DNA of 64,000 nt from Rhodococcus ruber NBRC 15591 (GTDB lineage: Bacteria > Actinomycetota > Actinomycetes > Mycobacteriales > Mycobacteriaceae): NCBI RefSeq assembly GCF_001894945.1, contig NZ_BCXE01000020.1, positions 62,001 to 126,000 on the forward strand, written 5' to 3'. The number at the start of each line of letters is the position of its first letter. The first letter of the stretch is position 1. A program made the translations under genes and the position numbers. Under the pieces are notes generated by a model. It was not told where the DNA came from. It saw nothing but the letters and a program-made list of their open reading frames with translations, and ran no database searches. Below, piece after piece: positions 1 through 64,000 of the stretch.

Positions 1-164
1 CCCCGGCGACGGCGCAGGTCGCGTACTCCGGGTCCCGGGCCGAGCAGGACGCCCTCGACGTCGTGTACGGGGAGGCGACGGGCATCGCGCCCGAGGACGT
101 GCCGACCTGGACGACGCGCCTGGGTGCGCCCGCACTGCGTGGAACGGAGGTGAGCTTCCGATGA
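1..164 (+). CDS. MceA-family protein, C-terminal fragment
   Basis: The frame is open from the left edge and stops with TGA at 162-164, leaving about 53 visible codons with the strong third-position GC of the neighbours. Its stop overlaps the start of the next gene by 3 bp. In mce operons the gene before mceB is mceA, so this is read as the end of MceA, a periplasmic lipid-binding subunit of an Mce importer. The visible part lacks the Mce domain, so the family call rests on position alone. Confidence 0.7.
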   Translation, partial: PATAQVAYSGSRAEQDALDVVYGEATGIAPEDVPTWTTRLGAPALRGTEVSFR

Positions 165-1240
165 GAGGCCTGGCAGCACCACTGATCAAGCTGATCGTCT
201 TCGCCGTGGTCACGATCTTCGCCACCGGGATGCTCGCGGCGACCATCGCGAGCCTCGGCGGCGGGGGCGGGACGAAGTTCCACGCCATCTTCTCGGATGT
301 GACCTCGCTCAACGAGGGTGACGACATCCGCATCGCCGGCGTCCGCGTCGGCCAGGTCGAGGAGATCGAGATCGTGGACCGCAGCGAGGCGCGCGTGACG
401 TTCTCGGTGTCCGATCGGGACTGGCTGCCCGCCGCGACCACGGCGACGATCCGCTACCGCACGCTCGTCGGCCAGCGGTACATCGCTCTCGACCAGGGTG
501 AGGGCATGCAGGGGATGAAGCTGACCGACGGCGACACCATCCCGCTGGAACGCACCAAACCGGCCGTGAACCTGACCACCCTGTTCAACGGTTTCCGCCC
601 CCTGTTCCAGACCCTCAGCGCCGAGGACGTCAACACGCTGTCCTCGCAGATCGTCCAGGTGTTCCAGGGCGAATCCGGGACCATCGACGACCTGGTGCGC
701 ACGACGGCGAGCCTGACCAACACGATCGCCGACAAGGACCGGGTGATCGGCGCGGTCATCGACAACCTGAACTCGGTGCTCACCAACATCAACGAGCGGG
801 ACGCGCAGCTCGACTCGCTGCTCGTCAACACCCAGGCGCTGGTGAGCGGACTGGCCGCCGACCGCGACACGGTGGGTGCGGCAGTACAGTCGCTGGCCGG
901 GCTGACGGACGCGACGGCCGATCTGCTCGAGCCGACCCGGCCGGCGATCGCCGGGTCGATCACGGCGGTCGAGCAGCTCGGGGCGAACCTGAACAACAAC
1001 CGCGACGCGGTCGACGAGATCCTTGCGACCCTTCCGGTCAAGCTCGAGAAGCTGGGCCGGGTCGCGAGCTACGGGTCGTGGTTCCAATTCTACCTGTGCG
1101 GCATCGACGTGATCGCCGGTCCGGGTTCGGTTCCGTACCTGAATCTGCCGACGGGTCTTCCCACGGTGAACCAGCCGATCTACACCAATGCCGCGAAGCG
1201 CTGTACGCAGGACGGGATGCAGGAGTTGCAGGGACGATGA
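161..1240 (+). CDS. mceB: MCE family protein MceB
   Basis: Subunit of an Mce lipid/steroid importer that crosses the actinobacterial envelope together with YrbE permeases and an MceG ATPase, none of which is in the window. The 359-residue protein has one N-terminal membrane helix (about residues 7-30). An MlaD/MCE beta-domain follows at about 37-115, with the IRIAGVRVGQV signature, then a long helical region typical of the family. The ATG at 161 follows a strong GGAGGTGAG ribosome site at 146-154. The gene overlaps mceC by 4 bp (ATGA), implying translational coupling. The substrate cannot be read from sequence. Confidence 0.93.
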   Translation: MRGLAAPLIKLIVFAVVTIFATGMLAATIASLGGGGGTKFHAIFSDVTSLNEGDDIRIAGVRVGQVEEIEIVDRSEARVTFSVSDRDWLPAATTATIRYRTLVGQRYIALDQGEGMQGMKLTDGDTIPLERTKPAVNLTTLFNGFRPLFQTLSAEDVNTLSSQIVQVFQGESGTIDDLVRTTASLTNTIADKDRVIGAVIDNLNSVLTNINERDAQLDSLLVNTQALVSGLAADRDTVGAAVQSLAGLTDATADLLEPTRPAIAGSITAVEQLGANLNNNRDAVDEILATLPVKLEKLGRVASYGSWFQFYLCGIDVIAGPGSVPYLNLPTGLPTVNQPIYTNAAKRCTQDGMQELQGR

Positions 1241-2232
1241 GCAGACGTCGCAGTCCGGCCGTGTCCGGCGCCCTCGGGATTCTCGTGGTCCTGCTGGCCA
1301 CCCTGTCGGCCTTCTTCCTGGATTCGCTGCCGATCATCGGGGCCGGCGCCACCTACCGCGCGGAGTTCACCGAGGCGGCCGGCCTCAAACCCACCAACGA
1401 GGTGCGCATCGCCGGCGTCAAGGTCGGCCAGGTCACCGACATCGAGCTCGACGGTGACCGGGTGCTCGTGTCGTTCAAGGTCAAGGACGCCTGGCTCGGC
1501 GACGACACCTCCGCCTCGATCCAGATCAAGACCATCCTGGGCCAGAAGTACCTCGCCCTGGAGCCGCGGGGCACGGAGGTGCTCGATCCGGACGATCGGA
1601 TTCCGTTGTCGCGCACCGTCGCCCCGTACGACGTGATCGAGGCGTTCTCGTCGGCGGCCACCACTCTGGGCGAGATCGACTCCGAGCAGCTGGCCACGAG
1701 CTTCGACACCCTCTCGGAGGCGTTCTCCGAGACACCGGACGACATCCGGGCCTCGCTGGACGGCGTGACCAGGCTGTCGCAGACGGTGGCGAGCCGGGAC
1801 CAGGAACTGAAGCGGCTGCTCGAGGCGACCGGCCGGACGTCGCAGATCCTCGCGGACCGGAACGCGGAGTTCAACCGGCTGATCAGCGACGGAGCGCTGC
1901 TGATCGCCGAACTCAACAACCGCCAGCAGGCCATCTCACAGCTGCTGACGGGGACGCAGCGGCTGTCGGCGGAGTTGACCGGCCTGGTCCGTGACAACGA
2001 GGCGACGATCGGTCCGGCGCTCGACCAGCTGCGGGGTGTCGTCCAGATCCTGCAGGACCGCAACGACGATCTGGACCGGGCGATGAAGCTGTACGAGCCG
2101 TTCGTCCGGCTGTACTCGAACGTCGTCGGCAACGGCCGCTGGTTCGACCAGGTCGTCGTCAACCTCATTCCGCCCGGATTGCCCGAGATCCCCGGATACC
2201 GCGATCCGGTTCGCACGTTGGGAGAGAACTGA
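1237..2232 (+). CDS. mceC: MCE family protein MceC
   Basis: Second complete Mce subunit, 331 residues. A longer open frame begins at 1078, but the ATG at 1237 overlaps the mceB stop by 4 bp and starts directly before the single N-terminal membrane helix, so it is preferred. The MCE domain carries [11 protein letters not shown] at about residues 53-63. The rest is predicted helix and ends with a PGLPEIPGY-type tail. Mce subunits are thought to assemble into heterohexameric tunnels, and order and size match the C position. It shares the operon with mceB and mceD. Confidence 0.93.
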
Positions 2233-3479
2233 TGTCGCATGCCGAGTCCGGTGGCGGCTCACGGCGCGGCCCGATCGTGCTGATCGCCGCGATCGTCGCG
2301 GCCGTGGTGCTGATCGCGGGCGTGCTGTGGTGGGTCTTCAACCGCATGGGCACCACCGAGATCACCGCGTACTTCGACAAGGCCGTCGGCGTGTACGAGG
2401 GGTCCGACGTCCGGGTCCTCGGCGTCGAGGTCGGTAAGGTCACCGCGGTCGTCCCGGAAGGGGACCAGGTGCGGGTGGACATGCGTGTCGACCGCGGCGT
2501 CGACATCCCCGCCGACGCCAAAGCCGTGCAGATCACCCCGTCGGTCGTCGCGGACCGCTACGTGCAGCTCGCTCCCGCGTACACCGGTGGCGAGACGATG
2601 GCCGACGGCGCCGTCATCCCGCGGGAACGGACCGCCACCCCGGTCGAGGTGGACGAGCTGTACGCCAGCGTCGACGAGCTGTCGCGGGCTCTCGGCCCGG
2701 AGGGCGCGAACAAGGACGGGGCACTGACCCGATTCGTGGAGACCGGCGCCGAGAACCTCGAGGGCAACGGTGCTGCGCTCGGCCAGACCATCGAGCAGCT
2801 CTCCGCCGCGTCGCGCACGCTCAACGAGTCGCGGGGTGACCTGTTCGGCACCATCGAGAACCTGCAGATCTTCGTATCCGCGCTGGCGGCGAACGATCAG
2901 CAGGTGCGCGAGTTCAACACCCAGCTGTCGGACCTGTCGGGCTACCTGGCCGGTGAACGGGAGAACCTCGGGCTCGCGCTGAATCAGCTGTCGGAGTCGC
3001 TCGGGGTGGTCGCGCAGTTCGTGAACGACAATCAGGCGGCGCTGAAGGACAACGTGGACGCCCTGGTCCCCGTGACGAACAACCTTGCTGCCAACCGGGA
3101 TTCACTGGTGAATTCGCTGACCCTGCTGCCCCTGGCCGTGAGCAACCTGGTCAACTCCTACGACGCGGAATCCGGGTCGCTCGCCTCCCGTCTGGTGGTG
3201 ACCGACCTGCAGGACCCGGCCGGCGTGATGTGCAAGCTCATCGATCTCGGTCGGCTCGTGCCGGGCGACCCGAGGTTCGAGCAGCTGGGCCGACAGATGC
3301 AGCCGCTGATCGATCAGTGCTCCGGCCTCGCCGAACAGATCACCAACGACATCCGGACCCCGGATCTGATCCTGCCGTTCGGTGTCCTCAGCGGCGAGAA
3401 CATCCAGCGTCAGGTGGTGCCCGGCACCGTGCCCGGTGTCGAATCCCAGCGCCTGAACCTCGAGGAGGGCGGACAGTGA
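2232..3479 (+). CDS. mceD: MCE family protein MceD
   Basis: 415-residue Mce subunit. The short N-terminus leads into a membrane helix at about residues 15-35, then an MCE domain with a [11 protein letters not shown] motif. The long helical segment is rich in Leu-Ser-Asn heptad-like repeats, and a C-terminal tail follows. ATG at 2232 overlaps the preceding TGA by one base. Downstream mceE overlaps it by 4 bp. Same operon and pathway as mceB-F. Confidence 0.92.
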
Positions 3480-4750
3480 GACGCTCGGTGATTCTCGGTG
3501 CCGGAGCCTGCGCGACGGCCCTCGCGGTGTCCGCGTGTGGTGGCGCCGAGAGCCTGCCCCTGCCCGGTGGCGCGGACGTCGGTTCGGACCCGATCCACGT
3601 GACCGTGCAGTTCGACGACGTGCTCGACCTCGTGCCGCAGTCGACCGTCAAGGTGGACGGCGTGCCCGTCGGCCGGGTGGAGACGGTGTCCGTGGGACCC
3701 GACGGGTGGACCGCGGACGTCGGGATCGTGGTGGACTCGGCGGTGGAGTTGCCGGCCAACGCGTATGCCGCGGTGGAACAGACCAGCCTGCTGGGTGAGA
3801 AGTTCGTCCAGCTCACTCCGCCGCCGAGCGACCCGTCGAGTGAACTGCTCGCCGACGGCGACGTCATTCCGCTGGACCGGACCCGGCACGCCACGGAGCT
3901 CGAACCCGTACTCGGTGCGCTCTCGCTGCTGCTCAACGGTGGCGGCGTCGGCCAGTTGCAGCCCGTGGTCGAGGAGCTGTCCACCGCGTTCGAGGGACGC
4001 GAAGGCACCACGAAGAGCCTTCTGCAACAGGCGGATCGGCTCATCGACGGTCTCGATCGGCAACGTGACGACATCACCCGCGCCCTCGACGGCCTCGACG
4101 TGCTCACCGTCCGGGTCGCGGAGCAGAACGACCGGGTCGCGGCGATCCTCGACGACCTGCCGGTGGCCACGGCGGTGCTCGAGCAGCAGCGTCCCCAGCT
4201 GACCGAGCTGCTCGTCCAGCTCGACCGGCTGGGAACCGTGGGCACCGACGTGCTCGACCAGTCCAAGGAGAACCTGATCGCCGACCTGCTGGCCCTGCGC
4301 CCCACGCTGCAGCAGCTCGCCGCGTCCGGGGACGACCTGGTGAAGGCGCTGCCGTTCATCCCGACGGTGCCCTTCCCGGACGGGGTCGAGAGGATCGCCC
4401 TCGGTGGCTCGGTCAACCTGTTCCTCGCTGTGGACATGCAGATCGGGGACGCGCTGGCCTCGCTCGGCGTCGGACAGGGTGAACCGGTCTACCGGCAGCC
4501 CAAGTTCGGTGAGCCCAAGCCCGTCGTGGATCCGTCGAATCCGTACTACAACGGCAACGGGCCGAGACGGGGCTGGCCCACGGTCTCGCTGCTGCCGGAG
4601 CTCCCGGAGCCGAGGCTGCCGGCGGGACTCGAACTGCCGCCGGGGGTGACGCTGCCCGGCCTGCCCGCCGCAGCGCCGGACTCCGGTGCAGCGCCGGCCA
4701 ATCCGCTGGAAGGCCTGCTCAACCAGCTCGGAGTCGGGGGAGGGCGATGA
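3476..4750 (+). CDS. mceE: MCE family lipoprotein MceE
   Basis: The only lipoprotein of the set. After GTG at 3476 a signal peptide ends in a lipobox (LAVSAC, lipidated Cys21), followed by an MCE domain and a helical region. The 424-residue protein ends in a Pro/Ala-rich tail. The open frame extends upstream to 3230, but only the GTG at 3476 puts the signal peptide at the N-terminus, and it overlaps the mceD stop by 4 bp. A lipidated E subunit is characteristic of mce operons. It overlaps mceF by 4 bp. Confidence 0.93.
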
Positions 4751-5997
4751 TGAAATCGCGATTGCTGCGGGTACAGATCGTCGCGTTCGTGGTGATCGCG
4801 CTGCTCGGCGTGGTCTTCGTCGGCGCGCGGTACGTGCGCCTCGACAACCTGCTCGGGTTCGGGCAGTACACCGTCCACGCCCGGTTCGCCGATTCGGGGG
4901 GCATCTTCACCAACGCCGAGGTCACCTACCGGGGCGTGCCGGTCGGGCGGGTCGGGGAACTCGGTCTGACCGAGGACGGCATCGACGTCACCCTCCTCCT
5001 CGACAACGGCGGGCCGCAGATCCCCGCGTCCACCCGTGCCGTGGTGGCGAACCGCTCGGCGATCGGCGAGCAGTACGTCGACCTGCTGCCGGACACCGAC
5101 GAGGGTCCCTACCTCGAGGAAGGCTCGGTGATCGGGGAGGACGCCACCGACGTGCCGGTGCCGGTGCAGGACCTCCTGGTGAGCACGAACGCGCTCGTCC
5201 GGTCGGTGCCGGTGGACTCGCTGCGCACGGTGGTGACCGAACTGGGGGCCGCGTTCGACGGCCGCGGCGGCCAGCTGCAGACCCTCGTGGACTCTCTGGC
5301 CCAGCTCAGCGACGCCGGAGTGCAGTACCTGCCCCAGACGGTGTCGCTGATCCGCGACAGCCAGACCGTGCTCGACACCCAGTCGGTGCAGGCGTCGGCG
5401 ATCCGGCAGTTCAGTGCGGATCTGGACCTGGTGACCGCGCAGCTGCGCGACAGCGACCCGGACGTCCGTCGCCTCCTCGAGACCGGGACGGCGGCGAGTG
5501 AGGAACTCACGCAGCTGGTCGCGGACTCGGGCCCCGGCCTGACGGCGAACCTGACGAACCTGGCGCTGCTCGGCGACAAGCTCGGCCCGCAGGCGGTGGC
5601 CTTGCAGCCGCTGCTCGCGTTCCTGCCGGCCGTCGCGGCCAGCGCCGGGACCGTGGCGCCCGGCGACGGTGCGGTCCGGCAGGGCATCCTGTTCGAGACG
5701 AACAACCCGCCGTCGTGCACCATCGGGTACGAGGGCACCCAGGCGATCCTCGACGAGATGCAGCGCCGGGATCCCAACTTCGACGACACCCAGCAGGACT
5801 TCCCGTTCAACACGGAGGCATCCTGCGAGGTCCCGCAGGGCAGCGTCACCGGCGTGCGGAGCGCGAACCGGATCGTGTTCGCCGACCCGGCCACGATCCA
5901 GCCGTGGGACTTCACGCCGAAGAAGGACCCGGACAAGCTCAATTTGAATCCGATCGCGACGCAGCTCGCGCCGCTGCTCGGAGTCACCCCGAAGTAG
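4747..5997 (+). CDS. mceF: MCE family protein MceF
   Basis: Last Mce subunit, 416 residues. It has an N-terminal membrane helix at about residues 9-28, an MCE domain with VTYRGVPVGRVGEL, a helical domain, and a cysteine-containing C-terminal region (PPSCTIGYEG, EASCEVPQG) usual for F subunits. It starts at ATG 4747 overlapping mceE by 4 bp; a second ATG follows immediately. It is followed after 17 bp by the first Mce-associated protein. Confidence 0.93.
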   Translation: MMKSRLLRVQIVAFVVIALLGVVFVGARYVRLDNLLGFGQYTVHARFADSGGIFTNAEVTYRGVPVGRVGELGLTEDGIDVTLLLDNGGPQIPASTRAVVANRSAIGEQYVDLLPDTDEGPYLEEGSVIGEDATDVPVPVQDLLVSTNALVRSVPVDSLRTVVTELGAAFDGRGGQLQTLVDSLAQLSDAGVQYLPQTVSLIRDSQTVLDTQSVQASAIRQFSADLDLVTAQLRDSDPDVRRLLETGTAASEELTQLVADSGPGLTANLTNLALLGDKLGPQAVALQPLLAFLPAVAASAGTVAPGDGAVRQGILFETNNPPSCTIGYEGTQAILDEMQRRDPNFDDTQQDFPFNTEASCEVPQGSVTGVRSANRIVFADPATIQPWDFTPKKDPDKLNLNPIATQLAPLLGVTPK

Positions 5998-6014
5998 GTA
6001 AGTAGGTTGGTGCA

Positions 6015-6665
6015 GTGAGTTCAGAAACGACGTCCCGTCCCCCGCAGACGGCGGGGGCGGGCGGCGACACGATACGCAGGATCGTTCTGGCAGTGGTGAG
6101 CGTGCTGGCGGTGGTCGCCCTCGTCGCGGCCGCCTGGTTCGGCTTCGGGTGGGGGCGGGCCCTGCTCGTGGACCGTCCGGCGGCCGAGGCGCGGGACGCG
6201 GCCCTGTCCGGGGCGATGCAGGCCGCGATCAACCTCAACAGTGTCGACGCCGCCGACGTCGACACGTCGATCGAGAACATGCGGTCGTCGATCACCGGCG
6301 AGGCCCTGAACAACGATCTGGCCGCGACGGAGCAGCAGATCCGGGAGCAGGTGGCCCAGACGGGCACGGGCATGTCGGCAGACGTGCTGTTCGGTTCGCT
6401 GACCGCGCTGGACACGGACGCCGACACGGCGCAGGCCCTGATCGTCCTGGCGGTGAAGACCACCTGGCCCGACAACTTCGTCGAGAACAAGGTCACCGTG
6501 AACGTGGCGATGCGCAAGGACGGCGACGTGTGGAAGGCGGAGACGATCCAGCCGCTGGACTCGGTGCAGCTCGGTGCCGGGCCGGCGGAGGGCGCGCAGC
6601 AACCCGCGCCGCCCGAACCCGCCCCCGTGCCCCCGGCCGAACCCGGTCCCGCCGCAGGCGAGTGA
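6015..6665 (+). CDS. Mce-associated membrane protein
   Basis: 216 residues, start GTG 6015. A short cytoplasmic N-terminus is followed by one membrane helix at about residues 22-45, then a soluble extracytoplasmic domain and a Pro/Ala-rich tail. This is the usual architecture of Mas proteins encoded after mceF, which are proposed to stabilise or assist the Mce complex. It lies 17 bp after mceF, consistent with the same transcript. The family call relies on context plus topology. Confidence 0.8.
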   Translation: MSSETTSRPPQTAGAGGDTIRRIVLAVVSVLAVVALVAAAWFGFGWGRALLVDRPAAEARDAALSGAMQAAINLNSVDAADVDTSIENMRSSITGEALNNDLAATEQQIREQVAQTGTGMSADVLFGSLTALDTDADTAQALIVLAVKTTWPDNFVENKVTVNVAMRKDGDVWKAETIQPLDSVQLGAGPAEGAQQPAPPEPAPVPPAEPGPAAGE

Positions 6666-6686
6666 GCCGATGAAGGAGAGTGTGTA

Positions 6687-7547
6687 GTGCCCCCGCAGCG
6701 TCGCAAGCCCAATCCGGCCGGCCCCCCGAGGGGGCGACGGCCCAAGATCGCGGGGACGGGCCGGACCGGCGGTGCCGTCCGCCCCGAGGCCACCGGGCCC
6801 ACCCCGAGCGGACCCACCCCGCCGGAGTCCCCCTCGCCCGAGTCCACCCCGCTCGAGCCGACCCCGCCCGAGTCCCCCCCGGCTCCGACGGCGGGAGCGG
6901 GAACGGCGGCCGCCGAAGCGACCGGGTCCTCGGCGGCCCCGGCGGGGCCGGGCTCCGGATCCGACCGGACGAGCGCCCCGGAGCCGCATGAACCGGCGCC
7001 CGTCGACGACGGTGGGGACGCGGAGGAGCCGGTAGCGCAGGCCGCCGGCACCGCCTCGCGCGGCAGCTGGCGTGCGGTGGCGATCGTCGGCGGGGCCGCG
7101 CTCGCGCTCGGTGCGTTCGCCGCGGTCGCGGCCGCCCGTCCCGGCGCGACGGTGAGCAACGAGGCGTGGGTCGACAGCACCGCGACGTCCGAGGTCACCG
7201 CCGCTGCCGGCAATGCGATCGAGACGATGCACGGCTACAACTACGAGACGATCGACGAGGACTTCGCCGAGATCCGCGAGGTCCTCACCCCGCCGATGCG
7301 GGAGGAGTTCGATCTGACCGCGGAGGTCACCAAGCAGGCGGCGGTGCAGACGCACACCGCGACGGAGGTGCGCATCGACCACATCGGTGCGTCGATGCTC
7401 GACGACGACCGGGCCGAGGTCGCGGCGTTCATCAGTGTCAGCGCGACCGGCGACGCGGTCGCCCAGGGCAGTGCGTCGGCGCCGCTTCTGGTGCGGATGG
7501 AGAAGATCGACGGCAAGTGGCTGGTCTCGGAGATCCGGGACAGCTGA
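6687..7547 (+). CDS. Mce-associated membrane protein with long Pro/Ser-rich N-terminus
   Basis: 286 residues, start GTG 6687 with an AAGGAG ribosome site at 6673-6678. Roughly the first 125 residues are low-complexity Pro/Ser/Ala/Glu, with repeated PTPPESP-like units and basic residues at the very start, so they are probably cytoplasmic and disordered. A membrane helix at about residues 128-150 is followed by a compact domain similar in layout to the preceding Mas protein. It is the last gene of the mce operon; a terminator follows about 95 bp downstream. Confidence 0.78.
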   Translation: MPPQRRKPNPAGPPRGRRPKIAGTGRTGGAVRPEATGPTPSGPTPPESPSPESTPLEPTPPESPPAPTAGAGTAAAEATGSSAAPAGPGSGSDRTSAPEPHEPAPVDDGGDAEEPVAQAAGTASRGSWRAVAIVGGAALALGAFAAVAAARPGATVSNEAWVDSTATSEVTAAAGNAIETMHGYNYETIDEDFAEIREVLTPPMREEFDLTAEVTKQAAVQTHTATEVRIDHIGASMLDDDRAEVAAFISVSATGDAVAQGSASAPLLVRMEKIDGKWLVSEIRDS

Positions 7548-7641
7548 CGAGCGCGCCGACCGGGAATCGGCCCGGTTGCTCTTGACGCGGGCGGCGTGAG
7601 CGGTCACTCTATCGGTACGCACGCACGAACATGCGTCCTGG

Positions 7642-7666
7642 GCGCCCGGGGTCGGGCGCTTCTTTT
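7642..7666 (+). terminator. Rho-independent terminator of the mce operon
   Basis: A perfect 7-bp GC stem (GCGCCCG, loop GGGT, CGGGCGC) is followed by TTCTTTT. This is the clearest classical intrinsic terminator in the window. It separates the mce operon from rpoBC and lies in the 340-bp gap 7548-7887. Confidence 0.8.
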
Positions 7667-7677
7667 CGTGCCGTCGC

Positions 7678-7706
7678 TCGACATCTGCGACTTTTGGGTG
7701 TAAGTT
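7678..7706 (+). promoter_or_regulatory. Candidate SigA promoter for rpoBC
   Basis: TCGACA at 7678-7683 and TAAGTT at 7701-7706 are separated by exactly 17 bp and lie just after the mce terminator. This would leave a leader of about 175 nt before rpoB. A second TTGACG at 7582-7587 has no well-spaced -10 box. Nothing else was recognised in the gap. Confidence 0.45.
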
Positions 7707-7887
7707 CGGACTTTGCGCTGGCTGCCTCCTGTCCATCTCTCGACCGCATCGCGGGGAGCGTTGCCCTCCGGGGCCCGTTCCGCCGACTTCGCGGTGGGGT
7801 TGTCGTTCGGGTCGCAACCAGCGATAACGCCCCACATGAAGAAGCAGGTACAGCGGCGGTCGCACCGGTTGGAGCGGCCCGCGTGAG

Positions 7888-10800
7888 GTGCTGGAAGGAC
7901 GCATCTTGGCAGTCTCTAGCCAGACCAAGGCAGTTGCCGGAATCCCCGGAGCCCCGAAGAGGGTCTCGTTCGCAAAGATTCGCGAACCTCTCGAAGTCCC
8001 CGGGCTCCTCGATCTACAGACAGATTCCTTCGAATGGCTGATCGGCTCCGAGCGCTGGCGCGCGCTCGCTGCCGAACGCGGTGACGGTCCCGTCGTCGGC
8101 GGCCTCGAGGAGATCCTGGCGGAGCTCTCTCCGATCGAGGACTTCTCCGGGTCGATGTCCCTGTCCTTCTCCGACCCGCGCTTCGACGAGGTCAAGGCCT
8201 CCGTCGAGGAGTGCAAGGACAAGGACATGACGTACGCGGCGCCGCTGTTCGTCACTGCCGAGTTCATCAACAACAACACCGGCGAGATCAAGAGCCAGAC
8301 GGTCTTCATGGGTGACTTCCCGATGATGACCGACAAGGGCACCTTCATCATCAACGGCACCGAGCGCGTCGTCGTCTCGCAGCTGGTGCGTTCCCCGGGC
8401 GTGTACTTCGACCGCGCGGTCGACAAGAGCACCGAGAAGGACCTGCACAGCGTCAAGGTGATCCCGGGCCGCGGCGCGTGGCTCGAGTTCGACGTCGACA
8501 AGCGCGACACCGTCGGCGTGCGGATCGACCGCAAGCGCCGCCAGCCGGTCACCGTGCTGCTCAAGGCGCTCGGCTGGACCAACGAGCAGATCGTCGAGCG
8601 CTTCGGCTTCTCCGAGATCATGATGTCCACTCTCGAGAAGGACAACACGGCCGGCACCGACGAGGCCCTGCTCGACATCTACCGCAAGCTGCGCCCGGGC
8701 GAGCCGCCCACCAAGGAGAGCGCGCAGACCCTGCTGGAGAACCTCTTCTTCAAGGACAAGCGCTACGACCTGGCGCGCGTGGGACGTTACAAGATCAACA
8801 AGAAGCTGGGCCTGAACGTCGGCCAGCCGATCGAGGCGTCGACCCTCACCGAGGAAGACATCGTCGCCACCATCGAGTACCTGGTGCGCCTGCACGCGGG
8901 GGAGACCACCATGACGGCGCCGGGCGGCGTCGAGGTTCCCGTCGAGGTCGACGACATCGACCACTTCGGCAACCGTCGCCTGCGCACCGTCGGCGAGCTC
9001 ATCCAGAACCAGATCCGCGTCGGCCTGTCCCGCATGGAGCGCGTCGTCCGTGAGCGGATGACCACTCAGGACGTCGAGGCCATCACGCCGCAGACGCTGA
9101 TCAACATCCGTCCCGTCGTGGCCGCGATCAAGGAGTTCTTCGGAACCTCCCAGCTGTCGCAGTTCATGGACCAGAACAACCCGCTGTCGGGCCTGACCCA
9201 CAAGCGCCGCCTCTCGGCGCTCGGCCCGGGTGGTCTGTCCCGTGAGCGCGCCGGCCTCGAGGTCCGCGACGTCCACCACTCGCACTACGGCCGCATGTGC
9301 CCGATCGAGACCCCGGAAGGCCCGAACATCGGCCTGATCGGCTCCCTGTCGGTGTACGCGCGGGTCAACCCGTTCGGTTTCATCGAGACCCCGTACCGCA
9401 AGGTCGAGAACGGCATCGTCACCGACCAGGTCGACTACCTCACCGCCGACGAGGAGGACCGCCACGTCGTGGCGCAGGCCAACTCGCCGGTCGACGCCGA
9501 CGGCCGCTTCAGCGAGGAGCGCGTCCTCGTCCGCAAGAAGGGCGGCGAGGTCGAATTCGTCGCGGCGACCGAGGTCGACTACATGGACGTCTCGCCGCGG
9601 CAGATGGTGTCCGTGGCCACGGCCATGATTCCGTTCCTCGAGCACGACGACGCCAACCGTGCCCTCATGGGTGCGAACATGCAGCGTCAGGCCGTGCCGC
9701 TGGTGCGCAACGAGGCCCCGGTCGTCGGTACCGGCATGGAGCTGCGTGCCGCCGTCGATGCGGGCGACGTCGTCGTCACCGAGAAGTCCGGCGTGATCGA
9801 GGAGGTCTCGGCCGACTTCATCACCGTGATGGCGGACGACGGCACCCGCCGCACCTACCGTCTGCGCAAGTTCGACCGTTCGAACCAGGGCACCTGCTCG
9901 AACCAGCGGCCGATCGTGGACGAGGGGCAGCGCGTCGAGTCCGGTCAGGTCCTCGCCGACGGCCCCTGCACCGAGAACGGTGAGATGGCGCTCGGCAAGA
10001 ACCTCCTCGTGGCGATCATGCCGTGGGAAGGCCACAACTACGAGGACGCGATCATCCTGTCGCAGCGCCTCGTCGAGGAGGACGTGCTCACCTCGATCCA
10101 CATCGAGGAGCACGAGATCGACGCCCGCGACACCAAGCTCGGTGCCGAGGAGATCACCCGCGACATCCCGAACGTCTCGGACGAGGTCCTCGCGGACCTG
10201 GACGAGCGCGGCATCGTGCGCATCGGCGCCGAGGTGCGCGACGGCGACATCCTCGTCGGCAAGGTCACCCCGAAGGGCGAGACCGAGCTGACCCCGGAGG
10301 AGCGGCTGCTGCGCGCGATCTTCGGTGAGAAGGCCCGCGAGGTGCGTGACACGTCGCTGAAGGTGCCCCACGGCGAGACCGGCAAGGTCATCGGCGTCCG
10401 CGTGTTCTCGCGCGAGGACGACGACGATCTGCCCCCGGGTGTCAACGAGCTCGTCCGCGTGTACGTCGCGCAGAAGCGCAAGATCCAGGACGGCGACAAG
10501 CTCGCCGGCCGGCACGGCAACAAGGGCGTCATCGGCAAGATCCTCCCGCAGGAGGACATGCCGTTCCTGCCCGACGGCACCCCGGTGGACATCATCCTCA
10601 ACACGCACGGTGTCCCGCGTCGTATGAACATCGGCCAGATCCTCGAGACGCATCTCGGCTGGATCGGCAAGGCCGGCTGGAACGTCCAGGTCGCCGGCGA
10701 CGGTGAGCGTCCCGAGTGGGCGAAGAACCTGTCCGACGACATGCTCGCCGCCGATCCGGACACCAACATCGCCACCCCGGTGTTCGACGGTGCCCGCGAG

Positions 10801-11394
10801 GACGAGCTGACGGGTCTGCTCGGCTCGACGCTGCCGAACCGCGACGGCGAGGTCATGGTCGGCGCGGACGGCAAGGCGACGCTGTTCGACGGCCGTTCCG
10901 GCGAGCCGTTCCCGTACCCGGTGTCGGTCGGCTACATGTACATCATCAAGCTGCACCACCTGGTCGACGACAAGATCCACGCCCGTTCGACCGGCCCGTA
11001 CTCGATGATCACCCAGCAGCCGCTCGGTGGTAAGGCCCAGTTCGGTGGCCAGCGGTTCGGTGAGATGGAGTGCTGGGCCATGCAGGCCTACGGTGCCGCG
11101 TACACGCTGCAGGAGCTGCTCACCATCAAGTCGGACGACGTGGTGGGCCGCGTGAAGGTCTACGAGGCCATCGTCAAGGGCGAGAACATCCCGGAGCCGG
11201 GTATCCCCGAGTCCTTCAAGGTGCTCCTCAAGGAACTCCAGTCGCTGTGCCTGAACGTGGAGGTGCTCTCCAGCGACGGCGCGGCCATCGCGATGGCCGA
11301 CGGCGACGACGAGGACCTCGAGCGGGCGGCGGCCAACCTGGGCATCAACCTTTCCCGCAACGAGTCGGCCACGGTCGACGACCTCGCGAACTAG
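7888..11394 (+). CDS. rpoB: DNA-directed RNA polymerase subunit beta
   Basis: Catalytic beta subunit of RNA polymerase, 1168 residues and nearly collinear with mycobacterial RpoB. The rifampicin region ([20 protein letters not shown], then [10 protein letters not shown], about 9139-9230) has wild-type Asp, His and Ser at the classical resistance positions. The [12 protein letters not shown] motif and the C-terminal [18 protein letters not shown] stretch are intact. GTG 7888 gives the start homologous to the long mycobacterial form. A TTG at 7906 preceded by GGAAGGA at 7893-7899 has a much better ribosome site and would give 1162 residues. The gene lies 111 bp before rpoC, in one transcription unit. 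Confidence 0.98.
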
Positions 11395-11505
11395 GAGCCG
11401 ACCCGATGAGATGCACTCCCGCACGGCGGACTGCATCTCGTCGGGCCCCGGCAGCAACAGCGACAACTAGCAGCAACAAAACCCGTGAAGGGGAAAGGAA
11501 GTTAC

Positions 11506-15477
<3,972 letters not shown>

Positions 15478-15531
15478 AGCCGTCGCCGCAGCCGGTTCGC
15501 CGGCCGCGGTCAGGCACCTGCCGTAGCCACG

Positions 15532-15567
15532 AAGGTCCCGCCCTCTTCTCTTCGGGGGCGGGGCCTT
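15532..15567 (+). terminator. rpoBC terminator hairpin
   Basis: A 12-bp stem (AAGGTCCCGCCC with GGGCGGGGCCTT, one G-U pair) encloses a 12-nt pyrimidine-rich loop 55 bp after rpoC. It lacks a long U-run, which is common for actinobacterial terminators. Confidence 0.7.
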
Positions 15568-15612
15568 CTGGGTTCCGGGGGTACCCGCGCGGCGACCCAG
15601 TCGATCCGCTAG

Positions 15613-15631
15613 TTTGGGTAGGCACTCCTAA
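15613..15631 (+). promoter_or_regulatory. IdeR/DtxR-type iron box
   Basis: TTTGGGTAGGCACTCCTAA matches the 19-bp IdeR consensus TTAGGTTAGGCTAACCTAA at 14 of 19 positions by hand alignment. It ends 20 bp before the start of a siderophore-binding lipoprotein gene, where an iron-dependent repressor would block transcription. The regulator gene is not in the window. Confidence 0.7.
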
Positions 15632-15650
15632 TTAATCGAAGGGAACGCCA

Positions 15651-16664
15651 GTGCCGTCGACCCGAATCCCGAGATTGCTTGCCGCAGCCGGTCTCGCCCT
15701 CACATTCGTCCTGACCGCGTGCTCGTCGGGCGGCGACGACCCCTCCGAGGCATCCGGCTCGGGCGCGGGCGCGTTCCCCGTGACGATCGAGCACGCCCTC
15801 GGCAGCACCACGATCGAGACCGAACCCGAACGGGTGGTCACGTGGGGCTTCGGGAGCACCGACGCCGCGCTCGCGCTCGGGGTCGTCCCCGTCGCCATGC
15901 CGGCACAGTCGTACGGCGGTGACGAGCAGGGTGTCCTGCCGTGGATCGGAGACGAGCTCACCGAACTCGGTGCCGAGACACCGACGATCCTGCAGAACGA
16001 CGGCACGGACGTGCCGGTCGAGCAGATCGCGGCGGCCCGCCCGGACGTCATCCTCGCCAACTACTCCGGGCTCACCCAGGATCAGTACGACACCCTCAGC
16101 CGGATCGCTCCCACCGTCGCGTACCCCGGTGAGCCGTGGGCCACCCCGTGGCGTGACGTCGTCTCCACGGTCGGGCAGGCGCTGGGCCGGTCCGCCGACG
16201 CCGAGCGCCTGATCGCCGACACCGAGGCGATCATCGCCGACAAGGCCGCCGCGTACCCGCAGTTGCAGGGCCGCACCGTCGCCGCGGTATGGGACACGGG
16301 CGACACGTTCTACGTCTACAAGCCCGCCGATTCGCGGGTGGAGTTCCTCACCGACCTCGGTCTCGTCAGCGCCCCGAGCGTCACCGAACTGAGCACGGAC
16401 GAGTCCAGCTTCTACTTCACGATGAGCTTCGAGGAGGTCGGCAAGCTCACCAGCGACATCCTCCTCTCCTACGCCGACGACGCCGCAGCGCAGGAACGCA
16501 CCCTCGCCCAGCCGTGGGCGCAGACCATGCAGCAGGTCACCGAAGGCAGGGTGGCGACGGTGAACGGCACCGAGCTGATCGCCGCGGTGTCGCCCCCCAC
16601 GGTCCTGTCCCTGACCTGGGGGATAGATGCCTACCTGGAGGCGCTCGCCGCCGCGGTGAAGTAG
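15651..16664 (+). CDS. Iron-siderophore ABC transporter substrate-binding lipoprotein
   Basis: 337 residues, GTG start preceded by GAAGGGA. The signal peptide ends in a lipobox (FVLTAC, Cys24). The mature part is a FecB/FepB-like periplasmic-binding fold with the usual landmarks: RVVTWGFGSTDAALALGVVPVA near the N-lobe, PDVILANYSGLTQDQYDTLSRIAPTV mid-protein, and a conserved C-lobe. It would capture ferric siderophore outside the membrane and pass it to an ABC permease. No permease or ATPase gene is adjacent, so it is a stand-alone binding protein. The iron box upstream supports iron-starvation induction. The siderophore is unknown. Confidence 0.88.
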   Translation: MPSTRIPRLLAAAGLALTFVLTACSSGGDDPSEASGSGAGAFPVTIEHALGSTTIETEPERVVTWGFGSTDAALALGVVPVAMPAQSYGGDEQGVLPWIGDELTELGAETPTILQNDGTDVPVEQIAAARPDVILANYSGLTQDQYDTLSRIAPTVAYPGEPWATPWRDVVSTVGQALGRSADAERLIADTEAIIADKAAAYPQLQGRTVAAVWDTGDTFYVYKPADSRVEFLTDLGLVSAPSVTELSTDESSFYFTMSFEEVGKLTSDILLSYADDAAAQERTLAQPWAQTMQQVTEGRVATVNGTELIAAVSPPTVLSLTWGIDAYLEALAAAVK

Positions 16665-16808
16665 CGCCGGCTCGCCGCGGTGCAGTAGGGGCGGCTCGCC
16701 GCCGTGCAGTAGGGGCGGCTCGCCGCCGTGCAGTAGGGGCGGCTCGCCGCGGTGCAGTAGGGGCGGCTCGCCGCGGTGCAGTAGGGGCGGCTCGCCGCCG
16801 TGCAGTAG
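16665..16808 (+). repeat. Six 24-bp tandem repeats, each ending in TAG
   Basis: Six exact-length units (16665-16688, 16689-16712, 16713-16736, 16737-16760, 16761-16784, 16785-16808) directly abut the stop codon of the binding-protein gene. The core is GGCGGCTCGCC followed by GC(C/G)GTGCAGTAG. Each unit keeps the gene's reading frame and ends in a stop, and each can form a small GGCGG-CTCG-CCGCC-like hairpin. The last codons of the gene itself (GTGAAGTAG) resemble the unit end. The array occupies the whole gap before the convergent phosphatase gene. Confidence 0.9.
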
Positions 16809-16821
16809 CGGCCGTTCCCGG

Positions 16822-17313
16822 TCAGCGCGGGATGTGGAAGTCGACCAGGGCGGCCTCACCGGCACCGAGGTCGTGCCACGTCCCGCGCACCTCGAGCACC
16901 GCCACGGCGGAAGTCGGGAACTTCTCGACGATCTGACGGGCGGCGTCGGAGTCGTGGTCGGCCGAGAGCAACAGCGTCGTCGCCGACAGGACGGGCTCGT
17001 GTCCCACGACGAGCAGCGTGGACACGTCGTCCGGGACCCGGCGGATCGCGGCGACCACCCGCTCCGGTGTGGTCTCGTAGAGGTCGTCGAGGAAGTCGGT
17101 GGACGCCTCGACGGCGGCCTCTGCGAGCGTCTTGCGGGCCCGCGTCGCGGTCGAACACAGCACCGCGTCGACGGGGGGCTGGTGGGCCCGCAGCCAGCGC
17201 CCGGCGAGACCGGCCTCGCGCCGCCCGCGGGGGGCGAGCGGGCGCTCGTGATCGGCGACGTCGTCCGGGTACGCGGACTTCCCGTGCCGCAACAGGATCA
17301 GGGTGCGGGTCAT
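16822..17313 (-). CDS. Histidine phosphatase family protein, SixA-like
   Basis: 163 residues. The phosphohistidine-accepting RHG motif is near the N-terminus (LILLRHGKS), and the second catalytic histidine is in VVGHEPVLS. Size and motif spacing fit the short SixA/phosphohistidine-phosphatase branch of the phosphoglycerate-mutase superfamily rather than metabolic mutases. The substrate is unknown. It runs toward the 24-bp repeat array and lies 23 bp from the thioesterase-like gene, which is transcribed in the same direction and may be upstream in the same transcript. Confidence 0.85.
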   Translation of the reverse strand: MTRTLILLRHGKSAYPDDVADHERPLAPRGRREAGLAGRWLRAHQPPVDAVLCSTATRARKTLAEAAVEASTDFLDDLYETTPERVVAAIRRVPDDVSTLLVVGHEPVLSATTLLLSADHDSDAARQIVEKFPTSAVAVLEVRGTWHDLGAGEAALVDFHIPR

Positions 17314-17336
17314 GGGTTCACCCTAGGCGGTGACGT

Positions 17337-18218
17337 TCACCGGCGGCCGACGCGTGCCACCGCCCGCACCTCGTCGTCGACCGTGAACCACAGGGTCAGC
17401 GAGTCGGCGTCGTGCCGGGCGCGCAGGACGAGCGTGTCGCCGGCGACAACCGGTCGAAGATGCTCGATCGCCGCACGATACGGGGCCGTCTGCAACTCCG
17501 GCCGTCCGGCGAGGTGCTCCTCGATGCCGTGCCAGTAGGCGGCGTTGTTGACGTGGTCGAACGGGTCGATGTCGGTGGCCCGCAGCGGGAAGTGCGTGCC
17601 GGCGTCGGCGTCTGCGGACGGCGTGGGCGGCAACCATGCCCGCCACCGCAGACGGGTGTCCGCGGCGTGACGAGCCATGTGTTCCCAGAGCCGGTCGCTG
17701 ATCCGAGCCGGCATGCCGTTGGTGGGCCCGATGTTGATCCAGAACGCCGACGTGTCCATCGCGGCGCCGCCGGTGCCCTCGAACCGCACACGGACGTTGG
17801 CCCATCGCGTGGACAGGGCGTCACACCATCGGCGCAGTTCGAGCTGTTCCCGGAAGCGGGCCGGCCGGTGCACGTCGACGACGGTGCGGCGCACGATCCA
17901 CAGCGGATCGGTGTCGGTGGCGTCGACGGCGTCGAGGTTGTCGGTGCCGATGTCCTGCAGGTAACGGGCCACGCCGTCGAGCCGGAGCCGTTCCCGGCTG
18001 TCGACGTCGCCGGTGCGCACCGTGCGCGTGGACCGGAACGCGTCGTCGGGCGGGGGAGCGGTGGCGAGGGGCTGCGCCCAGGCGTCCTCGGGTACGTGCT
18101 TTCCCGGTGCCGCTGCCGCGGCGGTATCCGTAGGTGCCGCTGCCGCGGCGGTGTCTGCGGTTGCCGCTGCCGCGGCGGTGTCTGCGGTTGTCGCTCCCGC
18201 GGCGGTATCCGAACCCAT
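17337..18218 (-). CDS. Acyl-ACP thioesterase-like double hot-dog protein
   Basis: 293 residues from ATG at 18218, which has an AGGGGG ribosome site; the open frame extends to 18374 but the extension looks non-coding. An N-terminal Ala/Thr repeat tail (about residues 1-40) precedes two hot-dog folds. The first contains GDVDSRERLRLDGVARYLQD and the second DIDPFDHVNNAAYWHGIEE, the usual acyl-ACP thioesterase pattern with Asp/His/Asn in the second half. It probably hydrolyses acyl thioesters in lipid metabolism. Chain-length specificity cannot be read. Confidence 0.82.
   Translation of the reverse strand: MGSDTAAGATTADTAAAAATADTAAAAAPTDTAAAAAPGKHVPEDAWAQPLATAPPPDDAFRSTRTVRTGDVDSRERLRLDGVARYLQDIGTDNLDAVDATDTDPLWIVRRTVVDVHRPARFREQLELRRWCDALSTRWANVRVRFEGTGGAAMDTSAFWINIGPTNGMPARISDRLWEHMARHAADTRLRWRAWLPPTPSADADAGTHFPLRATDIDPFDHVNNAAYWHGIEEHLAGRPELQTAPYRAAIEHLRPVVAGDTLVLRARHDADSLTLWFTVDDEVRAVARVGRR
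18106..18213 (-). repeat. Four 27-bp in-frame repeats at the thioesterase N-terminus
   Basis: Four consecutive 27-bp units (18106-18132, 18133-18159, 18160-18186, 18187-18213) encode nine-residue segments of the form DTAAAAAxx. The outer units are the most diverged. They encode nearly the whole N-terminal tail and begin two codons after the start. Confidence 0.85.
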
Positions 18219-18316
18219 GCGTCCCCCTGGTCTTCGTCGGGCCCCGCCGATTCTGACAGTTGCGGGGCAGGCCCGCAGCGAATCTTGCGAGCGGCGGACC
18301 CCGAGGCTACAGTCGA

Positions 18317-18350
18317 TATAACTGTTACCGGATGTCACATGAAATCCGGT
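18317..18350 (+). promoter_or_regulatory. Candidate -10 box and inverted repeat upstream of fprB
   Basis: TATAAC at 18317-18322 is an AT-rich -10 candidate in the 154-bp divergent gap between the thioesterase and fprB. It is followed by a perfect 7-bp inverted repeat, ACCGGAT (18327-18333) and ATCCGGT (18344-18350), which would lie in the fprB leader. It could be an operator or an RNA hairpin; no regulator is assigned. Confidence 0.35.
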
Positions 18351-18372
18351 CCCGGCTCTTCGAGGACGCGAC

Positions 18373-20067
18373 ATGGCCTACGTGATCACACAGACGTGCT
18401 GCAACGATGCGAGCTGCGTCGCCGTGTGCCCGGTGAACTGCATCCATCCCACTCCGGAGGAGCGGGAGTTCGCACAGACCGAGATGCTGCACATCGATCC
18501 GCAGACCTGCATCGACTGCGGCGCGTGCGCGGACGCCTGCCCGGTCGAGGCGATCTTCCCCGAGGACCGGCTCACCGAGGCTCAGACCCGGTTCAAGGAC
18601 ATCAACGCGGAGTACTACACGGCGCATCCGATGCCCGAGAACTGGAACCCGCTCACCCCGACGCCCGCCCCGCCCCGGGGGCAGGAGACTCTGCGCGTCG
18701 CGGTTGTCGGGGCCGGGCCGGCGGCGTGCTACGCCGCGCAGGAACTACTCGAGCGCTCGAATGTCGAGGTGGAGATGTTCGACCGGCTGCCGACCCCCTG
18801 GGGCCTGGTCCGCAGCGGCGTCGCGCCCGACCATCCCGGGACGAAGGCTGTCACCGAGTCGTTCGAGTGGTCGTTCCGTCGCGAGGCGTTCGCCCTGCAC
18901 CTCGACGTCGAGGTGGGCCGCGACATCGACCACGACGAGCTGCTCGCCCATCACCACGCCGTCGTCTACGCCACCGGCGCGTCCGCCGACCGCAGTCTCG
19001 GCATTCCCGGCGAGGACCTGCCCGGCAGCCATGCCGCCACCGAGTTCGTCGCCTGGTACAACGGCCACCCCGACTACGCCGACCGGGTCTTCGATCTCTC
19101 CGGTGAACGCGCCGTCCTCGTCGGCAACGGCAACGTCGCACTCGACGTCGCCCGCATTCTCACCATGGACGTCGACGAGCTGGCCCGGACCGACATCGCC
19201 GACCACGCGCTCGAGGCGCTGCGCCGGAGCAACATCCGCGAGGTCGTCCTGCTGGGCCGCCGAGGGCCGGCGCAGGCGGCCTACAGCAATCCGGAGTTCC
19301 TCGCCCTCGGTGATCTGAACGGGGTCGACGTCGTCGTCGACGAGTCCGAGCTCGACCTCGACCCCGCCAGCGCGGAGCTCGCCGCGGCGGATCCCGCCGT
19401 CGCGATGCGGATGCGGCTCGCCCGCGAGTACGCGCGCCGCGAACCCCGGCCGGGGAACAAGCGCATCGTGTTCCGTTACCTCGTGTCACCCACCGCGATC
19501 GAGGGCACCGACCGGGTCACGGGCCTGCGGGCGGTGCGCAACGAACTGATCCCCGGCGACGACGGTGCGCTCGTCGCCCGCCCCACCGAGCAGACCCTGC
19601 ATCTCGACGCGCAGCTGGTGCTGCGCTCGATCGGCTACCGCGGGGTTCCGCTCCCGGGGGTGCCGTTCGACGAGCGGCGCGCGATCGTTCCCAACGAGGA
19701 CGGGCGGGTCACCGGGGCCGGACCTGGCGTGTACGTCACCGGGTGGATCAAGCGCGGGCCGAGCGGCGTGATCGGCACCAACAAGGCATGCGCCAAGGAA
19801 ACGGTCGCGGCGCTGCTCGCCGACTTCGACGCCGGTCGGCTCGCGCGGCCGGCGTACGGCCGGCGGGAACTCGATCGCCTGCTCGGGCAGCGGCGCCCGA
19901 GCCGGGTGGGACTGAGCGGCTGGCACGAGATCGACGAGGCCGAGCGCGCGGCCGGTCGTGCGGCCGGCCGGCCACGGGTCAAGCTGACCGATCGTGCGCG
20001 CCTGACGAAGACGGCGGCCGGCCGCCCGCGGTCGGGACGCAGCCTGCTGCGTCTGGTCCGCCGATAA
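18373..20067 (+). CDS. fprB: Ferredoxin / ferredoxin-NADP+ reductase fusion FprB
   Basis: 564 residues, close to mycobacterial FprB in size and order. An N-terminal seven-iron-type ferredoxin domain shows CCNDASCVAVCPVNC and CIDCGACADACP (residues about 9-60). An adrenodoxin-reductase-like FAD/NADP domain follows, starting at about residue 105 with VVGAGPAACYAAQELL. It continues with PTPWGLVRSGVAPDHPGTK, the NADP motif VGNGNVALDVARIL and a GVIGTNKACAKETV C-terminal FAD contact. It would move electrons between NADPH and internal iron-sulfur clusters to supply P450s or other oxygenases in the cytoplasm. It is monocistronic by context. Confidence 0.93.
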   Translation: MAYVITQTCCNDASCVAVCPVNCIHPTPEEREFAQTEMLHIDPQTCIDCGACADACPVEAIFPEDRLTEAQTRFKDINAEYYTAHPMPENWNPLTPTPAPPRGQETLRVAVVGAGPAACYAAQELLERSNVEVEMFDRLPTPWGLVRSGVAPDHPGTKAVTESFEWSFRREAFALHLDVEVGRDIDHDELLAHHHAVVYATGASADRSLGIPGEDLPGSHAATEFVAWYNGHPDYADRVFDLSGERAVLVGNGNVALDVARILTMDVDELARTDIADHALEALRRSNIREVVLLGRRGPAQAAYSNPEFLALGDLNGVDVVVDESELDLDPASAELAAADPAVAMRMRLAREYARREPRPGNKRIVFRYLVSPTAIEGTDRVTGLRAVRNELIPGDDGALVARPTEQTLHLDAQLVLRSIGYRGVPLPGVPFDERRAIVPNEDGRVTGAGPGVYVTGWIKRGPSGVIGTNKACAKETVAALLADFDAGRLARPAYGRRELDRLLGQRRPSRVGLSGWHEIDEAERAAGRAAGRPRVKLTDRARLTKTAAGRPRSGRSLLRLVRR

Positions 20068-20211
20068 CCGGTTGGGGCTTCGTCTGCGCCGGCACTAGAA
20101 TCTTCCGACGGTGCCCGGCACCGCCCGCGGCGACGTCCGCCGGGGGAGCGCAGGCCGGGATGTCGATCCGCCGCGCTGTCGGGGCGCGCGCTGGTCGCCG
20201 GGCACGTCGAG

Positions 20212-20280
20212 GGTGACACGCGGTCCACGCCGGCGGTGACACGCGGCTCGCGCCGGCGGTGACACGCGGCTCGCGCCGAG
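20212..20280 (+). repeat. Three 23-bp tandem repeats in the fprB-transporter gap
   Basis: The units lie at 20212-20234, 20235-20257 and 20258-20280. The last two are identical except for the final bases, and the core is GGTGACACGCGGCTCGCGCC. They sit in the 304-bp non-coding stretch 20068-20371, in which no promoter or terminator was confidently recognised. Confidence 0.85.
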
Positions 20281-20371
20281 ACGGTCGTCGCCGTCCGGCA
20301 CGACGTGGTGCCCGGCCCTCGACTCCGTTCCGGCAGGTCCGCCTGCCCTCGCGCCTCGAGAGGACCGACCC

Positions 20372-21901
20372 ATGACAGCCCCCCATGCGGGCCCGGCCGC
20401 CGCGCCGGTGAGCGACAAGCTCGACGCGGCAGTTCTGAAGATCGCCTCGGTGGTGGTGCTCGGCGCCATCATGTCGATTCTCGACGTGACCGTCGTCTCC
20501 GTCGCCGTGCCGACGTTCATGGAGGAGTTCGACGCCGGCTACGCGACCGTCGCGTGGACCATGACCGCCTACACGCTGGCGCTCGCCAGCGTGATTCCGC
20601 TCACAGGCTGGGCCGCGGACCGATTCGGCACCAAGCGCCTCTACCTCGCCGCACTCGTCCTGTTCGTCGCCGGTTCCGTGCTGTGCAGCATGGCGTGGGA
20701 CATTTCTTCGCTCATCGCATTCCGGGTCGTGCAGGGCCTCGGTGGCGGCATGCTCATGCCGCTCGGCATGACGATCATGACCCACGCGGCGGGCCCGCAC
20801 CGCGTCGGCCGCGTGATGGCGGTGCTCGGTATCCCGATGCTGCTGGGCCCGATCGGCGGCCCGATTCTCGGCGGGTGGCTGATCGACACCGCCAGCTGGC
20901 ACTGGATCTTCCTGATCAACCTGCCCATCGGTGTCCTGGCGCTCGTCGCCGCCGTGGTGATCCTGCCCAAGGACCGCCCGAGCAGGTCCGAGTCCTTCGA
21001 CTTCGTGGGCATGGCGCTCCTGTCGCCGGGGCTGGCGCTGTTCCTGTTCGGTGTCTCCTCCATCCCGGAGGTCGGCACCGTCGCCGCGACGCGGGTCCTC
21101 GTTCCCGGCGTGATCGGCGTCGCGCTGATCGCCGCGTTCGTGTTCCACGCCTTGCGCGCCCGGAACCCGCTCATCGACCTGTACCTGTTCCGCAACCGCC
21201 AGCTGACGTTCGCGGTGCTCACCATGTCGGTGTTCGCGATCGCGTTCTTCGGTGCGGGGCTGCTGTTCCCCAGCTACTTCCTCCAGGTGCGGGGCGAGTC
21301 GACCCTGGCGGCGGGCATCCTGCTCGCACCGCAGGGCCTCGGCGCCATGCTCACCATGCCGGTCGCCGGCCGGCTCGTCGACCGGATAGGCCCCGGGAAG
21401 ATCGTGCTCGTCGGCCTGACCCTCGTCACGCTCGGCATGGCGGTCTTCACGCAGGTGGGCACGGACACCTCCTACGTCCTGCTCCTCGGCGCGCTGTTCG
21501 TCATGGGCATGGGCATGGGCGCCACGATGATGCCGACGATGACGGCCGCGCTGCAGACGCTGACCCATCAGAGCGTGGCCCGCGGGTCGACACTGATGAA
21601 CATCGTCCAGCAGGCCGCCGGCTCCGTGGGCACCGCGACCATGTCGGTGATCCTGAGCAGCCGCCTCGTGACCCCGGCGGGGGCACCCGAGGGCGGGGGA
21701 CAGATGGACCAGGCGGCGCTCGACCAGATGCCCGCACCGGTACAGGAATCGATCCTCACCTCGCTCGCCGACGCGTTCGCGACCACGTTCCTCGTCGCGA
21801 CCGTTCTCATGGCGCTCGCGGTGATCCCCGCGCTGTTCCTGCCGCGCACCCGCGTCAAGCATCCGGCGGGGGAGGGACTGCAGCCGGTCGTCGTCCACTG
21901 A
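20372..21901 (+). CDS. DHA2-family MFS multidrug efflux transporter
   Basis: 509 residues with about 14 predicted membrane helices, the layout of EmrB/QacA-type drug:H+ antiporters. Motif C-like LDVTVVSVAVP appears in helix 1 and motif A WAADRFGTKRLY after helix 2. The helix-5 segment GIPMLLGPIGGPILGGWLID is the antiporter motif with repeated Gly/Pro. It probably exports amphipathic compounds from the cytoplasm. No regulator is adjacent. It is followed by a strong hairpin. Confidence 0.9.
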   Translation: MTAPHAGPAAAPVSDKLDAAVLKIASVVVLGAIMSILDVTVVSVAVPTFMEEFDAGYATVAWTMTAYTLALASVIPLTGWAADRFGTKRLYLAALVLFVAGSVLCSMAWDISSLIAFRVVQGLGGGMLMPLGMTIMTHAAGPHRVGRVMAVLGIPMLLGPIGGPILGGWLIDTASWHWIFLINLPIGVLALVAAVVILPKDRPSRSESFDFVGMALLSPGLALFLFGVSSIPEVGTVAATRVLVPGVIGVALIAAFVFHALRARNPLIDLYLFRNRQLTFAVLTMSVFAIAFFGAGLLFPSYFLQVRGESTLAAGILLAPQGLGAMLTMPVAGRLVDRIGPGKIVLVGLTLVTLGMAVFTQVGTDTSYVLLLGALFVMGMGMGATMMPTMTAALQTLTHQSVARGSTLMNIVQQAAGSVGTATMSVILSSRLVTPAGAPEGGGQMDQAALDQMPAPVQESILTSLADAFATTFLVATVLMALAVIPALFLPRTRVKHPAGEGLQPVVVH

Positions 21902-21912
21902 ACCACCCGCCC

Positions 21913-21944
21913 GGAGGGGCCGTGACGTAGGTCGCGGCCCCTCC
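21913..21944 (+). terminator. Terminator hairpin after the DHA2 transporter
   Basis: A perfect 10-bp stem GGAGGGGCCG / CGGCCCCTCC with a 12-nt loop starts 12 bp after the transporter stop. There is no U-tract. Confidence 0.65.
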
Positions 21945-22002
21945 GCGCGTCTGCGGCTAACCTCGTTCCGGCACCACGACGGCGACCCGAACGGACGATC
22001 CC

Positions 22003-22491
22003 ATGAGCATCGAACCCACCGACCCACGCTCCGCGTCGACAGACGGACAGCCGCGTCTGTGCCGGCGCACCCTCTTCGGCGGGGCCGGTGCCGTCGCCGC
22101 CGCCGCGGTCCTGTCCGCGTGCGGCGCCGAGAGCGAGGGCACCGAGCGGGCAAGCACCGACAGCGCCCCCGCCGCGCCGACCACGCCGCCGGAGCCCGGT
22201 CCGGACGCCACGGTCGTCGCCGCCGCGGCCGACATCCCGGTGGGCAGCGGCGTCCTGTTCGCCGACCGGCGTCTCGTGGTGACGCAGCCCGTCGCCGGGG
22301 ACTATCGGGCGTTCGTCGCGCTGTGCACGCATTCGGGGTGCAACATCACCGGTGTCGAGGCCGACGAGATCGTCTGCGACTGTCACGGCAGCCGGTTCCG
22401 TCTGGACGGGACCGTGAGCCGAGGTCCCGCCCGCAAGCCGCTGAAGGCGCGCCCGGCCGCGGCCCGCGGTGCGGACGTCGTCGTCGACTGA
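22003..22491 (+). CDS. Tat-exported Rieske [2Fe-2S] lipoprotein (first copy)
   Basis: 162 residues. The N-terminus has twin arginines (Arg21-Arg22, CRRTLFGG), a hydrophobic stretch and a lipobox (VLSAC, Cys40), so a folded, cofactor-loaded lipoprotein outside the membrane is expected. Cluster ligands are Cys108 and His110 (CTHSGC) and Cys125 and His128 (CDCHGS); Cys113 and Cys127 would form the stabilising disulfide. It is an electron-transfer protein of unknown partner. It opens a cluster with a second Rieske protein and a histidine-bearing membrane protein. Confidence 0.88.
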   Translation: MSIEPTDPRSASTDGQPRLCRRTLFGGAGAVAAAAVLSACGAESEGTERASTDSAPAAPTTPPEPGPDATVVAAAADIPVGSGVLFADRRLVVTQPVAGDYRAFVALCTHSGCNITGVEADEIVCDCHGSRFRLDGTVSRGPARKPLKARPAAARGADVVVD

Positions 22492-22579
22492 TCTACGCGA
22501 TCGGCTGAGCGGACGGGCGGGGGCGGAGTAGATTCGACCGCGACATCATCCCTGAAGTGCTGACCGGCAAGGGGACCCC

Positions 22580-23218
22580 ATGGTGCGCAGGGGGCCGTTG
22601 ATCACGTTGGCGGCGGTGGTGGTCCTCGCCGCCGTGCTGCTCGCGGTGAATGTCTCCAAGGAGGACGACGGCGCGACGCCGGCCCCGGGTCCTGCCGCGA
22701 CGGCGGCGCCGGACCCCACGACGACGGCGACCTCGGCTGCGGTGGAGTTCCCCGCGCAGGCCACCTACGTCGGACAGATCCCCGTCGCGACCGGGACTCT
22801 CACGCTCGCGATCGCCGTCGAGGGCGAGGACGCCGTCGCGTACGCGTGCGACGGCAGCGCGGTCGAGTCGTGGCTGGCCGGCGACGCAGAGGCCGGCCGG
22901 CTCGAGCTCGAGGGCCGGGAAGGAGCCCGTCTCGAGGGCGAGTTCGACGGCGCGACGGTGCGCGGCACCCTGTGGCTCGGCGACCGCAGCTGGACCTTCG
23001 ACGCCGCGCCGGCCGAACCGCCCGCCGGCCTCTACCTCGCGAACGTCGGCGATGTCCGGGCGAGCTGGATCGTCACGCAGGACGGAACCGTCACGGGCGT
23101 GCTCCGCGGCGGCGACGGCGGCACCACACCTGCCCCGGCCCTCGCACCCGACGGGACGGCGGTCGTCGACGGGGAGACCGTGACCGCGGACCCGGTGTCC
23201 GGCAGCGACACATTCTGA
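22580..23218 (+). CDS. Putative secreted or membrane-anchored protein of unknown function
   Basis: 212 residues. One hydrophobic segment (about 5-23) serves as signal or anchor, followed by a Pro/Thr/Ala linker to about residue 55. A beta-rich domain of about 150 residues then contains repeated GxxEGEFDGATVRGTLWLGD-like strands. No family was recognised and there are no lipobox or metal motifs. Only 35 bp separate it from the DUF6529-like gene and 88 bp from the first Rieske gene, suggesting a shared operon. The fold resembles small beta-sandwich or lipocalin-like secreted proteins only by impression. Confidence 0.7.
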   Translation: MVRRGPLITLAAVVVLAAVLLAVNVSKEDDGATPAPGPAATAAPDPTTTATSAAVEFPAQATYVGQIPVATGTLTLAIAVEGEDAVAYACDGSAVESWLAGDAEAGRLELEGREGARLEGEFDGATVRGTLWLGDRSWTFDAAPAEPPAGLYLANVGDVRASWIVTQDGTVTGVLRGGDGGTTPAPALAPDGTAVVDGETVTADPVSGSDTF

Positions 23219-23253
23219 CGTGCCACCGCGCGGTGACACCGAGAGGAGGACGG

Positions 23254-23817
23254 ATGAGCACACCGCAGGTCCATCCCGCCGCGCCGCCGCGCACGGCCCC
23301 CGTGATCGTCGCATTCCTGGTGGGTGCCCTCGTCGCGGTGGGGCTCGGCGCCTACGGCCGTGTGCACGAGCCGGCCTTCTTCTCGATCAACGTCGCCGGG
23401 TTCTCCAGCCCGACCGCGGTCAAGACCTGGCTGGCGACCCTCGCCGGCGTGCTGGCACTGGTGCAACTCGTCTCGGCGGCCGGGATGTACGGCCGGTTGC
23501 CGGGACTGCGCACGCCGAGCTGGATCGGGACCCTGCACGTATGGTCGGGCCGCCTCGCTGTGCTGGCGACCGTCCCCGTCGCCGTGCACTGCCTGTATGC
23601 GCTCGGTTTTCGCACCGGCGAGCCGCGGGTGCTGTGGCACTCGCTGGCGGGATGCCTCCTCTACGGGGCGTTCGTCACCAAGATGCTGCTGCTCAGTCGG
23701 CGGGGCCTGCCGGGATGGGCGGTTCCGGTGGCCGGCGGTGTCCTGTTCACGGCGATCGTGGTCGTGTGGACGACCTCGGCGCTGTACTTCTTCCGCACGA
23801 CGGGCATCACGTTCTGA
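23254..23817 (+). CDS. DUF6529-like integral membrane protein, possible haem-binding redox partner
   Basis: 187 residues from ATG 23254 with GAGGAGG upstream; a longer open frame from 22846 is out of phase with the neighbouring coding signal. Five hydrophobic segments are visible, at about residues 15-34, 58-79, 93-116, 127-147 and 155-177. His95, His112 and His129 lie at helix ends in the third and fourth segments, a spacing seen in b-type cytochrome membrane proteins. Recalled family membership (DUF6529, often beside Rieske proteins) and topology suggest a quinol- or haem-linked electron carrier; haem binding is inference. Confidence 0.7.
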   Translation: MSTPQVHPAAPPRTAPVIVAFLVGALVAVGLGAYGRVHEPAFFSINVAGFSSPTAVKTWLATLAGVLALVQLVSAAGMYGRLPGLRTPSWIGTLHVWSGRLAVLATVPVAVHCLYALGFRTGEPRVLWHSLAGCLLYGAFVTKMLLLSRRGLPGWAVPVAGGVLFTAIVVVWTTSALYFFRTTGITF

Positions 23818-23859
23818 CGCACCGACCCACTGTGTCCCTCCCACGATCGGAGCCGGAAA

Positions 23860-24312
23860 ATGGATCTCGAGCAGTTTCCCGTCAGCCGCCGTTCGGTGCT
23901 GCTCGGTGCCGGGGTGGCCGCCGTGGCCGCCGCCGCGGCCTGCAGCACGTACGGCGACGAGCCGGCCTCCGGGCAGACCTCCGCGGCGGAGGACGCCGGC
24001 ACCGGGGCCCCGGCCGGCGCGGCTGCAGGACAACCCCTCGCGGCCGTCGCCGACATCCCCGTCGGCGGGGGACAGGTTTTCCCCGATCAGAAGGTCGTGG
24101 TGACCCAGCCGGCCGCGGGCGAGGTGCTCGCGTTCAGCGCGATCTGCACCCATCAGGGCTGCACGGTCGCGGCCGTGCAGGACGGCACGATCAACTGTCC
24201 CTGCCACGGCAGCCGGTTCAACCTCGACGGCACCGTCGCGAACGGTCCCGCCGCGCGTCCCCTCGAGAGCAGGGCTGTCACCGTCGACAACGGCGAGATC
24301 ACACTCGCGTAA
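23860..24312 (+). CDS. Tat-exported Rieske [2Fe-2S] lipoprotein (second copy)
   Basis: 150 residues. Twin arginines at 10-11 (VSRRSVLLG), a hydrophobic core and a lipobox ending at Cys28 predict Tat export and lipid anchoring. Cluster ligands are Cys96, His98 (CTHQGC), Cys113 and His116 (CPCHGS), with disulfide cysteines 101 and 115. It is similar in plan to the Rieske gene 1.4 kb upstream, so the two are probably an ancient duplication. It lies 42 bp after the DUF6529-like gene and would accept or donate electrons at the outer membrane face. Confidence 0.9.
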   Translation: MDLEQFPVSRRSVLLGAGVAAVAAAAACSTYGDEPASGQTSAAEDAGTGAPAGAAAGQPLAAVADIPVGGGQVFPDQKVVVTQPAAGEVLAFSAICTHQGCTVAAVQDGTINCPCHGSRFNLDGTVANGPAARPLESRAVTVDNGEITLA

Positions 24313-24371
24313 TCGGTTCCGCCGTCCCGTCGCCGGACCGTCCGGGGCGGCACCGGGATAGGGTCGACTGC

Positions 24372-24740
24372 GTGATCGGACCTCTGCGCGACTGGCGGCC
24401 GCGGGCGTTGCGTGACGGCGACGAACCCGACGCCCGCTTCACCCTCGCCAACGAGCGCACGTTCCTCGCGTGGATCCGCACCGCGCTCGGCGTGATCGCG
24501 GCGGCCGTCGCGCTCGAGACCTTCGCCGGCGACGTCGTGGGACCGGTGGTGCGCACCACGCTGGCGTGCGCCCTGCTGGTCTTCTCCGCGGTCCTCGTGG
24601 TCGCCGCACTGCGGCGCTGGCTGCAGATCGAGGCCGCGATGCGCACCGCACGCCCCCTGCCGCCGCCGCGGATCGCCTTCCTGCTCGCCGCGATGCTGGC
24701 GGTCGGGGCGCTGGCCCTCGCCGCGGCGCTCCTCCTGTGA
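24372..24740 (+). CDS. DUF202 / YidH-family membrane protein
   Basis: 122 residues from GTG 24372. The signature ANERTFLAWIRTALG sits just before the first of three hydrophobic segments. Members are small inner-membrane proteins of unknown biochemical role. It is followed 37 bp later by another DUF202 protein; the pair is a common arrangement. Together with the Rieske genes it may form part of a membrane redox or stress unit, but that is context only. Confidence 0.85.
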   Translation: MIGPLRDWRPRALRDGDEPDARFTLANERTFLAWIRTALGVIAAAVALETFAGDVVGPVVRTTLACALLVFSAVLVVAALRRWLQIEAAMRTARPLPPPRIAFLLAAMLAVGALALAAALLL

Positions 24741-24777
24741 CCGTGCCACCGGGTCCACGACGCGAGCCGGGTCGGCG

Positions 24778-25098
24778 ATGAGACACGACGACCCCGGGTT
24801 GCAGCCGGAGCGCACCACTCTCGCGTGGCTGCGCACGGCGACCGGCCTGGGAGCGGTGGTCCTGCTGTTCCTGCGCCTGGCGCCCGGCCCGGCACCCGTG
24901 GTGGTGGCGATCGGCCTGCTGTGCCTGCTGCCGGCGCTCGTGCTGCTCGTGACGAGCGGACGCGAGCACCGGGCCCGGGTGAGCCGCTTCATCGAGGGAC
25001 GGGCGAAGCATCACTGGTGGCGCAACATCGTCCTGACCGTCACGGTCGTCGTCCTGGCGCTCGCCGCCACCGCGCTCATCGTCACGTCGAAGGTGTGA
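24778..25098 (+). CDS. DUF202 family membrane protein, short form
   Basis: 106 residues. The family signature PERTTLAWLRTATGL comes first, then three hydrophobic segments. It is a distant paralogue of the preceding gene and probably a complex partner. It ends facing the minus-strand thioesterase gene, with a hairpin between them. Confidence 0.85.
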   Translation: MRHDDPGLQPERTTLAWLRTATGLGAVVLLFLRLAPGPAPVVVAIGLLCLLPALVLLVTSGREHRARVSRFIEGRAKHHWWRNIVLTVTVVVLALAATALIVTSKV

Positions 25099-25122
25099 GC
25101 GCCGCCCAGGCCGAGGCTCCGG

Positions 25123-25145
25123 CCGGTTCGGCTCCTTGGAACCGG
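25123..25145. terminator. Hairpin between convergent genes
   Basis: A 7-bp inverted repeat CCGGTTC / GAACCGG with a 9-nt loop lies in the 75-bp gap between the DUF202 gene and the convergent thioesterase. It is a possible bidirectional terminator, though short. Confidence 0.4.
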
Positions 25146-25173
25146 ACCAGACCCGTCCGGGCCACCGCGGCCC

Positions 25174-25620
25174 CTACGAACCGGCCCCCTGCCCCGAACG
25201 CCGGTCGAGGTCGATCACCCGGGCGCCGCCCTGCGCCGCGGCCACCCTGGTCTCGGTACCGTCCTCGGTCACGGCGACGATCTCGCACCGGCACAGCGCC
25301 TGTCGCCGGCTCGAGTCGACGACCGTCGCCTCGGCTCGCAGCAGCGTGCCGCGACCCGGGCGCAGGTAGTCGATGGTGAACCCGGTGGTCACGATGGACG
25401 ATCCGAGCACGGTTCCCGCTGCGAAGGTCAGGGAATTGTCCGCCGCATAGGCCAGCACTCCACCGTGTACGAACCCGAACTGCTGCAGCAATTCCGGACG
25501 CAAAGGGACCTCGAGCACCGCGCGTCCCGGCTCGTACCCGACGACCCGGGCACCGACCAGGACGCTGAACGGTTGCGCGGCGAGCACGGCCGCCGCGTCG
25601 TCCACTCCGCGAAGTTCCAC
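25174..25620 (-). CDS. PaaI/hot-dog family thioesterase
   Basis: 148 residues from GTG 25620. Single hot-dog fold with the family motif FGFVHGGVLAYAADNSL, where HGG and the following acidic residue are catalytic in PaaI-type acyl-CoA thioesterases, and a TIDYLRPGRGTLLRAEATVV strand. An upstream ATG at 25662 would add 14 residues but leaves only 6 bp to the divergent LysR start and overlaps its -10 box, so the shorter form is preferred. The probable role is hydrolysis of aryl- or acyl-CoA. Confidence 0.8.
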   Translation of the reverse strand: MELRGVDDAAAVLAAQPFSVLVGARVVGYEPGRAVLEVPLRPELLQQFGFVHGGVLAYAADNSLTFAAGTVLGSSIVTTGFTIDYLRPGRGTLLRAEATVVDSSRRQALCRCEIVAVTEDGTETRVAAAQGGARVIDLDRRSGQGAGS

Positions 25621-25656
25621 GGCCTGCAGTCTGCCCCACCCTGTCGGGAAGGGCCA

Positions 25657-25662
25657 TATCAT
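25657..25662 (+). promoter_or_regulatory. -10 box of the LysR gene, leaderless start
   Basis: TATCAT is followed by six bases and then the ATG at 25669, the spacing expected if transcription starts at the initiation codon. There is no ribosome site, in keeping with a leaderless message. Confidence 0.45.
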
Positions 25663-25668
25663 TCGCGC

Positions 25669-26586
25669 ATGACGCAGCCACCTCCGTCGCCGACGGTCCG
25701 TTGGCCCGACCTCGCCGCCCTCGAACTGCTCGTCGGCATCGACGATCACGGCGGGCTCGGCGCGGCTGCTCGCGCGGCCGGTGTCGCGCAACCCAATGCC
25801 AGCCGTGCGGTGCGCCGCCTCGAGAAGCAGCTCGGGGCCGTGCTCGTGCGCCGGGGGCGCGCCGGGTCGGCGCTCACCCCGGAGGGCACCGTGGTCGCGC
25901 ACTGGGCGCGGCAGACCCTCACCGACGCCCGTCGACTGCTCGACGCCGCGGCGGCGTTGCGCACCGACCGGCAGGCCGAACTGACCGTGGCGGCCAGCAT
26001 GACCGTCGCCGAACACCTCATCCCGCGCTGGCTGGGCCGCTTCCGCGGTCTCCACGACGACGTGCACATCCAGTTGCAGGTCCACAACTCGCGGCAGGTG
26101 TGCGACGCCGTCGCGGCAGGCCGCTGCCACGTCGGATTCGTCGAAGCTCCCGCCGTTCCACCGGGACTGCACAGCACCCCGGTGGCGCAGGACCGGCTGG
26201 TGGTGGTCGTCACGCCGGCTCATCCGTGGGCGCGCCGCCGGCGACCGCTCACCGTCGCCGAACTCGCGGCGACGCCGCTCGTCGTGCGTGAGGAGGGGTC
26301 GGGGACGCGGCACACGCTCGACCTCGCCCTGCGCGAGTTCGATCGGCCGGCACCTCTGCTCGAGCTCGGCAGCGGCGCCGCGGTACGCACCGCGGCGCTC
26401 GGGGGTGTCGGTCCGGCCGTGCTCAGCACCTTGGCCGTGGCCGACCACCTCGCGGCCGGGGAACTGCGGGCCGTCGACGTCGAGGGCCTCGATCTGGCCC
26501 GCACCCTGCGCGCGGTGTGGCGCCCCCCTCGCAAGCTCGCCGGCCCGGCCGGGGACCTGGTGCGGATGATCGTCCGCGGCGCCTGA
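25669..26586 (+). CDS. LysR-family transcriptional regulator
   Basis: 305 residues. The N-terminal winged helix (about residues 12-72, ALELLVGIDDHGGLGAAARAAGVAQPNASRAVRRLEKQLG) is classic LysR, followed by a substrate-binding domain with RQVCDAVAAGRCHVGFVEAP and TPLVVREEGSGTR. Divergent to the PaaI thioesterase and 79 bp upstream of a DHA2 exporter; either could be its target. The effector is unknown. ATG 25669 is chosen because a -10 box lies immediately upstream. Confidence 0.9.
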   Translation: MTQPPPSPTVRWPDLAALELLVGIDDHGGLGAAARAAGVAQPNASRAVRRLEKQLGAVLVRRGRAGSALTPEGTVVAHWARQTLTDARRLLDAAAALRTDRQAELTVAASMTVAEHLIPRWLGRFRGLHDDVHIQLQVHNSRQVCDAVAAGRCHVGFVEAPAVPPGLHSTPVAQDRLVVVVTPAHPWARRRRPLTVAELAATPLVVREEGSGTRHTLDLALREFDRPAPLLELGSGAAVRTAALGGVGPAVLSTLAVADHLAAGELRAVDVEGLDLARTLRAVWRPPRKLAGPAGDLVRMIVRGA

Positions 26587-26592
26587 TCGCGT

Positions 26593-26611
26593 GCCGATCG
26601 CCCCGATCGGC
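26593..26611. terminator. Hairpin after the LysR gene
   Basis: Perfect 8-bp arms GCCGATCG / CGATCGGC with a 3-nt loop start 6 bp after the LysR stop. It may be a terminator or, being a compact palindrome 54 bp before the exporter start, an operator. Confidence 0.4.
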
Positions 26612-26665
26612 CCGGATCAGCGTTCCGGTGCGTCATCATGATCGTCGAGGACACTGCCATCGGGA

Positions 26666-28345
26666 GTGGGACATGGACGCATCGCGGCACCACGGGACGT
26701 CGCGGTGACGGTCGCCGAGGTCGACCGTCGCCCGCAGCGAGCGGGCTCGGTCCTCGCGACGCTGATCCTGGTCGCCACCGTCGCCAACCTCAATCTCTCG
26801 GTGGCCAACATCGCACTGCCCGCGATCGGCCGGGCATTCGACGCGAGCCAGACGGAGTTGAACCTGGTCGCCGTCGGGTATTCGCTGGGTCTGGCCGCGT
26901 CGGTGCTGTACCTGGGGGCGCTCGGGGACCGCTACGGCCGCAAGCAGTTGCTCGTGCTCGGTGTCGCCCTGTCGATACCCACGTGTCTGCTGGCGGCCTT
27001 CGCGCCGAACATCGAGGTGCTGTTCGCGGCCCGGCTGGCCGGCGGTCTCGCCGCGGGACTGGCATATCCCACCACTCTGGCGCTGATCACCGCGTTGTGG
27101 TCGGGAGCCTCACGGACCCGCGCGATCGCGTTGTGGTCGGCGACCGGCGGGGCGGTCGCCGCGCTCGGACCGCTGTTGTCCGGTCTGCTCCTCGAGTACT
27201 TCTACTGGGGCTCGGCCTTCCTGATCACCCTGCCGCTCGCCGCCCTCGCCCTCGTGGCGGCCGCAGTGCTGATCCCCGCGCACGTCAACGAGACCACCGG
27301 TCCCGTCGACCATGTCGGCGGAGTCCTGTCGGTGCTGTTCGTGGCGGCGCTCGTGATGACGGTCAACCTCGCACCCGAGAGCGGCCGCGCCACGGCAGCC
27401 CTGGTCTGCGCGGCCGTCACCGCCGTCGCGGGCGCGGTGTTCGTGTGGCGGCAACGGCGGGTGCCCGAGCCGCTGTTCGACCTGAAGGTGGCCGCGCGGC
27501 CGACGTTCTGGGTGGCTGCGGTGGCAGGCATCATCGTGTTCGGAACCCTGATGGGCGCGATGTTCGTCGGGCAGCAGTTTCTGCAGAACGTGCTCGGTTA
27601 CTCCACGCTCGCCGCCGGGTCGACGATCCTCCCCGCCGCCGCGTGCATGCTCGTCGTGGCTCCGTACTCGGCCCGCCTGGTCGAGAGCCGGGGTGCCCGC
27701 ACCACATTGCTGCTCGGCTACGCGTTCATCCTCCTCGGGCTCACCGTCGCACTGACGATGTGGGACGAGACCTCCAGCTACTGGCAGATCGCCCTCGCGT
27801 ACGCCTTCGTCGGGGCCGGGGTGGGTTTCGCCGGCACGCCCGCCTCGCGCTCGCTCACCGGCTCGGTGCCGGTGACCCGCGCCGGGATGGCGTCCGCGAC
27901 GGCCGACCTGCAGCGGGACCTGGGCGGGGCCGTGATGCAGTCGGTCCTCGGGGCGTTGCTCACCGCCGGGTACGTGGCGTCGATCTCGGCGGCCGTCGCA
28001 TCGTCGCCGGACGCGGACGAGATCAGCGACCAGACCCAGGCTGCGCTGACCAAGTCGTTCGCGAGTGCCGCCGATCTCGCGGAGCGGTACCCGCAGTACG
28101 CCGACGCCATCATGGCCGCGGCGCGCGCGGCATTCCTCGCCGGGGACACGAAGGCATATGCCGCCGCCCTTCTCGTCGTCGCCGCCGGAGCCGTCCTGGT
28201 GTTCTTCGCATTCCCGAAACGCGACGCCGAACGGCGGCTGCTCGCGTCGTACCGCGCTCGAGACGAACGCGCCGAGCCGGCGGTGGACGAACGCGCCGAG
28301 CCGGACGGCCGGTCGGAGGCCGCGCCCGGCGACGTGGACCGTTAG
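26666..28345 (+). CDS. DHA2-family MFS exporter
   Basis: 559 residues with about 14 predicted helices. Motif A (LGDRYGRKQLLVLG) follows helix 2 and the helix-1 stretch VANLNLSVANIALPAIGRAF fits DHA2 drug antiporters. The charged C-terminal tail contains an AVDERAEPDGR-like near-repeat (DERAEPAVDERAEP). The start is uncertain: GTG 26666 is the longest plausible one, but GTG 26705 (MTVAEVDRRPQ) would also retain every helix. It lies 79 bp after the LysR gene on the same strand and convergent with an EamA gene. Confidence 0.87.
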   Translation: MGHGRIAAPRDVAVTVAEVDRRPQRAGSVLATLILVATVANLNLSVANIALPAIGRAFDASQTELNLVAVGYSLGLAASVLYLGALGDRYGRKQLLVLGVALSIPTCLLAAFAPNIEVLFAARLAGGLAAGLAYPTTLALITALWSGASRTRAIALWSATGGAVAALGPLLSGLLLEYFYWGSAFLITLPLAALALVAAAVLIPAHVNETTGPVDHVGGVLSVLFVAALVMTVNLAPESGRATAALVCAAVTAVAGAVFVWRQRRVPEPLFDLKVAARPTFWVAAVAGIIVFGTLMGAMFVGQQFLQNVLGYSTLAAGSTILPAAACMLVVAPYSARLVESRGARTTLLLGYAFILLGLTVALTMWDETSSYWQIALAYAFVGAGVGFAGTPASRSLTGSVPVTRAGMASATADLQRDLGGAVMQSVLGALLTAGYVASISAAVASSPDADEISDQTQAALTKSFASAADLAERYPQYADAIMAAARAAFLAGDTKAYAAALLVVAAGAVLVFFAFPKRDAERRLLASYRARDERAEPAVDERAEPDGRSEAAPGDVDR

Positions 28346-28399
28346 CGCGGTTCGCCGCCGCGGTGCCGGGTCAGCGCGGTTCGCTGCTGCCGTGCAGGG
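28342..28399. repeat. 29-bp direct repeat spanning two convergent stop codons
   Basis: Copies at 28342-28370 and 28371-28399 match at 24 of 29 positions. The first contains the stop of the MFS gene and the second contains the stop and last codons of the convergent EamA gene, so the whole 25-bp gap is repeat. It shares GCGGTTCGCCGC with the array after the siderophore-binding gene. Confidence 0.75.
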
Positions 28400-29252
28400 C
28401 GCCGACTCCGGCGACGATCACCAGCGCGATGCCTGCCGCCGCGGCGGGCTGGACCCATTGGCCGAGCACCAGCGCACCCGCCAGTGCCGCCGCCGCCGGT
28501 TCGAGGGCGATGAGGATCGCGAACACGTTTCTCGGCAGATCGCGCAGCGCCCGCATCTCCAGGCTGTAGGGGATCACGGAGGACAGCAGGGCCACCACCG
28601 CCCCGGCGCCGAGAATCGCAGGATCGGCCAGGCCGGCGCCGGCGGTTCCGAGACCGAAGGGCAGGACGAGCACCGCCGCGACGGTGGTGGCGACGGTCAG
28701 GCCCGCCGCGCCGGAGACGGTGGCGGCCACGTGCGAGCCCGCGACGATGTACCAGGCCCAGCCGGCCGCGGCGAGCAGCGCGAATCCGACCCCGGCCGGG
28801 TCGAGCGCGTCGCCGTCCCCACCGAGGCCGCGCGCCCCGAGGAGGGCCACCCCGGCCAGCGCGAGGGCCACCCACAGCGCGTCCCGCGGGCGGCGGGAGA
28901 GCACCGCGGCGAGGGTGAGCGGTCCGAGGAACTCGATCGTGACCGCTGCCGCGAGCGGGAGCCGGGCGATCGCCACGTAGAAGAAGCCGTTCATCGCGGC
29001 CAGGCTCACCCCGAGGGCGGCCGCGCCGCGCCACTGCGCCCGGCCCCAGTGCCGCACCGACGGCCGTACCGCCGCCCACAGGATCACCGCGGCGAGCGTC
29101 AGCCGCAGCGTGACCGTGCCGAGGGCGCCGACGTCGTCGAACAGGGTGCTGGCGAAGGCCGCACCGAACTGCAGGGAGAGCACCGAGCCGAGCACGGCCG
29201 CGACGGGCACGGTCCGGCTGCCGCCTCGTGGCGCCCGTGCCGTGCTGCTCAT
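28371..29252 (-). CDS. EamA/DMT-superfamily transporter
   Basis: 293 residues, start ATG at 29252 with GGAGGA ribosome site. Ten predicted helices form two five-helix EamA halves, including [17 protein letters not shown] and [39 protein letters not shown]. The latter is the typical second-half signature of RhtA-like amino-acid or metabolite exporters. The substrate is not predictable. It is convergent with the DHA2 exporter and divergent from the Atu-like operon, 145 bp away. Confidence 0.88.
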
Positions 29253-29397
29253 GCGTCCTCCGGAAGTCCCGGGATCCGTCGTCCCGCGTGTGACGAATGT
29301 TGCCGCACGGCAGCACGATCGGCAGCAGCGGCGACGCCGCGCAAAAAAACAATCACGAGAGCTTGCTTTTCCGTGCCGCGAGTGTGACTCTGGTCGC

Positions 29398-30189
29398 ATG
29401 ACGGAGCTGCAACCGCTTCTCGACGATCTGCGTGCCGAGGGCGAGGACCTCGACGCCCTCGTCGCCGACCTCCCGGACGAGCGCTGGGCGACTATGACGC
29501 CCGCCGAGGGCTGGACCATCGCCCACCAGGTCGGGCATCTGCTGTGGACCGATCGGGCCGCCCTCACCGCCGTCGAAGACCCGGAGGCGTTCGTCGCCGG
29601 GCTCGGCGAGATCACCGACCCGGACCGCTTCGTCGACGACGGGGCGCGGGAGCAGGCCCGCCGGCCGCCGGCCGAACTGCTCGCCGACTGGCGCGCGGCG
29701 CGACGCGCCCTCGCCGACGCCCTCGCGGCCGTTCCGGCCGGGACCAGGATCGTCTGGTACGGCCCGCCCATGAGCGCGGCTTCGATGGCCACGGCGCGGC
29801 TGATGGAGACCTGGGCGCACGGCGCCGACGTGGCCGACGCGCTGGGCGTCCCCCGGACCCCCACCCACCGGCTGCGCCACATTGCCCATCTCGGTGTCCG
29901 CACCCGCGACTTCGCGTTCACCGTGCACGGGCGCACCCCGCCGGCCGAGCCGTTCCGCGTCTGCCTCACCGCTCCCGACGGGCGGGAGTGGACGTGGGGT
30001 CCCGAGAGCGCCGCCCAGACCGTCACCGGATCCGCCGTCGACTTCTGCCGCCTGGTGACCCAGCGGGTCCACCGCACCGACACCGACCTCGTCGCCACCG
30101 GACCGGACGCGGATGCATGGCTCGAGCTCGCGCAGGCGTTCGCCGGTCCGCCCGGCGCCGGGCGCACCCCGGACGGAGCGACCGCGTGA
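29398..30189 (+). CDS. TIGR03084-family DinB-like metal-binding protein
   Basis: 263 residues, ATG 29398. The N-terminal four-helix DinB/maleylpyruvate-isomerase-like domain shows [15 protein letters not shown] (histidine metal ligands) and a later [26 protein letters not shown] histidine. The C-terminal part is a small alpha/beta domain with [24 protein letters not shown]. First gene of the acyl-CoA operon, overlapping the next gene by 4 bp. A thiol-cofactor-dependent or wide hydrolytic role is possible; the function in this pathway is not known to me. Confidence 0.85.
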
Positions 30190-31946
30190 ACGCGCAGCCG
30201 GCGGGCCGTGCGGTGCGCATCGGGAACTGTTCCGGCTTCTACGGCGACCGGCTCGCAGCTATGCGGGAGATGCTCGAGGGCGGCGAACTCGACTACCTGA
30301 CCGGCGACTATCTCGCCGAGCTGACCATGCTCATCCTCGGCCGGGATCGGATGAAGGACCCGGAACTCGGCTACGCCAAGACGTTCCTGCGGCAACTCGA
30401 GGACTGTCTCGGGCTCGCCGTCGACAAGGGCGTGAAGATCGTCGCCAATGCGGGGGGACTCAACCCCGCCGGGCTGGCGACGGCCGTGCGCGACCTCGCC
30501 GGCCGGCTCGGACTCGACGTCGCCGTCGCCCACGTCGAGGGCGACGATCTCATCGCCCGGGCCGCCGAACTCGGGCTGGCCGCCGATCCGCCGCCCCTGA
30601 CCGCCAACGCCTACCTCGGCGCCTGGGGCATCGCCGAATGCCTGACCGCCGGCGCCGACCTCGTCGTCACCGGCCGGGTCACCGACGCGTCGGTGATCGT
30701 CGGTCCCGCGGCAGCCCACTTCGGTTGGGCCCGGGATGATTTCGACGCTCTCGCGGGCGCGGTGGCAGCCGGGCACGTGATCGAGTGCGGCGCCCAGGCC
30801 ACCGGCGGCAACTACGCCTTCTTCACCGAGATCGCCGATCTCGACCGGCCGGGCTTCCCGATCGCCGAGATCGAGGCCGACGGAAGTTCCACGATCACCA
30901 AGCACCCGGGCACCGGCGGCGCCGTCACCGTCGGCACCGTGACCGCCCAGCTGCTGTACGAGGTGACCGGGGGCCGCTACGCCGGCCCCGACGTCACCAC
31001 CCGCCTCGACACCGTCCGGCTCACCCCGGACGGCCCGGACCGGGTCCGCATCAGCGGCGTCCGCGGTGAGGCGCCGCCACCCACGCTCAAGGTCTCCCTC
31101 AACGCCCTCGCCGGCTTCCGGAACGAAGCGGTGTTCGTCCTCACCGGTCTGGACATCGAGGCCAAGGCCGCCCTGGTGCGGCGGCAGGTGGAGGCGAGCC
31201 TGACCACCCGGCCCGCCGAGCTCGAATGGACACTCGCCCGCACCGACCATCCGGACGCCGACACCGAGGAGGCGGCCAGCGCCCTGCTGCGCTGCACCGT
31301 CCGCGACCGCGACCCGAAGGTCGTCGGCCGCGCCTTCTCGTCGGTCGCCGTCGAGTACGCGCTGGCCAGCTACCCGGGCTTCGCGCTGACCGCCCCGCCC
31401 GGCAACGGACAACCGTACGCGGTGTTCACCCCCGGCTACGTCGGCGCCGCCGAGGTGCCGCACACCGCGGTGCTGCCCGACGGCAACCGGGTCCCGATTC
31501 CGTGCGTCACCCCGACGCGTGCACTCGAACCCGTCGGCGAACCCGAGCTCCCCGAGCCGCTACCGCCCGGGCCCGCACGACACGCACCGCTCGGACTCGT
31601 CGCCGGCGCCCGCAGCGGCGACAAGGGCGGCGACGCGAACGTGGGGGTGTGGGTGCGCACCGACGACCAGTGGCGGTGGCTGGTGCACACCCTCACCGTC
31701 GACACGTTGAAAACCCTCCTGCCCGAATCGAAGAACCTGACCGTGACACGTCACGTGCTGCCGAACCTGCGGGCGGTGAACTTCGTGATCGAGGGCATCC
31801 TCGGCCGCGGCGTCGCCTCGCAGGCCCGCTTCGACCCGCAGGCGAAGGGTCTCGGCGAGTGGCTGCGCAGCCGATACCTCTACATCCCCGAGGTCCTCCT
31901 GGAGGGCGGCGGGACAGCGAACCCCGAGAGGAAGTACACCGAGTGA
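30186..31946 (+). CDS. AtuA family protein (acyclic terpene utilization, DUF1446)
   Basis: 586 residues from GTG 30186, 4-bp overlap with the previous gene. The N-terminal DUF1446 domain starts with [20 protein letters not shown] and includes [22 protein letters not shown]-terminal extension from about residue 470 ([24 protein letters not shown]) matches the AtuA C-terminal domain, fused here as usual in actinobacteria. It occupies the position of Mycobacterium tuberculosis Rv0976c beside fadE13-accD2-accA2. AtuA is required for citronellol/geraniol degradation in Pseudomonas, but its reaction is uncertain. Confidence 0.88.
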
Positions 31947-33091
31947 GCATCTGGGACACCCCCGAACGCCGCGAGCTGCGCTCGACGGTCCACTCCTTCG
32001 TCCGGCGCGAGATCCTGCCGCATCTCGCCGCGTGGGAGCGCGACGGTGAACTGCCCCGCGAACTGCACAAGAAGGCCGCCGCTCTCGGGCTGCTCGGCGC
32101 CGGATTCCCCGAGGCCGTCGGCGGTTCCGGGGGCGACGCGGCGGACACCCTCACCGTGTGCGAGGCCTTCCACGAGGCCGGCGCCTCCGGCGGCGCCTTC
32201 GCCTCCCTGTTCACCTGCGGCATCGCCCTGCCACACCTCGTCGCCGCCGGCGACGAAGCGCAGATCGGCAAGTGGGTTGCCCCGACCCTCGCGGGTGAGC
32301 TCGTCGGCTCCCTCGCGATCACCGAACCCGGCGGCGGCTCCGACGTCGGGCACCTGACCACCACCGCCGTCCGCGACGGCGATCACTACATCGTCGACGG
32401 CGCCAAGACCTACATCACCTCCGGCTGCCGCGCCGATTTCGTCGTCACCGCTGTGCGCACCGGCGGCCCCGGTGCCGCCGGTGTCTCGCTGCTCGTGATC
32501 GAAAAGGGCACACCGGGTTTCACCGTCTCGCGCAAGCTGGACAAGATGGGCTGGCGTGCCTCCGACACTGCGGAACTGTCGTTCGCCGGTGTGCGCGTGC
32601 CGGTCTCGAATCTCGTCGGAGCCGAGAACAGCGGCTTCGCGCAGATCGCGCAGGCGTTCGTCGCCGAGCGGATCGCCCTCGCCGCCCAGGCCTACTCGAG
32701 CGCGCAGCGGTGCCTGGATCTGACCGTGTCCTGGTGCCGGGACCGCGAGACGTTCGGCCGGCCCCTGATCTCCCGGCAGTCGGTACAGCGCACCCTCGCC
32801 GAGATGGCACGGCGCATCGACGTCGCGCGGGTGTACGGCCGGCGGGTCGTCGAGCGATCCCTCGTCGGTGACGGCGACCTCGTCGCCGAGGTGTGCTTCG
32901 CCAAGAACACCGCCGTCGAGGCCGGGGAGTGGGTCGCACACCAGGCCGTGCAGCTCTTCGGCGGCCTCGGCTACATGGCCGAGTCCGAGGTCGAACGACA
33001 GTACCGCGACATGCGCATCCTCGGCATCGGCGGCGGCACCACCGAGATCCTCACCGAACTTGCCGCGAAACGATTGGGGTACACCGCGTGA
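31943..33091 (+). CDS. fadE13: Acyl-CoA dehydrogenase, FadE13-like
   Basis: 382 residues. Full acyl-CoA dehydrogenase with N-terminal helical domain, FAD/substrate beta-domain (SLAITEPGGGSDVGHLTTTA, then TYITSGCRADFVVTAVRTGG) and C-terminal helices ending VAHQAVQLFGGLGYMAESEVERQYRDMRILGIGGGTTEI. The ACAD substrate-contact region near residue 365 is conserved. It would oxidise a branched acyl-CoA to the enoyl form ahead of carboxylation. Overlaps both neighbours by 4 bp. The symbol follows gene order in M. tuberculosis. Confidence 0.9.
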   Translation: MSIWDTPERRELRSTVHSFVRREILPHLAAWERDGELPRELHKKAAALGLLGAGFPEAVGGSGGDAADTLTVCEAFHEAGASGGAFASLFTCGIALPHLVAAGDEAQIGKWVAPTLAGELVGSLAITEPGGGSDVGHLTTTAVRDGDHYIVDGAKTYITSGCRADFVVTAVRTGGPGAAGVSLLVIEKGTPGFTVSRKLDKMGWRASDTAELSFAGVRVPVSNLVGAENSGFAQIAQAFVAERIALAAQAYSSAQRCLDLTVSWCRDRETFGRPLISRQSVQRTLAEMARRIDVARVYGRRVVERSLVGDGDLVAEVCFAKNTAVEAGEWVAHQAVQLFGGLGYMAESEVERQYRDMRILGIGGGTTEILTELAAKRLGYTA

Positions 33092-34686
33092 GCATCCTGC
33101 AGACGACCGTCGACCCGTCCTCGGCGGAGTACGCCGCCGCGGCCGAGGCGATGGCCGCCCAGCTGGCAGAGCTCGAAGCCGAACACGCCAAGGCCCTCGC
33201 CGGCGGCGGGGAGAAGTACGTCCGACGGCACCACGAACGCGGCAAGCTGCTGCCACGCGAACGGATCGAACTGCTCCTCGACCCCGATTCGCCGTTCCTC
33301 GAGCTGTCCCCGCTCGCCGCCTGGGGCACCGAGTTCCCGGTCGGCGGCAGCACCGTCACCGGAATCGGCGTCGTCGAGGGCGTCGAATGCCTGATCGTCG
33401 CCAACGACCCCACCGTCCGCGGCGGCACGAGCAACCCGTGGACGCTGCGAAAGGGATTCCGCGCCAACGACATCGCGATGCAGAACCGGCTGCCGGTCAT
33501 CTCCCTCGTCGAGTCGGGCGGCGCCGACCTCCCCACCCAGAAGGAGGTGTTCATCCCCGGCGGGCGCATGTTCCGCGACCTGACACAGCTGTCCGCCGCC
33601 GGGATCCCGACCATTGCCCTGGTGTTCGGCAATTCCACCGCGGGTGGCGCCTACATCCCGGGCATGTCGGACCACGTGGTGATGATCGAGAAGCGGTCGA
33701 AGGTGTTCCTCGCCGGGCCGCCCCTGGTGAAGATGGCCACGGGCGAGGAATCCGACGACGAATCCCTCGGCGGCGCGGAAATGCACGCCCGCACCTCCGG
33801 CCTGGCCGACTACTACGCGGTCGACGAACCCGACGCGATCCGGATCGGCCGGGGCATCGTCCGTCGTCTGAACTGGCGCAAGCAGGGCCCCGAACCCCAC
33901 CCGGAGGTACGCGAGCCCCGCCACGATCCCGAGGAACTGCTCGGCATCGTGCCCGCCGACCTCAAGGTGCCGTTCGACCCGCGCGAGGTGATCGCCCGCA
34001 TCGTCGACGACTCCGACTTCGACGAGTTCAAGCCGCTGTACGGGTCGTCGCTCGTCACCGGCTGGGCCCGTCTGCACGGCTACCCGGTGGGAATCCTCGC
34101 CAACGCCCGCGGCGTGCTGTTCAGCGAGGAATCCCAGAAGGCCACCCAGTTCATCCAGCTCGCCAACCGTGCAAACACGCCACTGCTGTTCCTGCACAAC
34201 ACCACCGGCTACATGGTCGGCCGCGAGTACGAGGAACGCGGCATGATCAAGCACGGTTCGATGATGATCAACGCCGTCTCCAATTCGACGGTGCCGCACA
34301 TCTCGATCCTGCTCGGCGCCTCCTACGGGGCCGGCCACTACGGGATGTGCGGCCGCGCCTTCGACCCGCGGTTCCTGTTCGCCTGGCCCAGCGCCAAGTC
34401 CGCGGTGATGGGCGGCGCACAACTCGCGGGCGTCATCTCCATCGTCGGACGGGCCGCTGCCGAGGCGCGCGGCCAGGCGTTCGACGAGGCCGCCGACGAG
34501 GCGATGCGCGCGGCGATCGAGAACCAGATCGAGGCGGAGTCGCTGCCGATGTTCCTGTCCGGCCGGCTCTACGACGACGGGGTCATCGACCCGCGCGACA
34601 CCCGCACCGTGGTGGGGATGTGCCTGTCGGCCATCGCCAACGCGCCGATCGAGGGCACCGACAGCTTCGGTGTCTTCCGGATGTGA
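33088..34686 (+). CDS. accD2: Acyl-CoA carboxylase beta subunit (carboxyltransferase), AccD2-like
   Basis: 532 residues. Carboxyltransferase N- and C-domains are intact: KLLPRERIELLLDPDSPFLEL, GGSTVTGIGVVEGVECLIVANDPTVRGG and the acyl-CoA pocket GNSTAGGAYIPGMSDHVVM. The C-domain has ANARGVLFSEESQKATQFIQLA and GASYGAGHYGMCGRAFDPRF. It transfers carboxyl from biotin on the alpha subunit to an acyl-CoA. Close in plan to geranyl- or 3-methylcrotonyl-CoA carboxylases. It pairs with the alpha subunit 7 bp downstream; the true substrate is not determined. Confidence 0.92.
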   Translation: MSILQTTVDPSSAEYAAAAEAMAAQLAELEAEHAKALAGGGEKYVRRHHERGKLLPRERIELLLDPDSPFLELSPLAAWGTEFPVGGSTVTGIGVVEGVECLIVANDPTVRGGTSNPWTLRKGFRANDIAMQNRLPVISLVESGGADLPTQKEVFIPGGRMFRDLTQLSAAGIPTIALVFGNSTAGGAYIPGMSDHVVMIEKRSKVFLAGPPLVKMATGEESDDESLGGAEMHARTSGLADYYAVDEPDAIRIGRGIVRRLNWRKQGPEPHPEVREPRHDPEELLGIVPADLKVPFDPREVIARIVDDSDFDEFKPLYGSSLVTGWARLHGYPVGILANARGVLFSEESQKATQFIQLANRANTPLLFLHNTTGYMVGREYEERGMIKHGSMMINAVSNSTVPHISILLGASYGAGHYGMCGRAFDPRFLFAWPSAKSAVMGGAQLAGVISIVGRAAAEARGQAFDEAADEAMRAAIENQIEAESLPMFLSGRLYDDGVIDPRDTRTVVGMCLSAIANAPIEGTDSFGVFRM

Positions 34687-34693
34687 GGCAGCA

Positions 34694-36874
34694 GTGAACC
34701 GTTCCGACACCGTCACCACCGTGCTCGTCGCCAATCGCGGCGAGATCGCCCGCCGGGTGTTCGCCTCCTGCCGGCGGGCCGGCCTCGGCACCGTCGCCGT
34801 GTTCTCCGACGCGGACGCCGACAGCCCGCACGTCACCGAGGCCGACGTCGCGGTGCACCTGCCCGGCACTGCCCCCGCCGACACCTACCTCCGCGGCGAG
34901 GCGATCATCGCGGCTGCCCGCACGGCGGGGGCCGACGCGATCCACCCGGGATACGGGTTCCTCTCGGAGAATGCCGAATTCGCGAGGGCGGTCCTCGACG
35001 CGGGACTGACCTGGATCGGGCCGGACCCGGACTCCATCGCCCGGATGGGTTCGAAGGTCGAGGCCAAGAAGATCATGGCCGACGCCGGCGTGCCGGTGCT
35101 GGCCGAGCTGGACCCGGCCGCGGTGACCGAGGCCGACCTGCCCGTGCTGATCAAGGCCTCCGCCGGGGGCGGCGGCCGCGGCATGCGGGTCGTCCGCGAC
35201 CTGGCCGAACTGTCCGACCAGCTCGCCGCGGCCCGACGTGAGGCACAGTCCGCATTCGGCGACCCGACGGTGTTCTGCGAGCGCTACCTCGAAACGGGGC
35301 GGCACATCGAAGTGCAGGTCCTCGCGGACCGGCACGGGACCGTGTGGGCGGTGGGGGAGCGCGAATGCTCGATCCAGCGGCGGCATCAGAAGGTGGTCGA
35401 GGAGGCCCCGTCGCCGCTCGTCGACGCCACCCCCGGCATGCGGGAGCGGCTGTTCGAGGCGGCCCGGCGCGCCGCGCACGCCATCGACTACGAGGGCGCC
35501 GGGACGGTCGAGTTCCTCGCGACCGGGGCGAGCGAAGCGACGGGAAATGTCGCCGGGGCGAGCGAAGCGACGGGAAATGTCGCCGGGGCGAGCGAAGCGA
35601 CGGGAAATGTCGCCGGGGCGAGCGAAGCGACGGGAAATGTCGCCGGGGCGAGCGAAGCGACGGGAAATGTCGCCGGGGCGAGCGAAGCGACGGGAAATGT
35701 CACTGCCGGAGGTGAGTTCTTCTTCCTCGAGATGAACACCCGGCTGCAGGTCGAGCACCCGGTCACCGAGTGCACCACCGGGCTCGACCTCGTCGACCTG
35801 CAGCTCCAGATCGCTGCCGGCGGCCGTCTCGATCCCGAACCCCCTCCGGCGAGCGGACATTCGATCGAGGTGCGGCTCTACGCGGAGGACCCCGCCGAGG
35901 ACTGGCGGCCGCAGTCCGGCACGGTGCACCGCCTCGCCCTGCCCGGTCGCGTCCCCGAGTTCGAGGTCCTGCCCGGGCCCGGGCTGCGTCTGGACGCCGG
36001 CGTCGAGGACGGCTCGGTGGTGGGCGTGCACTACGACCCGATGCTCGCCAAGGTGATCGCCTACGCCCCGACCCGGGACCGCGCGGCCCGCATGCTCGCG
36101 ACGTCGCTCACCCGTGCCGAGGTGCACGGCCTGCGCACCAACCGGGACCTGCTCGTGAACGTGCTCCGGCATCCCGAGTTCCTGGCCGGCAACACCGACA
36201 CCGCCTTCTTCGACACACACGGGCTCGCCACGCTCGCCGCGCCGCTCGCCGACGCCGCCGCCGAGTCGCTGTCCGCGCTCGCCGCGGCCCTGGCCGACGC
36301 CGCCGCTCGTCGTGCGACGGCGACGGTCGGCCGCGGCCTGCCGAGCGGCTGGCGCAACCTGCCGTCGCAGCCACAGGTCAAGCGGTACGACGGCGACCAC
36401 GGTGAACACGAGGTGCGGTACCGGCTCACCCGGCACGGCCTGGTCGCCGACGGCCATCCGGGCATCGTCCTCGTCGCACACACCGAGCGCCGGGTGGTGC
36501 TCGCGATCGACGGCGCGCAGCGGCAGTTCCACGTCGCGCGCTACGGCGACACGGTGCACGTGGACTCCTCGCTCGGTCCGGTGCGGTTGCGAGCGATCCC
36601 GCGGTTCGTCGAACCCTCGGCCCATGTCGCCGCGGGGTCGCTGCTCGCGCCGATGCCCGGGTCGGTGATCCGGATCGGGGCAACGGTCGGCGACGCGGTC
36701 GACGCGGGGCAACCGGTCCTGTGGCTCGAGGCGATGAAGATGGAACACATCGTCAAGGCCCCCGCCGCGGGCGTGCTCACCGAACTGCCCGTGGCCGTCG
36801 GCACCCAGGTCGAACTGGGCGCCGTGCTGGCCGTCGTCACCCCCACCGAGTCCACCGACACCCAGGAGAAGTGA
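34694..36874 (+). CDS. accA2: Acyl-CoA carboxylase alpha subunit (biotin carboxylase-BCCP), with repeat insertion
   Basis: 726 residues from GTG 34694. Biotin carboxylase domain with ATP-grasp glycine loop KASAGGGGRGMRVV and catalytic strands GAGTVEFLA and FLEMNTRLQVEHPVTE; C-terminal BCCP domain with biotin lysine Lys682 in EAMKMEHI. Between the two catalytic strands lies a 60-residue tandem insertion (residues 277-336, unit TGASEATGNV/A). Without it the length is 666, close to the 667 of M. tuberculosis AccA2. Homologues have only a short turn at this place. The insert keeps frame and both strands' residues, so activity may be retained. It overlaps fadE12 by one base. Confidence 0.92.
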   Translation: MNRSDTVTTVLVANRGEIARRVFASCRRAGLGTVAVFSDADADSPHVTEADVAVHLPGTAPADTYLRGEAIIAAARTAGADAIHPGYGFLSENAEFARAVLDAGLTWIGPDPDSIARMGSKVEAKKIMADAGVPVLAELDPAAVTEADLPVLIKASAGGGGRGMRVVRDLAELSDQLAAARREAQSAFGDPTVFCERYLETGRHIEVQVLADRHGTVWAVGERECSIQRRHQKVVEEAPSPLVDATPGMRERLFEAARRAAHAIDYEGAGTVEFLATGASEATGNVAGASEATGNVAGASEATGNVAGASEATGNVAGASEATGNVAGASEATGNVTAGGEFFFLEMNTRLQVEHPVTECTTGLDLVDLQLQIAAGGRLDPEPPPASGHSIEVRLYAEDPAEDWRPQSGTVHRLALPGRVPEFEVLPGPGLRLDAGVEDGSVVGVHYDPMLAKVIAYAPTRDRAARMLATSLTRAEVHGLRTNRDLLVNVLRHPEFLAGNTDTAFFDTHGLATLAAPLADAAAESLSALAAALADAAARRATATVGRGLPSGWRNLPSQPQVKRYDGDHGEHEVRYRLTRHGLVADGHPGIVLVAHTERRVVLAIDGAQRQFHVARYGDTVHVDSSLGPVRLRAIPRFVEPSAHVAAGSLLAPMPGSVIRIGATVGDAVDAGQPVLWLEAMKMEHIVKAPAAGVLTELPVAVGTQVELGAVLAVVTPTESTDTQEK
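35523..35701 (+). repeat. Six identical 30-bp in-frame repeats inside accA2
   Basis: The 29-bp core beginning CCGGGGCGAGCGAAGCGACG and ending GGAAATGTC recurs at 35523, 35553, 35583, 35613, 35643 and 35673 with no substitutions. Only the spacer base and the outer edges differ. Each unit encodes ten residues (TGASEATGNV or AGASEATGNV). Identity of all six copies, including synonymous positions, indicates very recent expansion or active homogenisation. The run is also open on the opposite strand. Confidence 0.97.
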
Positions 36875-38034
36875 TGAGCGTCATCGAAACCGACGAGCAG
36901 AAGCAGCTGCGGGCTGCGGTCGCGGGCCTGGCCAAGCGCTACAACTACACCGACTACGTGCTGCCGAAGGCCCGCAAGGGCGAACCGCTGACCGAGCTGT
37001 GGCGGGAGGCCGCCGGGCTCGGATTCCTGGGCGTGAACCTGCCGGAGGAATTCGGCGGCGGCGGGGCCGGCATCTACGAACTCGCCCTGGTGCAGGAGGA
37101 ACTCGCCGCGCAGGGCTGCGGGCTGCTGCTGGTGGTCGTCTCGCCCGCCATCTGCGGCACCATCATCGCCAAGTTCGGCACCGACGAGCAGAAGCAGCGC
37201 TGGCTGCCCGGGCTCGCCGACGGCTCGAAGATCATGGCGTTCGGCATCACCGAGCCCGATGCCGGGTCCAATTCGCACCAGATCACCACCGTCGCGCGCC
37301 GCGACGGCGAGGACTGGATCCTCCACGGCAGCAAGATCTACATCTCCGGCGTGGACCAGGCCGACGCGGTGCTCGTCGTCGCCCGCACCGAGGACGCGAA
37401 GAGCGGGAAGCTGCGGCCGGCGCTGTTCATCGTCCCGACCGATGCCGAGAACTTCGTCAAGACGCCGATGGAGATGGACATCGTCGAGCCGGACCATCAG
37501 TTCACCCTGTTCCTCGACGACGTGCGACTGCCGGCGGACGCGCTGGTGGGGGAGCCGGACGCGGCGCTGATGCAGTTGTTCGCGGGCCTGAATCCGGAGC
37601 GGATCCTCGGCGCGGCGATGGCCGTCGGGATGGGCCGCTACGCCCTGGACGCCGCGGTGCGGTACGCCAACGAACGCACCGTGTGGAAGTCGCCGATCGG
37701 GGCTCACCAGGGCATCGCCCACCCGCTCGCCCAGTGCAAGATCGAGCTCGAGCTGGCGAAGCTGATGATGCAGAAGGCGGCGGTGCTGTACGACAGCGGC
37801 GACGACTTCGGTGCTGCCGAGGCCGCGAACATGGCCAAGTACGCCGCGGCCGAGGCCAGCATCAAGTCGCTCGACCAGGCGATCCAGACCCACGGCGGGG
37901 GCGGGCTCACCCGGGAGTACGGGCTGGCCGCGATGCTCGGCGCGGCGCGCATCGCACGGGTGGCGCCGGTGAGCCGGGAGATGATCCTCAACTTCGTGTC
38001 CCAGCACTCGCTGGGTCTGCCCCGGTCGTACTGA
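36874..38034 (+). CDS. fadE12: Acyl-CoA dehydrogenase, FadE12-like
   Basis: 386 residues, ATG 36874. ACAD signatures include FGITEPDAGSNSHQITTVA and SKIYISGVDQADAVLVVART, with C-terminal IQTHGGGGLTREYGLAAMLGAARIARVAPVSREMILNFVSQHSLGL. It is the second acyl-CoA dehydrogenase of the operon and probably acts on a different chain length or at the step after hydration and cleavage. Overlaps accA2 by one base and precedes echA7 by 11 bp. Confidence 0.9.
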   Translation: MSVIETDEQKQLRAAVAGLAKRYNYTDYVLPKARKGEPLTELWREAAGLGFLGVNLPEEFGGGGAGIYELALVQEELAAQGCGLLLVVVSPAICGTIIAKFGTDEQKQRWLPGLADGSKIMAFGITEPDAGSNSHQITTVARRDGEDWILHGSKIYISGVDQADAVLVVARTEDAKSGKLRPALFIVPTDAENFVKTPMEMDIVEPDHQFTLFLDDVRLPADALVGEPDAALMQLFAGLNPERILGAAMAVGMGRYALDAAVRYANERTVWKSPIGAHQGIAHPLAQCKIELELAKLMMQKAAVLYDSGDDFGAAEAANMAKYAAAEASIKSLDQAIQTHGGGGLTREYGLAAMLGAARIARVAPVSREMILNFVSQHSLGLPRSY

Positions 38035-38045
38035 GGGGAGCGCCG

Positions 38046-38825
38046 GTGTCCGAGACGTTCGTCCGGTACGAGGTGAGCGAGGGATTCGCCACCCTCACTC
38101 TCGACTCGCCGCACAACCGCAACGCGATCTCCGCCAGGCTCGTCGCGCAGCTCCGGCAGGGACTTGCCGACGCGGCCGCCGACGACGGGGTCCGCGCCGT
38201 CGTGCTCACCCACGAGGGCGGCACCTTCTGCGCCGGGGCCGACCTGAGCGAGGCGAGCACCGCGGAGGGCGGCGTCGCCGCGGCGGCCGCCGCCCGGACC
38301 CGGGAGATGACGGCGGTGCTGCGTTCGATCCTGGAGCTGCCCAAACCGGTGATCGGGCGGATCGACGGGCACGTGCGCGCCGGCGGCATGGGGTTGGTCG
38401 GCGCGTGCGATCTCGCCGTCGCCGGGCCCCGGTCGACGTTCGCGCTGACCGAGGCCCGGCTGGGCCTGGCCGCGTCGATCATCTCGCTGACGGTGCTGCC
38501 GCGGCTCACCTCCCGCGCCGCGAGCCGCTACTTCCTCACCGGGGAGCGGTTCGGGCCGGAGGTCGCGGCGGCGATCGGCCTGGTCACCGTGGAGACCGAC
38601 GATCCGCGGGCCGCGGTGGCGGAGATCCTCGCCCAGCTGCGGGAGTGTTCCCCGCAGGGGCTGGGCGAATCCAAGCGGCTGACCACGATGCGGATGCTCG
38701 CCGACTTCGATCGGTACGGCGACGCGCTGGCGGAGCAGTCGGCGCGGCTGTTCGGCTCGCCGGAGGCGGTCGAGGGGATGACCGCGTTCCTGCAGAAGCG
38801 GCCGCCGGCGTGGAGCCGTCCGTGA
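38046..38825 (+). CDS. echA7: Enoyl-CoA hydratase/isomerase, EchA7-like
   Basis: 259 residues, GTG 38046 with AGGGGAG upstream. Crotonase fold: oxyanion-hole stretch GTFCAGADLSEA and GHVRAGGMGLVGACDLAVA, whose first oxyanion glycine lies in the HVRAGGMG turn. The catalytic glutamate of classical hydratases aligns near TEARLGLAASI; it appears present as Glu in the ALTEARLGL segment. It would hydrate the carboxylated enoyl-CoA. Last gene of the operon before two TetR regulators. Confidence 0.9.
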   Translation: MSETFVRYEVSEGFATLTLDSPHNRNAISARLVAQLRQGLADAAADDGVRAVVLTHEGGTFCAGADLSEASTAEGGVAAAAAARTREMTAVLRSILELPKPVIGRIDGHVRAGGMGLVGACDLAVAGPRSTFALTEARLGLAASIISLTVLPRLTSRAASRYFLTGERFGPEVAAAIGLVTVETDDPRAAVAEILAQLRECSPQGLGESKRLTTMRMLADFDRYGDALAEQSARLFGSPEAVEGMTAFLQKRPPAWSRP

Positions 38826-38972
38826 GGAACGGTCCGCCGCCCCGGCCGGGACGTGCCCGAGACCTGCCGGGCGCGCGCGTGCGGGCGGTCGTCGGCGGCA
38901 CCCGTCCCGGGCACCTCACGTGGACGGTCACCCTCCGCGAGCCGGCGCGCCGGTCTGCCTAATCTGATCGCC

Positions 38973-39629
38973 ATGAGCAGCCCGTCCCCGGACACCCGCC
39001 GTCGCGGCGAGCAGGAACGCAGCCGCGCCACCCGCAAGCGGATCCTCGACGCGGCGGTGGCCGTGCTGGTCGAGCACGGCTACTCCAACGCCACCACGGT
39101 GCGCATCCAGCAGGCTGCCGGCGTGTCCCGCGGACGGCTGCTGCACCACTACCCGTCGCGGGACGCCCTGCTCGTCGCCGCCGTGCACCACCTCGCCGCC
39201 CAGGGGGTCCAGGGCCTCGACGGCGACCATCCCTGGCCCGCCGACCCGGTCGAACGTATCGCCGTCGCGGTCGATCGGATGTGGTGGAACTTCCGGCAGC
39301 CGTACTTCTGGGCCTCGATGGAGCTGTGGCTCGCCGCGCGCGGCCACGAGGAACTCCGGGCCGAGCTGCTGCCGCTCGAACGAATCCTGGGCCGGATGAT
39401 CAAGGAGCAGACGACCGCGAACTTCGGTCCGGAGATCGCCAACCGCCCCCGGTTCGTCGAGGTGCGCGACCTGATCTATCAGGCGATGCGCGGGGCGGCC
39501 CTCGGGTACGCCATCGACCCGCGCGACCCGCTGACCGAACCCCAGCTGGCGGTGTGGCGCCGCCAGATGGAACGGGTCCTGGTGGACGACGAACCCGGGG
39601 ATTCCGCCGCCGGGGGTGCGCTGCGATGA
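38973..39629 (+). CDS. TetR/AcrR-family regulator (first of a pair)
   Basis: 218 residues. N-terminal helix-turn-helix (about 18-62) reads RILDAAVAVLVEHGYSNATTVRIQQAAGVSRGRLLHHYPSRDALL. Ligand domain contains FRQPYFWASMELWLAARGHEEL. The start ATG lies 7 bp after TAATCT (38960-38965), so the transcript is probably leaderless and separate from the acyl-CoA operon 147 bp upstream. It overlaps the next TetR gene by 4 bp. Regulation of the operon is the natural guess. Confidence 0.88.
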   Translation: MSSPSPDTRRRGEQERSRATRKRILDAAVAVLVEHGYSNATTVRIQQAAGVSRGRLLHHYPSRDALLVAAVHHLAAQGVQGLDGDHPWPADPVERIAVAVDRMWWNFRQPYFWASMELWLAARGHEELRAELLPLERILGRMIKEQTTANFGPEIANRPRFVEVRDLIYQAMRGAALGYAIDPRDPLTEPQLAVWRRQMERVLVDDEPGDSAAGGALR

Positions 39630-40255
39630 CCCGCCAGCCCAAACAGGATCGGAGCCGGGCCACACGCCGCCGGCTGCTCGAGGCGAGCATCGACTGCCTC
39701 GCGGAGCTGGGATGGGGCGCGACCACCGTGGGCGTCGTCGCCGAACGGGCGGGAGTCTCCCGCGGCGCCGCGCAGCACCACTTCCCGACCCGGGAGGACC
39801 TGATCACCGCGGCGCTCGAGTTCATGTTCGACAGCCGCATGGACCTCGCCCGCCGCGAGCCCGTCGACATGCCCGTCGGCGCGGCCCGCACCGAGGCGGT
39901 GGTGCGCCGGCTCGTCGACTACTACACCGGCAGCCTGTTCAAGGCGGCGCTGCAGGTGTGGACGGCCGCGGCGGCCGATCCGGAACTGCGGGCCCGCATC
40001 GTCCCCCTGGAGGAACGCTTCGGCCGCGTCGCCCACCGGGTCGCCGTCGAGCAGCTCGGCGTGGACGAGGTCGACCCGACGGTGCACCGCATGGTGCAGG
40101 CGACCCTCGACCTCGCGCGCGGGCTCGGCCTCGCCGACGTCCTCACCGACGACTCGCGGCGTCGGGCCGAGATCGTGCGGCACTGGGCCGCGCAGCTCGA
40201 CACGGTGCTCGACGCGGCCCGGCAGCGTTCGGCGGCGCAGCACCCGGCCGGTTAG
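39626..40255 (+). CDS. TetR/AcrR-family regulator (second of a pair)
   Basis: 209 residues. HTH reads RLLEASIDCLAELGWGATTVGVVAERAGVSRGAAQHHFPTREDLI, with a C-terminal all-helical domain. It is a paralogue of the preceding regulator and translated with it (ATGA overlap). The two may form heterodimers or sense different acyl-CoAs. Downstream is a DUF3558 lipoprotein gene only 9 bp away but apparently with its own -10 box. Confidence 0.87.
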   Translation: MTRQPKQDRSRATRRRLLEASIDCLAELGWGATTVGVVAERAGVSRGAAQHHFPTREDLITAALEFMFDSRMDLARREPVDMPVGAARTEAVVRRLVDYYTGSLFKAALQVWTAAAADPELRARIVPLEERFGRVAHRVAVEQLGVDEVDPTVHRMVQATLDLARGLGLADVLTDDSRRRAEIVRHWAAQLDTVLDAARQRSAAQHPAG

Positions 40256-40258
40256 GTT
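40253..40258 (+). promoter_or_regulatory. Candidate -10 box of a leaderless DUF3558 gene
   Basis: TAGGTT overlaps the stop codon of the preceding TetR gene and lies 6 bp before the ATG at 40265, the spacing of a leaderless start. Confidence 0.35.
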
Positions 40259-40264
40259 GGTGTC

Positions 40265-40807
40265 ATGCCTCCCAAGCTGGCCACGGTCGCGGTCCTCGGG
40301 CTCGCCGGTGCCGTCGTCGCCGGATGTGGTTCGGATGCGGCCGAGACCCCGGCGCCGGGCGCGGCGCCCACGCCGCAGGTGACCGAGCCGGGCCCGTTCT
40401 TCGGTGCGTGCGGGTCGGTCACCGACGACGAGGTGGCCCGGGCCTTCGGGCTGGGGTCGTTCGCACAGGTCACCCGCAACTCGGTGGGGTGCGAATGGGA
40501 GCTGGTCGGGGCGGGCGGCCCGAGCGTGACGTTCTCCTGGTACCGCGGCAGTCCGATCGGCCGCGAACGGGCCGGCTCCGATCTGATCGGCCGGCCCGCG
40601 ATCGACGTGGAGATCGACGGCAGACCCGGCTTCCAGGGCTCGGCGCAGAACGACGTCGGGCAGACCGTGCTGTGCGAGATCGGCGTGCAGTTCGGCGGTG
40701 ACTTCGTGCACTGGTCCGTGACGTACGGACCCTTCACCCCGGCCGCGGACGCGTGCGTGGTGGCCCGCGACCTGGCCGAGCTCAGCGCGGAAAGGGCACA
40801 GGAGTGA
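40265..40807 (+). CDS. DUF3558 family lipoprotein (first)
   Basis: 180 residues. Signal peptide with lipobox VVAGC (Cys20-21 region), a Pro/Ala linker and a DUF3558 domain containing GACGSVTDDEVARAFGL, a buried VGCEWEL motif and two later cysteines (LCEIG, ACVVA). Such proteins are exported mycobacterial/rhodococcal lipoproteins, some required for envelope integrity; function unknown here. Overlaps a paralogue by 4 bp. Confidence 0.85.
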   Translation: MPPKLATVAVLGLAGAVVAGCGSDAAETPAPGAAPTPQVTEPGPFFGACGSVTDDEVARAFGLGSFAQVTRNSVGCEWELVGAGGPSVTFSWYRGSPIGRERAGSDLIGRPAIDVEIDGRPGFQGSAQNDVGQTVLCEIGVQFGGDFVHWSVTYGPFTPAADACVVARDLAELSAERAQE

Positions 40808-41337
40808 CGCGGACGAAGCGGGCAGCGGCGCTGCCGGTGGCGCTGGCCCTGGTTGCGGCGCTCGCCGGGTGCGGCAGCACGATCGAGGGGCAGGCGGTGC
40901 CGCAGGGGGCCGGATCGGGTGGTGCCTCCGCCGAGTTCACCCGCCTGCTCACCGAATGCGACGCCGTCACCGACGAGCAGATCGCGGAGGCGGTCGGCGT
41001 GGAGGCGATCGAGCGAGGCTTCTTCGGGGCGATCTGCCGGTGGGACACCGCGGGCTCGGCGAAGGTCACCTTCAACTGGTTCGAGACCGGTTCCCTGGAC
41101 ACCGAGCGGGGGACGGCGCAACGGCTGGGATACACGGTGGAGAACACGACCGTGGAGGGTCGGCGGGCGGTGCTGATGCGCCCGCCCGACGACCCGGCGT
41201 CCTGCGGGATCTCGGCGGGAGCGTCCACGACGGGGATCTTCGGCTGGTGGGTGCAGTACGCCCCCGGCTCGCAGTCCCCGGATCCGTGTGCGGCGGCCGT
41301 CACGCTGGCCCGACTGACCCTCGACCTCAGCAGTTGA
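40804..41337 (+). CDS. DUF3558 family lipoprotein (second)
   Basis: 177 residues from GTG 40804. Lipobox ALAGC (about Cys23), then DUF3558 domain with LTECDAVTDEQIAEAVGVEAI, AICRWDTAGSAKVTFNWFETG and PASCGIS/PDPCAAAV cysteines. The cysteine pattern parallels the upstream copy, so disulfides at the same positions are likely. Local gene duplication. Translationally coupled to the first copy. Confidence 0.85.
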   Translation: MTRTKRAAALPVALALVAALAGCGSTIEGQAVPQGAGSGGASAEFTRLLTECDAVTDEQIAEAVGVEAIERGFFGAICRWDTAGSAKVTFNWFETGSLDTERGTAQRLGYTVENTTVEGRRAVLMRPPDDPASCGISAGASTTGIFGWWVQYAPGSQSPDPCAAAVTLARLTLDLSS

Positions 41338-41363
41338 GCGGCGGCGGACCCCCGCGGCTCGCT

Positions 41364-41393
41364 TTGACCTTGCGCCGCGCCGCCGGGTATCGT
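41364..41393 (+). promoter_or_regulatory. Candidate promoter of the str operon
   Basis: TTGACC (41364-41369) and TATCGT (41388-41393) are spaced 18 bp and lie about 255 bp before rpsL in the 310-bp gap 41338-41647. The predicted transcript has a long structured leader. Confidence 0.5.
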
Positions 41394-41522
41394 TGTGGGT
41401 CGTGTCCGGCATGCCCGGGCCGATCTGTGTGCCTATGCGAGGTAGTGCCGTGCGCGCGGTCTGTGGAATCTCCGCAGGAGCGAGCCCCCGGCTGCCTGTG
41501 TGGGGGTACGCGACACGCCCGA

Positions 41523-41571
41523 CCTCGTGTGCACACGAGGGGTGGGTGCGGGGCAGCAGCTCTCTTGCCCC
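41523..41571 (+). promoter_or_regulatory. Structured rpsL leader with two hairpins
   Basis: A perfect 18-bp palindrome CCTCGTGTGCACACGAGG (41523-41540) is followed by a second stem GGGGCA (41550-41555) / TGCCCC (41566-41571). Both lie in the untranslated leader of rpsL. They may modulate translation or mRNA stability; no ribosomal-protein binding motif was recognised. Confidence 0.45.
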
Positions 41572-41647
41572 AACCGATGGATCCCTAATTTCAGAACAGC
41601 CAAGGTTGCTCGTGCGAGCAGTCTTCAGACAACGAGAAAGCCGGTAG

Positions 41648-42022
41648 ATGCCAACCATCAATCAGCTGGTCCGCAAGGGCCGCCGCGACAAGGCCGCCAA
41701 GGTCAAGACCGCGGCCCTCAAGGGCAGCCCGCAGCGTCGCGGCGTGTGCACTCGCGTGTACACCACCACCCCGAAGAAGCCGAACTCGGCGCTCCGGAAG
41801 GTCGCCCGCGTGCGTCTGACCAGCTCCGTCGAGGTCACCGCCTACATCCCGGGTGAGGGTCACAACCTGCAGGAGCACTCGATGGTGCTCGTGCGCGGTG
41901 GTCGTGTGAAGGACCTCCCCGGTGTCCGCTACAAGATCATCCGCGGTTCGCTCGACACCCAGGGTGTCAAGAACCGCAAGCAGGCGCGCAGCCGCTACGG
42001 CGCGAAGAAGGAGAAGGGCTGA
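41648..42022 (+). CDS. rpsL: 30S ribosomal protein S12
   Basis: 124 residues, essentially universal S12. The [18 protein letters not shown] and [14 protein letters not shown] segments carry wild-type lysines at the two classical streptomycin-resistance positions. It forms part of the decoding centre. The stop overlaps rpsG start by one base. Confidence 0.99.
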
Positions 42023-42492
42023 TGCCACGTAAGGGTCCCGCTCCGAAGCGTCCCCTGATCGCCGACCCGGTCTACGGGTCGCCGCTGGTCACCCAGCTGG
42101 TCAACAAGATCCTGCTGGACGGCAAGAAGTCCACCGCCGAGCGCATCGTCTACGAGGCACTCGAGCGGGCGCGCGAGAAGACCGGCACCGATCCGGTCGT
42201 CACCCTCAAGCGCGCGCTGGACAACGTCAAGCCCGCTCTCGAGGTGCGCAGCCGCCGTGTCGGTGGCGCCACCTACCAGGTGCCGGTCGAGGTTCGTCCC
42301 GGCCGGTCGACCACCCTCGCGCTGCGGTGGCTGGTCACCTTCTCGCGTCAGCGTCGTGAGAAGACGATGGTCGAGCGTCTCGCGAACGAGCTCCTCGACG
42401 CCAGCAACGGCCTGGGTGCGTCCGTGAAGCGTCGCGAGGACACCCACAAGATGGCCGAGGCCAACAAGGCGTTCGCGCACTACCGCTGGTGA
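42022..42492 (+). CDS. rpsG: 30S ribosomal protein S7
   Basis: 156 residues, collinear with mycobacterial S7 ([40 protein letters not shown]). Nucleates assembly of the 30S head and in enterobacteria is the translational repressor of this operon. One-base overlap with rpsL; a strong hairpin follows before fusA. Confidence 0.99.
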
Positions 42493-42498
42493 GTCGCC

Positions 42499-42542
42499 GC
42501 CGGCCGGGAGGATCCGGTGCTACCGACATCCTCCCGGCCGGC
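42499..42542 (+). terminator. Long perfect hairpin between rpsG and fusA
   Basis: A 15-bp perfect stem (GCCGGCCGGGAGGAT with ATCCTCCCGGCCGGC) encloses a 14-nt loop and begins 7 bp after rpsG. No U-run follows. It could be a partial terminator, an RNA-processing site or a stabiliser of the rpsL-rpsG message, setting the ratio between upstream ribosomal genes and fusA-tuf. Confidence 0.6.
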
Positions 42543-42639
42543 CGCTCGCACAACTGTGTCGGTCCCTCAAGGCCGGCTGAACATCCGAGAACACTGGTCC
42601 GCACCCTAGGACCGACACGAGCTACGAGCGGGGTTACCT

Positions 42640-44742
42640 GTGGCACAGGAAGTGCTGACCGACCTGAACAAGGTCCGCAACATCGGCATCATGGCGCACA
42701 TCGATGCCGGCAAGACCACGACGACCGAGCGCATCCTCTTCTACACCGGTGTGAACTACAAGATCGGTGAGACCCACGACGGTGCGTCGACCACCGACTG
42801 GATGGAGCAGGAGAAGGAACGCGGCATCACCATCACCTCCGCCGCGGTGACCTGCTTCTGGAACAAGAACCAGATCAACATCATCGACACCCCCGGCCAC
42901 GTCGACTTCACGGTCGAGGTCGAGCGGTCGCTGCGCGTCCTCGACGGCGCGGTCGCCGTGTTCGACGGCAAGGAGGGCGTCGAGCCGCAGTCCGAGCAGG
43001 TCTGGCGGCAGGCTGCCAAGTACGACGTTCCGCGCATCTGCTTCGTCAACAAGATGGACAAGATGGGCGCGGACTTCTACTTCACGGTCCAGACCATCAT
43101 CGACCGCCTCGGCGCCAAGCCGCTCGTGCTGCAGCTGCCGATCGGTGCCGAGGACGCGTTCGACGGCGTCGTCGACCTGGTCGAGATGAAGGCCTACACG
43201 TGGCGTGGCACCGTCGAGATCGGTGCCGAGCCGACCGTCGAGGAGATCCCTGCGGACCTGGCCGACAAGGCCGCCGAGTACCGCGAGAAGCTGCTCGAGA
43301 CCGTCGCCGAGAGCGACGAAGAGCTCATGGAGAAGTACTTCGGTGGCGAGGAACTGACCGTCGCCGAGATCAAGGGCGCCATCCGGAAGCTGACCGTCGC
43401 CTCCGAGCTGTACCCGGTGCTGTGCGGGTCCGCGTTCAAGAACAAGGGCATCCAGCCCATGCTCGACGCGGTCATCGACTACCTGCCGAACCCGCTCGAC
43501 ATCGGCGAGGTCGAGGGCCACAAGCTCGGTGACGAGGAGGAGGCCCTCACCCGCAAGCCGAGCAAGGACGAGCCCTTCTCCGCGCTGGCGTTCAAGATCG
43601 CCGCGCACCCGTTCTTCGGCAAGCTGACCTTCGTGCGCGTGTACTCCGGTCGCATCGAGCCGGGCGCCCAGGTGCTCAACGCCACCAAGGGCAAGAAGGA
43701 GCGCATCGGCAAGCTGTTCCAGATGCACGCCAACAAGGAGAACCCGGTCGACGAGGCGGTGGCCGGCCACATCTACGCGATGATCGGCCTCAAGGACACC
43801 ACGACCGGCGACACCCTGTGCGCGCAGGACGCCCCGATCGTGCTCGAGTCCATGACCTTCCCGGATCCGGTCATCCAGGTCTCCATCGAGCCGAAGACCA
43901 AGTCCGACCAGGAGAAGCTGGGCACCGCGATCCAGAAGCTGGCCGAGGAGGATCCCACCTTCTCCGTCGAGCTGGACGAGGAGACCGGCCAGACCGTCAT
44001 CGGCGGCATGGGCGAGCTCCACCTCGACATCCTCGTCGACCGGATGCGTCGCGAGTTCAAGGTCGAGGCCAACGTCGGCAAGCCGCAGGTGGCGTACCGC
44101 GAGACCATCACCAAGCGGGTCGAGAAGCTCGAGTTCACGCACAAGAAGCAGACCGGTGGTTCCGGCCAGTTCGCGAAGGTCATCATCGCCCTCGAGCCGT
44201 TCGTGGGCGAGGACGGCGCGACCTACGAGTTCGAGAACAAGGTCACCGGTGGCCGCGTGCCGCGCGAGTACATCCCCTCGGTGGACGCCGGCGCGCAGGA
44301 CGCCATGCAGTACGGCGTGCTCGCCGGGTATCCGCTGGTGAACGTCAAGGTCACCCTGCTCGACGGCGCCTACCACGACGTGGACTCGTCGGAAATGGCG
44401 TTCAAGATCGCCGGTTCGCAGGCCCTGAAGGAGGCTGCGCGCAAGGCTGCGCCGGTCATCCTCGAGCCGCTCATGGCTGTCGAGGTCACCACCCCCGAGG
44501 ACTACATGGGTGAAGTGATCGGCGACCTCAACTCCCGCCGTGGCCAGATCCAGGCCATGGAGGAACGCAGTGGTGCCCGTGTCGTGAAGGCGCTGGTTCC
44601 GCTCTCGGAGATGTTCGGTTACATCGGGGACCTGCGGTCGAAGACCCAGGGTCGCGCGAACTTCTCCATGGTGTTCGATTCCTACGCTGAGGTTCCGTCG
44701 AACGTCTCGAAGGAAATCATCGCCAAGGCGACCGGCGAGTAA
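42640..44742 (+). CDS. fusA: Translation elongation factor G
   Basis: 700 residues, GTG 42640. GTPase motifs: [15 protein letters not shown] (P-loop), DTPGHVDF and NKMDKMGAD; then domains II-V, ending in the domain [25 protein letters not shown]. Drives tRNA-mRNA translocation. 95 bp before tuf. Confidence 0.98.
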
Positions 44743-44837
44743 CCTCGGTTGCAGAACCGGTCGGCTGCACGACCAAGTAAGTAACAAAACCGCACTGCTG
44801 CATACTGCAAGCAACAACAGTCCAGGAGGACCCTCAA

Positions 44838-46028
44838 GTGGCGAAGGCGAAGTTCGAGCGGACCAAGCCGCACGTGAACATCGGCACCATCGGTCACGTC
44901 GACCACGGCAAGACCACCACCACGGCTGCCATCACCAAGGTGCTCGCCGACAAGTACCCGGACCTGAACGAGAGCTTCGCGTTCGACCAGATCGACAAGG
45001 CTCCGGAGGAGAAGGCTCGTGGTATCACGATCAACATCTCCCACGTCGAGTACCAGACCGAGAAGCGCCACTACGCGCACGTCGACGCCCCGGGTCACGC
45101 CGACTACATCAAGAACATGATCACCGGTGCGGCTCAGATGGACGGCGCGATCCTGGTCGTGGCCGCCACCGACGGCCCGATGCCGCAGACTCGCGAGCAC
45201 GTGCTGCTCGCCCGTCAGGTCGGTGTGCCCTACATCCTGGTCGCCCTGAACAAGGCCGACATGGTCGACGACGAGGAGATCCTCGAGCTCGTCGAGATGG
45301 AGGTCCGCGAGCTGCTGGCCGCCCAGGAGTTCGACGAGAACGCCCCGGTCATCCCGATCTCGGCGCTCAAGGCGCTCGAGGGCGACGAGAAGTGGGTCAA
45401 GTCCATCGAGGACCTGATGGACGCCGTCGACGAGTCCATCCCGGACCCGGTCCGTGAGACCGACAAGCCGTTCCTCATGCCCGTCGAGGACGTCTTCACC
45501 ATCACCGGTCGTGGCACGGTCGTCACCGGCCGCATCGAGCGCGGTGTCATCAACGTGAACGAGGAGGTCGAGATCGTCGGTATCCGCCCGACCTCGACCA
45601 AGACCACGGTCACCGGCATCGAGATGTTCCGCAAGCTGCTCGACCAGGGCCAGGCCGGCGACAACGTCGGTCTGCTGGTCCGCGGCATCAAGCGCGAGGA
45701 CGTCGAGCGCGGCCAGGTCGTCGTGAAGCCGGGCACCACCACTCCGCACACGGAGTTCGAGGGCCAGGCGTACATCCTCAACAAGGAGGAGGGCGGCCGC
45801 CACACGCCGTTCTTCAACAACTACCGTCCGCAGTTCTACTTCCGTACCACGGACGTGACGGGCGTTGTGACCCTTCCCGAGGGCACCGAGATGGTCATGC
45901 CGGGCGACAACACCGAGATGTCGGTCGTCCTGATCCAGCCGGTCGCCATGGACGAGGGCCTGCGCTTCGCGATCCGCGAGGGTGGCCGCACCGTCGGCGC
46001 CGGTCGCGTCACGAAGATCATCAAGTAG
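44838..46028 (+). CDS. tuf: Translation elongation factor Tu
   Basis: 396 residues, GTG 44838 with CAGGAGGA upstream. GTPase motifs [18 protein letters not shown] and NKADM are intact, and the domain 2-3 C-terminus ends GRVTKIIK. Delivers aminoacyl-tRNA to the ribosome. The last codons and stop are duplicated downstream. A CATACT element about 35 bp upstream could be a tuf-specific -10, unproven. Confidence 0.99.
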
Positions 46029-46078
46029 GCACCGCCTACGCGATCATCAAGTAGGCACCGCCTACGCGATCATCAAGT
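46017..46078 (+). repeat. 26-bp tandem duplication of the tuf 3' end with hairpins
   Basis: Two full 26-bp copies (46017-46042, 46043-46068) and a partial third (46069-46078) begin ATCATCAAG, the last three codons of tuf. Each full copy then reads TAG and a 6-bp hairpin GTAGGC-ACC-GCCTAC. The first copy is the real gene end; the others are exact duplicates in the intergenic region. Confidence 0.95.
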
Positions 46079-46081
46079 GAG

Positions 46082-46165
46082 CTAGTTCTCGCTGACGTCG
46101 GACGGCGTCCATCCCTCGGGGTGGGCGCCGTTCGGCGTTTCCGGGATCGAGCGGAAGTATCGCCG
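46082..46165 (-). pseudogene. Possible 3' remnant of a lost gene
   Basis: About 27 codons ending in TAG at 46084-46082 read RYFRSIPETPNGAHPEGW and so on, with strong third-position GC like a real gene. Upstream of that the frame loses the bias and has no plausible start. It sits between the tuf repeats and the Asp23 operon. No family recognised; a chance open frame in GC-rich DNA is the alternative. Confidence 0.3.
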
Positions 46166-46230
46166 AGTCCGACGAGGTGAGCGGCACATTCGCTCGGCTC
46201 GGTGGGCGGCCCGGGAGACGACCGACCGGG

Positions 46231-46800
46231 CTACGCGGCCGGTTCGGGGTGAGCCGGATCCAGGTGCAGCAGGACCTGCGTCGCCACCCGGGCCCCGCCC
46301 AGGGCGCGGGCGGCCCGCTCGGCGGTTTCCTCGGCACGGGCGGTGAAGTCGGCGACGTCGATGTTCGGGTCCGCGTACACCGTGATCGACAGGGTCGGCA
46401 AGTGGCGTTCGACGACGGCCCGGCTGCGGGTGGCCCGCACACCGGGCAGGGCCGCCAGTTCGCCGGCGACACCGTCGGCCACCGGTCCGAGTTCCACGGC
46501 CAGAGTGGCCTCGGTGACCTCGTCGTACAGCTGCACCCGCGACGTCCGGCGCCGGGAGAAGTTGACCGCCAGGAGCACGATCCCGATCGTCACGCCCACG
46601 GCCACGGCGGTCCACAGCGCCCCCTCCCACCAGGACTGGTCGGGGACGTCGATGATGCGGGGGCGGTCCAGGCGGGCCAGCCATTCGCGGGCGAAACGCA
46701 CCTGCCAGACCCAGGCCAGGGCGAACGCCCCGGCGCCGAGCAGCGCGGCGCCCACGGCGAACGTGAGCAAGCGGTTGACCAGGACGGTGCGCAGCTTCAT
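46231..46800 (-). CDS. amaP: AmaP-like alkaline-shock membrane anchor protein
   Basis: 189 residues. Two hydrophobic segments (about 10-32 and 61-83) flank a short external loop, followed by a cytoplasmic domain related to Asp23 (VTEATLAVELGPVADGVAGELAALPGVRATRS). AmaP anchors Asp23/Gls24 proteins to the membrane in Firmicutes; an equivalent role is inferred. Last gene of a five-gene minus-strand operon, 4-bp overlap with the preceding gene. Confidence 0.75.
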   Translation of the reverse strand: MKLRTVLVNRLLTFAVGAALLGAGAFALAWVWQVRFAREWLARLDRPRIIDVPDQSWWEGALWTAVAVGVTIGIVLLAVNFSRRRTSRVQLYDEVTEATLAVELGPVADGVAGELAALPGVRATRSRAVVERHLPTLSITVYADPNIDVADFTARAEETAERAARALGGARVATQVLLHLDPAHPEPAA

Positions 46801-47834
46801 CGTGCCGTCCTCGGTCGGTGCACCTGCACCACGAGCGTGATCGGCTCGGCGAGCAGTGCCAGGTTCGGGGCCACCGCGCCCCGGACCGCGGCGACCAGAT
46901 CGGCGGTCGACTCCTCACCCGACCCCACGATGCTGACCAGCGCGCGACGGCGATCGACGACGGTGCGGGCCGTGTGCACTCCGGGCAGTGTCGACGCGTG
47001 GGCGCTGCACATCCGGGCCAGGTCGGTTCGGCGCATCCACACCGTGGGGACCGGTCCGGAGACCTGCAGCGGCACGTGCGTGCGGCGACGCGGCTTGACG
47101 GCCACCACCACGAGCACGACCCCCAGCAGGACCAGGGTCGCGGCGACGGGTGCGATCCAGCTCTGCCAGTGCAGCCGGCCGAACCACTCGAAGGAGTTGC
47201 GCAGCCACGGTGCGCCCGCGTACGTGCCGCGGACGATGAGCAGTTCCCGGGCCGCGGCGAACGCGAGCGCGAGTGCCCCCACGGCGATGAGCGCGGCCGC
47301 CGGCGCCGCGGCCGGGTGGGCGAGGGGCGGCAACGGCGCGACGACCGGGACCGGAGCCCGGTACTCGGTCCGGGCGACGATGTCGGCCTCGGTGTACTCG
47401 ACCGGCACCGACGGTTCGTTGCGCTCGGCCGGCTCCGCGACGGACGTCGCGGCGACGAGGACGTTGAGTTCGTGCACCGGCAGACCGGTCAGCTCGTGGA
47501 GTTGACGGTCGACGGCGTCGTGCACCCGCCGGGTGAGGGCGGCGGCGTCGTAGGGCCATTCGGCCGCGATGTACAGGTTGACCGCGACGGCGCCGCCGCC
47601 GGTGGTGACGTCGGCGCGGGGCAGGTCCCGCCCGGTGAACAGGCTGAGTCCGCCGCGCTGGCGGGTCACCCCGGGCACCTGGAGTGCGGCGGCCGCGGCG
47701 ATCCGCTCGACGGCGCGGTCCTTGATCACCAGCTGTCCGCGGTGCCCGACGGGGTCGACCGTCTCGGGGGCGACGGCGTCGGCGCCGGCCCGGGACGGCA
47801 GGGTCTCCGGCTCGGTGGGCGTGGAGTCAGCCAC
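46797..47834 (-). CDS. Asp23/Gls24-type domain fused to a two-helix DUF6286-like membrane domain
   Basis: 345 residues, GTG start. N-terminal Asp23/Gls24 domain (about 28-135: GQLVIKDRAVERIAAAAALQVPGV), a Pro-rich linker, two hydrophobic segments (about 185-200 and 228-250) and a C-terminal AmaP-like domain containing MCSAHASTLPGVHTARTVVDRRRALVSI. The fusion suggests a membrane-tethered Asp23 assembly. Overlaps the genes on both sides. Confidence 0.72.
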   Translation of the reverse strand: MADSTPTEPETLPSRAGADAVAPETVDPVGHRGQLVIKDRAVERIAAAAALQVPGVTRQRGGLSLFTGRDLPRADVTTGGGAVAVNLYIAAEWPYDAAALTRRVHDAVDRQLHELTGLPVHELNVLVAATSVAEPAERNEPSVPVEYTEADIVARTEYRAPVPVVAPLPPLAHPAAAPAAALIAVGALALAFAAARELLIVRGTYAGAPWLRNSFEWFGRLHWQSWIAPVAATLVLLGVVLVVVAVKPRRRTHVPLQVSGPVPTVWMRRTDLARMCSAHASTLPGVHTARTVVDRRRALVSIVGSGEESTADLVAAVRGAVAPNLALLAEPITLVVQVHRPRTAR

Positions 47835-48021
47835 GGCCCCGGCTCCGCAGCAGGGCGCCCAGGTCGAGGAGGCCGTCCCGGTGGGCGCCGATCACCATGC
47901 CGAGGGCGCCGAGCAGGATGCCGAACAGCAGACCGCTGAAGCCGCCGAGGATGCCGGCGAGGGCGAGGAGCAGGCCCGCCAGGAGTCCGACGGCGGTGTT
48001 GCTGACAGGGGTGTGGTTCAT
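47827..48021 (-). CDS. Small DUF2273-like membrane protein
   Basis: 64 residues with two hydrophobic segments (VGLLAGLLLALAGILGGFSG and LLFGILLGALGMVIGA) and a charged C-terminus. Small proteins of this type are regularly encoded between asp23 and amaP genes. It overlaps its neighbours by 4 and 8 bp, so it is surely translated with them. Confidence 0.75.
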   Translation of the reverse strand: MNHTPVSNTAVGLLAGLLLALAGILGGFSGLLFGILLGALGMVIGAHRDGLLDLGALLRSRGRG

Positions 48022-48335
48022 GGGGTCACCTCACTGGTCGGGTGCTCACCGTCGGGCGACGGGATCCGCAGGTCTTCGATGGTCACGTCGACGGGGACGC
48101 CGACCAGCGGCCCGAGCCGGTCCCGGACCGCGGCCGCGACGGCGTACAGGTCGGCCGGGTACTCGACGACGATGTGGACCGCGCACGTGTCCGCACCGAG
48201 GCGGATCCCGGTGACACGCCGGCCCGGCAGATATGTCGCGACCTCGCCGAAGGCTCCGCCGTGCAGGTCGGCGACGCCGGGCACCTCGAGGGCGGCGGCC
48301 GCGGCCAGTTCTGCGGGCTCGGCGGGAGTGGTCAC
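48018..48335 (-). CDS. Asp23/Gls24 family envelope-stress protein, short
   Basis: 105 residues. Asp23-like fold: AAAAALEVPGVADLHGGAFGEVATYLPGRRVTGIRLG, then HIVVEYPADLYAVAAAVRDRLGPLVGVPVDVTIEDLRI. Second gene of the operon; it overlaps the first by 4 bp. Probably forms a cytoplasmic layer with the other Asp23 proteins. Confidence 0.8.
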   Translation of the reverse strand: MTTPAEPAELAAAAALEVPGVADLHGGAFGEVATYLPGRRVTGIRLGADTCAVHIVVEYPADLYAVAAAVRDRLGPLVGVPVDVTIEDLRIPSPDGEHPTSEVTP

Positions 48336-48793
48336 TGGACGCGGGGTTTCAGGTCGTCGGCGACGCCCGTGGCCTCGTCGAACAGCACGACGTCGAAGAC
48401 GGTGATGTTGACTTCGGTGACCTCGAGGCCGGTCATCCGTTCGACGGCGGCGATCACGTTGTGGCGGATCGCGACCGCGAGTTCGTGCAGGGCCACGCCG
48501 TATTCGGCGACGATGCCGATGTCGATCGCGGCCTGTTTCTCCCCGACCTCCACGGCGACGCCCTGGCCGTGGTTGATCCGCGCGCCGGGGATGCGGTCCC
48601 GCAGCGCCCCGACCACTCGTGCGGTGCCGGCGCCGACGTCGTAGACACCGCTGATCTCGCGGGTCGCGATTCCGGCGATCTTCGCCACGACCGCGTCGGC
48701 GATGATGGTGCGCCCCTGGGTGTCGACCGGCCCCGGAGCGATTCCGCTGCCGAACTGCACGCGGCTGATGCCTGCGCCGCTGTCGCTGGTCAT
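48332..48793 (-). CDS. Asp23/Gls24 family envelope-stress protein
   Basis: 153 residues from ATG at 48793 with GAGGAGC upstream; the open frame extends to 48949. Full Asp23 domain: GRTIIADAVVAKIAGIATREISGVYDVG, AIDIGIVAEYGVALHELAVAIRHNVIAAVERMTGLEVTEVNITVFDVVL. First gene of the operon. A promoter must lie in the 179-bp divergent gap to the ferredoxin reductase gene; no clear stress-sigma site was confirmed. Confidence 0.88.
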   Translation of the reverse strand: MTSDSGAGISRVQFGSGIAPGPVDTQGRTIIADAVVAKIAGIATREISGVYDVGAGTARVVGALRDRIPGARINHGQGVAVEVGEKQAAIDIGIVAEYGVALHELAVAIRHNVIAAVERMTGLEVTEVNITVFDVVLFDEATGVADDLKPRVQ

Positions 48794-48972
48794 GGGGGCT
48801 CCTCGTCGGCCTGCCGGATGAAGTTCTGTCCCTTCCGACTCTAGTAACTCCCGGCGGGTACGGGGTGCGCGGCTCGCGCGAAGGACGCCCTGTCCGGGAA
48901 TCCCCGGATTTGGTAAAACAGTTGCACGGATTGTGGTGGCGTGGGTCACTGCCGGAGGAGAGGGCGCAGCGG

Positions 48973-50163
48973 GTGGGTGTGACGGGAGTACAGCGGATCG
49001 TCGTGGTCGGGGCCGGACTGGCGGGGGTGCGCGCCGCCGAGGAACTGCGTCGCGGCGAATTCGACGGGGAGATCGTCCTGATCGGCGACGAACCGCACCT
49101 GCCCTACGACCGGCCGCCGCTGTCGAAGGAGGTCGTCCGGGGCGGCACCGACGACACCACGCTGCGGCCCCGGGAGTTCTTCGACGAACAGCGCATCGAG
49201 CTGCGGCTGGGCGTGCGGGCGCGGGAGCTCGACCCCGCGACCCGCACCCTCGCCCTGTCCGACGGGCAGAGCGTCGGCTTCGACGAGCTGATCATCGCCA
49301 CCGGACTGCGGCCGAGGCCGCTGCCCGGCACGGACGGGCTCGCCGGAGTGCACGTGCTGCGGTCGTTGGACGACAGCCGGGCCCTGCGCGCGGGGATCGT
49401 CCCGGGCGGGCGGGCGCTGATCGTCGGCGCGGGGTTCATCGGGTGCGAGGTCGCGGCGAGCCTGCGGGGGCGGGGCATGGACGTGGTGCTGGTCGAGCCG
49501 CAGGCCACCCCGCTCGCGTCCGTGCTCGGCGAGCGGGTGGGCGCGCTGGTCGCCCGGCTGCACACCGAGGAGGGCGTCGAGGTCCGCACGGGCGTCGGGG
49601 TGCGGGAAGTACGCGGCGACGGCCGGGTCACCGGGGCAGTCCTCGGTGACGGCACCGAACTCGACGTGGACGTGGTCGTCGTCGGTATCGGCTCGGTGCC
49701 GGTCACCGACTGGCTCGACGGTTCGGGCGTGCGCGTGGACGACGGGGTGGTGTGCGACGGCGTGGGCCGCACGTCCGTCCCGCACGTGTGGGCGGTCGGC
49801 GACGTCGCGGCATGGGAGGTCTCGGACGGCCGCCGCGCGCGGCTCGAGCACTGGACGAACGCCGGTGAGCAGGCGAAGGTGCTCGCCGGCGCGCTGCTCG
49901 GCTCCGGTGTCGATCCGGTCGCGCAGGTGCCGTACTTCTGGAGCGATCAGTACGACGTGAAGATCCAGGCGCTCGGAGCGATCCGGGCCGACGACACCGT
50001 GCACGTGGTGCGCGACGACGGCCGCAAGTTCCTCGCCTACTACGAACGCGACGGCCGTCTCACGGGGGTGGTCGGCGCGGGACTGCCCGGGCAGGTGATG
50101 AAGATGCGCGGGAAGATCGCCGCGGGCGCACCGATCACGGAGATCCTCGCGCCCACGTCGTAG
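48973..50163 (+). CDS. FAD-dependent ferredoxin/rubredoxin-type reductase
   Basis: 396 residues, GTG 48973 with GGAGGAGAGG upstream. FAD motif VVVGAGLAGVRAAEELR, active-site stretch PYDRPPLSKEVV, NAD motif LIVGAGFIGCEVAASLRGRGMDVVLVE, and C-terminal FAD motif VPHVWAVGDVAAWEV. Would pass electrons from NAD(P)H to a ferredoxin or rubredoxin for an oxygenase. Its place just downstream of tuf parallels M. tuberculosis Rv0688. Immediately followed by a racemase-like gene. Confidence 0.9.
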   Translation: MGVTGVQRIVVVGAGLAGVRAAEELRRGEFDGEIVLIGDEPHLPYDRPPLSKEVVRGGTDDTTLRPREFFDEQRIELRLGVRARELDPATRTLALSDGQSVGFDELIIATGLRPRPLPGTDGLAGVHVLRSLDDSRALRAGIVPGGRALIVGAGFIGCEVAASLRGRGMDVVLVEPQATPLASVLGERVGALVARLHTEEGVEVRTGVGVREVRGDGRVTGAVLGDGTELDVDVVVVGIGSVPVTDWLDGSGVRVDDGVVCDGVGRTSVPHVWAVGDVAAWEVSDGRRARLEHWTNAGEQAKVLAGALLGSGVDPVAQVPYFWSDQYDVKIQALGAIRADDTVHVVRDDGRKFLAYYERDGRLTGVVGAGLPGQVMKMRGKIAAGAPITEILAPTS

Positions 50164-50182
50164 CCGCCGCGTCGGCGAACGC

Positions 50183-50188
50183 TAGATT
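50183..50188 (+). promoter_or_regulatory. -10 box of a leaderless racemase-like gene
   Basis: TAGATT ends 6 bp before the GTG at 50195, so transcription probably starts at the initiation codon. Confidence 0.4.
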
Positions 50189-50194
50189 CGTAGG

Positions 50195-51010
50195 GTGATC
50201 GTTGCGCTCATCGACTCGGGTCTCGGCCTGCTGCCGACGTCTGCCTGGCTGCGCCGATTGCGTCCCGAGCTGGACCTGATGCTGTCGATGGATCCGGACG
50301 GCGCCCCGTGGGGCCCGAAGCCCGGGGACTGGGTGATCGACCGGGTCGTGCGCACCGCGGAGCGGGCCGTGACCCGGGGTGCCGAGGTGGTCGTCCTGCC
50401 GTGCAACACGGCCTCGGTGACCGCGCTCGAGCATGTGCGCGAGGCCCTCGGCGACGAGATCCCGGTGATCGGAACCGTGCCGGCGATCAAGCCGGCCGCC
50501 GCGGCGTGCGAGTCGGTGGCGATCTGGGCCACCGCCGCGACCACCGCCAGCCGATACCAGGCCGACCTCGTCGCCCGGTTCGCCGGCGACCGCACGGTGG
50601 TGGGGGTGGCCTGTCACGGGCTCGCCGACGCCATCGACCGCGGCGACACCACCGCCGCGGCCACGGCCATCGCGGCGGCGGCGCAGCGCACCCCGCCCGA
50701 CGTGGGTGGTGTCGTCCTCGGCTGTACCCACTACCCCCTTGTCGCCGACGTCATCGCCGCGCACCTACCGCCCGGGGTACGGCTGTTCGACAGCGCCGAA
50801 GCGGTGGCGGCGCAGACGCTGCGGCGCATCGACGCCCTCGGCCGGCCGTGGGCGGGCAGCGGGCGGGTCGAGGTGTTCCTGAGCGGCAGGCCCGGCGAGC
50901 TGCCCCCCGGCGCCCTCGGCTACCCGGCGGGCCGGCGGCTCGTCGACGGCATCGGCGACCCGACCGCGGGGCTGCCCGGCGACGAGGCTCCACGCGCCGA
51001 GACGCGCTGA
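50195..51010 (+). CDS. Glutamate/aspartate-racemase-like protein
   Basis: 271 residues. Two-domain Asp/Glu racemase fold with both catalytic cysteines visible: Cys70 in VVLPCNTAS and Cys177 in LGCTHYPL, plus N-terminal DSGLGLL. The N-terminal DSGVGG motif of MurI is changed to DSGLGLL and the overall sequence diverges, so it may act on another amino acid or be a second, non-essential racemase. Separate promoter from the reductase gene upstream. Confidence 0.8.
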   Translation: MIVALIDSGLGLLPTSAWLRRLRPELDLMLSMDPDGAPWGPKPGDWVIDRVVRTAERAVTRGAEVVVLPCNTASVTALEHVREALGDEIPVIGTVPAIKPAAAACESVAIWATAATTASRYQADLVARFAGDRTVVGVACHGLADAIDRGDTTAAATAIAAAAQRTPPDVGGVVLGCTHYPLVADVIAAHLPPGVRLFDSAEAVAAQTLRRIDALGRPWAGSGRVEVFLSGRPGELPPGALGYPAGRRLVDGIGDPTAGLPGDEAPRAETR

Positions 51011-51023
51011 CCGGCCGTCCCGC

Positions 51024-51635
51024 TCAGCCCATCCCGGTCATGCCCGCGGCGACGAGGCGCGCGACGCCCCAGAGCTCGTCGGGGGAGGTGCCGTCGAGAC
51101 CGAACAGCCGGTCGACCGTGGCAGCGGAGAACATGGCCGACACCCACGTCGTCGCGCAGGCCCGCAGGGTGCCCGGTTGTATCGGGCCGGGCACGCTGGC
51201 CTGCAGGACCCGCATGGTGGCCTCCTGGAGGGAGGTCCGCAGCCGGCGCAGCGGGACGCGCAGTCCGGGGTGGCTCTCGGCCTCACGCCAGATCACCCGG
51301 AGCAGCGAGGAGTGGTGGGTACGCAGGTCGAGGGCGGCGTCGAGGTTGACGAGACTGGCCGCCGGGTCGCCGGGGGAGACGAGGCCGGTGACGTCCTGGA
51401 TCGGTTCGGCGGGCAGCCGCTCGGCAACGAGTGTCTCGAGGATCGACTCCTTGGTGGGGAAGTAGTAGAAGATCAGTCCCTTGGGTACATCCGCGGCGAC
51501 GGCGATCGCCGTCGTCGAGGTGGCGTCGAAGCCGTGGGCGGCGAAGAGGGTTTCGGCGGCGTCGAGGATGTGCACGCGCGCGGCGTTGTCCCGCCGGGCG
51601 CGACGGCGCGGCGGTTTCGAGCCCGGGGTGCTCAT
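51024..51635 (-). CDS. TetR/AcrR-family regulator of the SPW/exporter locus
   Basis: 203 residues from ATG at 51635, chosen for the strong GGAGGTGA ribosome site; an upstream start would add 7 codons. HTH (about 15-58): ILDAAETLFAAHGFDATSTTAIAVAADVPKGLIFYYFPTKESIL. Helical ligand domain follows. Transcribed after the SPW gene on the same strand, with palindromes on both sides, and opposite to an MFS exporter 700 bp away; autoregulation and exporter control are likely. Confidence 0.88.
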   Translation of the reverse strand: MSTPGSKPPRRRARRDNAARVHILDAAETLFAAHGFDATSTTAIAVAADVPKGLIFYYFPTKESILETLVAERLPAEPIQDVTGLVSPGDPAASLVNLDAALDLRTHHSSLLRVIWREAESHPGLRVPLRRLRTSLQEATMRVLQASVPGPIQPGTLRACATTWVSAMFSAATVDRLFGLDGTSPDELWGVARLVAAGMTGMG

Positions 51636-51687
51636 GGCGTTCACCTCCGGGGGCACGGGCGGGAATGTGACGGCGCCAGGGGCGTGG

Positions 51688-51715
51688 GCGGACGGCCGGC
51701 ATGCCGGCCGTCCGC
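51688..51715. promoter_or_regulatory. 28-bp perfect palindrome upstream of the TetR gene
   Basis: Arms GCGGACGGCCGGCA and TGCCGGCCGTCCGC are perfect reverse complements with no spacer, 53 bp before the tetR start and downstream of the SPW gene. Either a terminator hairpin for SPW or a TetR operator. The missing loop and exact symmetry favour a protein site or cruciform. Confidence 0.55.
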
Positions 51716-51741
51716 GGGGTGTGTGACGCGGGGTGTGTGAT
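51714..51741. repeat. Two 14-bp tandem repeats beside the SPW stop
   Basis: GCGGGGTGTGTGA recurs at 51714 and 51728 with one base between units (C, then T). They directly abut the stop codon of the SPW gene. Confidence 0.6.
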
Positions 51742-52106
51742 CAGTGGTGCGTGGCCAGTCCGCCGTGTCCGTGCATCCGGGCGTTCATCGCGGGCAGCGC
51801 TGCTACCGCGACGACCACGGTGAGCACGCCCACCACCCAGGCCGTCCAGGATGCACCGCTGTACTCGGTGTAGCCCATGACCCAGGGGGACAGGAACAAC
51901 AGCACGCCGAGCACACCCATCGCGTAGTCGATCGCTGCCATCGTGGGCCGGACGATCTGCGCGAGTCCGGTCAGCGCGATCAGCACGCCGAGAACGACGA
52001 GGGTCCACGTCGTCGTGGTGTCGGTGGTGACCCACAGGGGGGACAGGGCGGTGAAGACGCCCAGGATCACGGCCACGTAGTCCTGTAGCCGGCTGTCGGA
52101 GAACAT
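51741..52106 (-). CDS. SPW-repeat integral membrane protein
   Basis: 121 residues, four predicted membrane helices in two similar halves. Each half carries an SPW-type motif (ALSPLWV and LFLSPWVMGY). Family function is unknown. It is the first gene of a two-gene unit with the TetR regulator. A TetR-type palindrome is 46 bp upstream. Confidence 0.85.
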   Translation of the reverse strand: MFSDSRLQDYVAVILGVFTALSPLWVTTDTTTTWTLVVLGVLIALTGLAQIVRPTMAAIDYAMGVLGVLLFLSPWVMGYTEYSGASWTAWVVGVLTVVVAVAALPAMNARMHGHGGLATHH

Positions 52107-52151
52107 GTCGAGCCTCCTCGTGCGTATCGGGTCCTGCCTTCGGTATAGACC

Positions 52152-52169
52152 TGATCGACCGGTCGGTCA
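52152..52169. promoter_or_regulatory. TetR-type operator before the SPW-tetR unit
   Basis: TGATCGACC-GGTCGGTCA is an 18-bp palindrome with one mismatch per pair of arms (8 of 9). Its position 46 bp before SPW suits autoregulation by the TetR protein. Confidence 0.6.
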
Positions 52170-52275
52170 ACGGCCGGGACGTTGCACTGCGATAACACTC
52201 GAGCGCAGGTGAGAGGCGGTTTTTACCGGGAAGTGACCGGGCGGGGAATGATCGCCGAGGGCGGCATGTTCCACT

Positions 52276-52300
52276 AGTTCGTTGCCTTGGTCAACGAACT
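52276..52300. promoter_or_regulatory. Operator before the MFS exporter
   Basis: Perfect 9-bp arms AGTTCGTTG and CAACGAACT, spaced 7 bp, end 34 bp before the exporter start. A TetR- or MarR-type protein would bind here. It differs in sequence from the SPW operator. Confidence 0.65.
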
Positions 52301-52333
52301 GTCGACCGTTCCCACGAGTTCCGAGGAGGTCCG

Positions 52334-53581
52334 ATGCCGGAGTCGACGCCGGGTCGCTCCCTGCCACGCCGTCACGGTTTCCTGGCGGTCGGCACGGCCA
52401 GCTTCCTGCTCACCGCGTCGTCGTCCGCTCCCTCCCCGCTCTACCCGCTGTACCAGCAGCAGTGGGGCTTCTCGCCGGGGATGCTGACCGCCGTCTTCGC
52501 CGTGTACGCCCTGGCCCTGCTCGCCACCCTGCTGACGATCGGCTCGATCTCCGATCACGTCGGCCGCCGGCCCGTGCTGATCGGGGCGCTGCTGCTGCTC
52601 GTGGTGAGCATGGGCGTGTTCGTCCTCGCCGACGACGTGGGCTGGCTCGTCCTGGCCCGGGTGCTGCAAGGCCTCGCGGTCGGGGCCGCCACCGGTGCCG
52701 TGAGCGCCGCCGTGATCGACCTGCAACCGAGCCCCCGGCTCGGATCCTTCGTCAACAGTGTCGCGCCGTCGCTCGGGCTCGCCCTCGGTGCGGCCGGGGC
52801 GGGGCTGCTCGTGCAGTTCGCGCCCTTTCCCACCGTGCTGGTCTACGTCCTCGTCGTCGTGATCGCGCTGTCGCTGGCCGTCGTGCTCGTCTTCGTCCCC
52901 GACCGGGTGCCCGCGCCGGGCTTCGCGTCCCGCGGGGCCGCGCTGCGCAGCCTGCTGCCGAGCGCGTCCGTGCCGGCCGGGGTGCGGGGCCCGTACCTGG
53001 TGATCCTGCCGGGCCTGCTGTCGGCGTGGTCGCTCGGCGGGCTCTACATGTCCCTCGGGCCGTCGATCGTGGGTACGGTCTTCGGGATCGGCAACCGCCT
53101 CGTCGCCGGTCTGGCGATCTGCACGCTCTTCGCCTCCGGTTCGGTGGCGGCGACGATGCTGCGCGGCTTCGATCCGCGGCGCGTCGTCGTCGCGGGGACC
53201 GTGATCCTGGCCGCCGGCGTGGGCGTCGTCGTGACCGCCGTGCTCGGCGGGTGGGCCGTCGCCTACTTCGCCGGTACCGCCGTCGCGGGCTTCGGCTGGG
53301 GCGCGGCGTTCCTGGGAGCGATGAACGTCATCGGCGCCCTTGCGGCGCCACACGAGCGCGGGCGCCTGTTCGCCACCACGTTCGTCGTCTGCTACCTCGC
53401 GTTCTCCGTGCCGGCGGTGATCGCGGGCCTCGCGGCCGGCGTGTACGGGCTCACCGCGACGACGCTGGGCTACGGCGGCGCCGTGATCGTGCTCGCGCTC
53501 GGCGCCGGGGCGGGTGTGGCGCTGCGCGGCCCACGAAAGCCGGGCGTCCACCGGGTGGAGACGCCGGTCCTCGTCCGCTGA
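52334..53581 (+). CDS. MFS transporter (12-helix)
   Basis: 415 residues, ATG 52334 with GAGGAGG. About 12 predicted helices; motif A is SISDHVGRRPVLIG after helix 2. N-terminal SSSAPSPLYPLYQQQWGFSPGMLTAVFAVYALALL is typical of a drug/metabolite exporter branch. Substrate unknown. The palindrome upstream and the neighbouring TetR gene suggest inducible export. Its stop lies in the loop of a convergent terminator. Confidence 0.88.
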   Translation: MPESTPGRSLPRRHGFLAVGTASFLLTASSSAPSPLYPLYQQQWGFSPGMLTAVFAVYALALLATLLTIGSISDHVGRRPVLIGALLLLVVSMGVFVLADDVGWLVLARVLQGLAVGAATGAVSAAVIDLQPSPRLGSFVNSVAPSLGLALGAAGAGLLVQFAPFPTVLVYVLVVVIALSLAVVLVFVPDRVPAPGFASRGAALRSLLPSASVPAGVRGPYLVILPGLLSAWSLGGLYMSLGPSIVGTVFGIGNRLVAGLAICTLFASGSVAATMLRGFDPRRVVVAGTVILAAGVGVVVTAVLGGWAVAYFAGTAVAGFGWGAAFLGAMNVIGALAAPHERGRLFATTFVVCYLAFSVPAVIAGLAAGVYGLTATTLGYGGAVIVLALGAGAGVALRGPRKPGVHRVETPVLVR

Positions 53582-53595
53582 GACGAGGACCGGCG
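53562..53595. terminator. Bidirectional terminator between MFS gene and kshB
   Basis: A 14-bp perfect stem (CGCCGGTCCTCGTC / GACGAGGACCGGCG) with a 6-nt loop that contains the MFS stop codon. The genes are convergent and 19 bp apart, so the hairpin probably ends both transcripts. Confidence 0.75.
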
Positions 53596-53600
53596 ACGTC

Positions 53601-54656
53601 TCAGAAGACGATCTTGACGGTGTCCGTCACCGGGCGGGCCTGGCAGCCGAGGACGTAGCCTGCCTCGATGTCCTCGGGGTCGAGGATCTCGCAGTGCTCC
53701 ATCTCGACCTTGCCGTCGAGGACGGTGCACGCACACGAGCCGCACTCGCCTTCCTGGCAGGAGTAGGGCACGTCGAGTCCCTTGGAGAGCATGATGTCGA
53801 CGAGGGTCTGCGAGCGCGGCCACGGAATCGTGTGGGTTTCCCCGTCCAGCTCGACCTCCACCGTCGCGGCGTCGGCCGCCTCCTCGTCGCTCACCTCGAG
53901 GGGCGTGTGGTCGGCGAACGGGTCTCCCGCGAGGGAGTTGAACACCTCCGCGTGCACCTGCGTGCGCGGCATGCCCGCGATCTGCAGCGCCCGGTGCACG
54001 GCATCCATGAACGGGCCGGGGCCGCACATGAACGCCTCGTGGCTGCTGAACGGAGCCGCCAGGGTGGCGAGCTGCTCGGCGGACGGCAGGCCCTGCACGG
54101 ACTCGAGCCAGTGCACGACGGTCAGGCGGGTCGGGTACTTATCGGCCAGGGCGCGCAGCTCCTCGGCGAAGATGACCGACGCCTCGTCGCGGTTGGCGTA
54201 GACCAGCACGACCTTCCCGGAGCCCTGGGTCAGGGCCGACTTGAGGATCGAGACGACCGGGGTGATGCCGCTGCCCGCGCCGAACAGCAGGAAGTCGTGG
54301 TCGAGCGACTTCGGGGTGAAGACGCCCGACGGCGGCAGGACCTCGATGCGGTCGCCGGCGGAGATCCGGTCGCACAGCCAGTTGGACCCGTAGCCGTCGA
54401 CGGTCCGCTTGACCGTGACCTTGGGGGCGTCGTCGGTGTACGGGGAGCTGGCCAGCGAGTAGCAGCGGGCCACGGAGCCGGTCTGCTCGCTCGGAATGCG
54501 CAGGGTCAGGAACTGTCCGGGCTTGTACGCGAACTTGTCCTGGAGCTCGGCCGGCACGTCGAAGACGATCGAGCGCGAGTCCGGCGTCTCCTCGATGACT
54601 GCGGAGACGGTCAGGATCGCGGATCGCGAGCCGTGCGGCACCTCGACTGTCGTCAT
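53601..54656 (-). CDS. kshB: 3-ketosteroid-9-alpha-hydroxylase reductase component KshB
   Basis: 351 residues from ATG at 54656 with GGAAGGA; the longer frame to 54692 is not needed. FAD domain has RCYSLASSP, NAD domain GAGSGITPVVSILK, and a C-terminal plant-type [2Fe-2S] ferredoxin with CQEGECGSCACTVLDG plus a final Cys in VLGCQARP. It supplies electrons from NADH to the KshA oxygenase, opening ring B of steroids with KstD. No kshA is adjacent. A KstR box 38 bp upstream supports the steroid call over a PaaE reading. Confidence 0.9.
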   Translation of the reverse strand: MTTVEVPHGSRSAILTVSAVIEETPDSRSIVFDVPAELQDKFAYKPGQFLTLRIPSEQTGSVARCYSLASSPYTDDAPKVTVKRTVDGYGSNWLCDRISAGDRIEVLPPSGVFTPKSLDHDFLLFGAGSGITPVVSILKSALTQGSGKVVLVYANRDEASVIFAEELRALADKYPTRLTVVHWLESVQGLPSAEQLATLAAPFSSHEAFMCGPGPFMDAVHRALQIAGMPRTQVHAEVFNSLAGDPFADHTPLEVSDEEAADAATVEVELDGETHTIPWPRSQTLVDIMLSKGLDVPYSCQEGECGSCACTVLDGKVEMEHCEILDPEDIEAGYVLGCQARPVTDTVKIVF

Positions 54657-54694
54657 GGCCAGGTCGGTCCTTCCGTGGTGCGGGTGAAGCAATC

Positions 54695-54708
54695 TAGAAC
54701 GCGTTCTA
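54695..54708 (-). promoter_or_regulatory. KstR operator of kshB
   Basis: TAGAACGCGTTCTA fits the KstR consensus TNNAACNNGTTNNA exactly and sits within a 16-bp perfect palindrome (CTAGAACGCGTTCTAG, 54694-54709). KstR represses cholesterol-degradation genes until a CoA intermediate releases it. Part of the 318-bp gap 54657-54974. Confidence 0.85.
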
Positions 54709-54789
54709 GTTCCAGGTTATCAGCAACACGACGCTACCGGGACGGGGCGCGTCGGCCTGCGGTCGGCTCCCGATCAGCGGGAACGGACC

Positions 54790-54807
54790 CCTGCCCGATC
54801 GGGCAGG
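54790..54807. promoter_or_regulatory. 18-bp perfect palindrome upstream of mno
   Basis: CCTGCCCGATCGGGCAGG is its own reverse complement. It lies 167 bp before mno. A 17-of-18 match, CCTACCCGATCGGGCAGG, lies upstream of the second iron alcohol dehydrogenase. Likely NarL-type response-regulator site; no other motif of note was seen in the gap besides the KstR box. Confidence 0.7.
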
Positions 54808-54974
54808 CCGCCCCGCTCGACCGGACGGCTTCGGTGCCGCGACCGGACGGTTCGGGCCCGAAGGCCTTTCCGTGGGCGTGATCGAGACCGAAGGTGGAGA
54901 AGCGAAGAGACGCCGGTCACACCGGACGCCGCATTCGAACCACCACTTCCGGCCGACACATCAGGAGAGACGCG

Positions 54975-56246
54975 ATGGCCATCGAACTCAACCAGATCTG
55001 GGACTTCCCCATCAAGGAGTTCCACCCCTTCCCGCGGGCACTGATGGGTGTCGGTGCCCACGACATCATCGGTGTCGAGGCGAAGAACCTGGGCTTCAAG
55101 CGCACCCTGCTGATGACGACCGGTCTGCGCGGTTCGGGCATCATCGAAGAGCTGATCGGCAAGATCGAGTACCAGGGTGTCGAGGTCGTCCTGTACGACA
55201 AGGTCGAGTCCAACCCCAAGGACTACAACGTCATGGAGGCCGCCGCCCTCTACCAGCAGGAGAAGTGCGACTCCATCATCTCCGTCGGCGGCGGCTCGAG
55301 CCACGACGCCGCCAAGGGCGCCCGCGTCGTCATCGCCCACGACGGCCGCAACATCAACGAGTTCGAGGGCTTCGCCAAGTCCACCAACAAGGAGAACCCG
55401 CCGCACATCGCCGTCTCCACCACCGCCGGCACCGGCTCGGAGACCTCCTGGGCCTACGTCATCACCGACACCTCCGACATGGACCACCCGCACAAGTGGG
55501 TCGGCTTCGACGAAGCCACGATCGTCACCCTCGCCATCGACGACCCGCTGCTGTACTACACCTGCCCGCAGCACTTCACCGCGTACTGCGGCTTCGACGT
55601 CCTCGCCCACGGTTCCGAGCCGTACGTCTCGCGGCTGGACTTCGCCCCGTCGCTCGGCAACGCCCTGTACTCGATCGAGCTCGTCGCCAAGCACCTGCGT
55701 GAGGCCACCTTCGAGCCGCGCAACCTCAAGGCACGCGAGGGCATGATGAACGCCCAGTACATCGCCGCGCAGGCCTTCAACTCGGGCGGCCTGGGCATCG
55801 TCCACTCCATCTCGCACGCCACGTCGGCCTTCTTCGACAGCCACCACGGCCTCAACAACGCGATCGCGCTGCCCCGTGTCTGGGAGTACAACCTCCCGTC
55901 GCGCTACGAGCACTACGCCCGCATCGCCACCGCGATGGGTGTCGACACCCGCAACATGACCACCGTCCAGGCCGCGGACGCCGCGGTCGAGGCCGCCATC
56001 CGGCTCGCCAAGGACGTCGGCATCCCCGACAACTTCGGCCAGGTGCGCGTCGACTCGTACGAGAAGAACCGGATGAACACCGGCAAGTACGCCGGCCGCG
56101 GCGACGTCATCAAGGGTGACGAGAAGACCGTGCGCGCCATCTCCGAGCACATCCAGGGCGACTGGTGCACGCCGGGCAACCCGCGCGAGGTGACGGTCGA
56201 GTCGATGATCCCCGTCGTCGACCACTGCATCAACCGGTCCTACTGA
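54975..56246 (+). CDS. mno: NDMA-dependent methanol/alcohol dehydrogenase (Mno/ThcE type)
   Basis: 423 residues, ATG 54975 with AGGAGA. Iron-type (class III) alcohol dehydrogenase: NAD(P) motif GGGSSHD (105-111) and metal ligands Asp208, His212, His277 and His291 (FDVLAHG...HSISHATSAFFDSHHG). The N-terminus IELNQIWDFPIKEFHPF is typical of nicotinoprotein Mno/MDO, which keeps its cofactor bound and gives electrons to an artificial acceptor or, in vivo, probably mycofactocin. Oxidises methanol, ethanol or related alcohols. Followed by moxR and VWA genes. Confidence 0.93.
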   Translation: MAIELNQIWDFPIKEFHPFPRALMGVGAHDIIGVEAKNLGFKRTLLMTTGLRGSGIIEELIGKIEYQGVEVVLYDKVESNPKDYNVMEAAALYQQEKCDSIISVGGGSSHDAAKGARVVIAHDGRNINEFEGFAKSTNKENPPHIAVSTTAGTGSETSWAYVITDTSDMDHPHKWVGFDEATIVTLAIDDPLLYYTCPQHFTAYCGFDVLAHGSEPYVSRLDFAPSLGNALYSIELVAKHLREATFEPRNLKAREGMMNAQYIAAQAFNSGGLGIVHSISHATSAFFDSHHGLNNAIALPRVWEYNLPSRYEHYARIATAMGVDTRNMTTVQAADAAVEAAIRLAKDVGIPDNFGQVRVDSYEKNRMNTGKYAGRGDVIKGDEKTVRAISEHIQGDWCTPGNPREVTVESMIPVVDHCINRSY

Positions 56247-56331
56247 CCCACCGCCCGACCGATCCGTGTCCGGGGCGGGGCCACCCGCCCCGGACACACC
56301 CACCTCGAGTGCCGACGACACAGGAGCACCG

Positions 56332-57423
56332 ATGACCAGCTTCACCAGCGGACCGGAACTCGCCGACGCGCTGCGCCGCCACGACTACATCGCCGACGAC
56401 GAGTTCGCGGTCGTCGTCCACCTCGCCACCGCGCTCGAGCGGCCGCTGCTGCTCGAGGGCCCGGCCGGCGTCGGCAAGACCGAACTGGCCAAGGCGCTCG
56501 CCGCCGTCGGCGGACGCAAGCTGGTACGGCTGCAGTGCTACGAGGGTCTCGACGACAGCCGGGCGCTGTACGAGTGGGACTACGCCAAGCAACTGCTGCA
56601 CGTGCAGATGCTGCGGGACCGCATCGGCGAACAGCTCGCCGCCTACCCCGACGTCGCCGACGCGTCCCGCTTCCTCGCCGCGCAGGACTTCGGCCTGTAC
56701 TCCGAGACGTTCCTGGCCGTGCGTCCCCTGCTCGAGGCGATCCTGTCTCCGGAGCCGGTGGTGCTCCTCGTCGACGAGGTGGACCGCACCGAGGAATCCA
56801 TGGAGGCGTTGCTGCTCGAGGTCCTCGCCGAGCGGCAGGTCACCATTCCCGAGGTGGGTACCTTCACGGCCCGGTCCGCGCCGTGGGTGATCCTGACCTC
56901 CAACGACACCCGCGAACTCTCGCCCGCCCTCAAGCGCCGCTGCCTGCACTACCACGTCGGCTACCCCACCCCCGAGCGCGAACGCGAGATCGTCACCGCC
57001 CGGGCCCCCGAGGTCGACACCGTGACCGCCGGCGAGGTCGTGGACCTGGCCCGCACCCTGCGGGAGCTGCCGTTGCGCAAGAGCCCGTCCATCTCGGAGG
57101 TCATCGACGCCGCGCGCGCCGCGACCGTGCTGCGGCGCGGCGGCGGCGACCACACGATCCGGGACATCCTGCTCGCCGCGCTGCTCAAGTACACCGGCGA
57201 CGCCGACCTGGTCCGCGCCCGGCTCGGCGGTGACGCCCCACCAGCTGCACCGACGACCACCGCACCGACGACCACCGCACCGACGACCACCGCACCGACG
57301 ACCGCCGAACCTGCGGGGGAGCGACCCGAGCGGGCCACGGTCGCCTCCCGGCCGGCCAACACCACCACCGCGGTGTTCCGCGGGCGCGGCGGCGGCGGTG
57401 TCGGCATCGGCGCGCGGCGGTGA
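56332..57423 (+). CDS. MoxR-family AAA+ ATPase
   Basis: 363 residues, ATG 56332. Walker A GPAGVGKTE (43-51), Walker B VVLLVDEVDR (143-152), sensor LTSNDTRELSPALKRRC. C-terminal tail carries a Thr/Pro/Ala repeat. MoxR ATPases act with VWA proteins as chaperones for metal- or cofactor-containing enzymes; next gene is a VWA protein and the preceding one is Mno, so maturation of the dehydrogenase is the obvious hypothesis. Separated from mno by 85 bp. Confidence 0.9.
   Translation: MTSFTSGPELADALRRHDYIADDEFAVVVHLATALERPLLLEGPAGVGKTELAKALAAVGGRKLVRLQCYEGLDDSRALYEWDYAKQLLHVQMLRDRIGEQLAAYPDVADASRFLAAQDFGLYSETFLAVRPLLEAILSPEPVVLLVDEVDRTEESMEALLLEVLAERQVTIPEVGTFTARSAPWVILTSNDTRELSPALKRRCLHYHVGYPTPEREREIVTARAPEVDTVTAGEVVDLARTLRELPLRKSPSISEVIDAARAATVLRRGGGDHTIRDILLAALLKYTGDADLVRARLGGDAPPAAPTTTAPTTTAPTTTAPTTAEPAGERPERATVASRPANTTTAVFRGRGGGGVGIGARR
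57247..57306 (+). repeat. Four 15-bp in-frame repeats in the MoxR tail
   Basis: GCACCGACGACCACC repeats at 57247, 57262 and 57277, with a fourth copy at 57292 that has one change. They encode APTTT four times in the C-terminal linker and do not touch the ATPase core. Confidence 0.85.
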
Positions 57424-57427
57424 CCCG

Positions 57428-58984
57428 ATGCCGGTGACACCGCTCGCGACGACGCCCGTGACACCGCTCGCGGCGATGCACCCCTCGTACCCTCTCGACG
57501 TGGTGGCCGCCGTCTTCGGCCGCCTGCTGCGGCGGCACGGGGTGTCCGCCTCGCCCGCCGAGACCATCGAGGTCCGCCGCGTGCTCGGGCTCGTCGGTGC
57601 CCGCGACCGCGACGTGCTGCGAGCCTGCCTGCGCGCGGTGTGCGCGAAGTACCCGCACGAGCAGGCCGGTTTCGACCGCGCCTTCGACGCGCTGTTCGCC
57701 GCGGCGGACGCGGCCGGCGTGACGGACGGGAAGTCCTCGCCGCGAGCGCAATTCGCCGAGTCCCTGCCGACCGCGCTCGAGCTCGACGACGATCCGCAGG
57801 TCGCGCGCTACGCCGAGTACAACGAGCGTGCCGCGGAGGTCGGCGACCACTTCGACACCCCGGAGGCGGACAAGGGCTTCAATCCCCACAAGGACGACGA
57901 CGACGTCTCGATGACCTCGTCCGACGCGGCACTGTCGGTCGACACGGGCGCCGACTCGGGCCGGCGCGGGGTCACCTACACCGTCGACGTGGATCGGGCC
58001 GGGACCGCAGCGGTCGGCGAGCTGGCCGCGAACCCGGGTGCCGCCGTCGTCGGGTCGCTGTCGTGGGACGATCCCGAATCCATCCTCGCGTGGCTCGACG
58101 CCTACGACCCGCGCCGCGTCTACGGCGACGACCACGCAGACGAACCCCTCAGCGCGGCACAACTGAACCGGCTCGTCGAGGCCGTCGAGGCGTTCGTCGC
58201 GGCGCTGTCGCAGGCCGGGCTCGGTGGTCCGCTGCCGGACGGTGAGCCCGATGCCCCCGACACCGCCGGAGACGTCGCGTCCCGGGCCGAGATCGAGCTG
58301 GCGTGCCACGAGGTGCTGCGCCGCATGCGCGGCCCGGCGCGGCCGGTGCCGCGCGAGCTGACCCGCGGCCGGCTCGACATGCGTCGCACGGCGCGTGCCG
58401 GGATGCGCACCGAGGGGGTGCCGTTCCACCTGATCGTGCGTGCCCCGCGTCCCGACCGGGTCCGGTTGCTGATCCTCGCCGACGTGTCCCTGTCGGTGCG
58501 CCCGATCACCGCGTTCACCCTGCGCCTGGCGCAGGCCATGCACGGCCGGGCCCACCGCTGCCGCGTCCTGGCGTTCGTCGACCGGCCCGTCGATGTGACG
58601 CGGGAACTGCTGGCCGCCACGGGCGACGGCGCCCTCGCGGCCGTGCTGGCGCATCCCGGCCTCGACCTCGAGGCGAGCAGTGACTACGGCCGGGTGCTCG
58701 ACGAACTGCTCACCGAGCACGCGGGCATCGTCGACTCGCGCACCAGTGTGCTCGTCGTCGGCGACGGGCGCTGCAACGGCCTGCCCGCCCGCGTCGACCG
58801 GCTCGCCGACCTGCGTCGTCGCGTGCACCGGCTCGCCTGGATCACCCCGGAGCCCCAGCGCTACTGGGCGCAGGCGACGTGCGCGATGCCCGAGTACGCC
58901 GAGGAGTGCGATCGCGTCGTCGTCGCCCGGGACGCCGCCCAGCTGCTGTCGCGGGCGGCGGAACTCGGGCACGCACTGCGTTGA
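57428..58984 (+). CDS. VWA/CoxE-type protein partner of MoxR
   Basis: 518 residues if ATG 57428 is used; ATG 57476 gives MHPSYPLDVV and 502 residues. A helical N-terminal region, an acidic stretch near residue 155 (KDDDDVSM) and a C-terminal VWA/CoxE-like domain with LLILADVSLSVRP, a relaxed DxSxS metal site. It is normal for these partners to bind divalent metal and a client protein. The start lies in a 24-bp duplication. It starts 5 bp after moxR. Confidence 0.85.
   Translation: MPVTPLATTPVTPLAAMHPSYPLDVVAAVFGRLLRRHGVSASPAETIEVRRVLGLVGARDRDVLRACLRAVCAKYPHEQAGFDRAFDALFAAADAAGVTDGKSSPRAQFAESLPTALELDDDPQVARYAEYNERAAEVGDHFDTPEADKGFNPHKDDDDVSMTSSDAALSVDTGADSGRRGVTYTVDVDRAGTAAVGELAANPGAAVVGSLSWDDPESILAWLDAYDPRRVYGDDHADEPLSAAQLNRLVEAVEAFVAALSQAGLGGPLPDGEPDAPDTAGDVASRAEIELACHEVLRRMRGPARPVPRELTRGRLDMRRTARAGMRTEGVPFHLIVRAPRPDRVRLLILADVSLSVRPITAFTLRLAQAMHGRAHRCRVLAFVDRPVDVTRELLAATGDGALAAVLAHPGLDLEASSDYGRVLDELLTEHAGIVDSRTSVLVVGDGRCNGLPARVDRLADLRRRVHRLAWITPEPQRYWAQATCAMPEYAEECDRVVVARDAAQLLSRAAELGHALR
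57431..57478 (+). repeat. 24-bp duplication at the VWA gene start
   Basis: Units 57431-57454 and 57455-57478 share GTGACACCGCTCGCG. The second ends in the alternative ATG at 57476, so the duplication may have generated a second initiation site. Confidence 0.7.
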
Positions 58985-59043
58985 GCGTGTGCACCCGTCC
59001 GGCTCCGGCGGGGCAACGGCCGGTGGTTACTATGGACCGGTAA

Positions 59044-59059
59044 ATACCCCCCGGGGTGT
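59044..59059. promoter_or_regulatory. CsoR/CstR-like operator
   Basis: ATACCCC-CC-GGGGTGT is a near-palindrome of the type bound by CsoR-family copper or persulfide sensors. It lies 99 bp before the AhpD-like gene in the 174-bp gap 58985-59158. No csoR gene is in the window. Confidence 0.45.
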
Positions 59060-59158
59060 GTGTGCGCCGTCCGCCCACGCCACCGCCGGCGGGCCGGCCG
59101 CCGTACGGGAGAGTGCTCCGGCACACGGGCATCCCGGGCGCAGTTGAGGAAGACGACG

Positions 59159-59785
59159 ATGCAGTTCGCGAAGAAGCACTATTCGATCCGTGAGGCCTAC
59201 TGGATCTTCTACCGGGGCGTTCGATCGATGAAGCACCTGATCGGCGCCAGGAAGCGCGCCGAGTTGAGCCCCGAGTTCGTCGAACGGATCATGCTGGCGG
59301 TGACCGAGGTGAACGGCTGCGGCGCCTGCTCCTACGCCCACACGAAGATCGCTCTCGGGGCCGGAATGAGCAGCGCCGAGATCCGGAACATCCTGGCCGG
59401 GGTCCTCGACGACGTTCCCGACTCCGAGGTCGCTGCGGTTCTTTTCGCCCAGCACTATGCCGACACCCGGGGCAACCCCACGGCCGAGGCGTGGGATCGC
59501 CTCGTGGACGTGTACGGGAAGTCCGCCGCCGAGGGGATCCTCGGAGCGATACGGGCCATCATGGTCGGCAACGTCCACGGAATCGCGTGGACCGCGCTGC
59601 GCGGCCGGTTGAACGGGAGCCCGGATCCGCGCAGCAGCGTGGCGTACGAGGTCGCCATGTTGCTGATCGTCCTGGCGTTCTTGCCGATGTCCGTCGTGCA
59701 CGCTTCGATCTCCGGCGTGCGCGGTGCGCCGCTCGTGGAGTTCGACAGGTGGGCCGGCGACCGGGTCAGGGGTCGCGCTTCGTGA
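59159..59785 (+). CDS. Carboxymuconolactone decarboxylase/AhpD-like protein
   Basis: 208 residues, ATG 59159. CMD/AhpD core with the redox motif CGACSYAH (Cys54, Cys57, His61) within VTEVNGCGACSYAHTKIALGAGMS. A predicted C-terminal membrane-like segment (VAYEVAMLLIVLAFLPMSVV) is unusual. AhpD-type proteins are thiol peroxidase partners. Its 3' end overlaps the convergent hypothetical gene by 20 bp. Confidence 0.85.
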   Translation: MQFAKKHYSIREAYWIFYRGVRSMKHLIGARKRAELSPEFVERIMLAVTEVNGCGACSYAHTKIALGAGMSSAEIRNILAGVLDDVPDSEVAAVLFAQHYADTRGNPTAEAWDRLVDVYGKSAAEGILGAIRAIMVGNVHGIAWTALRGRLNGSPDPRSSVAYEVAMLLIVLAFLPMSVVHASISGVRGAPLVEFDRWAGDRVRGRAS

Positions 59786-60218
59786 GCCGGACCCGGTCGG
59801 GGCGGAAGTGCTCGAGGGCCTCGTCGTAATTTGCGCGTGCGAGCCGTTCCGACGTCCATCCCTGCGAGATCCACCGGTCCACGCCGAGCGGGTACCGGAT
59901 CTCGACCCGGTGGGTGCCGCGGATCGCCGTGCGGCCCTCCGCGTCTTCCCGCGCCCGGACGTATGCGGCGAACTCACTGCCCAGCACCAAGGTGCGGTTG
60001 GGGCGTTCGATGACCGGATCCCCGACCCGCCGGTCGGAGTGGAGCGCCCGGTACGCCGAGTCGAGCGCCGCGGCCTCGTTGTCGTGGACGTGCCACGTGA
60101 CGCCGTCCACCTCGTGCCACCACACGATCCATCGGTCGTCGATGATGCTCTCCCAGGGTCGTTTCCGCCGGTGCGCAGCCTGCTTCCTGCGTATCCGGTC
60201 CACCCCTGCGACGTGCAT
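59766..60218 (-). CDS. Conserved-looking hypothetical protein
   Basis: 150 residues from ATG 60218. Basic N-terminus, then DDRWIVWWHEVDGVTWHVHDNEAAALDSAYRALH and a C-terminal SDRRVGDPVIERPNRTLVLGSEFAAYVRARE region; several tryptophans and no known motif. Its GC pattern looks coding. It overlaps the AhpD-like gene tail-to-tail by 20 bp, so the two messages are complementary at their ends. No function is proposed. Confidence 0.65.
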   Translation of the reverse strand: MHVAGVDRIRRKQAAHRRKRPWESIIDDRWIVWWHEVDGVTWHVHDNEAAALDSAYRALHSDRRVGDPVIERPNRTLVLGSEFAAYVRAREDAEGRTAIRGTHRVEIRYPLGVDRWISQGWTSERLARANYDEALEHFRPDRVRLTKRDP

Positions 60219-60312
60219 CCTATATGTCCCGTTTTCGGGGAGGCCGCGGTGGTGGCATTCACTTCGTATTCACCCCGCGGCCGGCTCGCGGAGGCCCGGC
60301 CACACTCGGACC

Positions 60313-60334
60313 TACCTACCCGATCGGGCAGGTA
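60313..60334. promoter_or_regulatory. Palindrome upstream of the second iron alcohol dehydrogenase
   Basis: TACCTACCCGA / TCGGGCAGGTA is a 22-bp palindrome with one mismatched pair. Its 18-bp centre matches the mno-upstream palindrome at 17 of 18 bases. It lies about 100 bp before the operon that encodes the dehydrogenase, histidine kinase and response regulator. Candidate binding site for that regulator, so probably autoregulatory. Gap 60219-60435. Confidence 0.7.
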
Positions 60335-60435
60335 TCGCCCCTGCCGTTCGGTCCGGTGCCGACCCGTCGTGGAGGGGCTAGGCTCGGAAGCCACGTAAGC
60401 TGGATCACAGCAGTCGGGATCGTCAGGAGTGTGCA

Positions 60436-61611
60436 GTGGCCGTCGCATCGGAGCACACCGCGACGACGCTGGCCAAGTTCCACGCCCCGGAGATCGTGTT
60501 CGGGATCGGATCGCTGGTCGAAGCGGCGCACGCGGCGGTTCGGCTCGGCGCGGTCCGGCCCCTCCTGGTCACCGACCCGGGGCTGATCGAGGCCGGCTGG
60601 GTCGACGAGCTGCGCGGTCATCTCGTCGAGCAGGGCCTCACGCCGATCGTGTGGGGTGATCTCACCCCCAACCCCAAGGACCACGAGGTCACCGCCGGAC
60701 ACGAGACGTACCGCGTCCACGGCTGCGACGTGCTCGTCGCGCTCGGTGGCGGCTCGGTGATCGACGCCGCCAAGGGCATCGCGGTGCTCGCCGCCAACGG
60801 CGGCAGCATCCTCGACTACGAGGGTGTGGACCGGGCGGCCGCTCCGATCCCACCGATGGTGGTGGTGCCGTCGACGTCGGGGACGGGCGCCGACGTCTCC
60901 CAGTTCTGCGTCGTCACCGACACCGTCCGAGGCACCAAGATCACCATCATCGGTCGTTCACTCGTCCCGGACCTGACCGTGATCGACCCGCGGCTGCTGA
61001 CCACCATGCCGGACGAACTGAACGCCGCGACCGGGCTGGACGCCCTGACCCACGGCGTGGAGGCGTTCGTCTCCCGCGCCCACAACCCGCTCACCGACCA
61101 CCACGCCCTGCGTGCCGTCGGTCTCGTCACCGACACGCTGGTACGCACGATCGAAGACCCCCGGGAGATGGCGGCCCGATCGATCATGGCGCAGGCCAGC
61201 CTCGAGGCCGGCCTGGCGTTCACCAACGCGATCCTCGGTGCCGCGCACGCGATGAGCCACCAGGTCGGGGGTCTGCTCGACCTGCCGCACGGCGTCATCA
61301 ACGGAGTGCTCCTCCCGCACGTCATCCGGTTCAACGCAGCCTCCGATCCCGAGCCGTTCGTCGCGATCGCCCGGGCGCTCGGGCTCGACGAGCACCGCGG
61401 TCCGGCCGTGGAGGCCGCACTCGCCGTCGCGGACCGGGTCGAACGGCTCGCCCGCGAGGTCGGGGTGCCGCGCGGACTGCGGGAACTCGGGGTGCAGGCG
61501 ACCGACCTCGAACGTCTGGCCGCGGGCGCGCTGCGCGACGCGTGCATGTCCACCAACCCCCGCGAAGCGACGCACGAGCAGATGGTCGCGCTGTTCCGGG
61601 CGGCGTTGTGA
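60436..61611 (+). CDS. Iron-containing alcohol dehydrogenase, 1,3-propanediol-dehydrogenase-like
   Basis: 391 residues, GTG 60436 with AGGAG. NAD motif GGGSVID (104-110), metal ligands Asp202, His206 (LDALTHG), His271 and His285 (AHAMSHQVGGLLDLPHG). It is clearly a different branch from mno (short N-terminus). By position next to the kinase/regulator pair it resembles the M. smegmatis MSMEG_6239 gene tied to 1,3-propanediol metabolism. Probably reversible alcohol/aldehyde conversion. It overlaps the kinase gene by 4 bp. Confidence 0.9.
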   Translation: MAVASEHTATTLAKFHAPEIVFGIGSLVEAAHAAVRLGAVRPLLVTDPGLIEAGWVDELRGHLVEQGLTPIVWGDLTPNPKDHEVTAGHETYRVHGCDVLVALGGGSVIDAAKGIAVLAANGGSILDYEGVDRAAAPIPPMVVVPSTSGTGADVSQFCVVTDTVRGTKITIIGRSLVPDLTVIDPRLLTTMPDELNAATGLDALTHGVEAFVSRAHNPLTDHHALRAVGLVTDTLVRTIEDPREMAARSIMAQASLEAGLAFTNAILGAAHAMSHQVGGLLDLPHGVINGVLLPHVIRFNAASDPEPFVAIARALGLDEHRGPAVEAALAVADRVERLAREVGVPRGLRELGVQATDLERLAAGALRDACMSTNPREATHEQMVALFRAAL

Positions 61612-63047
61612 CCGCTCCCGACCTGTCGCGACTGACCGGACTGCGTTCCGGCAAACCCACGTTCTATCCCCAGTACCGCGGAGCCGCCGAACGTCTCGAG
61701 CGGGTTGTTCACGCGCTCGAGCTGATCTCGCGTGCCCTGGTACGCACCGTCGAGGGCCCCGAGACCCTGATCTGCGCCGTGGCGGAGGCCGCGCGTGCCC
61801 ACCTGAGCGCCCGCTGGGTGGTCTTCGCCCTGACCGACAGGACCCTGCCCGACGCAGGGCCGCGCCGGCTGGTCCTCGGACCCGATGCCACCCCGTTCCT
61901 CGTCGACAACGTCGAAGGCCCACCCCTGCCCGACGACGTGGTGCGCTGCCTCGAGGACATCCGATCCGGCTCGATCGGCCGGGACGCCACCGTCGACACC
62001 CATCGGGCCTTCGTCCCCATCGTCCTCGACGGCGGGGTGGCGGGTGCGATCGCCGCGTGGACACCCGAACACCGCACCATCGACGGCACCGACCACGCCG
62101 TGCTGTCGATCCTCGCCAGCCAGACCGCCGTGGCCCTGCAGAATTCCGCGCTCTACCAGCGGGGCCAGCTGCTGCTCGGGCGGGCCGAGCAGGCCTACCA
62201 GGAGGCGAATCGCGCGGCGGCAGACCTGCAGGCCCGCAACGCCGAACTCGAGGCGACGTTGCGCCAGCTGGAATTGACCCAACGGCAACTCGGTGCTGCG
62301 CATCGGCACCAGGCGCTCGACGAGGAACGTCACCGCATCGCGCGGGAGCTGCACGACAGCGTCACCCAGGCCGTGCTGTCGGCCGGCATGCAGATCGAGG
62401 TGTGCCGCAGCGACATTCCCGACGCCGAGCGCGGCGAGCGTCTCGACCTGGCCAAGGAGCTCACCCGGCGCGCGGTCGAGCAGCTGCGCTCGGCGATCTA
62501 CGCGCTCAACCACCCGTCCGACTCGGATCGCACGTCGCTGCCGGAGATGCTCGAACAGCTGTGCAGCGCGCACACGCCGGGCGAACTCGACATCACCGTC
62601 CGGGTGGGCGGCCCGCCGGTCGAATTGCCGGGCGAAGCCGAACATTCGCTGCTGCGCATCGCAGGGGAGGCGCTGTTCAACGCCGCGGTGCACGCCAACG
62701 CCCGGCGCGTGGTGCTGCGGCTGACCTACCGGCCGGACTCGGTGCTGTTGTCGGTCGCCGACGACGGGGACGGCGACCCGGCGCGGATGCGGCTGATGCT
62801 GCGCCTCGCCGCGGACAACGACTGGGACGGCCGCCATCGCGGGCTGGCCAACATGCAGGCCCGCGCGCACGAGCTCGGTGGCACTCTCGAGGTGCGTCGC
62901 GCCCGCCTCGGCGGGGTCCGGGTGGCGGTGCGCATCCCGGTGCCCGAACCGGCGGTCGACGCGGAGCGGGACGCCGACGAGACGACCGGAACCAGCGGGA
63001 ACAGTGCGGCGCCGGCACCCGCGGCGCGGACAGGAGATCAGCGATGA
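61608..63047 (+). CDS. GAF-domain sensor histidine kinase (MnoS-like)
   Basis: 479 residues from GTG 61608. N-terminal GAF-like sensory domain (about 20-185), a coiled-coil linker of Glu/Gln/Ala-rich helices (about 200-240), HisKA_3 phosphoacceptor RIARELHDSVTQAV with His249, and HATPase with EALFNAAVHANARRV, DDGDGDP and GLANMQARAHELGG. No membrane segments, so the ligand is sensed in the cytoplasm. C-terminal Thr/Ala/Pro tail is disordered. 4-bp overlaps with neighbours show a three-gene operon. Confidence 0.9.
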   Translation: MTAPDLSRLTGLRSGKPTFYPQYRGAAERLERVVHALELISRALVRTVEGPETLICAVAEAARAHLSARWVVFALTDRTLPDAGPRRLVLGPDATPFLVDNVEGPPLPDDVVRCLEDIRSGSIGRDATVDTHRAFVPIVLDGGVAGAIAAWTPEHRTIDGTDHAVLSILASQTAVALQNSALYQRGQLLLGRAEQAYQEANRAAADLQARNAELEATLRQLELTQRQLGAAHRHQALDEERHRIARELHDSVTQAVLSAGMQIEVCRSDIPDAERGERLDLAKELTRRAVEQLRSAIYALNHPSDSDRTSLPEMLEQLCSAHTPGELDITVRVGGPPVELPGEAEHSLLRIAGEALFNAAVHANARRVVLRLTYRPDSVLLSVADDGDGDPARMRLMLRLAADNDWDGRHRGLANMQARAHELGGTLEVRRARLGGVRVAVRIPVPEPAVDAERDADETTGTSGNSAAPAPAARTGDQR

Positions 63048-63712
63048 ACGTGGCAACCCCGGCCGGGACGGTGAATCGCACGGTCCGCATCGTCCTCGTC
63101 GACGACCACGCGATCCTGCGCCAGGGGCTGCGCTCGATACTCGAGCGGGAGCCGGACCTCGAGGTGGTCGGCGAGGCCTCGCACGAGGCCGAGGCGCTCA
63201 CCCTCGTGGGCCGGGTCCGGCCCGACATCGTCCTGATGGACCTGAAGCTCTCCGCCGGGTCGGACTACGAGGGGCTGACGTTGTGCGGGCAGCTGTCGGC
63301 GGCCCACCCGGGGCTGGGTCTGCTGGTGCTCACCACGTTCCTCGACGAGCAGCTGGTCGTGCGTGCCGTGCACGCCGGGGCACGCGGGTACGTCGTGAAG
63401 GACGTCGACACGACCGAGCTGGTGCGTGCGATCCGCGCGGTGTCGCGCGGCGAGAGTGCCTTCGACTCGCGCAGCGCCGCGGCGGTGGTGCGTTCCCTCA
63501 ACGGGCAGACCACGCCGCAGGAACAACTCACCGAGCGCGAACTCGAGGTGCTGCGGCTGCTCGCTGCGGGCCTGTCCAATTCCAAGATCGGTGAGCGCCT
63601 TTTCATCTCGGGCACCACGGTGAAGTTCCACGTGAGCAACATCATGCGCAAACTGAGCGTGAGCCGCCGCGCCGAGGCCGTGTACGCCGCCAGCAAGCGC
63701 GGCCTGATCTGA
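63044..63712 (+). CDS. NarL/FixJ-family response regulator (MnoR-like)
   Basis: 222 residues. Receiver domain VLVDDHAILRQGL with phosphoacceptor Asp66 in VLMDLKL and LTTF/KD switch residues; C-terminal LuxR-type HTH LTERELEVLRLLAAGLSNSKIGERLFISGTTVKFHVSNIMRKL. It is the cognate partner of the kinase and the best candidate to bind the two shared palindromes. Such dimeric HTHs bind inverted repeats. Confidence 0.92.
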   Translation: MNVATPAGTVNRTVRIVLVDDHAILRQGLRSILEREPDLEVVGEASHEAEALTLVGRVRPDIVLMDLKLSAGSDYEGLTLCGQLSAAHPGLGLLVLTTFLDEQLVVRAVHAGARGYVVKDVDTTELVRAIRAVSRGESAFDSRSAAAVVRSLNGQTTPQEQLTERELEVLRLLAAGLSNSKIGERLFISGTTVKFHVSNIMRKLSVSRRAEAVYAASKRGLI

Positions 63713-63737
63713 CGCGCAGTGCGGTGACAGGCCAGAC

Positions 63738-64000
63738 TCAGCAGGTTCCGGTGACCGGTGCTCCGTCGAACCGCTCGCCCAGGAACTCGAACGCGTCCGG
63801 CAGACCGAGCACCGCCGCCGACATGTGGTCGGGACTGGGGGTCTCGACGCGGCGCACCGGCGCGCCCGCGGCGCAGTAGCGGTCGAGCGTCGCGTCGATG
63901 GAGTCCACCGGGACGAGTGCGTCGGTGGGGCTGTGCCATTCGAACACGGGCACCGTCGGCACGCCCGGGTACAGCTCGAGGCTGTTCTCCTCCGCGACGG
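63738..64000 (-). CDS. Secretory lipase/esterase, C-terminal part
   Basis: The frame runs off the window edge, so only the last 87 residues are visible, ending at TGA 63738-63740. They show WHSPTDALVPVDSIDATLDRYCAAG and SPDHMSAAVLGLPDAFEFLGERFDG, the catalytic Asp and His region of the LIP secretory lipase family, plus a final cysteine pair (Cys and TGTC) likely in a disulfide. The nucleophile serine would be outside. Convergent with the response regulator, 25 bp apart. Confidence 0.8.
   Translation of the reverse strand, partial: VAEENSLELYPGVPTVPVFEWHSPTDALVPVDSIDATLDRYCAAGAPVRRVETPSPDHMSAAVLGLPDAFEFLGERFDGAPVTGTC

Follow-up and report, generated by a model that had tools for sequence, protein, structure and literature searches.

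The array and its host gene

The window, the whole 64,000-nucleotide stretch of Rhodococcus ruber NBRC 15591 DNA analysed here (C20:62001–126000 of a 56-contig draft assembly), contains a forward-strand gene (34694..36874) for an accA2-like biotin carboxylase/BCCP alpha subunit. The protein has 726 residues from the GTG at 34694, or 734 when the open reading frame (34670–36874) is counted from its first GTG. It contains the Pfam domains Biotin_carb_N, CPSase_L_D2, Biotin_carb_C, BT_MCC_alpha, and Biotin_lipoyl, and its top PDB match is methylcrotonyl-CoA carboxylase alpha (3u9s). The partner carboxyltransferase subunit lies upstream (33058..34686, + strand; Pfam Carboxyl_trans, 1.1e-147; start codon provisional), and an acyl-CoA dehydrogenase with Acyl-CoA_dh N, M, and C domains follows immediately downstream (36874..38034, + strand). 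The surrounding cluster comprises an AtuA-family gene, two acyl-CoA dehydrogenases, the carboxyltransferase, an enoyl-CoA hydratase, and a TetR regulator; we take it to resemble accA2–accD2 of M. tuberculosis, and the gene name accA2 is that of the initial annotation. Among the matches listed, the nearest named homologue of the host protein was from Nocardia neocaledoniensis (80% over the N-terminal part searched, with the closest records possibly omitted).

Within this gene, TRF detected a tandem array of 6.0 copies of a 30-bp unit with 100% matches and zero indels (35523..35701, + strand), which translation places in frame and which adds GASEATGNVA per unit. The array measures 179 bp, the sixth copy being one base short and ending in TGTCA as opposed to TGTCG inside the array. 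A pattern search placed the first copy of a 19-bp core, GGGCGAGCGNAGCGACGGG, at 35526..35544 (+ strand), with further copies at 30-bp steps, the last ending at 35694; in genome coordinates the cores span C20:97526–97694. Each copy includes a GCGNAGC motif, a candidate GNA-loop DNA mini-hairpin, which in the first copy reads GCGAAGC (35532..35538, + strand) and recurs every 30 bp. At the right array edge (35697..35722, + strand), where the final unit ends TGTCACTGCC, TCAC is kept as against TCGCC in internal units, as also judged from the sister species G015; the final unit thus closes with TGTCAC and the internal linkers read TGTCGCC. An exact search for the 13-mer GCGAGCGAAGCGA found 6 occurrences in the 5.33-Mb assembly, all within the accA2 array.

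The initial annotation had placed the insert between two strands of the active-site hairpin, and alignment bore this out. Host residues 7–276 and 339–713 aligned by phmmer to the best PDB match, leaving the insert as a gap between the EFL and LEMNTRLQVEHP strands, and in the best PDB alignment it occupies the hairpin turn between the EFL and FFFLEMNTRLQVEHP strands, presumably the strands that bear the catalytic residues of biotin carboxylase (glutamates, an asparagine, and an arginine). Subtracting 60 residues from 726 gives the length of 666 that had been stated for the protein without its insert. An AlphaFold2 model of the natural protein built with 23 aligned homologues had a mean pLDDT of 85, with values below 50 for residues 282–337 and intact strands at 268–276 and 342–348; a floppy loop beside the active site, and not a folded domain, is therefore to be expected, the modelled insert being disordered between intact strands.

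Orthologues of accA2 were present in 16/18 genomes of the genus; the other two (G007 and G011) gave only matches of at most 54–55% identity, taken as paralogues, and the earlier description of an essential-looking enzyme was not supported. Only the window genome (G000, 6 units) and its sister species (G015, 5 units) carry the insert, so it is not a fixed feature of the genus; the remaining 14/16 orthologues have a short, variable turn. Homologues had been described as having a short turn, and this held further afield, with a long turn in 0/40 distant homologues, the 40 being those of 80 whose turn region was parsed by script, a procedure in which very long inserts would fail to parse. At the threshold used, the insert-free orthologue L095 matched 106/121 genomes of a family sample. 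Most of these matches were continuous, while a few were broken elsewhere or covered only part of the query.

One of the five G015 units has an altered core. These units read GAATGTCACC with N = A, G, G, G, and A, the last unit having further changes, whereas all internal units of G000 read AAATGTCGCC with N = A. The earlier view of the array as young or homogenised agrees with units that differ between the two genomes and hardly at all within G000, and the sequences are most simply explained by homogenisation in the G000 lineage once it had separated from that of G015. Each species was represented by one genome, and the difference of 6 versus 5 units is one between sister species. Outside the insert, dN/dS between G000 and G015 was about 0.21 (0.11 for the part preceding the insert, 0.27 for the part following it), somewhat above the 0.145–0.165 of three insert-free pairs. 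By this measure the rest of the host gene is under purifying selection and the host gene is kept, with constraint on insert-bearing accA2 perhaps slightly relaxed.

Four other tandem repeats were noted in the window: a perfect 26-bp duplication (46016–46078, 2.4 copies) that spans a stop codon, where the reading by eye is one we take to resemble the C-terminus of EF-Tu; a 24-bp array with a repeated TAG (16649–16812, 6.8 copies), by eye behind the end of an open reading frame and so a further case of tandem expansion close to where a gene ends; and in-frame coding repeats in two other open reading frames, APTTT (15 bp, 57247–57311) and a DTAAAAAPT-like unit (27 bp, 18106–18211).

A dispersed 30-bp repeat family

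The accA2 unit is a member of a dispersed 30-bp repeat family, overlooked in the initial annotation, whose core GGGCGAGCGNAGCGACGGG occurs across many genes and genera and whose consensus is about CCG-GGGCGAGCGNAGCGACGGG-RAATGTCACC. The core was found in 13/18 genus genomes and was absent in exact form from the other five; a backward-pattern control gave 0 in 18/18. The core count in G000 was 14, and the genome-wide check for the unit located three exact clusters beyond the accA2 array (C1:39930, C33:194956, and C20:22944). Because these three sit at or near gene ends by eye, accA2 is the only clear intragenic site in that genome. Across a sample of the order, the core was present in 31/397 genomes and 10/85 genera (5 control hits in total), with the highest counts in G401 (51) and G104 (47).

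We read 95 clusters, drawn from 53 genus regions, the 2 accA2 loci, and 40 places spread over 8 genomes of other genera; all genus places were read, and outside the genus a subset of the counted places. A redundancy filter that was probably too strict reduced the 95 clusters to 65. The repeat occurs singly or in tandem, in both orientations, and in several frames. Over the 65 loci, the core base N was A at 35, G at 16, C at 14, and T at 0, and 17/18 arrays had a single N state; inspection by eye showed a T at this base twice, once in L019, in a degenerate unit at the edge, and once in a viral contig (L290). Spacings at these loci were 30 in 20/31 cases and divisible by 3 in 27/31.

Plasmid and phage collections gave zero matches to the repeat. 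Four viral contigs contained the exact core with flanks unlike those of the family, and two viral contigs (L288 and L289) have in common an extended motif around the core, TAGGGCGAGCGNAGCGACGGGCARTCTTC, that differs from the family flanks. In a phylum-wide search, counts of the 12-mer GCGAGCGNAGCGA were by eye mostly near the backward control, with a few genomes well above it; the distant genomes with counts well over control were G555 (89 versus 15), G510, G489, G500, G461, and G432, and in these the 12-mer possibly marks other, independent repeat families that have the GNA motif in common with this one.

Hosts of the repeat include enoyl-CoA hydratase (ECH), PurH, PheT, NuoL, PPK, MurB, and other carboxylases. 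In acc3, a second carboxylase gene, a 10-residue insert was found in 1/17 orthologues (G015) and the other 16 were empty; the site reads GACTCCGG-GGCGAGCGCAGCGACGGGGGGTGTCACCGG-TGCC in G015 versus GAGTCCGG-TGCC in G000, so that the two differ by exactly 30 bp, and CCGG stands at each edge. For ECH, 5 of 18 orthologues had the full 10-residue unit, 3 (including G000) had shortened in-frame remains, and 10 were empty. Comparison with empty orthologues demonstrates clean 30-bp insertions at these two genes besides accA2, and the ECH insertion is, as read from the alignments, an old one that is decaying by in-frame deletion. In acc2, the unit is present in G006 and a shorter form in G008, which we read as a 15-bp deletion of the unit. 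Compared with 8e9g, the G097 NuoL carries exactly 10 additional residues, and the PurH, PPK, PheT, and MurB hosts have extra residues of varying length at the unit relative to solved structures. In 20 hosts picked for strong coding signal, 19 had a Pfam family; the unit lay within the best-scoring domain stretch in 9 and between or outside domains, or in a protein with no family, in 11.

On the gene tree the ECH insert has a patchy distribution that requires at least 3 changes (4 on the two-carboxylase tree; 17 taxa), and loss or exchange must therefore also be assumed. The ECH site was considered as an insertion hotspot and this idea was dropped: by eye, the inserts of separate clades agree in their non-consensus tail bases, a sign of common origin with loss or exchange.

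Two further biotin-dependent carboxylase genes have the repeat at other positions (L115/L271 and L156/L254, in G015 and G006). Matching repeat sites occur across species in several large open reading frames that, judged by eye, are NRPS-like (L129, L140, and L151; L122, L163, L157, and L153).

Origin, spread, and persistence of the insert

We conclude that the accA2 array is very probably one locus of a dispersed 30-bp Mycobacteriales repeat, present as a tolerated in-frame insertion that expanded. In the common ancestor of G000 and G015, a unit would have come to lie in the tolerant accA2 hairpin turn and multiplied there by slippage or unequal recombination, and the array would persist by adding only a disordered, small-residue, in-frame loop. 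Across the family, spacings were divisible by 3 in 13/13 cases for arrays in confidently coding sequence and 14/18 for other arrays; together with the frame bias given below, we read this as tolerance filtering, in which the survivors are those frames and lengths that spare the protein. Set against this reading are the gene-end position of the other three exact clusters of G000, the patchy ECH insert, the dN/dS of accA2, somewhat over that of the three insert-free pairs, the single genome per species, and the fact that none of the machinery examined could be tied to the repeat, with a weak target-site duplication signal. Flanking direct repeats were in slight excess around repeat copies (mean longest shared flank string 4.86 versus 4.29, with 0/300 shuffles reaching 4.86), with few clear cases and some of them at neighbouring degenerate units.

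A Y1/RAYT transposase was rejected as the spreading machinery. Among 19 genomes tested, PF01797 was over the cut-off in 3 (G000, G001, and G008), where a Y1 transposase may be linked to the repeat, but not in the many-copy genomes G104, G401, G289, and G015.

How the repeat moves bears on a more speculative idea, which we regard as possible but rather doubtful: that this 30-bp parasitic repeat spreads without a dedicated transposase by way of a single-strand GNA-triloop mini-hairpin (GC-GNA-GC). GNA or GNNA loops on at least two G–C pairs are reported to form mini-hairpins, with a Tm of 78 °C for GCGAAGC and strong nuclease resistance (PMC4686876). Heat- and nuclease-resistant single-stranded copies might then be captured at breaks or stalled forks, and a frame-friendly length and sequence would permit residence in housekeeping genes. 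The motif would also explain why the one highly variable base of the core is the loop base N of GCGNAGC: one-change variants of the A version differed at N at 31 loci and at the other 18 positions combined at 21 (first position 6, eleventh 4), in a tally made by eye from 139 matches versus 18 control matches, with one-variant arrays counted once. Other causes of a single variable site are possible, however. In addition, T at N is permitted by the GNA rule yet occurs at 0/65 loci. By nearest-neighbour DNA energies, the unit folded no better than shuffles (seven oligos, z of −0.2 to 1.4), and a stable hairpin was not predicted for the A, G, or C versions, the T version being the sole 14-mer given one, although these standard energies perhaps do not model the special GNA loop.

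Alternatively, the repeat could be a DNA-level signal under selection, protein-binding or replication-linked, with the peptide as a by-product. We consider this improbable. The core is letter-perfect at many loci while N varies (31 loci versus 21), and at the matching sites L129, L140, and L151 the core is retained although N and the flanking sequence are not. The repeat is, however, low in number and unevenly distributed, with 5/18 genus genomes lacking the exact core; the clean insertions speak against evolution in situ, the ECH copies decay freely, core included, and searching by exact pattern favours intact cores.

Less probable again, in our view, is an adaptive role for the insert as a peptide linker through which carboxylase assembly or activity is tuned and whose length is set by the number of units. 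The turn adjoins the active site, the copy number is 6 versus 5 in sister species, and one frame is favoured. By a GC3 rule, 28/65 loci were confidently coding; their frames were GASNATG at 13, GERSDG at 5, PRRNARP at 4, and the other three at 2 each, so that GASNATG was over-represented (13/28 versus 1/6 expected, p = 0.0002). The sense orientation was used at 20/28 coding loci (p = 0.036), and a looser, unfiltered count of 55 genus clusters gave GASNATG 20, PRRNARP 12, GERSDG 10, other frames 12, and none 1. The unit also occurs in unrelated proteins and in other frames, GERSDG and PRRNARP among them, the modelled insert is disordered, and 14/16 genus orthologues do without it, all of which argues against a linker role.

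An assembly artefact or a wrong copy number is very improbable: perfect repeats are easily miscounted in a draft genome, but a separate genome, that of the sister species, has 5 non-identical units at the same site. The count of 6 in the window is that of the draft assembly. Least credible is the phase-like switch raised in the initial annotation, in which enzyme activity would depend on the number of units. Copy-number change is favoured by perfect units, but since 30 is divisible by 3 the reading frame survives any gain or loss of units, and on/off switching of this kind is thereby excluded; both the 13/13 spacings of coding arrays and the dN/dS of about 0.21 against G015 stand against it.

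Significance and comparison with known systems

The tolerated in-frame insertion that we favour would make this a dispersed repeat of very small size, able to enter housekeeping and catalytic genes and to persist in them. It provides naturally occurring forms of the same enzymes that have or lack the unit, offers a route for proteins to gain disordered loops of about ten residues, and raises the question of what copies 30 bp to new sites, no transposase being tied to the repeat. Among the matches listed in a literature search, neither the repeat sequence nor a 30-bp coding repeat in Mycobacteriales was described; strings from the repeat appeared in 2 papers whose titles and abstracts look unrelated.

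MIRUs are intergenic units of about 46–100 bp that bridge stop and start codons. The repeat is like them in consisting of short dispersed units in the same order, with tandem arrays of variable copy number, and the clusters L125 and L127 begin at a TGA read by eye as an upstream stop codon. The unit here is 30 bp, is intragenic at many loci, and lies inside a Pfam domain in 9/20 hosts scanned, a distinction drawn from the description of MIRUs. In L127 (2056–2105), the two units that directly follow the upstream TGA may, judged by eye, extend the next open reading frame at its N-terminus, with which they are in frame.

REPs are dispersed, extragenic, palindromic units of 20–40 bp that depend on a Y1 transposase (RAYT). 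The 30-bp units are dispersed and of similar size but are intragenic at many loci, and PF01797 was found in only 3/19 genomes, which were not those with the highest copy numbers. MITEs have terminal inverted repeats and target-site duplications; DNA folds of the 30-bp unit gave no stable hairpin, and its flanks had the slight excess of direct repeats given above. The in-frame, homogenised tandem units, whose copy number differs between species, resemble bacterial intragenic VNTRs or minisatellites; unlike these, the unit recurs at many unrelated loci and is therefore also a dispersed element.

A parallel comes from the Rickettsia palindromic elements, described as interspersed repeats that lie in frame in unrelated genes, metabolic ones included, and are kept in the protein (PMC10969869). 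The 30-bp repeat is likewise inserted in frame in unrelated protein genes, as seen from empty sites at accA2, acc3, and ECH and from the PDB alignment of NuoL. The Rickettsia elements, about 100–150 bp as a class and about 150 bp in that review (PMC10969869), are palindromic by name, whereas the repeat described here is 30 bp, forms tandem arrays, folds no better than shuffles, and belongs to Mycobacteriales, the nearest named homologue listed for its accA2 host being from Nocardia. Interspersed repeats that are tolerated within genes are a kind already known from Rickettsia (PMC10969869).
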